Source of the DNA: a virus
Direction: 5' to 3' (one strand)
Length of the DNA stretch: 22,669 nt
Virus record (IMG/VR): IMGVR_UViG_3300027736_000267
Location: 1 to 22,669 of that record
Shown: positions 1-22,669 of the stretch, piece after piece
Position numbering within the stretch: position 1 is the first letter of the stretch
Layout: each line of letters starts with the position of its first letter
Position numbers and translations under genes: made by a program
Notes under the pieces: generated by a model
Seen by the model: only the letters and a program-made list of their open reading frames with translations
Databases searched by the model: none
What the model was told of the DNA's origin: nothing

Positions 1-1163
1 GCTTTACCTACAAAACCATTCCCACCAAAATACGGGTCATCTGAGAATATTTCCCAACAGTTAGCATTCCAGTTCGTAAAGTTACACCACGCCTTCGTGA
101 TGTTGTTCATCACATACTGTTGCTGTTGAGAACCTTCAGCTATTGGCACATTTACAAACAACGCATTGTTTTTTGAGTTGTAGATAATCTGCCAACCGAA
201 ATTATCTTGATACGTCCTTGTAGCTTCAGCAAACGCGCCTTGAATCTTGTCAGATAGCGCAATCCTCGGATCAAGCCGTGAGCTTTGAATCGCCGACGCT
301 AGAGGGTACAAACCGTCCAAGGTAAGGATCAGCAGATCGCCTGCATACTTGAACATACAGCGCTTGCCGATAGGCGTGCCGAGCTTCCAAACGCCCATCA
401 GCGCCCACGTCGATGCAGAGGCCGGATCAGTCCCTCGATAGGCAATGATCTCGCCATTGCTAGTGACAAACACCAAATTGTCGTCAGCGCCGTAGCCTGC
501 GTCGATTGTCCATGTGCCAATTGAGACAAGATAGCCGCCAAAACGAGCAACCGAACTCAAGTCGATTTGCTCAGCAACACCCGCTATTGAGGAAGTCGGC
601 AGATACCATGCAACGAGGGTGTTCTTTTGAATGAACCATACCCTGTTCTTGAACAGCGTCACATCGTCAAGCGTTGTGGTAGTCACGCCCGTAATGGCCG
701 GGGATGATGATGCTGTGATTGCAGTCCACGTCGTGCCGTTGTAGAGCAAAGGCGCATCAACGCCATTGGCGCAGTACATGAACGAGCCGCCAGGCGTGGA
801 TACGTTGACATACTCCCACCGCGAGTTTGTCAGTCCTGAGACAACTGGAGCGCCTACAGCACCACCTGCTGTTACGTTGTAGATTTTCCCGCCCGCTACT
901 GCGAACAGTTTTTCTGACGCGCCGCCTGAATAGTTAAACAGACTCTCGACTTGCCCCGTGATGCCCGTTGCGAACTGTTGATAGCCACCGCGCAGATTGA
1001 CGCTCGACACCGCGGGAAACATATTGGTCAACTGCACAGCATCAGTCGCTTCCATGTTGGCGAGCGAATCCCGAGCGTTCCAACCACCAATTGGAGCAGG
1101 CAAGGAAGCCACTTGCGCGGCTGTGCCTTGAACCATCATTCGGCGGCGTGCGCTTGTTGCCAT
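1..1163 (-). CDS. P22 gp10-like neck/DNA-stabilisation protein, C-terminus cut by window edge
   Basis: An open frame of 387 codons reads leftward from an ATG at 1163 to the window edge without a stop, so only the N-terminal part is present. It begins MATSARRRMM and has an early segment PIGGWNARDSLANME followed by LTNMFP and LRGGY. This is the kind of N-terminus seen in phage neck proteins of the packaged-DNA stabilisation type (P22 gp10-like), which close the portal channel below gp4. The rest is rich in Gly, Thr, Ser and aromatic residues with beta-strand character (LFAVAGGKIYNV, LLILTLDGLYPL), as expected for a beta-rich tail protein. It is coupled to the upstream adaptor gene by a one-base TGATG overlap; no strong independent ribosome site is visible. 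The family assignment rests on context and overall look, so the exact neck role is an inference. Confidence 0.75.
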   Translation of the reverse strand, partial: MATSARRRMMVQGTAAQVASLPAPIGGWNARDSLANMEATDAVQLTNMFPAVSSVNLRGGYQQFATGITGQVESLFNYSGGASEKLFAVAGGKIYNVTAGGAVGAPVVSGLTNSRWEYVNVSTPGGSFMYCANGVDAPLLYNGTTWTAITASSSPAITGVTTTTLDDVTLFKNRVWFIQKNTLVAWYLPTSSIAGVAEQIDLSSVARFGGYLVSIGTWTIDAGYGADDNLVFVTSNGEIIAYRGTDPASASTWALMGVWKLGTPIGKRCMFKYAGDLLILTLDGLYPLASAIQSSRLDPRIALSDKIQGAFAEATRTYQDNFGWQIIYNSKNNALFVNVPIAEGSQQQQYVMNNITKAWCNFTNWNANCWEIFSDDPYFGGNGFVGK

Positions 1164-2071
1164 CAGTTAGTACCGTAGCCCGAGTCGGGGATATTGTCGT
1201 AACCGATCAGGACTGTACCTGGACGCGGTGCGAGCGACAGATTGGCAGACGACATATCGAGAGCTTTAGCAGCCTCAAACTCGGTCATATAGTTACGCAT
1301 CATCGCTGTGGTATCAAAGCCTTTGGCCTCGAAATACTTCAGCTTTGTTGCGTTGACCATCAACCGATCAGGATAAATGCAAGTGTCGGTGTCGGCAGTA
1401 AACGAGTTTTTTACCGTTCCCGTTGAAGATGCAGCCCATCCTTTGCTGCGGTACTCCAAACCGAGATATTCAGCCGTAGACATACCGGGCCATATCTGAA
1501 AATACGCACCCAACATACGCCAACGAATACGCGGGCCAGTTGAGATGTAGCCCGACAACAGCCATTCCCATTGCTGAGCATCTTCCGGCCCGAGCATTTC
1601 CCAATGCTTGGATTTGTCCCACATAGTGCGCGGGACAAGACTTTCGTAGTCAGAGGGAAGCGAATACTTGATTTTCTGAAAGTAGGCAGTAGCACCTGCG
1701 GCGTTTGCAGAGAAGTCCTGATTGACTGTCACTTGCGTACCTGAGTCAACCGAAACGATATAGGTGTTCTGATTGATGCCTGTGCCTTGAACCTGATAGG
1801 TAGTGTCCAAGCCCGTAGTGGAGGCCATCGTGATCGTGCGGGCTGCGGTCGTCCAAGTGCCGGTGGTCGTAAGATACTGCGTGTAAAACGAATATTGTTT
1901 AGTCAGTTCCCGCCAAGCGTGGCGACGAAGAAACTCGTACCCGTTCGCGTTCATCAACGCGAGTATTTGGATAACGTCTTGGTTTGTATTGCCTGCTACG
2001 CTTGTCGGGGTTGCAACGCCAAGCTCGTTAGTTGTTTGCTGAACTAACTCCAACATTGTCGTCGTTGACAT
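1163..2071 (-). CDS. P22 gp4-like head-tail adaptor with an inserted beta-rich domain
   Basis: 302 residues. The N-terminus (MLELVQQTTNELG, then NANGYEFLRRHAWRELTKQ) and the block after about residue 133 (KYSLPSDYESLVPRTMWD, then WEMLGPEDAQQWEWL) look like the phage adaptor/tail-accessory family of P22 gp4 type, which docks under the portal ring. Between these parts, residues about 66-132 form a Thr/Gly-rich segment (TGTWTTAARTITMAST, VQGTGINQNTYIVSVDSG, QVTVNQDF) resembling small immunoglobulin-like or decoration repeats. It appears to be an insertion into the helical adaptor fold. The start at 2071 is chosen because AAGGAAG lies 5 bases upstream; it overlaps the preceding gene by 44 bases. 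The gene is followed directly by the gp10-like gene, the normal order of neck genes. Adaptor identity is fairly secure; the function of the insert is unknown. Confidence 0.75.
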   Translation of the reverse strand: MSTTTMLELVQQTTNELGVATPTSVAGNTNQDVIQILALMNANGYEFLRRHAWRELTKQYSFYTQYLTTTGTWTTAARTITMASTTGLDTTYQVQGTGINQNTYIVSVDSGTQVTVNQDFSANAAGATAYFQKIKYSLPSDYESLVPRTMWDKSKHWEMLGPEDAQQWEWLLSGYISTGPRIRWRMLGAYFQIWPGMSTAEYLGLEYRSKGWAASSTGTVKNSFTADTDTCIYPDRLMVNATKLKYFEAKGFDTTAMMRNYMTEFEAAKALDMSSANLSLAPRPGTVLIGYDNIPDSGYGTN

Positions 2072-2594
2072 CGTTCTTCCTTGGTCTGCCAGGTCGTCGT
2101 TGCTCTAATAGCATCGCCATCTGTGCCTTCAGTTCTTCAAGCTGTGCGCGAGTTTCTTCTAACTCGCCACTCGAAACCTTTTGATTCTTGTTCAACAAGT
2201 AATTGCGGGCACGTTCGCGCAGTCCTACGCCACCCATGCCGATCCGTTGAAGCTGATTATCGCTTGCAGTTGCTACTTGTTCAACTGTCTGAAACTTGAG
2301 AATCTGCAACTCAGCTAGTTGATTGTCGTTCAACTCATCGGGACGATCTTGAAACCAATCTTTCAGCGGCGTGCCGATAACCGGGCCATCACCGCTTTGC
2401 ATCTGAAAATGCAGCCATTGGCGCGGGAAACGCTCTTTGTGGTCATCCCGCACCGGCTGATCAATTACTGTCGTCTTATCGCCTGGCACTACGATTTTTA
2501 TGAACGGCTTGCCCTTGTAGGGGTCTTTGTCTGACGTGTAGAACTCGACGTAAAGCTGCGAGTCTGCATTGTTGATATCTGAATCAAGTGCCAT
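2028..2594 (-). CDS. Phage protein with coiled coil and AT-hook-like C-terminus
   Basis: 188 residues from the ATG at 2594, preceded by a strong CAGGAGA ribosome site; an in-frame codon further upstream lacks such a site. The first half is mixed alpha/beta (LYVEFYTSDKDPYKGKPF, then a KIVVPGDKTTVIDQPV segment). The middle contains a helix-hairpin-like stretch, QLAELQILKFQTVEQVA followed by LQRIGMGGVGLRERARNYL. Residues about 145-170 are a short heptad-like coiled coil (ELEETRAQLEELKAQMAMLLEQ). The tail RRPGRPRKND matches the AT-hook core (GRP flanked by basic residues), which binds the minor groove of AT-rich DNA in other proteins. It lies between a small virion-like protein and the adaptor, so a structural or assembly role is likely. 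I do not recognise a named function; DNA binding is inferred from the tail only. Confidence 0.75.
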   Translation of the reverse strand: MALDSDINNADSQLYVEFYTSDKDPYKGKPFIKIVVPGDKTTVIDQPVRDDHKERFPRQWLHFQMQSGDGPVIGTPLKDWFQDRPDELNDNQLAELQILKFQTVEQVATASDNQLQRIGMGGVGLRERARNYLLNKNQKVSSGELEETRAQLEELKAQMAMLLEQRRPGRPRKNDVNDDNVGVSSANN

Positions 2595-2617
2595 TGTTTT
2601 CTCCTGTGGGGAAAAAT

Positions 2618-2977
2618 TTATGCAGTAAGAACGGATGCCCAAGTAGTTGCGCTAGTAGCAAACAGAATTACAGTTTTTGCGGTTGCAAGGCTTAAAGTTG
2701 ATGCAGCAGCATTAATCGTCGATCCTGCTTTCGGGTAGATCGTGATGGTCTGTCCCGAATCATTACGAATGCCAACCATTGCGCCTGCTTCAGTCGGTGG
2801 CAAAATCACGCCGGTACTAGCCGATGAAGTCGTTAGCGTGTTCCATACCGCTGACAGTTGCAGAGCGTCAGCAATCGTGCTGCCAACAGCAACGAGGCCA
2901 GTAGCGCCATCGCCGCAGATCGAAATCGTTGACAATGCAGAATTGCCTGCACCAAGAACACGTGAGGGGATAGCCAT
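2618..2977 (-). CDS. Small Ala/Thr-rich virion-associated protein
   Basis: 119 residues, preceded by AAGGAG five bases from the ATG. The protein is almost free of charged residues after the N-terminus. It is dominated by Ala, Ser, Thr, Gly and Ile, with strand-like segments (TISICGDGATGLVAVGST, GVILPPTEAGAMVGIRN, QTITIYPKAGSTI, KTVILFATSATTWASV). This composition, the MAIPSRVLGAGN start and the place among coat and neck genes fit a small beta-sandwich decoration or minor structural protein of the kind common in aquatic podoviruses. No signal peptide or membrane segment is apparent. The function is inferred from composition and position. Confidence 0.75.
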   Translation of the reverse strand: MAIPSRVLGAGNSALSTISICGDGATGLVAVGSTIADALQLSAVWNTLTTSSASTGVILPPTEAGAMVGIRNDSGQTITIYPKAGSTINAAASTLSLATAKTVILFATSATTWASVLTA

Positions 2978-2986
2978 GACTGCTCC

Positions 2987-3463
2987 TTATTTAGTGCCAA
3001 CAATGCGTAGATCGCGCTGTGGCAAGTGAAAAAATGGTTCTTGGAATTGCACGTTCTGAAAACCTGCTTCGGTAAACAGCGCACCGATTTCAGCTTTAGA
3101 GTAGCACCAATGATGCCGCATCGTATCAGGTTCGGGCAGTCCGAACAATGGTCGCCCAATCAAGTCATCATGCCGATAGCCCGCATTCCACAAAGCAATC
3201 ACGTTATCAAGGCATGGCATCTCAAGCGATAACTGACCGCCTGGCTTCAGTACCCGCCGCCATTCCAGTAAGGTTTGTTTCACCTTAAGGCGTTCAATAT
3301 GCTCAAACAAGTGGATAGCGGAAATCTCGTCGGCATGGTCATCCGGCAAATCAAGTTTCGTTACATCCGAGATCATGTCTTGATCTCCAATGCAATCGAC
3401 GTTGACCCATCCTGGCCAATGCCTGTCACCTGCCCCTAGATTGAGGCGAATAGCGTGTTCCAT
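2987..3463 (-). CDS. Class I SAM-dependent methyltransferase
   Basis: 158 residues. The SAM-binding motif I is visible at residues 7-13 (LNLGAGD), followed by an acidic residue at the end of strand 2 (VNVD, D23). A post-motif III signature typical of Methyltransf_11-type enzymes lies at 71-76 (VLKPGG). The segment HLFEHIERLK fits the region after strand 4. Enzymes of this shape often act on sugars or other small molecules and are found beside glycosyltransferases. Here the gene overlaps the upstream glycosyltransferase by 28 bases, so the two are probably co-translated. The substrate cannot be read from the sequence; O-methylation of a glycan is the best contextual guess, and DNA methylation is unlikely because no target-recognition region is present. 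Confidence 0.85.
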   Translation of the reverse strand: MEHAIRLNLGAGDRHWPGWVNVDCIGDQDMISDVTKLDLPDDHADEISAIHLFEHIERLKVKQTLLEWRRVLKPGGQLSLEMPCLDNVIALWNAGYRHDDLIGRPLFGLPEPDTMRHHWCYSKAEIGALFTEAGFQNVQFQEPFFHLPQRDLRIVGTK

Positions 3464-4272
3464 TGCGCTCCAATCTGTTCGCGGGAATAGTGCATTCGGA
3501 TGTAGCGTTGGCCTTCTCTGACCAAAGCGTTCAATTCATGCCTGTAAGCCTGGGAGAACTGAATTCCACCATTAACAGGCCCAAGGTAACAAAAGTGTTT
3601 GAATTCCTTGTTTATAACAATCTTACTGCCTATTACAAAACATCCCGCCATGATTGCATTGATCAGCCGATTGGGACTTTTGTAGGTTTCCTCGGCATTT
3701 GGCAACAAAACAATGTTGCTTTCACGCAATAACTGTTCTTGCGCGGCTGTAGACCACGGCACGCACTCAATCAGATCGTTTGGCCCTGTGCAATACGTCA
3801 TATCGTACTTCTTGAGCATTGCGTGGTACGGCAATATCTCTTTCAGATTGCTTTGATGCCCAAGCCACAAAAACTTGTTGCCGTCTGCGTGAGGCTGCCC
3901 CCTGTTTTCCCATGAATCGGGAATTACTTGGGCATCCCTTTCCGCATAGATGCGAATTCGTCGCGCCATTTCCGCAGTCGGACACACAACTGCATGAGCT
4001 TCTCGAGACATTGCTTCATAAAGTTTTCCTAAGTTTGGATGCTTGAAATGGTCGTCGCATATATCGACCACCGTCTTAGCACCCCGAGCATTAATTTGTC
4101 TTAAGACTTCAAGATCGTCAGGATGCGGCTTAGCAAACACCGATATATCCGCACCCGTAGCATTGATCCGCGAGTCGTCGTTGCAGTATGCAGAGGGTAT
4201 CTGCGCCCTCAGTCGGTAGGATGCCATCTCAGCACCACCGCGATGCAGCCAGGTTACGCTGCGAGCTTCCAT
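3436..4272 (-). CDS. GT-B-fold glycosyltransferase-like protein
   Basis: 278 residues. The N-terminal part has alternating strands and helices (RSVTWLHRGGAEMASYRLR, ISVFAKPHPDDLEVLRQI, KTVVDICDDHF) like the acceptor domain of GT-B enzymes. The segment HAVVCPTAEMARRI (about 93-106) is the common beta-alpha unit before the linker. The C-terminal half holds FLWLGHQSN (134-142) and the diagnostic nucleotide-sugar site region KSPNRLINAIMAGCFVIG (198-215), in which family 4-like transferases normally have a Glu or Asn in the helix. The protein is shorter than typical 350-400 residue GT-B enzymes. It overlaps the DUF115 gene by 19 bases and the methyltransferase gene by 28. Donor and acceptor are unknown; virion or host-surface glycan modification is inferred. 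Confidence 0.75.
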   Translation of the reverse strand: MEARSVTWLHRGGAEMASYRLRAQIPSAYCNDDSRINATGADISVFAKPHPDDLEVLRQINARGAKTVVDICDDHFKHPNLGKLYEAMSREAHAVVCPTAEMARRIRIYAERDAQVIPDSWENRGQPHADGNKFLWLGHQSNLKEILPYHAMLKKYDMTYCTGPNDLIECVPWSTAAQEQLLRESNIVLLPNAEETYKSPNRLINAIMAGCFVIGSKIVINKEFKHFCYLGPVNGGIQFSQAYRHELNALVREGQRYIRMHYSREQIGAQWNTLFASI

Positions 4273-5030
4273 GCGCTCCTAACCCGCAGGATTTCGGGTA
4301 TCAGCCCGTCTCCCCGCGCTTCAATCGTAATGTCCGGCATAACAGTAAACACAAGTTGAAACTCGTTTGCTTGCTGCGCCATGGCCATGTTGCTAATGAA
4401 CTTTTTGCGGTGCGGTGCTTCGCCAACAAATATTTCAATCGTTTGCCCGGCTTTTTCACCCGTAAAGCGTTTCGTTCCATCCTCACGGATTGAGCTGTCA
4501 TAGCCGTACAGGATAAACTTGCGAAAGCCTAACAGGTAACCGAGATTGATAGCTCTGAGGCCGGAAGTTGTCCCACCGCCTACTGCAAGCCTTTTGCCTA
4601 TCGCTTGGCATTCAGCATCTTGCGACCATGAGTGCCATAGCAGCACATTTTTGTCGGCAAGCCAATCAAACATCACCGGCGGGCAGCGTGAGGCCACCAT
4701 ATAGACCGTGTGATCGTTCTTTTTCTGAATGCAGTTAGTTCTGTCCCGTGGATCAAGATCGACCCACAAATCAGGCTCTATGCCTTTGTCGCATAGGAAA
4801 TCGTGTGCGCCTTTGATCGCGCAGATCGTCCTGCCCTGTTCGCGTTGCTGACGTATCTCGTCAAAAAACTCAGGCATGGATGGGCCGCTCCCTACCAACA
4901 CAAGTGTACCGTCGTGTCGGGCGGGAGCGGGTTGTAGCTCAGGAAGTCCCCGCGCAAGCGCAGAGCGGATGTACTCCGAATTTTCGTCAGGCGTACCTGC
5001 TGCCTGCACAGAGATTTCCAGTTTATTCAT
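4254..5030 (-). CDS. DUF115 / MptE-like (Maf-type glycosyltransferase-related) protein
   Basis: 258 residues. The glycine-rich loop VLVGSGPSMPEF (45-55), the segment GIEPDLWVDLDPRD (83-96) and the pair GGGTTSGLRAINLGYLLGF (151-169) plus YGYDSS (175-180) are the pattern of the DUF115 family. That family covers 6-hydroxymethylpterin diphosphokinase MptE and the Maf proteins that transfer nonulosonic acids to flagellin. Maf-like members act on sugars, so beside a GT-B enzyme and a methyltransferase a sugar-transfer role is more likely than pterin synthesis. The start ATG overlaps the stop of the upstream capsid-associated gene as TAATG. It is the first gene of the three-gene cassette. The precise reaction is unknown. 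Confidence 0.8.
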   Translation of the reverse strand: MNKLEISVQAAGTPDENSEYIRSALARGLPELQPAPARHDGTLVLVGSGPSMPEFFDEIRQQREQGRTICAIKGAHDFLCDKGIEPDLWVDLDPRDRTNCIQKKNDHTVYMVASRCPPVMFDWLADKNVLLWHSWSQDAECQAIGKRLAVGGGTTSGLRAINLGYLLGFRKFILYGYDSSIREDGTKRFTGEKAGQTIEIFVGEAPHRKKFISNMAMAQQANEFQLVFTVMPDITIEARGDGLIPEILRVRSAWKLAA

Positions 5031-5509
5031 TAAGTACCTGCGATGCCCGAAGCGATGTGCGGGTAGCCTGCAATACAGGTCACAGCAGTCGCGTTGGAAA
5101 TCGAAGTGGTAGCTACCAGGCCAAACACCGCGCCACCCGAAACCACGGCGTCATCCAGCACGCCAGCGGTTGCGGTGGTGTAGAGCGGAACGTTCGGGGC
5201 AGCATTAGCAGCTAGGTTAACAATCACCTTGCCACCAAGTTGCACCCAACCGTAATAGCCGGAAGCGATTGAGGTCTGAGCGAAACCAATACGCTTGCAA
5301 GTTGCTGCGAGCGTGGTGGTCATCATCTGCGCCTTTTGGGTGTCATAGACTGCAACAGCCGCATAGGTGCTGATTTCAGACAAAGCTTGGACGTAAACAG
5401 CTTGTCCACCATCGGAGGTATTGACCACAGTACCGGTCGTGAATTGCGAGGTCGAATCCACGTTGGTCAGGGTACAACCCGCCACATTACTTACGCTGAA
5501 AGTTGGCAT
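5030..5509 (-). CDS. Capsid-associated small protein (possible decoration protein)
   Basis: 159 residues with an AAGGAG ribosome site upstream of the ATG at 5509. The sequence is rich in Ala, Thr, Val and Gly and poor in charge, with several strand-like stretches (VVNTSDGGQAVYVQAL, GWVQLGGKVIVNLAAN, VPLYTTATAGVLDDA). It lies 12 bases downstream of the major capsid gene, in the position normally taken by a head decoration or stabilising protein. A decoration role is inferred from position and composition; no catalytic motif, signal peptide or transmembrane helix is seen. Confidence 0.75.
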   Translation of the reverse strand: MPTFSVSNVAGCTLTNVDSTSQFTTGTVVNTSDGGQAVYVQALSEISTYAAVAVYDTQKAQMMTTTLAATCKRIGFAQTSIASGYYGWVQLGGKVIVNLAANAAPNVPLYTTATAGVLDDAVVSGGAVFGLVATTSISNATAVTCIAGYPHIASGIAGT

Positions 5510-5521
5510 GTTATTTTCTCC

Positions 5522-6523
5522 TTAAGCAATCAGCACGCCGCAGAACTGCGGGCCGCTGCTAGTCAAGTTACCGGCCCAACCAATCAGCTTAACGATTGCA
5601 TCTTGGTTGACTGCTTGGCGTTCGCCACCGATAGGAACGAAGTTCCGGTCAGCGTGCGGACGGAACATCAGGTACTTGGTGTTCAGGAAGAACATATGGT
5701 TAGCGGTTGCAGATGAACCGATACCACCATCAAGCACCACGTCCGAAGCCATACCTGCGCCAAAGTATTTCAGCGAGGCAAAGCCTGCACCGGCCATCGA
5801 CGAACCGCTATCGGTAATGCGCTGAATCGACTGAAGCGATTGCAGGTACAAACGATAGTAGTTGTTGTCAGCCACGATCAGATCAGGCTTGTCCGTACCC
5901 CGGATCAACTGAACCGCAACGCTGTCCATGTACTGCTGAATGTTGCTTGCAGTAGTAGCAGCACCGCCGTTAGTCACGCCGGAGTAAGACACCGAGCGCC
6001 AAAACGTCCAGGTCGCACGATCAATACCGCCGTAAGTACCGGTGGTCGGGCTATCAGGCACAGCAGCGCCCAAGCCGGTCAGGTTCTTACCTGCGTTACC
6101 CGTGCCGTCAAGGTACAGGTCGCCGCTGATACGGTTAGCGATCTGAGCCTCGGCAACAGCCATACGGCCATCGAGCAAATCAATTATAGCTTCTTTGCCC
6201 GAATTTTGAATCATCTCAAGGCCGCTGATCGAAACTGCCGAAGCGTACTGAGTGATCGAGAACTGCGCCGCAGAGATCGGGCTGTTTTGGGACACGTTCA
6301 ACACTTCATAGCCGGAATAGCTGTTGGTGTTGTTGGTTGCCGTGTCGTTGTACATAATCTCTTGCAAGATCACGTTACCACCGGAGAAGGTCTTAACGTT
6401 TCCGCGTTCCTTCAGTCGGCGCAAGAGGGCGTTGTTGTTTGTTACGTTATCAGCGAGTTCACCAGTCCGGCTTTGAATGTTAGTGGCGATAATGTCGCTG
6501 ATAGAACTATTGGCGAAAGCCAT
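5522..6523 (-). CDS. Major capsid protein (HK97-fold type)
   Basis: 333 residues; the ATG at 6523 follows AGGAGA. The N-terminal third contains a helical arm (ISDIIATNIQSRTGELADNV, then ALLRRLKERGNV) followed by an E-loop-like segment with SGGNVILQEIMYNDTA. A spine-helix region VSISGLEMIQNSGKEAI leads into RMAVAEAQIANRISGDLY. The C-terminal half has P-domain/A-domain features: PDLIVADNNYYRLYLQSLQ, MFFLNTKYLMFRPHADRNF and a closing hydrophobic strand. Length, position after the scaffold and before the putative decoration protein, and the overall look all match coat proteins of P22-like and related podoviruses. No N-terminal protease-processed delta domain is apparent, consistent with a separate scaffold gene. 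Confidence 0.9.
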   Translation of the reverse strand: MAFANSSISDIIATNIQSRTGELADNVTNNNALLRRLKERGNVKTFSGGNVILQEIMYNDTATNNTNSYSGYEVLNVSQNSPISAAQFSITQYASAVSISGLEMIQNSGKEAIIDLLDGRMAVAEAQIANRISGDLYLDGTGNAGKNLTGLGAAVPDSPTTGTYGGIDRATWTFWRSVSYSGVTNGGAATTASNIQQYMDSVAVQLIRGTDKPDLIVADNNYYRLYLQSLQSIQRITDSGSSMAGAGFASLKYFGAGMASDVVLDGGIGSSATANHMFFLNTKYLMFRPHADRNFVPIGGERQAVNQDAIVKLIGWAGNLTSSGPQFCGVLIA

Positions 6524-6543
6524 TATATTCTCCTATCAGATTA

Positions 6544-7536
6544 TTAGAGTCGATCCGCTACGTTGTCGAATTGTTCGGCAAGCATGGATCGGCGATCTTG
6601 CGCTTTGGTAGCCGTTGTCGCGCCGGGTGCGGCACTTCTGACACTAACCGCTGCCGCTCTAGCTTTCTTAGCAGCATTATTCGCTGCTACCTTTTGCTGA
6701 GTCTCAACTTGAGCTTGTCGGCCCTGCTGAACCTGCTGATAAAGGTTGTCGTCTAGGCGTATTGCTTTTTCATACGCTTCTTCCAATGTAGCCGCCACAC
6801 CGCTTTGCAGCAGCGAAATCATTGTTGGTCGCGCTTCTTCGAAATGCTCAGCCCGCATGGCAAAATTGTTGATCTCGCCAAGTAGTGACTGATTCTGCAC
6901 TTGCTCTTGCTCTTCTTTCCAACTCATCACCTCACCACGAACCCGATTGAGTTCTTGCTGCAATGCTGAGATGCTTGGATCGACAGTCGCCTGTTGTTGC
7001 AGTTGACTACCATCACCAAAATTCACACCATATTGCTGAGCGAGACGCAAGAAAAGTTGTTGCTTTTGCTGCGGGTCGCTGTAACGCAAAGCATGATCTG
7101 CTTCCATTAATGCTTTGACGGCTTTTGGCCCATCAATCCCCAGTCCACGGATCGTGTCCATGTAAGGGTTCATAACCTCTTGGTACTGATCTGCAAACTT
7201 AGCTTTTTCCATTAGGGGCTGAACCCCTGCCTTCATCTGTTCCTCGCGCTGCCAGGCATATTCCTTCAGCCTGTCGTCGGCAGATTGCCATGCGTCGTGA
7301 TAATCCTTCTTCCACGACGCGGGGGGGCGCTTCCACACCGGCTCTTCAGCGGGTTGCTCTGCCTGCTGAACCATCGTTTGTTCGGGTTCACGGGGCGCAA
7401 ACTTGCCTTCCGTGTCTCGCGGCACATCCTCACGAGGCATCTCGCCTGGCGGGGCATTAACGGCTTGATCAAACTGCTGCTCAAGCATTTCCCTGCGTGT
7501 ATCTTCAACCGGCACTATTGCGTGTAGATCGCTCAT
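6544..7536 (-). CDS. Scaffolding protein
   Basis: 330 residues, strongly charged and predicted helical. Glu- and Gln-rich stretches are spread over the whole length (EQPAEEPVWKRPPASWKK, QQEQVQ-type segments near residue 200-215). The C-terminus is basic and Ala-rich (NAAKKARAAAVSV), typical of the coat-binding end of phage scaffolds. An early segment DTEGKFAP is frequent in such proteins. The gene lies immediately upstream of the major capsid gene, the classical place for the scaffold. It starts with TAATG coupling to the preceding gene. During assembly it would sit inside the procapsid and leave on maturation. Assignment is from position and composition rather than a catalytic motif. Confidence 0.85.
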   Translation of the reverse strand: MSDLHAIVPVEDTRREMLEQQFDQAVNAPPGEMPREDVPRDTEGKFAPREPEQTMVQQAEQPAEEPVWKRPPASWKKDYHDAWQSADDRLKEYAWQREEQMKAGVQPLMEKAKFADQYQEVMNPYMDTIRGLGIDGPKAVKALMEADHALRYSDPQQKQQLFLRLAQQYGVNFGDGSQLQQQATVDPSISALQQELNRVRGEVMSWKEEQEQVQNQSLLGEINNFAMRAEHFEEARPTMISLLQSGVAATLEEAYEKAIRLDDNLYQQVQQGRQAQVETQQKVAANNAAKKARAAAVSVRSAAPGATTATKAQDRRSMLAEQFDNVADRL

Positions 7537-7874
7537 TATCGTTCCCTGTGGGGGTTAGTAAATCTAGCGTCATCACGAAGTCTGCTAAGAATCTTATTCG
7601 CTTCGGAATGCGTCATGTTTGACAGTTGCGCCCGCAAGACTTCCCTGCGGTTATCTTTGACAGGAGCAACTTTCGTTTCCATCTTCTCGTTGCCGACTTC
7701 GATGCAGCCATGCGCTTGCAGGTGTTCCCTGTGGCGGCTGCGGCTCGTAATCATCGAGCCGTCAACCATTGACTGATACGGCTGAATGTCGGGCATGATG
7801 TGATGCACAGCAGTCGGTTGATACTCGCCAACTTCTATTGCCTCGCCATCCACATAAATCCAACGTTTTCTCAT
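7536..7874 (-). CDS. Conserved hypothetical phage protein between portal and scaffold
   Basis: 112 residues. The N-terminus (MRKRWIYVDGEAIEVG) reads like a short beta-sheet unit. The core MPDIQPYQSMVDGSMI followed by SRSRHREHLQAHGCIEVGNE is a motif I associate with small proteins upstream of podovirus scaffolds. The C-terminus is a basic helix (NKILSRLRDDARF). Within it, DNRREVLRAQL resembles the scaffold N-terminal segment DTRREMLEQQF, which may reflect a shared partner-binding motif. It overlaps the upstream gene by ATGA and the scaffold start by TAATG. No function can be assigned; a role in head assembly is inferred from context. Confidence 0.75.
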   Translation of the reverse strand: MRKRWIYVDGEAIEVGEYQPTAVHHIMPDIQPYQSMVDGSMITSRSRHREHLQAHGCIEVGNEKMETKVAPVKDNRREVLRAQLSNMTHSEANKILSRLRDDARFTNPHRER

Positions 7875-8218
7875 AGAAGTAACAGAATTTCCTCGTCGTC
7901 AATTTCAACGTGCTGATGCCATATCTGTTCAGCATTCTTAAGATCAGCAATTAATTTATCAAAATTAAGATTACTTGTCAAAATCTGTTGTTTGGTTATG
8001 TAATTCAGCGGCTCAACAACTTCGGGGATATCTTCCTTGCCCTCAACAATTCTTTCATACAGGGCGAGAACTTCCCGGCGACGCTCCTCCCGTACCGCCT
8101 TTTCCCTTGCAAAGCGGTCTTTCAGCTTGTCGCCGTCATGGGTATCAAGGTCAATCAGCGTGGGAACGTAATCCCACGTTGCCTCATCCCATGTGCCGGT
8201 GTCCCATCCCCCGTTCAT
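7871..8218 (-). CDS. Hypothetical acidic phage protein with WD-rich N-terminus
   Basis: 115 residues. The N-terminus carries three spaced Trp-Asp pairs in GGWDTGTWDEATWDYVP. The middle is a long charged helix (DKLKDRFAREKAVREERRREVLALYERI), and the C-terminus ends in an acidic Leu run (DDEEILLLL). It is coupled to both neighbours by four-base ATGA overlaps, with the portal gene before it and the small conserved protein after it. The charge pattern suggests an oligomerising or scaffold-accessory helix. I do not recognise a named family. Confidence 0.7.
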   Translation of the reverse strand: MNGGWDTGTWDEATWDYVPTLIDLDTHDGDKLKDRFAREKAVREERRREVLALYERIVEGKEDIPEVVEPLNYITKQQILTSNLNFDKLIADLKNAEQIWHQHVEIDDEEILLLL

Positions 8219-10524
8219 GTAACGATTTCAACCCCGACAGCTTTGCCGTCCGGCCCGCGAATAATCCGTTTCGGTGCAGACATGACGGAAAGTAGGCTTT
8301 CAATCTTGCTTGACGTTTGATCGTGCAAAGCCGCCATATTCTGCTGCATTTTTTCGACGTTTTGCAGCGCCATCTGCACGCCGTTACCTAGCTCAGCGGT
8401 CATGCGTTCAGCAGAAGCGGTTGCAGCCTCAACGAGCGGAATATCCACGCCAGGGTTAGCCCCGATCCTTGCCACGGTAACTTTTGTTGCTGCGTCAAGC
8501 TCAGTTTTCCACCGGTTGTATTGTTCTTCCATCTCGGCTTTCTGACGGTCAAACTCCAGTTTCTGAGCGTCCATCTGCGCCCGCATCTGCTCGACCTCGA
8601 CTTCGCGCTGCGTTTTAGCTTGTTCAAGCTGCAACTTTGCTTGATCCATTTGCATCTGTGCTTGCAACTTAGCTTGCTCGATCTGCATCTGTGCTTGCAT
8701 CTTGGCTTGTTCAAGCTGCCCGTCTGCCTGCATCTTGCCTTGCGCCATTTGCTGCTCAGCTTGCATCTTCATCATTTCAGGATTTGGCTGCGGTTCGACC
8801 GGCGGCTTGTTGACTAGCTTATTGATCGACTGATCAATAGCGCCCTCGAGCTGCCTTGCACCCTTAAATGCACCGACTCCAAACTTGAGCAGCTCGCCAA
8901 TCATCGGGATCATTTCCGGCGCTTGCTGACCTAACGGCAATGCTTCGCGCAGGAATGAGCCAAACGCTTGCAGGAACTCGCCGCGCTCTTGCTTCATCTT
9001 TTGTTCGTCAAGCTGCACGAGGGAGTCAGCGGCAACTTCGATACGGAAATTGCGTAACGGCTTGTCTTTCAGCAATGCAAGTGCTTGGGGGATCAACTGC
9101 TGATCTTCGGGCTGCATCTGATTTGCCGCTGCAAACATGAGAATAGTTTGCGGTTGGAACTTGGTGCAGATAACTTGCGCTTTCAGTCTGAGCAAGCCGG
9201 TCGCAAACAGCGCCACATCCTCTTGCATCGAGCGCAGACGGATGCTCGCGTACTGACCTTTAATCTGCTGTGCAGTAGCCGTCTCGGACGCAAAGGACGA
9301 TCCACGGATAATGTCCGACAAACCCGTGATTTCGTAGATTTGATTCTTGATCTCAGTCCGCGCTTGGTAGCATTGGATCAGCGTCTGAGCAATCATGTCA
9401 ATAGGCAAGAAGTCAATCGCGCCCTTTAGACCGCCCTTCTCGCCGAATGCCATCCACGTATCAACCGGCAACAGGGCATTATTCTCGCCCTCGGTCATCA
9501 ATCGCTGCAAAGCGGGCTGAGAAGCGTCATAGACCCCTCTAACGCGCAAAGCCTTGACCAAACCATCTATCCTATCGGACAGAATATCAAGCTCGTTAGC
9601 CTGATCTTGGTACAGCACAAAGTCGGCCACCGGAACGAGGGTGTCGCTCGTCATCGTGGCATACAGCGGCTGCGGGCAGGGGAAAAATCCCTCTAGCTCA
9701 AGCGGATCGTCACGTTCATCAATGATGTTCGGCATTGACTTGCTGAACCAATAAACCTTACCCGTCTCTTTGTCCCAATATTCACAAATCTTTGCGCGGG
9801 TGTGCTCTTTTGTGCTTTGACCGTACTGCTTGAGGGTATCCGGGCCTGCGTCGTAGGGTATCTTTTCGCCCACTTCATCGCCGAACCGTTCTACCAACGC
9901 CTCGCGGGTCATGTATACCCACCGCCAAACAGCCGTTACTTCTTCCCATGTGCGAGCTACTGAATGTCCGAAATCACGCCAATGAACATAATCAATGGGG
10001 GCGGTTTCAAACTCAATCTCCTCCATTGGTTCTTGACCGGCTGTAGGGTCGTTCTGCACACCTTCTTCAGGCTCGTCAATATCCTCGGTTACTTCTAATC
10101 CATCTTCGGGCATATCAACAGCGTTGACGTGCGGCTCATAGCGCACCCATGCTGTCCCACGCCCACCAAGGAAACGATCCTCGACCGCGTGCTTCATTGT
10201 TGCGCGGAAGTCGGGGTAATGCTCAATCTCAAAGTCGAGCGCCCGCTCTATCAGCAGCGAGGCAACCCGTCCCACTTGGTCGTTATCACCGAAACGACGC
10301 GACACATCAGCTTTCGGCAGACGCGCATAGACCGCAGGAATCAACGTCTGAACATTGCTCCACAAGATGTTGAACTTGGCAGTTTCGTTTGTGTTCTGAC
10401 TGCGGTTGTCGTCCCGGTAACGCTTGATGATCTTCTGAGCGCGGGCTTCCCACTTCTTGAAATCACCGTCATATGCTGCGACGTTATGCAGCAGCTTTTG
10501 CAAGCCTGTGCTTTGCTCATCCAT
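8215..10524 (-). CDS. Portal protein (P22 gp1-like)
   Basis: 769 residues, close to P22 gp1 (725). The N-terminal region (YDGDFKKWEARAQKIIKRY, NETAKFNILWSNVQTLIPAV) and the stem-to-wing segment with EHYPDFRATMKHAVEDRFLGG are characteristic of P22-type portals. The block DYVHWRDFGHSVARTWEEVT, then VPVADFVLYQDQANELDILS and EITGLSDIIRGSS, completes the family pattern. An acidic stretch with EDGLEVTEDIDEPEEG (about 130-146) is likely a surface loop. Residues about 575-680 are a Gln/Met/Ala-rich coiled coil built from 11-residue repeats, matching the C-terminal barrel of P22 gp1. The portal forms the dodecameric DNA entry vertex and binds terminase and gp4. It starts by TAATG coupling. Confidence 0.93.
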   Translation of the reverse strand: MDEQSTGLQKLLHNVAAYDGDFKKWEARAQKIIKRYRDDNRSQNTNETAKFNILWSNVQTLIPAVYARLPKADVSRRFGDNDQVGRVASLLIERALDFEIEHYPDFRATMKHAVEDRFLGGRGTAWVRYEPHVNAVDMPEDGLEVTEDIDEPEEGVQNDPTAGQEPMEEIEFETAPIDYVHWRDFGHSVARTWEEVTAVWRWVYMTREALVERFGDEVGEKIPYDAGPDTLKQYGQSTKEHTRAKICEYWDKETGKVYWFSKSMPNIIDERDDPLELEGFFPCPQPLYATMTSDTLVPVADFVLYQDQANELDILSDRIDGLVKALRVRGVYDASQPALQRLMTEGENNALLPVDTWMAFGEKGGLKGAIDFLPIDMIAQTLIQCYQARTEIKNQIYEITGLSDIIRGSSFASETATAQQIKGQYASIRLRSMQEDVALFATGLLRLKAQVICTKFQPQTILMFAAANQMQPEDQQLIPQALALLKDKPLRNFRIEVAADSLVQLDEQKMKQERGEFLQAFGSFLREALPLGQQAPEMIPMIGELLKFGVGAFKGARQLEGAIDQSINKLVNKPPVEPQPNPEMMKMQAEQQMAQGKMQADGQLEQAKMQAQMQIEQAKLQAQMQMDQAKLQLEQAKTQREVEVEQMRAQMDAQKLEFDRQKAEMEEQYNRWKTELDAATKVTVARIGANPGVDIPLVEAATASAERMTAELGNGVQMALQNVEKMQQNMAALHDQTSSKIESLLSVMSAPKRIIRGPDGKAVGVEIVT
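8618..8749 (-). repeat. 33-nt tandem repeats encoding an 11-residue coiled-coil repeat in the portal
   Basis: On the plus strand TGCATCTGTGCTTGCA recurs at 8651 and 8684 with a 33-base period, and less perfect copies extend on both sides (AACTTTGCTTG near 8632, CATCTTGCCTTGCGC near 8732). The encoded unit is close to QMQIEQAKLQA. The in-frame 33-base period means copies can be gained or lost without breaking the portal. The outer limits are approximate. Confidence 0.75.
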
Positions 10525-10811
10525 TATTTGTTACGCTCCGAGATTGCATGAGCTTTAGCGCGAGCATCTTCTTTGCTAGATGCACCCCACGCTTTTAAAG
10601 CCAATGCCAATCGAGTTGGACTACCATTTTTTTCCATTGGCCCGGGCATATTTCCCATGCGAGCAAGGAATGAAGCTCTGCGCGGATTGTCGCCAGCCTT
10701 AACCGGTGGCTTTAGCGTCCCACCCGTTTCAGCTTTGTACGAAGCTCGCCCCTTGGCATTCAAGCCGCCTTGGGGATTCTTGCCTTCGCTACGAGTCCAC
10801 GCTGCGCTCAT
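10524..10811 (-). CDS. Small basic phage protein (DUF6321-like)
   Basis: 95 residues, highly basic, with MSAAWTRSEGKNPQGGLN followed by KGRASYKAETGGTLKPPV, RRASFLARMGNMPG and TRLALALKAWGAS. I associate this arrangement with the phage DUF6321 family, found near terminase and portal genes; the family name is from memory. Lack of hydrophobic core segments and many Gly/Lys/Arg residues suggest a nucleic-acid-contacting or partly disordered protein. It is coupled to the upstream 51-residue gene by ATGA and to the portal by TAATG. The biochemical role is unknown. Confidence 0.8.
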   Translation of the reverse strand: MSAAWTRSEGKNPQGGLNAKGRASYKAETGGTLKPPVKAGDNPRRASFLARMGNMPGPMEKNGSPTRLALALKAWGASSKEDARAKAHAISERNK

Positions 10812-10963
10812 TTTTTCTCCGGCTTTGCAGTCTTTTCTGACTCGCGGAATGCCTTGGCAGTCGGCGCACCGGGGTCGCCGGGCTTACGCATCTTCTCGCC
10901 CGAACCGGCTTTGATCCGCTCTTGCTTAGCTAGGATATTGGCGTACAGCCCCGGCTTGTTCAT
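10808..10963 (-). CDS. 51-residue basic phage protein
   Basis: A short gene read directly: ATG at 10963 to TGA at 10808. The protein begins MNKPGLYANILAKQERI, continues AGSGEKMRKPGDPG, and ends APTAKAFRESEKTAKPEKK. It is Lys-rich and probably unstructured except for the first helix. It is coupled at both ends: TAATG with the upstream gene and ATGA with the next. Its sequence style (GSGEKMRKPG) resembles small proteins that commonly accompany DUF6321-like proteins in podoviruses. Function unknown; possibly a virion or packaging accessory. Confidence 0.75.
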   Translation of the reverse strand: MNKPGLYANILAKQERIKAGSGEKMRKPGDPGAPTAKAFRESEKTAKPEKK

Positions 10964-11283
10964 TAGCTGAATATCCCGACAGCCATGACTTCAACGCCTG
11001 CTCCGGTAGTGACTTTCCACGCACCGTCTGCGCTCACAGCATTGACCTCGATGTTGTAGACGTTGATGCCAGTACCTGCAAGCGCCGGCAGTACGGTGTG
11101 CGTCAGGATGCCCGTTCCCGAACCGTCAACGATAACTACGTTGCCCGTTGCTGCTGTGGTCACAGTACAAATCAACCTATGCAGATAATCGCCTTTAGCG
11201 CCCGTAGCGCCCAAGACTTGCGCGGTTTGACCTGCTGCAACGTGCTCATAATAATAGCGATACGGATAAGAAACGCCACTCAT
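10963..11283 (-). CDS. Small beta-rich phage protein next to terminase
   Basis: 106 residues. After a Tyr-rich start (MSGVSYPYRYYYEHVAAGQ) the sequence alternates short strands and Gly/Thr turns (TGAKGDYLHRLICTVTTAAT, NVVIVDGSG, VYNIEVNAVSADGAWKVTTG), suggesting a single beta-sandwich domain. No membrane segment or catalytic motif is visible. It overlaps the end of the large terminase gene by ATGA. Such proteins in this position are usually minor virion components; that role is inferred. Confidence 0.7.
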   Translation of the reverse strand: MSGVSYPYRYYYEHVAAGQTAQVLGATGAKGDYLHRLICTVTTAATGNVVIVDGSGTGILTHTVLPALAGTGINVYNIEVNAVSADGAWKVTTGAGVEVMAVGIFS

Positions 11284-12611
11284 ATTCGTGCTCCTTTAGG
11301 TTTAGCAGTTGCCCACATATCGTTGAGGGTAACTGTGTTTTGCGGGCCTACCATCAAAGGCTTCTCTCTATCCGGCGCTTTGAATACCGGTTCATTCTTC
11401 CAACTAATCGCCATCATACGAAATGCGTCGGCAGGGTGGCTAGTCCAATCGTGCCTCGGGGTCTGCCTGAATGCCTTTTTGTCCTCGTCATACTCACGTT
11501 GGTATTGCTTCAACGCCTCGATGCCCTCGTAACACTTGTTGTCGAACCAAGTCGTCGGGATCATCTTCCTGACCGCTTGGATGCCGTCCTGTACGCTGAG
11601 ATCAGGAACGATGCTAAGTGTCCCAAGCCCCAAGTGCTGTGCAAGCTGCTCGATAATGCTTTTTCCTCCGCTTGCAAGGGTCTTAGCCTTTGCATCGTGG
11701 GGTAAGTAGTGCTTGCCGTAGCGGTAGCCTCGGTCGGTAATGACTTGGGCAAGTTCCTCAATGTTCGCGCCCGATACCGAGTAAAAGTCGATAACATGGA
11801 TTTCTCCCCGAACGACCTGATACCACCAAATAGCCGTGTCATCCCGATAGCCCAAGTCCCAGGCGGTATGCACCGGCACAACGGGATCGACTGCGATATT
11901 CGTAAAGCGTCCTTGCTCTTCGGCTTCCCTGAGTTCTGTGCCATAAAAAGAACCGAGAATTGAGGCTTCAAACGAAGTCTCCATCTCTTGCAGATACTGA
12001 TCCTCGGTTAATTGCGCCCTAGCTGCTTTGAGTTCAGAGGGAGGTAGCAGCCCCGACGAAGAGGCGGGCAGGCGTAGCAAGAACCATTCAGCAGGGTTTT
12101 GCCTTGCTGTCTCGTAAATGTTCCAAAACTGATTTTTTCCCTTTGGAGTACCACCAAACACGCACCATCCCTGCTTGTCAGAGAGGGCGGGTCTTATGAC
12201 GTTACCCCATACGCTCGGGCGAAAATCGCCATATTCGTCTAGATATATGCCATCAAAGCCCAAGCCACGCATAGCATCCGCGTTGTCAGCACCGAACAAC
12301 CGAATCTTCGCCCCGTTCATTAGGGTGATGGTTAACTCAGCCTCGTTGCTGTCTAAGATGATAGGTGCGGCAAAAGTCTTTGCGTAATCCCACACCACAG
12401 ATTTAGCTTGGGAGCGATATGGAGCAGTGTAGCCAAAAAGAGGAAAAGCTGTCTTACAGGTAGCCGCTGCCCTGATAATGTCGTTGATCGCCGCTACGGT
12501 CTTGCCTGCTCGCCGGTGCGCTACGAGACAGCCCCAACGCTGCGTTCTTGCATGGAACGGTAGGAATGCCGGTCGAGGCGCGTAGGGGAGGATTATTTCG
12601 GATCGGCCCAT
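11280..12611 (-). CDS. terL: Terminase large subunit (packaging ATPase/nuclease)
   Basis: 443 residues. The Walker A motif is at 31-38 (AHRRAGKT). Walker B with its catalytic Glu is at 123-126 (YLDE, preceded by GLGFDGI). The coupling motif III is GGTPKGKN (153-160). The RNase H-like nuclease domain begins with AWDLGYRDDTA (D252 as a likely metal ligand), continues with IHVIDFYSVSG, and holds LPHDAKAK further on. The enzyme cuts concatemeric DNA and pumps it through the portal. The arginine-rich Walker A variant is common in phages with headful-type terminases. The gene overlaps the small subunit gene by 19 bases, the usual order. Confidence 0.95.
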   Translation of the reverse strand: MGRSEIILPYAPRPAFLPFHARTQRWGCLVAHRRAGKTVAAINDIIRAAATCKTAFPLFGYTAPYRSQAKSVVWDYAKTFAAPIILDSNEAELTITLMNGAKIRLFGADNADAMRGLGFDGIYLDEYGDFRPSVWGNVIRPALSDKQGWCVFGGTPKGKNQFWNIYETARQNPAEWFLLRLPASSSGLLPPSELKAARAQLTEDQYLQEMETSFEASILGSFYGTELREAEEQGRFTNIAVDPVVPVHTAWDLGYRDDTAIWWYQVVRGEIHVIDFYSVSGANIEELAQVITDRGYRYGKHYLPHDAKAKTLASGGKSIIEQLAQHLGLGTLSIVPDLSVQDGIQAVRKMIPTTWFDNKCYEGIEALKQYQREYDEDKKAFRQTPRHDWTSHPADAFRMMAISWKNEPVFKAPDREKPLMVGPQNTVTLNDMWATAKPKGARI

Positions 12612-12832
12612 CGGATCACCATTTCCTGCGGCCCGCCCTCATTACCTACGTTCTCAGTCCTAGCCAGGTCAGGCACTACCTTTTTCAGCAAAATATCTGC
12701 TGCTTTGACCTGCGTGCTAGATAGCTCGATCTCGCCCTCAACGTGCTTCAGGAGGCGATTCATGATCTGACTGGCTTGGATTTTCTCTCTCCAAGTATCA
12801 GACAACACAACTTTCCGTTTTCTAGCAGCCAT
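12593..12832 (-). CDS. Putative terminase small subunit
   Basis: 79 residues, basic N-terminus (MAARKRKVVL) followed by helices WREKIQASQIMNRLLKHV and STQVKAADILLKKVVPDLA. The second helix is a common oligomerisation/DNA-recognition segment in short phage small terminases. The tail GGPQEMVIRWADPK is typical of proteins that contact TerL. Direct overlap with the terL start supports the call. It is shorter than most small terminases (about 130-180). No clear ribosome site precedes the ATG at 12832, so expression may be low or depend on read-through ribosomes. It could instead be only a packaging accessory. Confidence 0.75.
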   Translation of the reverse strand: MAARKRKVVLSDTWREKIQASQIMNRLLKHVEGEIELSSTQVKAADILLKKVVPDLARTENVGNEGGPQEMVIRWADPK

Positions 12833-12869
12833 GTCGTTGATTTGTAACAGAAATTGTCAGCATACTTAG

Positions 12870-13037
12870 TTAATATTTACTATCCATTTGCTTCATGGCT
12901 TCAGCCAGTTTCTTGCCCTTGTCGGCCTGGTTAAATTCCTTTGCCACCTTGACCGGCACGCCGACTTTCTTGGCGAACTTGGGGTCATGTGCAGCCGCGG
13001 CCATCATGCGGGCTTGGGCGGGAGAGTGGCTAGGCAT
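12870..13037 (-). CDS. 55-residue small phage protein
   Basis: A short gene found by direct reading: ATG at 13037, TAA at 12870. The product begins MPSHSPAQARMMAAAAHD, then PKFAKKVGVPVKVAKEF and ends with a Lys/Gln-rich helix. Proteins with the pattern KSxxQARxMAAxAHxPxFAKKxGVP are frequent near phage terminase genes. It starts at the stop of the Dps-like gene (TAATG). Small, basic and helical; a nucleic-acid or virion role is possible but not shown. About 37 bases separate it from the small terminase gene and hold nothing definite. Confidence 0.8.
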   Translation of the reverse strand: MPSHSPAQARMMAAAAHDPKFAKKVGVPVKVAKEFNQADKGKKLAEAMKQMDSKY

Positions 13038-13405
13038 TATTTGAGGAAACGCAGTTTGTAGAGGGTTGAGTCGATCTGATCCGCGATCTCGTCCACAATG
13101 TTCTGAAGCTGACTCTCGCTTGGCAAGTCTTTGCGGATGTCGTCCACGAAGTCTTTTATCTGCGTCAGGTACTTGACCGGATCGGTGGCCAGGTGGAAGT
13201 CCTTGGGGTAGCCGGTAATGATGTCATAGCACCCCTGATACGCCTCTGCCCACTTGTCTGCGAGTTCGACAATAGCGTCGTAATACTCACCGAGCGCCAT
13301 GTGCTGCGAGAAGCTCTTGGTCTGCAAGTGCATGAAGTGCGTGACGGTTGCCGAGTGAAACAGCACACTAACAAACGCCGCCGCCGATTCGTTGTATTTC
13401 GACAT
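13037..13405 (-). CDS. Ferritin/Dps-like phage protein (DUF5856-like)
   Basis: 122 residues with a good AAGGGTG ribosome site. The first helix VSVLFHSATVTHFMHLQT and the following HMALGEYYDAIVELADKWAEAY have the spacing of the first two helices of a ferritin-like four-helix protein (Dps dimer-interface pattern HxxxHxxH/L then EYYDAI with D/E metal-type residues). The C-terminal helices contain SQLQNIVDEIADQIDSTLYKL. Many phages carry such proteins under the label DUF5856 or starvation-inducible DNA-binding-like. Whether iron chemistry is retained is unclear. It is the first gene of the late operon, directly behind the promoter at 13433-13461. Confidence 0.7.
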   Translation of the reverse strand: MSKYNESAAAFVSVLFHSATVTHFMHLQTKSFSQHMALGEYYDAIVELADKWAEAYQGCYDIITGYPKDFHLATDPVKYLTQIKDFVDDIRKDLPSESQLQNIVDEIADQIDSTLYKLRFLK

Positions 13406-13432
13406 TTTTCACCCTTTTTCAGCAATTTCATT

Positions 13433-13461
13433 ATGATATTCTGAATTTATCAAAGGGTCAA
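13433..13461 (-). promoter_or_regulatory. Putative sigma70 promoter of the late operon
   Basis: Reading leftward, TTGACC (13461-13456) and TATCAT (13438-13433) are separated by exactly 17 bases; each hexamer matches consensus at five of six positions. The site lies in the 52-base gap between the VRR-NUC gene and the Dps-like gene, and its -35 box overlaps the VRR-NUC stop codon. It is the only sizeable non-coding gap in the leftward genes below about 16.1 kb and precedes all packaging and structural genes. This suggests that late transcription can be started by the host holoenzyme. Confidence 0.6.
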
Positions 13462-13754
13462 GCACGTAATTTGACCATTTGAGCAATCATAATTTCGACC
13501 GTGTCTTTTACTCCTTGTTTGTCGCGCACGATTGCCCTACACCCCGTCCACTGCAACGCAAACTTTTGTTGATCCTCGGTCTCCTTACCCTTTGGCCCTT
13601 TAACTTCAACGAGCCATGTAACGCCCCCAAAAGCCACCAACAGATCGGGAATGCCTCTACCCATCGGGGCGAGGGATAAGACCGCACAGCCGCGCATTTT
13701 GAACTCTGTAACGATCTCTTGATGATTCGCATCGACTTTAGCAGCGCGTCTCAA
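13458..13754 (-). CDS. VRR-NUC-type PD-(D/E)XK nuclease
   Basis: 98 residues, the usual length of free-standing VRR-NUC domains. The catalytic pattern is complete: GIPDLLV with D37, then WLVEVKG with E50 and K52, followed by Q63 in EDQQKF. An N-terminal helix (NHQEIVTEF) carries the conserved Glu/Gln. Enzymes of this fold cut branched or ssDNA-containing structures, including Holliday junctions, so a role in resolving recombination or replication intermediates before packaging is likely. It overlaps the preceding gene by four bases (ATGA). It sits at the end of a run with NinB and a Ref-like nuclease, which strengthens the recombination role. Natural substrate not determinable here. Confidence 0.88.
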   Translation of the reverse strand: MRRAAKVDANHQEIVTEFKMRGCAVLSLAPMGRGIPDLLVAFGGVTWLVEVKGPKGKETEDQQKFALQWTGCRAIVRDKQGVKDTVEIMIAQMVKLRA

Positions 13755-13981
13755 TTGGATGCTTTCTCAATAGCTTTAGCTGTCTCGATTTCGGCTATCA
13801 CTTCCGGGCCAGTCTCAATCGTGATTCGCATATTCTGCACCAACAGCTCCATGCAAATGCCCTCTGAAAGTTCTGTTTTTGTGTAATTGCTTTTTGCTTG
13901 CCCAAACTCAAGGAAAACTGTGCAGATTTTATGCAACGCTTTTAACGCTTGAGCTTCCTCTATTTTTGTGAACTGGCACAT
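13751..13981 (-). CDS. Hypothetical phage protein between two nucleases
   Basis: 76 residues from the ATG at 13981, selected because an exceptionally strong GGAGGAATT precedes it; a longer open frame upstream is only the shadow of the HNH gene. The product is MCQFTKIEEAQALKALHK, then VFLEFGQAKSNYTKTELSE, then an IEIETAKAIEKASN-type helical tail (actual residues AEIETAKAIEKASN). It is helical and acidic without Cys clusters. It overlaps the Ref-like gene by 22 bases and the VRR-NUC gene by 4. No family recognised; the tight coupling to nuclease genes suggests an accessory role. Confidence 0.7.
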   Translation of the reverse strand: MCQFTKIEEAQALKALHKICTVFLEFGQAKSNYTKTELSEGICMELLVQNMRITIETGPEVIAEIETAKAIEKASN

Positions 13982-14253
13982 AATTCCTCCGTCTGTTGTA
14001 ACAATTCTTGCTCTGTCCCGTATCTTTGCTCGAAAGCCTTGCGCCAGGGGTGGCGGCTCACATATTCCGGCGTATTGCGTCCACTTCTGTGATGGGTGGG
14101 ACACAGACATATCACAAACATTTCACCTTTGCGCTTGCTGCCACTCAGAACGTGGTGAATATCCCCATCGGATCGCGTTTCGTGAAACAGCCTGCACACA
14201 ATGCAGCCCAAGTCTCTAACTTTGGCGTGCCATTCTTGCTCAAGTTTTGTCAA
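13960..14253 (-). CDS. Ref-like HNH nuclease (recombination enhancement type)
   Basis: 97 residues. A first Cys pair C17-x2-C20 (GCIVCR) is followed by DIHHVLSG (H33, H34), then CLCPTHHRSG with C51 and the HNH-type H54-H55. The segment WRKAFEQRYGTEQELL closes the domain. This order matches Ref of phage P1, a RecA-dependent endonuclease, and related small HNH proteins in lambdoid nin regions. The start is TTG at 14253 with AGGGG seven bases upstream, overlapping the NinB stop by 14 bases. It likely nicks or cuts DNA during recombination; dependence on RecA is family knowledge, not shown here. Confidence 0.82.
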   Translation of the reverse strand: MTKLEQEWHAKVRDLGCIVCRLFHETRSDGDIHHVLSGSKRKGEMFVICLCPTHHRSGRNTPEYVSRHPWRKAFEQRYGTEQELLQQTEELCASSQK

Positions 14254-14539
14254 CGTCTACCCCTAACGCGACCGAAGCATGATTGAGCCAGTCTAGCCAT
14301 TCACTAAACTTTTCTCGTTCGTATTCGCTAGTTCGTCTGCCTAGCATCACGATGCCCCCATAAAGCCCCGGAGCAAGTCTAGGAGCAATTTCGCCCTCAT
14401 AGGTAGCTGTGAGTATGTCCTTCCAGTCGTTTTCGTGCAGGAACGTCTTTTGACCGTTTATCAGCCATTCCTTTTGTTTTGCCCAAGCCTTGAGGATTCG
14501 CCATTGCGCCGCGTTTTGTTCAACGGTGCGCTTAGCCAC
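14240..14539 (-). CDS. ninB: NinB/Orf-type recombination mediator
   Basis: About 99 residues from a GTG at 14539, or 108 from a TTG at 14566; neither start has a perfect ribosome site, and I favour the GTG because GGGAAAAG precedes it. The conserved NinB features are NAAQWRILKAWAKQKEW near the N-terminus, LHENDWKDILTATYEG in the middle and GGIVMLGRRTSEYEREKFSEWL towards the end. Lambda Orf/NinB binds SSB-coated single-stranded DNA and helps load recombinase, replacing host RecFOR. Together with Erf and an SSB-like protein on the other strand it forms an annealing-recombination set. It is slightly shorter than lambda NinB (146). Confidence 0.85.
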   Translation of the reverse strand: MAKRTVEQNAAQWRILKAWAKQKEWLINGQKTFLHENDWKDILTATYEGEIAPRLAPGLYGGIVMLGRRTSEYEREKFSEWLDWLNHASVALGVDVDKT

Positions 14540-15158
14540 CGTTCTTTTCCCGCAGCTTGGCTTCAACGTCTTCCATCAGTTGATGCGACTCAGGTTTTGC
14601 CAAGCACTCACACGGATCAGCGCTCACCAAACAATCGTTCTTATCCTCATCCGTCAGCCCAACCCATTCGCGCCGTGGTGGTGGGGTGGTGTAGAGAGGT
14701 TCAGAATCAAAATCAAGATCACACCAAGATTCAGCCTCAGCTTTTGTGTCCCAAAAACCAAATTTATCTTTGTCGTTCCAAGATCGCCACGCCACCGGCT
14801 CTTGCTCCGGCTTGCGCTGTGGTGCATATTTGTTTTTACCGTCATAAAATCCAGCCATGTAGGCAATAGTCAGGTCATCAGGCTCTTGATCCGGCTTGGG
14901 ATGTGATGATGCGGTTTCTACAGTAACAACTTTGTATATAAATTTTTCGGGCCATTTACTATTTTGTGCGGTAGCCGCTAACAATGTTTCTTTCAACGCT
15001 TGCTCAGCTTCTTCATAACTTTTAAACAAAGTTGCTCTGCCGCGACGCAGTAACATTTCTGAGTCTGTCTCATTTGGATAACCGTAAGACATAGCTTCCG
15101 AAGTCTTGTCCTGCGTTGCCTTTGCTTCAATCAGGATGATGTAGCCAACGGTTTTCAT
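14532..15158 (-). CDS. Hypothetical phage protein with EPVAW and REWVGLTDED segments
   Basis: 208 residues. The N-terminus (MKTVGYIILIEAKATQD) is a strand-like unit, followed by TLFKSYEEAEQALKETLL, which resembles a small alpha/beta domain. The middle has KPDQEPDDLTIAYMAGFYDG and the repeated phrase EPVAWRSWND. The C-terminal part PLYTTPPPRREWVGLTDEDK is a linker common in phage proteins of unknown function, ahead of a short domain with three Cys residues (DCLVSADPCECLA). It looks like a modular protein assembled from small pieces. It overlaps its upstream neighbour by ATGA. No function is assigned; location among replication and recombination genes suggests an early role. Confidence 0.75.
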   Translation of the reverse strand: MKTVGYIILIEAKATQDKTSEAMSYGYPNETDSEMLLRRGRATLFKSYEEAEQALKETLLAATAQNSKWPEKFIYKVVTVETASSHPKPDQEPDDLTIAYMAGFYDGKNKYAPQRKPEQEPVAWRSWNDKDKFGFWDTKAEAESWCDLDFDSEPLYTTPPPRREWVGLTDEDKNDCLVSADPCECLAKPESHQLMEDVEAKLREKNGG

Positions 15159-15463
15159 TTACGCACCCATACGCGGCACATACGGCCTGACGCGCCTTTC
15201 TTTTGTCCTTCGGTGTACGCAAGGTCTAACCGTTCTAGCTCGCTCATGCGCCTAGCAACCGCGTTATGGTCGAGATCAGTCCTGCCGGCAATGTCGTAGA
15301 TCGTGCCAGGCTGCTCTAGCGCCGCCAAGATGATGCCGTGGTGCTTGGTAGCGAGTTCTGCTGCCTGATCCGCTGCCATGTGGCTTGTGATCGGATCGGT
15401 ATTGCGTACACGCGGGAACAACAAGTTAGGAAAGAATCGATCAAGCATCATTTTTTTATCCAT
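15155..15463 (-). CDS. Winged-helix DNA-binding protein
   Basis: 102 residues. After an N-terminal segment with NTDPITSHMAADQAAELA the helices KHHGIILAALEQPGTIYDIA and LDHNAVARRMSELERLDLAY form a clear helix-turn-helix. They are followed by a basic wing (EGQKKGASGRMCRVWVR). The phrase GTIYDIAGRTDLDHNAVARR is typical of phage winged-helix proteins that act in replication or transcription control. It overlaps the previous gene by 16 bases. In the same operon lies a free-standing domain related to the C-terminus of phage replication initiators (15621-15965), so this protein may supply the missing DNA-binding part. That pairing is an inference. Confidence 0.8.
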   Translation of the reverse strand: MDKKMMLDRFFPNLLFPRVRNTDPITSHMAADQAAELATKHHGIILAALEQPGTIYDIAGRTDLDHNAVARRMSELERLDLAYTEGQKKGASGRMCRVWVRK

Positions 15464-15579
15464 TCATAGTAAAGGTTGTTTTCATGTGCCCTCACTTCTA
15501 CTACTTGAAACTCAGCAGAAAAAGCCCTCACGATTGCTGCTGATTCTGGCATAGCTGCTGCCCGTTCCTCTCGCGTCAT
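15448..15579 (-). CDS. Small phage protein, start uncertain
   Basis: At least 43 residues (MTREERAAAMPESAA ... NNLYYEWIKK). The reading frame stays open upstream to 15726 and the residues just before the ATG (RITWQERVATVVRVQG) look like real protein. In-frame starts are ATG 15579, GTG 15594 or GTG 15726; the last would overlap the previous gene by 106 bases. At the previous stop the sequence is ATAA, so the TAA overlaps an in-frame ATA immediately before ACG-TGG, exactly where a coupled start would be expected. The product is likely a helical small protein of about 57 residues if the upstream residues are translated. Function unknown. Confidence 0.5.
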   Translation of the reverse strand: MTREERAAAMPESAAIVRAFSAEFQVVEVRAHENNLYYEWIKK

Positions 15580-15620
15580 ACCCTGCACGCGCACTACTGT
15601 TGCAACTCTTTCCTGCCACG

Positions 15621-15965
15621 TTATGCGGCCCGTAACCGCAGGCGATACTGGAACATATCCTCGCCCGGTCTTGCCGGTACTCCGATCTTGCGACCGTGTT
15701 CCATCGTCAGTTGATCGCTTGTCCACCAGTTCACCACTTTCGGTTCAGGCATCGAAATTTCATCATCGAATCGCTCGCCGTTGAGCCAGCTTGCAGGATG
15801 AGGAATGAATTGCTTGTCTCGTCCCTCTGCCGCCCACATCCGCACATGGTCATCAATCGCCTGTAGTGCTTTCTGTTGCTGCTCGGCAGTAAGCCGTGCG
15901 AATGCTTTTTGTGCGTCCTTACGCGCTACTTTTTTGGGGTACTTGCTGTAGAAGTCGTCGAACAT
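15621..15965 (-). CDS. Free-standing replication-initiator C-terminal-like domain
   Basis: 114 residues with GGAGG upstream of the ATG at 15965. The sequence FYSKYPKKVARKDAQKAF, then EQQQKALQAIDDHVRMWA, then KQFIPHPASWLNGERFDDE is the recurrent C-terminal region of phage replisome organisers and DnaT/O-like initiators. In those proteins it follows an N-terminal winged-helix origin-binding domain and recruits the helicase. Here it stands alone without the N-terminal domain. The tail (WWTSDQLTMEHGRKIG, then ARPGEDMFQYRLRLR) is extra. It overlaps the upstream gene by 40 bases. Helicase loading or replisome recruitment is a reasonable inference. Confidence 0.75.
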   Translation of the reverse strand: MFDDFYSKYPKKVARKDAQKAFARLTAEQQQKALQAIDDHVRMWAAEGRDKQFIPHPASWLNGERFDDEISMPEPKVVNWWTSDQLTMEHGRKIGVPARPGEDMFQYRLRLRAA

Positions 15966-16108
15966 TTTTTAGCCTCCATTTCACGAATGTCCATTGCTGC
16001 ATCTGCTACGCCATGCCAATCTTCTTGCCGAATTTTTAAGAATAGATATTCGATCATCACTTCTTTGTCAGTCATTAAGCATGGAATCATTACTTCTTTA
16101 TTAGTCAT
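15926..16108 (-). CDS. 60-residue small phage protein with duplicated N-terminus
   Basis: The ATG at 16108 has a strong AGGAG five bases upstream. The N-terminus repeats itself: MTNKEVMIPCL then MTDKEVMIEYL, the second copy starting at 16075. The following part FLKIRQEDWHGVADAAMDIREMEAKK resembles a small phage protein family whose members normally begin MTDxxMIEYL, so the first eleven residues look like an added copy. The C-terminus is Ser/Thr-rich and overlaps the next gene by 40 bases. The core is helical (DWHGVADAAMDIREME). Function unknown; the operon suggests replication or early control. Confidence 0.75.
   Translation of the reverse strand: MTNKEVMIPCLMTDKEVMIEYLFLKIRQEDWHGVADAAMDIREMEAKKCSTTSTASTPKK
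16052..16108 (-). repeat. Two-copy tandem duplication at a gene start
   Basis: Two 24-base copies with a 33-base period, reading leftward from 16108 and from 16075. Both begin ATGACT and contain AAAGAAGT followed by ATGAT; they differ at about five positions. Each copy begins with an in-frame ATG but only the first has a ribosome site. Confidence 0.8.
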
Positions 16109-16140
16109 TACTACTCCTAGTATCTATCTGCTCTTTGGTG

Positions 16141-16167
16141 GGCGCATTTAGCCTAGCCTCATGCGCC
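16141..16167. other. Perfect 7-bp inverted repeat in the intergenic spacer
   Basis: GGCGCAT at 16141-16147 and ATGCGCC at 16161-16167 form a perfect stem with a 13-base loop. It lies in the 60-base gap downstream of the Ash-like ORF and upstream of the small gene starting at 16108. No T-run follows on the leftward strand, so it is not a standard terminator; mRNA processing or stability is possible. Confidence 0.5.
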
Positions 16168-16168
16168 T

Positions 16169-16498
16169 TTAATGCTGCTCTTCGGAGCCTGCACATTCGA
16201 CAGTCTTTCGGTCAGAGGCACTATCTTCGCCACCTCTCTGCGTGCTGTTGCAGACCATAGCCACCAGTAGCACTCTTTCAATCGCAGCCCTGTTGCTCTC
16301 ATTGCCGACTGCGTTGTAGTCAAAGAAAAACCCATCACGGCTGGGCTTCGAGCTGCGGTGGAAGAGAACGGAAACGGTACAGTCTCGACAACCGAAGCCC
16401 ATGCGTGATGGGTCTATTGTTCCCGTTCGCGCTTCCACACGCGGCCCGATCTTTCTCTCGGACAAACACACAGTAAACGATTTTTTTTTGTTTGTCAA
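16169..16498 (-). CDS. Ash-like small phage ORF (uncertain)
   Basis: 109 residues in an open frame starting at TTG 16498, next to the regulator gene. The phrases VEARTGTIDPSRMGFGC, RDCTVSVLFHRSSKPSRD and GFFFDYN resemble proteins labelled Ash family or Icd-like in prophages; that is recognition from memory. The two similar phrases PSRMGF and PSRDGF are encoded by the arms of a long inverted repeat (16330-16413). There is no good ribosome site, and the TTG start coincides with a TTGACA that could be a promoter -35 box. The region could therefore be a structured RNA with an incidental frame. If translated, the product would be a small early regulator. Confidence 0.45.
   Translation of the reverse strand: MTNKKKSFTVCLSERKIGPRVEARTGTIDPSRMGFGCRDCTVSVLFHRSSKPSRDGFFFDYNAVGNESNRAAIERVLLVAMVCNSTQRGGEDSASDRKTVECAGSEEQH
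16330..16413. repeat. Long inverted repeat inside the Ash-like ORF
   Basis: ACCCATCACG-gct-GGGCTTCG (16330-16350) pairs with CGAAGCCC-atg-CGTGATGGGT (16393-16413): 18 matched bases per arm with a symmetric three-base internal mismatch and a 42-base loop. On the leftward transcript the second arm runs into TTTTTCTTT, so a terminator or attenuator is possible. Such a long paired structure in coding DNA is unusual. Confidence 0.75.
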
Positions 16499-16720
16499 CT
16501 ACTGCTGCGGGACGATTTCAGCCACCATCTGAGCGACGGGGATGTAATCAGTAGGATTGACCTTCAGACCGTTGTTTGTGAGCACCTGGAGCTTGTACGC
16601 GATTCCCTCGGGGATTCTGCCGCGCCTTACCCATTGGCTGACTGCCTGGGTCGTAATGCCCAATGCCTCGGCTAGTTTGCGACGATTGCCAAAGTGCTGC
16701 TCTGCTTGTTCTAGTTTCAT
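16499..16720 (-). CDS. Cro/YdaS-like transcriptional regulator
   Basis: 73 residues with GGAG seven bases before the ATG at 16720. The helix-turn-helix is plain: NRRKLAEALGITTQAVSQWV, followed by RRGRIPEGIAYKLQVLTN. This is the P22 Cro / YdaS pattern, in which Gln and Ser of the second helix (TTQAVSQW) face the DNA. The C-terminus (VNPTDYIPVAQM) may form the dimer strand. Proteins of this type repress early promoters. It is the second gene of the leftward early operon, three bases from the AlpA-like gene, so it may act on the control region at 16978-17166. No CI-type partner is present in the window. Confidence 0.87.
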   Translation of the reverse strand: MKLEQAEQHFGNRRKLAEALGITTQAVSQWVRRGRIPEGIAYKLQVLTNNGLKVNPTDYIPVAQMVAEIVPQQ

Positions 16721-16722
16721 GT

Positions 16723-16977
16723 TTATGCTCCCGCTTTCTTAAGCCAAGCAAGAACGTCCTTGCGCCGCCATACGGTGCAAAAGTTACCGAATGGGCGAAT
16801 GGGTGCGGGAAAACGTCCTGTCCTCACCCAAAGCCAAACCGTCGAGCGTTTAATCGGCAATACAGGCAAAAGGTCGCTGATACGGCAAAGCGGCGGGAGA
16901 GTTACTTCGGAGTGAATTACTACGGGTGCGGCTTTAGCCACGGTTGACGCGCGAAGCGTCGTACTTGAGCGTTTCAT
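16723..16977 (-). CDS. AlpA/excisionase-like helix-turn-helix regulator
   Basis: 84 residues. A roughly 30-residue variable N-terminus precedes LCRISDLLPVLPIKRSTVWLWV, RTGRFPAPIRPFGNF and VWRRKDVLAWLKKAG. This is the MerR-like winged helix of AlpA regulators and small excisionases: recognition helix around STVWLWVRTGRFP, wing around FGNFCTVWRR, and the closing ..DVLAWL helix. Members activate or repress phage genes or direct excision. It is the first leftward gene behind the divergent control region, the position of a primary regulator. No integrase lies in the window, so a transcriptional role is more likely than excision. The ribosome site is AAGG six bases upstream. Confidence 0.85.
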   Translation of the reverse strand: MKRSSTTLRASTVAKAAPVVIHSEVTLPPLCRISDLLPVLPIKRSTVWLWVRTGRFPAPIRPFGNFCTVWRRKDVLAWLKKAGA

Positions 16978-17166
16978 TTTTAGCCTTTCAGCGGTTGGTT
17001 AAAGATAACTTGCAAACAAGCCTAACCTGTGCAAAGCTATCTTGTCAAGCGACATTGATTTAGTTAAGAATACTTTACAATTTTCCTTTCCAACTTTCGT
17101 AATTGATCCAAGAACTATGTAACATTTGTCTGCGGTAACCAATTGACATAAACAAGGAGTAACGAA
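16978..17166. promoter_or_regulatory. Divergent control region with several palindromes
   Basis: This 189-base spacer separates the leftward AlpA-like gene from the rightward early operon. It contains CTTG-caaa-CAAG at 17009-17020 and CTTG-t-CAAG at 17041-17049. A larger inverted repeat spans AAGATAACTTGC (17002-17013) and GCAAAGCTATCTT (17031-17043). Leftward, a perfect TTGACA (17048-17043) lies in the second palindrome but lacks a good -10 box. Rightward, TACAAT (17076-17081) is a fair -10 box with a weak TTGATT 15 bases upstream. The palindromes are good operator candidates for the Cro-like or AlpA-like proteins. Confidence 0.6.
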
Positions 17167-17454
17167 ATGAACCTCTGCAAAAATTGCGCTCATTACAAGA
17201 AAAACGCCGACAACATTGAAGCAGGCGAATGCACACGCAAGCCGCAGTTCTCGCCTATCAGCGGGCACGTCCTGCCTACGTTCTGCAACCTTGAACGTGC
17301 TGCGTGGGGAACGTGCAAACCCGAGGGTGTCCACTTCAAGCCACGCGAATCCATAATGACTGAATCGGAACTAGATCACGAATGGGCGCGGCGCATGAAT
17401 CGTGGCGAATTTGACCAAGACACTTTTGGTCGCAGACTGGTAGCCGGAACATGA
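17167..17454 (+). CDS. Cys-rich putative zinc-binding phage protein
   Basis: 95 residues with AAGGAG nine bases upstream of the ATG. Cysteines are at C4-x2-C7 (LCKNCAHY), C22, C40 and C50 (GTCKPEGVHFKP). This is the pattern of small phage proteins in which CxxC, a CTR/CTRP motif and a final CGxxGxxFxPK-like segment bind one metal ion. The C-terminal half (ESELDHEWARRMNRGEFDQ) is helical and charged. It opens the rightward early operon. The function is unknown; metal binding is inferred from the cysteines. Its stop overlaps the start of a 24-residue gene as ATGA. Confidence 0.8.
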   Translation: MNLCKNCAHYKKNADNIEAGECTRKPQFSPISGHVLPTFCNLERAAWGTCKPEGVHFKPRESIMTESELDHEWARRMNRGEFDQDTFGRRLVAGT

Positions 17455-17525
17455 ACGGCGATACAGCAGTAGCAATCGGCTTCATCTTACTTTTCTTATT
17501 GATCATCACGGGGGTACTAGCATGA
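17451..17525 (+). CDS. 24-residue single-pass membrane peptide
   Basis: A tiny gene read directly. The product begins MNGDTAVAIGFILLFLL and ends with IITGVLA, forming one hydrophobic helix after a five-residue polar start. Both ends overlap neighbours by exactly ATGA: its ATG with the stop of the Cys-rich gene and its TGA with the erf ATG. Precise coupling on both sides and a coherent transmembrane helix make translation likely, and a 75-base insert without a gene would be unusual in this compact operon. The role is unknown; small phage membrane peptides can affect host membrane enzymes or lysis timing. Confidence 0.65.
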   Translation: MNGDTAVAIGFILLFLLIITGVLA

Positions 17526-18136
17526 ACAAATCAGAAAGCATTACCAACCTGGCCACCGCGCTTGCAATGGCGCAGATGAACATTAAAGGCGCAATCAAAG
17601 ACAGCGCCAATCCATTCTTCAAAAGCAAATACGCTGACCTGTCCTCTGTGGTCGAGGCCATTCGTCCCGCCTTTGGTCAATGCGGACTGAGCTACATTCA
17701 GCGAATCGAGCCATCTGACAGAGACGAAGTGCGCGTCGAGACAATCCTGCTGCACGCATCCGGTGAGTGGCTGTCCTGTGGTGTTCTTAACCTGCCGGTC
17801 AGCAAGGCAGACGCCCAGGGTTACGGTAGTGCTTTGACTTATGCCCGCAGGTATAGCCTTGCCGCTGCCTGCGGTGTCGCGCCGGAAGACGATGACGGCA
17901 ATGCAGCCACCAAATCAGCACCCAAGTCGATAGCTGTTTCTGTGTGGGACACCATGCCTGCTGATGAACAAAAATTCTTGTCTGACATAGCGGAGGAAGT
18001 CATTACTCAAATTAATTCCAATTACATCGAAAGTGCCAAAAAATTCATTGAGGATCAAAACCTTGATGCTGACGAAAAAACGGCATTGTGGTCACGATTT
18101 GATTCCAAACAACGCGCAGCATTAAAGAAAGGTTGA
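17522..18136 (+). CDS. erf: Erf-family single-strand annealing recombinase
   Basis: 204 residues, equal in size to P22 Erf (204). The N-terminal core contains NPFFKSKYADLSSVVEAI (30-47), FGQCGLSYIQ, then the family signature GYGSALTYARRYSLAAACG (100-118) and the acidic PEDDDGN. The C-terminal domain, about residues 142-204, is separate and helical (SDIAEEVITQIN, ESAKKFIEDQ, WSRFDSKQRAALK). Erf proteins form rings that anneal complementary single strands during recombination and genome circularisation. The gene is followed by an SSB-like protein, as in many recombination modules. No exonuclease partner is adjacent. The ATGA overlap with the 24-residue gene links their translation. Confidence 0.93.
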   Translation: MNKSESITNLATALAMAQMNIKGAIKDSANPFFKSKYADLSSVVEAIRPAFGQCGLSYIQRIEPSDRDEVRVETILLHASGEWLSCGVLNLPVSKADAQGYGSALTYARRYSLAAACGVAPEDDDGNAATKSAPKSIAVSVWDTMPADEQKFLSDIAEEVITQINSNYIESAKKFIEDQNLDADEKTALWSRFDSKQRAALKKG

Positions 18137-18138
18137 TC

Positions 18139-18390
18139 ATGGCTTACATACCGAAACCCGGCAGCTTTACTCTGTTCAAGAATCAAAAGAAAGAAACCGA
18201 CAATCACCCTGATTACAGGGGAGATGGCCTTGACTTAATGGGTGAGCCAATATGGGTGAGTGCTTGGCTGCGTGAGGGCGCAAAGGGCAAGTTTATGAGC
18301 TGCTCAATCCAACACAAAAACAAAGATCAGCCCAAGCCCAAACAAGCCGCAGGCAACATGGCCGACATGGATAACGACATTCCGTTCTGA
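18139..18390 (+). CDS. SSB-like protein with a DNDIPF tail
   Basis: 83 residues from the ATG at 18139, two bases past the erf stop. The core YIPKPGSFTLFKNQKKET, then HPDYRGDGLDLMGEPIWVSA and WLREGAKGKFMSCSIQHK, looks like a small single-domain beta barrel related to phage DUF736-like or SSB-like proteins. The C-terminus after a Gln/Pro/Lys linker is DMDNDIPF, nearly identical to the DDDIPF tip with which bacterial SSB recruits repair and replication proteins. The tail strongly suggests a role at single-stranded DNA and docking of host proteins. DNA binding by the short core is inferred. Confidence 0.8.
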   Translation: MAYIPKPGSFTLFKNQKKETDNHPDYRGDGLDLMGEPIWVSAWLREGAKGKFMSCSIQHKNKDQPKPKQAAGNMADMDNDIPF

Positions 18391-18437
18391 TCAACGGGGG
18401 AAAGCTGCGGCAAGTACCCCACCAACCGAGAAAAATT

Positions 18438-18812
18438 ATGGATGTTCAGACCAAAGGATGCACTCGTCTTTTAATGAGCGTAATTGAGCTTGCAATTCTC
18501 GACGCTTGCTTGCCACCTGTGCGACGCAACAACTCATTCAAGAAAAAAGTCAATGTCCCTCAAGGTAAGTCTCTTGATGCAGTCATGTTCTTACTGGACG
18601 GCGCTAAGAATTACGTCGAAATGGTAGGCATGGACGGGGATCGGTTTAAAGATGAGCTGATCAAGCAAATGTCGAGCGATGTGCCTGGTTACTTTACTAA
18701 CACAATCAAAGGCGAACAGCGCCGAAACTTTCGTTTTAACTATCGATGGTTTCAACAAAATCCTGCGGGCGGTAAATTTTTAACTGAGGAGGGTGAGGAT
18801 GAGACTAGCTGA
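18438..18812 (+). CDS. Hypothetical phage early protein
   Basis: 124 residues. The sequence has a helical first part (LLMSVIELAILDACLPPVRR), a central segment KSLDAVMFLLDGAKNYVEMVGM, and GDRFKDELIKQMSSDVPG. The end is rich in Arg/Phe (EQRRNFRFNYRWFQQNP) before an acidic tail (TEEGEDETS). The FRFNYRWF segment is conspicuous and may be a nucleic-acid-contacting strand. No Cys cluster, signal or membrane span is present. The 47-base gap before it contains no obvious promoter. I do not recognise the family; the operon suggests a recombination or replication accessory. Confidence 0.7.
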   Translation: MDVQTKGCTRLLMSVIELAILDACLPPVRRNNSFKKKVNVPQGKSLDAVMFLLDGAKNYVEMVGMDGDRFKDELIKQMSSDVPGYFTNTIKGEQRRNFRFNYRWFQQNPAGGKFLTEEGEDETS

Positions 18813-19062
18813 CGCAATTAACTGGATGATGACCTACGACGCACTACAGCCTGACCTAATCCCCGTCGATAACTGGAAACCCGAAGACCCAAGCCGATAC
18901 AACGAAGCAAGGAAAAAGTGCATCGCTTACTTGCGGGAACGTAACCTCTACATTCTTGACGGTCACTTCACTCCCACAAAATCAAGTCACACCGACATAA
19001 CTGTGCTTTTCAATCGAGTGCGTCAGCAGCATGGCGACAAACTAATACAGGTGGCTAAATGA
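18799..19062 (+). CDS. Hypothetical phage early protein
   Basis: 87 residues from ATG 18799, preceded by GGAGGG five bases upstream; a GTG six bases earlier is a less likely start. It overlaps the previous gene by 14 bases. The product is soluble with helices ADAINWMMTYDALQPDL and YNEARKKCIAYLRERN, then a central ILDGHF-type turn and the basic helix HTDITVLFNRVRQQHG. The composition resembles a small helical nucleic-acid or protein-binding domain, but I find no recognised motif. The stop overlaps the lipoprotein start as ATGA. Confidence 0.75.
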   Translation: MRLADAINWMMTYDALQPDLIPVDNWKPEDPSRYNEARKKCIAYLRERNLYILDGHFTPTKSSHTDITVLFNRVRQQHGDKLIQVAK

Positions 19063-19322
19063 AAACCCTACTTTGCTTTGCAGTCGTCGCCCTTAGTGGC
19101 TGTGCAACGCTTCAACCTACGGCAAGCACTACTGTTCCCGAGGCTGTCTCTAGCCTGCAAGTGGAAAAAGAAGTGCCGCCGCTGTCTAGGCTTGAAGTCA
19201 TTAACGGCATTGGCGAGTGCGAAAAGGCCGGTATGCGCCCTGTGGTCATCAGCACCAAGCGCAAGGTCAACAATCAGCTAGTGCCTTCTGTAGTGGATGT
19301 AACGTGCCTGCCCAAGCTCTGA
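19059..19322 (+). CDS. Predicted lipoprotein
   Basis: 87 residues with a typical lipoprotein signal: K2, hydrophobic core LLCFAVVA, and lipobox LSGC with the modified cysteine at C15 followed by Ala. Ala at +2 predicts sorting to the outer membrane. The mature part is short (about 73 residues), with a Thr/Ser/Pro-rich linker and a small domain including INGIGECEKAGMRPVVI and DVTCLPKL; its two Cys (about 54 and 84) could form a disulphide. Phage early lipoproteins such as T5 Llp block receptors after infection. Position between early genes, away from the lysis cassette, favours exclusion or host-surface modification over a spanin role. That function is an inference. Confidence 0.82.
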   Translation: MKTLLCFAVVALSGCATLQPTASTTVPEAVSSLQVEKEVPPLSRLEVINGIGECEKAGMRPVVISTKRKVNNQLVPSVVDVTCLPKL

Positions 19323-19675
19323 AGCCTCGCGCCCGTCAAATCATCGCTGCCATGCGTGAAGTTCTAGCCCGCGACATAGAGATGACGGGTTTCAACATAG
19401 CCGGAATCTTGAACGAGGACGTTGGAACGATAGGCAGCTATCTCAACAGCATGGCAAAGGATGGGCTTGTGTCCCGCATGGGTCTTAGGCTGCAATACAA
19501 CGGCAAGACTAGGACAAAGCACATGATGTGGAAACTCAATCACAAACGGATCAGGGAGCTGGAAAAGAATGAATCACAAGTGGAGGTTGTTGGGACACTC
19601 GGCGCAATGCTCAAAGTGCCGCGAAATAAAAGAGCCGGGAAACTTTCGGATCACAAAGTTCAAGACTCTGTCTAG
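19304..19675 (+). CDS. Winged-helix-like phage protein with overrunning C-terminus
   Basis: About 123 residues from GTG 19304 (an ATG at 19355 is an alternative); the open frame further upstream is only the lipoprotein gene in another frame. The core AAMREVLARDIEMTGFNIAG, then NEDVGTIGSYLNSMAKDGLV and MMWKLNHKRIRELEK, fits a winged helix in which IGSYLNSMAKDGLV is the recognition segment and the last part the wing. After about residue 87 (NESQVEVV onwards) the frame overlaps the zinc-finger gene for 107 bases and the residues look like a frame shadow. The true ancestral stop may have been lost. A DNA-binding regulator is likely. Confidence 0.7.
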   Translation: MPAQALKPRARQIIAAMREVLARDIEMTGFNIAGILNEDVGTIGSYLNSMAKDGLVSRMGLRLQYNGKTRTKHMMWKLNHKRIRELEKNESQVEVVGTLGAMLKVPRNKRAGKLSDHKVQDSV

Positions 19676-19757
19676 TTGGTGCAACAAATGCACGAACAAA
19701 AAAAGCCGCGAGTATTACCACGAGTACATGAGCAAAGCTGCGAGGGAGAAAGCATGA
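19569..19757 (+). CDS. Small zinc-ribbon protein
   Basis: 62 residues. Two knuckles CSKC (C14, C17) and CNKC (C38, C41) are 20 residues apart, with EPGNFRITKFKTLSSW between, then a basic helix KKSREYYHEYMSKAAREK. This is the arrangement of small phage zinc-ribbon proteins with the pattern CxxCxxxKxxxxFxxxxxxxxxxxxxWCxxC, some related to endonuclease VII N-termini but without the HNH residues. GGAG lies ten bases before the ATG at 19569. The first 107 bases overlap the winged-helix frame. Zinc binding is likely; nucleic-acid binding is inferred from the basic tail. Confidence 0.75.
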   Translation: MNHKWRLLGHSAQCSKCREIKEPGNFRITKFKTLSSWCNKCTNKKSREYYHEYMSKAAREKA

Positions 19758-19933
19758 TCTTTTTCAGCGGCTTGTTTATGGTTGTTTTGTCGTTTGCCGT
19801 GTTTGTTATGTTTGTTGATCCAATCAATGACAAACGGGAGTGGCTTGAGGATACCTGCGCGGCTGTGATGATGATGGGACTAGGCATTGCTATCATTGGC
19901 GCATTACTTTGGATTGGGAGAATATTGACATGA
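19754..19933 (+). CDS. 59-residue two-helix membrane protein
   Basis: Start ATG 19754 overlaps the previous stop as ATGA and is preceded by GGGAGAAAG. Two hydrophobic stretches are clear: residues about 1-21 (MIFFSGLFMVVLSFAVFVMF) and 36-56 (AAVMMMGLGIAIIGALLWIG), joined by a polar hairpin DPINDKREWLEDT. A two-TM hairpin of this size could be a holin or antiholin. However it lies on the early strand away from the lysozyme, so a superinfection-exclusion or host-membrane role is equally possible. I do not recognise a family. Confidence 0.75.
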   Translation: MIFFSGLFMVVLSFAVFVMFVDPINDKREWLEDTCAAVMMMGLGIAIIGALLWIGRILT

Positions 19934-20124
19934 AAGAATTTTCACGCGTTGACGAAAAATTTGATTCAATAGAAAAAGACGAATTAAACATAAACTTGCG
20001 TGACTACTTTGCAGCAAAAGCAATGCAAGGATATATGAACGATTGTTATGACTATGATCCAGTTCAAGTTGCAAAACAAGCCTACAGGCAAGCAGACATA
20101 ATGATGAAAGTAAGGCAGGAATGA
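19930..20124 (+). CDS. Small conserved phage protein (LRDYFAAKAMQGY type)
   Basis: 64 residues from ATG 19930, overlapping the previous stop as ATGA. The segment NLRDYFAAKAMQGYMND followed by AKQAYRQADIMMKVRQE is a frequent motif in short phage proteins, predicted as two helices. The N-terminus is acidic (DEKFDSIEKDE). Its bases are more AT-rich than the neighbours (GAAAAATTTGATTCAATAG region), which may point to a recent origin. Function unknown; probably cytoplasmic. Confidence 0.78.
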   Translation: MKEFSRVDEKFDSIEKDELNINLRDYFAAKAMQGYMNDCYDYDPVQVAKQAYRQADIMMKVRQE

Positions 20125-20318
20125 AGGACTACTCAGAAAGCATTTTGGAAGTCGATAGGCTTCGCAAAGAGATACACCACGCGGCACTAGGTAAGCAATG
20201 GTGGAAAGCCTCTGCATTGACTACTGATCTACTGGTGGCAGTATCTGAACTGAAAGTAGAATTCCACGAACTTCAAAAGGATCAACATGGAAAATTATCA
20301 GCGGTGCAAAGTCTGTGA
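20121..20318 (+). CDS. Small helical hypothetical protein
   Basis: 65 residues, start by ATGA overlap with the previous gene. The sequence is nearly all helix (SILEVDRLRKEIHHAALGKQ, LTTDLLVAVSELKVEFHELQK), with heptad-like Leu/Val spacing that suggests a helical hairpin or dimer. The last 32 bases overlap the next gene, which has its own ribosome site. No family recognised. Confidence 0.7.
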   Translation: MKDYSESILEVDRLRKEIHHAALGKQWWKASALTTDLLVAVSELKVEFHELQKDQHGKLSAVQSL

Positions 20319-20457
20319 TCTTGCGTTCAAGGACAACGACAAGGTGCTGTGGTGCAAGGTCAAAACTTGTCCCGAAACTGAGCAGCGCCTAATGACTGAG
20401 CAGCAGTACCGGTGGATTATGAAGAAAAAAGTAGACGCTCATCAGTTCGACGCTTGA
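20287..20457 (+). CDS. 56-residue Cys-containing small protein
   Basis: A short gene read directly: ATG 20287 with AAAGGAT seven bases upstream and TGA at 20457. The product begins MENYQRCKVCDLAF and has C7-x2-C10, C23 (LWCKVKTC) and C28, a plausible four-cysteine zinc site. The C-terminal helix is QQYRWIMKKKVDAH. It is the last gene of the rightward operon and its final 41 bases overlap the 3' end of the lysozyme gene on the other strand. Function unknown. Confidence 0.7.
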   Translation: MENYQRCKVCDLAFKDNDKVLWCKVKTCPETEQRLMTEQQYRWIMKKKVDAHQFDA

Positions 20458-20890
20458 CGAGTCCGGGCAAGACTTTGCCCCCTGCCTTGGTGAACTTCAT
20501 AAACTCAGCCGCAGCCGCTTCATAATCCCGGCGCAGCACCTTTTGACGGAGGGTGCTGCGCTGTAGTGTTCCCAGGCCAAGATTGAAAGCAAAGCTGACG
20601 AGAGCATCAAATTTACTTTGGGCAAGCTCGCCGCAATATTGGGTAACGCCGCGCTCAAATCGAGCCAAATCGTTTGCAAGAATTGCATCAACTTCCCCTT
20701 TGCTCCACACCCGATTGTCGTCAGGATGTAAGTCTACTTTCAGCCGATCAGCCATTGTCAGCTTGGCGTGGTCGGGATACATGACGTGCCCGATACCGAT
20801 AGTCCATAGGTTAGCCGGGCAGCGGTAAGGCTTGTATCTCACGCCCTCATGGTGTGCAATCATCTTGATGCACAGCGGCGAGACTTTCAT
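20417..20890 (-). CDS. GH24-type lysozyme (endolysin)
   Basis: 157 residues, similar in length to T4 lysozyme and lambdoid R proteins. The catalytic region is AHHEGVRYKPYRCPANLWTI. Glu15, Cys24 and Thr30 have the T4 spacing of E11-D20-T26 (9 and 15 residues), but the Asp is replaced by Cys, as also known for phage P1 Lyz. The segment IGIGHVMYPD, FDALVSFAFNLGLGTLQRST and the closing LPGLVKRRTDERLL are further family signatures. There is no signal peptide or SAR-type hydrophobic N-terminus, so export through a holin lesion is expected. It overlaps the holin-like gene by ATGA. It cuts peptidoglycan to release progeny. Confidence 0.93.
   Translation of the reverse strand: MKVSPLCIKMIAHHEGVRYKPYRCPANLWTIGIGHVMYPDHAKLTMADRLKVDLHPDDNRVWSKGEVDAILANDLARFERGVTQYCGELAQSKFDALVSFAFNLGLGTLQRSTLRQKVLRRDYEAAAAEFMKFTKAGGKVLPGLVKRRTDERLLFSS
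20465..20480 (+). terminator. Short hairpin just after the rightward operon (possible weak terminator)
   Basis: GGGCAA (20465-20470) and TTGCCC (20475-20480) form a perfect six-base stem with a four-base loop, beginning eight bases after the last rightward stop codon. No T-run follows, so intrinsic termination would be weak. The sequence is also inside the lysozyme gene on the other strand. Confidence 0.3.
20531..20561. other. Perfect 10-bp inverted repeat inside the lysozyme gene
   Basis: GCGCAGCACC at 20531-20540 and GGTGCTGCGC at 20552-20561 pair perfectly around an 11-base loop. It encodes lysozyme residues around LQRSTLRQKVLRR and lacks a T-run on either strand. It lies about 75 bases beyond the end of the rightward operon, so converging transcripts would form it. 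Confidence 0.7.
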
Positions 20891-21411
20891 TTCTTGAAAG
20901 CCTGGCCGCCGAAGTAGAAAGCAATGATGCTGCTGAAGATGATCTGTGAATCATCGTCCCACAGGTTATTGAGCGCCACGTCAAACGCCACGCCCGTCTT
21001 GAAGGCGTACAGGAAGCCGAATACATCCACGAACACTAGCAGCAGGAACATCCCGTAGGCGATGCCAGGACGCACCATAGCGCGTGCGTTGACCACCCAT
21101 AAGCTTGCACCCCTTGCGCTCTCGGTATCGTGCTGTAGCAGCGCCACCTTCTCTGTGACGGCTATCTGCTGAGACTGAACGACTAGCTCCTCAGTCCGGC
21201 TCTGCGCCTGAACCTTGATCTGTTCGGTCTTAATTTCCTCAATCTGCTTCTCAAGCTCGAAACCGGCTTTCTTTAGCTCCAATTCGCGTTCGATCTGCAT
21301 TTGCGCCAAGGCGATCTCGTGTTTCTTGTCGGATCGGTCTTGGAAGAACGACAGGATAGACGGCAACCCGCCCATCAAAAACGAAATTGAACTTGAGATC
21401 AAAGATAGCAT
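20887..21411 (-). CDS. 3TM-type holin-like membrane protein
   Basis: 174 residues; AGGGGC lies five bases upstream of the ATG. A hydrophobic N-terminal segment (MLSLISSSISFLMGGLPS) precedes a long charged coiled coil (about 28-100, with QMQIERELELKKAGFELEK and EEIKTEQIKVQAQ). Then come two membrane helices: RPGIAYGMFLLLVFVDVFGF and the C-terminal DDSQIIFSSIIAFYFGGQAF. The phrase ARAMVRPGIAYG and the closing AFYFGGQAFKK match the holin-of-3TMs family. It would form the inner-membrane lesion that releases the lysozyme, encoded directly before the lysozyme gene. The long coiled-coil insert is a notable feature of this family. Confidence 0.85.
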   Translation of the reverse strand: MLSLISSSISFLMGGLPSILSFFQDRSDKKHEIALAQMQIERELELKKAGFELEKQIEEIKTEQIKVQAQSRTEELVVQSQQIAVTEKVALLQHDTESARGASLWVVNARAMVRPGIAYGMFLLLVFVDVFGFLYAFKTGVAFDVALNNLWDDDSQIIFSSIIAFYFGGQAFKK

Positions 21412-21412
21412 T

Positions 21413-21946
21413 TCAGCCCCTAGAAGTTATGGCAACGTACAACAACACCGCACCAATTAACACAAAAATTACAATGCCCGCCACGGAAAGCACCTGTTCT
21501 AGTTCTTCACGTTTCCTAGTAGCACGATCTCGCTCTAACCTAGCCTTGCGGATTTTCTCTCTAGCAGCGTCGTCTTGCTCGCCGCTGATCCTGTTTCGTT
21601 CCTTGCACAATTCTTCGTATAACGCCATCTCGCCTTTAAGCGAAAACAGGTCACGCAATTCCTGCTCAAACTCTTTCGCCTGCTTGCGTTGCATGACAAT
21701 GGTGAATGCCTGAGACAGCACAGATTCTTGCGCTGCTGCCTCTTTTGGATCGTCAGGCTTTGCTGCTGCCTTTGCCGCTTCGACTTGCTTAGCGGCTTTT
21801 TCAATCTGACCTTGCGCCGTAAAAAACTTGGACAGTTCACCGTAGCAATCACGGATTTCCTTGCCCATGTTGATCGCCTCTTTGACAAAGGCGACCGAAG
21901 TCTTAGCTACTGCAAACGCTGCTCCAATAGTAACGGGGTCGATCAT
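21413..21946 (-). CDS. Coiled-coil protein with C-terminal membrane anchor, lysis region
   Basis: 177 residues. The N-terminal part (MIDPVTIGAAFAVAKTSVAF, then INMGKEIRDCYGELSKFFT) is of a kind seen in podovirus proteins near lysis genes. The middle is a long charged helix with Ala/Lys (KAAKQVEAAKAAAK) and Arg/Glu repeats (KIRKARLERDRATRKREELEQ). The C-terminus is one hydrophobic helix (VAGIVIFVLIGAVLLYVAI). The topology would place a coiled coil on a tail anchor, which could fit a spanin-like or virion-associated function. It is separated by one base from the holin-like gene. No named function is assigned. Confidence 0.75.
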   Translation of the reverse strand: MIDPVTIGAAFAVAKTSVAFVKEAINMGKEIRDCYGELSKFFTAQGQIEKAAKQVEAAKAAAKPDDPKEAAAQESVLSQAFTIVMQRKQAKEFEQELRDLFSLKGEMALYEELCKERNRISGEQDDAAREKIRKARLERDRATRKREELEQVLSVAGIVIFVLIGAVLLYVAITSRG

Positions 21947-22212
21947 TTTGCATAAATCCTCGCTCTTTCTTCCATTAACTTAACGCGAACTTGCAAATCG
22001 TGAATGTCTTTGTAAATTTCTTCTTTCAGCCTATGCCGCGCTTCAGCAGACAATGGGCTGTCCGTAGGCGTACCGGATGGCGTAATCAAAGCAGGCATAG
22101 AGCCTTCGATCTTAGTCAGACGAGTAGAGAACTCCGAGACTTGTCCAAGTAGCCAGGCTAGTGCAGCCACCACTATCGGGATGATCGCTTTGAGAACGTC
22201 TTGCCAGTTCAT
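21943..22212 (-). CDS. N-terminally anchored coiled-coil protein, lysis region
   Basis: 89 residues. An N-terminal membrane helix (IIPIVVAALAWLLGQV, residues 10-25) is followed by STRLTKIEGSMPALITPSG, a Pro/Ser/Thr linker, and a C-terminal helix (EARHRLKEEIYKDIHDLQVR, then MEERARIYAK). The order membrane anchor, short linker, coiled coil resembles the inner-membrane part of a spanin or a small holin-associated protein. Start and stop overlap its neighbours as ATGA. A phage structural or lysis role is inferred from context. Confidence 0.75.
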   Translation of the reverse strand: MNWQDVLKAIIPIVVAALAWLLGQVSEFSTRLTKIEGSMPALITPSGTPTDSPLSAEARHRLKEEIYKDIHDLQVRVKLMEERARIYAK

Positions 22213-22367
22213 GCTTTAGTTACCAAGTGCAGCAATAGAAGAATGATTGAACCGGCACACGCAATGCCTATCGACTCTATGCGCTTAATGCGAAGAATCG
22301 TCTCTTTCCACCGTTCCGCGCACACAGCTTCATGCGTCATAAACTTTGCTTCAAGATCATTCTCCAT
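22209..22367 (-). CDS. Small protein with C-terminal membrane helix, lysis region
   Basis: 52 residues from ATG 22367, preceded by GAGATGG; the frame is open further upstream but overlaps the next gene there. The product is MENDLEAKFMTHEAVCAERW, then KETILRIKRIESIGIACAG and ends with a hydrophobic helix SIILLLLHLVTKA. A soluble amphipathic helix and a C-terminal membrane segment suggest a tail-anchored partner of the adjacent coiled-coil protein. It overlaps the FlbD-like gene by 11 bases and the next by ATGA. Function unknown. Confidence 0.7.
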   Translation of the reverse strand: MENDLEAKFMTHEAVCAERWKETILRIKRIESIGIACAGSIILLLLHLVTKA

Positions 22368-22557
22368 AAACCATCTCCATAATGTCATCAATGGATTCTT
22401 GCACTTCCCAAGAATTGCCATTCATTCCAAACGCGACGACAATTTTTGTGCCGTCCTCTTGCGTGTTTTCAAAGAATGACATCATTGCCTCGGTGTTAAG
22501 GATCAAGCCTTCACCGATACGTCCCTTGGTAGCGTTGGTCAGACGGATCAGCTTCAT
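22357..22557 (-). CDS. FlbD-like small protein
   Basis: 66 residues from ATG 22557, overlapping the stop of the tail gene as ATGA. The pattern MKLIRLTNATKGRIGEGLIL, then NTEAMMSFFENTQEDGTKIV and WEVQESIDDIMEMVYG, resembles the FlbD/YlzI family of short strand-rich proteins (MIKLTRLNG...LN.dLIe.ie....tvItl..G..y.V.Esv.evi). Phage members are found near tail or lysis genes. A protein-binding role is likely, but the function in phages is not known. Confidence 0.7.
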   Translation of the reverse strand: MKLIRLTNATKGRIGEGLILNTEAMMSFFENTQEDGTKIVVAFGMNGNSWEVQESIDDIMEMVYGE

Positions 22558-22669
22558 GCTTGCACCCACGAAGTTGTAGCTTCATCCCACGAATATTGCT
22601 TGTCGTCCGTAGGCATAGGTACAGGCGCACCCCAAAGGCAAGTGTCCTCATTCAGCAGCCAAGACGGAT
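22554..22669 (-). CDS. C-terminus of a tail or tail-fibre protein (cut by window edge)
   Basis: Only the last 38 codons are in the window; the gene continues beyond the right edge. The visible end reads SWLLNEDTCLWGAPVPMPTD and YSWDEATTSWVQA before the TGA. The phrases WLLNEDTCLWGAPVPMP and YxWDExTxxW are common at the C-terminus of podovirus tail proteins and of small fibre-associated proteins. Its stop overlaps the next start as ATGA. Which tail protein it belongs to cannot be told. Confidence 0.7.
   Translation of the reverse strand, partial: PSWLLNEDTCLWGAPVPMPTDDKQYSWDEATTSWVQA

Follow-up and report, generated by a model that had tools for sequence, protein, structure and literature searches.

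What do genes for sugar-modifying enzymes do among the head genes of a phage, and on which molecule would their products act? The question is raised by a linear fragment of 22,669 bases (the window), corresponding to the entire IMG/VR record IMGVR_UViG_3300027736_000267, in which genes for an MptE/DUF115 protein (MptE), a glycosyltransferase (GT) and a methyltransferase (MT) follow the capsid genes. A reading based on the sequence alone had treated the three as one unit, decorating either the virion or a host surface glycan. The comparisons reported below argue for a different unit, and suggest that MptE is probably a glycosyltransferase dedicated to the phage's own decoration protein, Dec1, whose glycan would be extended and methylated by GT and MT.

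Gene order and surroundings of the locus

The genes are transcribed from the minus strand in the order portal (profile match 1e-187), scaffold-like protein, MCP, Dec1, MptE, GT, MT, Dec2, Mx8 p50-like protein and tail genes. The features used in the analysis are the following.

5522-6523, minus strand: major capsid protein (MCP); phrog_9953, E 9.1e-107
5030-5509, minus strand: Dec1, 159 aa, capsid-associated, proposed glycan acceptor; phrog_29386 'virion structural protein', 3.5e-7
4254-5030, minus strand: MptE/DUF115 (PF01973), 258 aa, Maf-like core domain, proposed Dec1 glycosyltransferase; Pfam, 1.3e-15
3436-4272, minus strand: GT4-like (GT-B) glycosyltransferase (GT), 278 aa, accessory; Pfam GT4 models, in family members
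2987-3463, minus strand: class I SAM methyltransferase (MT), 158 aa, accessory, proposed glycan O-methyltransferase; Methyltransf_23/11
2618-2977, minus strand: Dec2, 119 aa, 3' of the cassette, linkage control and possible second acceptor; comparison of relatives
2028-2642, minus strand: Mx8 p50-like protein (phrog_20268); 4.7e-12, tblastn matches at the loci of Mx8 and BUCT555
1163-2071, minus strand: tail protein downstream of the module; phrog_6013, 3e-38

The phrog matches of MCP, portal, tail protein and Dec1 bear out the earlier statement that the three genes lie amid structural genes, and the overlaps given for them, 19 bases between MptE and GT and 28 between GT and MT, are exact. Dec1 and MptE overlap by 1 base, in a TAATG stop/start junction. 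A clear Shine-Dalgarno sequence precedes MCP, Dec1, GT and Dec2 but not MptE. Scans for promoters and terminators gave counts no higher than expected by chance. The p50-like gene is listed with a TTG start, and an ATG located 16 codons later is its likely start. At moderate divergence, dN/dS values of 0.02-0.07 for MptE, 0.08-0.15 for GT and 0.07-0.15 for MT were obtained; the three genes are under purifying selection and, being also conserved across many independent contigs, are not chance ORFs.

Some observations were made on other parts of the window and on the neighboring capsid gene. The MCP gene, uninterrupted in the window, carries inserts of roughly 230-260 nt in seven relatives (L007, L146, L005, L015, L025, L236, L305), at sites varying between codons for aa about 53, 60, 84 and 308; one insert reaches 723 nt, and stop codons were seen in L146 and L005. 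The insert of L007 (4488-4707) is a group I intron (Rfam RF00028, 62.5 bits, E 1.6e-13), and the other inserts tested, although similar-looking, were not recognized by Rfam. At positions 16195-16316 (minus strand) the window matches the Betaproteobacteria-1 RNA (RF02932, 70.7 bits), possibly hinting at a betaproteobacterial host. Comparison of MCP against MAG contigs produced eight matches, in bins of unrelated phyla, so that no host was inferred from it. A putative lysozyme-like endolysin was noted by eye at 20417-20890 (minus strand), and the small genes beside it may form a lysis region.

Dec1 and MptE in related phages

An initial collection of 176 loci was later supplemented with loci carrying a short Dec and with fusion loci; since sampling was by similarity to the window genes, the frequencies given here are not population frequencies. 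MptE was found in 98 of the 177 intervals between MCP and the p50-like gene, always together with a long Dec1. A short Dec occupies 70 intervals, all lacking MptE (three of these proteins match both Dec models), four, from distant records, contain a long Dec without MptE and five match neither model; the crossed combination, short Dec with MptE, was never encountered. When PF01973 was sought throughout 12 long records with a short Dec, no such gene was detected anywhere.

Profile comparison identifies Dec1 as a homologue of p49 of phage Mx8 (hhalign probability 99.6%), a protein that carries the annotation 'major virion structural protein'. That the short Dec is a truncated long Dec was not established (hhalign 35%), and the notion that a long Dec1 always needs MptE was discarded: Mx8, Mx9, L180 and L271, all more distant, have the long form without it, and a long Dec therefore does not require glycosylation. 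Ser/Thr content is not higher in Dec1 than in the short Dec, and is uninformative as a predictor of glycosylation.

On a tree of the flanking genes (MCP, p50 and tail; 139 rows) the presence of MptE changes eight times. Dec type switches along with it in all six supported independent pairs (sign test p 0.031, a test that rests on these six pairs), and Dec2, present in 72/72 MptE-positive rows of the tree set, tracks MptE in only about 2.5 of six. Sequences diverge together as well. Pairwise distances of Dec1 and MptE correlate with a rho of 0.81, which remains at 0.77 as a partial correlation given MCP, Dec2, p50 and tail and is reached in 0/500 permutations; the partial value is 0.36 for MCP and Dec1, and -0.05 for MptE and Dec2. 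Discordant pairs number 0 for Dec1/MptE, and 25+10 = 35 for Dec2/MptE.

The comparison of the window with its near-identical relative L146 shows the same at the level of a single event. Nucleotide identity is 93% for MCP, 60% for Dec1, 58% for MptE and 89% for Dec2; along the alignment it runs at ~95% over most of MCP, falls to ~60% over Dec1 and MptE, returns to 77-79% over GT and MT and then to 89-92%, with breaks at the start of Dec1 and the end of MptE. Relative to L146, exactly these two genes have been exchanged.

The two genes may also be linked in expression. In 55 of 68 relatives the MptE ATG falls at a distance of -1 to +4 nt from the stop codon of Dec1, a count favored by picking the ATG closest to the stop, and this arrangement is consistent with MptE being translationally coupled to Dec1. 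Hitch-hiking of adjacent genes, the chief rival to a functional pairing, could explain part of the Dec1-MptE correlation; against it stands the fact that Dec2, on the other side of MptE, does not follow, this control consisting of one gene. The core of the locus is thus a two-gene unit, Dec1 plus MptE, beginning upstream of the three genes originally grouped together; GT and MT, found in 25 of the 98 MptE-positive intervals, are optional.

MptE is associated with virion genes elsewhere too. In phages of an unrelated type (L282, 4935-5777; L281, 2068-2910) a relative of MptE comes directly after an uncharacterized gene and is itself followed by a phrog_644 gene and then a tail-protein gene, indicating that the association recurs. 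The tail-protein gene close to the L282 relative, the invariable presence of Dec2 and the proximity of MCP would fit a scheme in which MptE glycosylates the virion on one of these other proteins (Dec2, MCP or a tail protein), the link to Dec1 reflecting compatibility in assembly. Such a scheme is unlikely, as Dec2 shows neither co-variation nor concordance with MptE, and MCP identity is still roughly 90% or higher among relatives in which that of MptE has fallen to about 30%. Dec1 is preferred as the acceptor.

The enzymes and the variants of the slot

A profile built from 27 relatives of MptE, searched against the PDB, matched the Maf protein 5mu5 at 1.2e-10 and archaeal HPPK at 5e-5, with GT42 sialyltransferases at the edge of noise. 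The AlphaFold (AF2) model of MptE (pLDDT 88) gave the same ranking in Foldseek: 5mu5 was the best match (E 2.2e-10, TMq 0.71), HPPK structures followed at TMq 0.50-0.54 and the sialyltransferase ST8SiaIII at about 1e-3. Judging from profile and predicted fold, the nearest solved structure is that of a Maf flagellin glycosyltransferase and not of the pterin kinase after which the family is publicly named; the kinship with Maf put forward in the sequence-only reading, and the structure comparison it proposed, come out in its favor here.

That MptE is a true 6-hydroxymethylpterin diphosphokinase, as its Pfam name says and as the second place of HPPK 8sd5 (TMq 0.54) among structural matches might suggest, is nevertheless highly improbable. 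Besides being outscored by Maf in both sequence and fold, this function would have to accommodate the replacement of the LDGD motif of 8sd5, whose acids are presumably catalytic in MptE/HPPK pyrophosphokinases, by LD-[PA]-R: D93 and R95 are invariant in 27/27 members, and Arg95 aligns with the second acid. The domains fused to MptE in some relatives (see below) are glycosyltransferases and methyltransferases, not folate enzymes.

The best viral matches in BFVD are three proteins of uncultured Caudovirales (A0A6J5L5C1, A0A6J7XC21, A0A6J5PVH5), named '6-hydroxymethylpterin diphosphokinase MptE-like', a naming that is probably misleading. No match to the window MptE or GT was found by tblastn at 1e-3 among 50,697 phage records; the matches of the L135 and L126 fusions to such records were set aside, running through the GT or MT domains only. 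A scan of genome contigs with MptE, by a pattern method reaching close relatives only, detected no cellular relative.

The window GT has no Pfam match of its own. Within its family the matches are weak, Glyco_transf_4 being found in 11/17 members (best 3.9e-5) and Glyco_trans_1_4 in 10/17. The structural model has a pLDDT of 56.5, with an unreliable C-terminal half, and its best matches are to the GT4 enzyme BshA (E 3e-4); the structure comparison proposed earlier lends the GT4 assignment weak support. In the GT4 EX7E motif the second Glu is replaced by N, C or S in 17/17 members. MT matches Methyltransf_23 (1.9e-8) and Methyltransf_11 (1.5e-7) over the cut-off. The SAM-binding motif I (L9-G-A-G-D13), together with D23 at the acidic end of beta 2, is invariant in 11 members, in keeping with the class I assignment made from the sequence; the closest named model, the mycofactocin oligosaccharide methyltransferase MftM, is weak (2e-6, below its cut-off), and the MT profile had no match in the PDB. 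Of the motifs initially described as intact, that of MT has been kept, and those of GT and MptE are altered, at the second EX7E Glu and at the pyrophosphokinase acid changed to Arg.

GT4 and MT always occur together, in 25/25 loci (on the tree, in 18 of the 72 rows with MptE); the survey of related phages called for by the sequence-only reading did find the three-gene block, as one form among several. Among the 72 rows, Dec1 and MptE stand alone in 38, are accompanied by GT4 and MT in 11 and by GT4, MT and a GT8-like gene in seven; in 12 Dec1 precedes an MptE-MT fusion (about 430-450 aa) and in four a GT-A-MptE-MT fusion (about 655 aa), fusions having been called by the length outside the MptE domain and confirmed by Pfam in four examples. 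The remaining form of the slot contains a short, unrelated-looking Dec and no MptE. The slot contains no MptE in Mx8, Mx9, BUCT555, ppBjS10J-1 and other phages in culture whose capsids are related. The natural fusions point to a single pathway in which MptE takes part together with glycosyltransferase and methyltransferase domains. The methyltransferases of the slot come from different Pfam families (Methyltransf_23/11, _25-like and _24), which suggests that methyl capping has been selected repeatedly.

Two further features of the slot were recorded. The three-domain fusions (L126, 7621-9585; L131, 7610-9574; L122, 7604-9571; L128, 7185-9164) join in one 655-aa protein a phrog_1962-like glycosyltransferase, related to P1 PmgQ/HdmD, to MptE and Methyltransf_24. 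In L032, L039 and L152 a protein of 151-157 aa, HNH-endonuclease-like by its look, is inserted upstream of or next to Dec1.

Variable content and the HNH-like genes are what would be expected if the site following the capsid gene held neutral or selfish cargo, with Dec1 and MptE moving together by adjacency only. This explanation is quite improbable, given the strong purifying selection, the conserved stop-start junction, the failure of Dec2, at the opposite side of the slot, to follow, and the recruitment of different methyltransferase families to one place. A dedicated Dec1-MptE pair is in better agreement with these data.

Proposed pathway and comparison with known systems

In the pathway proposed, MptE would act as a soluble Maf-like enzyme moving an activated host sugar onto Dec1. 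The donor would be a host nucleotide-sugar, possibly a CMP-ketosugar. In this phage the GT4-like enzyme would then add a further sugar, and MT would cap the glycan, rather than a protein, with a methyl group, leaving a methylated glycan on the virion surface. The window shows no genes for sugar synthesis, as had been stated earlier, and the NeuB and CMP-sugar synthetase (CTP_transf_3) families are also missing from 27 relatives of 31.6-37.2 kb; the donor would therefore have to come from the host, and might conceivably be a nonulosonic acid.

The virion as the target, suggested at first by co-expression of the sugar enzymes with coat proteins, gains from both their location and the co-inheritance of MptE with Dec1. 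The same tight co-inheritance disfavors the other target then considered, a surface glycan of the host (LPS or capsule) altered late in infection for superinfection exclusion or release. COG4627-like methyltransferases are indeed frequent in polysaccharide loci. Phage glycosyltransferases that change the serotype of the host are also known (PMC12619734). Such a role is improbable here, as neither a strong trans-membrane segment nor a partner using lipid-linked donors was seen, and MptE, encoded within the head operon and probably coupled to Dec1, follows this neighbor in presence and sequence but not Dec2. Hypermodification of phage DNA, of the glucosylation type, is the role of many phage glycosyltransferases (PMC12619734); the chances that it applies here are very remote, since 24 relatives carry no gene of the thymidylate synthase or dCMP hydroxymethylase families and the enzymes lie in a late structural operon, linked to Dec1. 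Modification of the phage's own Dec1 remains the favored reading.

A broader proposal, advanced tentatively and with somewhat more doubt than confidence, is that of an exchangeable 'glyco-serotype' cassette, in which the Maf-like enzyme and its cognate Dec1 are swapped as a unit and elaborated by glycosyltransferases and methyltransferases recruited repeatedly and independently, whether as separate genes or in MptE-MT and GT-A-MptE-MT fusions. If true, it would diversify the sugar coat throughout an extensive Mx8-like family of phages known only uncultured.

Glycosylation of phage particle proteins has been shown mainly in mycobacteriophages. A search of the open literature, in one library, found no report of virion glycosylation by a phage DUF115/MptE protein; both the enzyme family involved and the way it is paired with a decoration protein seem to be new. 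In many uncultured phages a different enzyme family, Maf/DUF115, labelled publicly as pterin kinase, seems to be linked to just one capsid decoration protein. If the reading holds, the pair would be a compact, soluble enzyme-substrate system in which the effects of sugar-coating a capsid (adsorption, particle stability, avoidance of removal) could be tested, its variants would form a natural series for glycan engineering, and the 'MptE-like' annotation in viral databases would be corrected.

Among known systems, the Maf nonulosonate glycosyltransferases of flagellin (5MU5, Clostridium botulinum CbMaf) share with MptE the central Maf_flag10/PF01973 domain, with its sialyltransferase-like fold, and the position of the gene next to that of the structural protein thought to be modified. 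Maf proteins consist of an N-terminal Rossmann-like, a central and a C-terminal helical domain (PMC11339370). The phage protein, in its 258 aa, has the central domain only; its neighbors are capsid genes, with a decoration protein instead of flagellin, nonulosonate synthesis genes were not found, and GT4 and methyltransferase partners or fusions accompany it. Lacking both the three domains and the flagellin context, phage MptE was not classified as Maf. Archaeal MptE/HPPK (8SD5) belongs to the same Pfam family and has the same overall fold, but differs by the LDGD acid, by a lower structural similarity and by gene context. The BFVD 'MptE-like' proteins have the same fold (TMq 0.83-0.89, 30-36% identity) and are multidomain proteins of 540-700 aa. 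The accessory enzymes resemble GT4 BshA, in GT, and MftM-type glycan methyltransferases, in MT, only weakly, GT missing the second EX7E Glu and MT scoring far below the MftM cut-off.

In the mycobacteriophages Che8, Corndog and Myrna, phage glycosyltransferases decorate capsid or tail proteins (Freeman et al. 2023, as cited in PMC11256854 and PMC12363180). The system described here is alike in combining a phage-encoded glycosyltransferase with a virion protein as the proposed target, and is known from metagenomic sequence and linkage; its Mx8-like lineage and the different location of its genes, rather than a comparison of the enzymes, set it apart.
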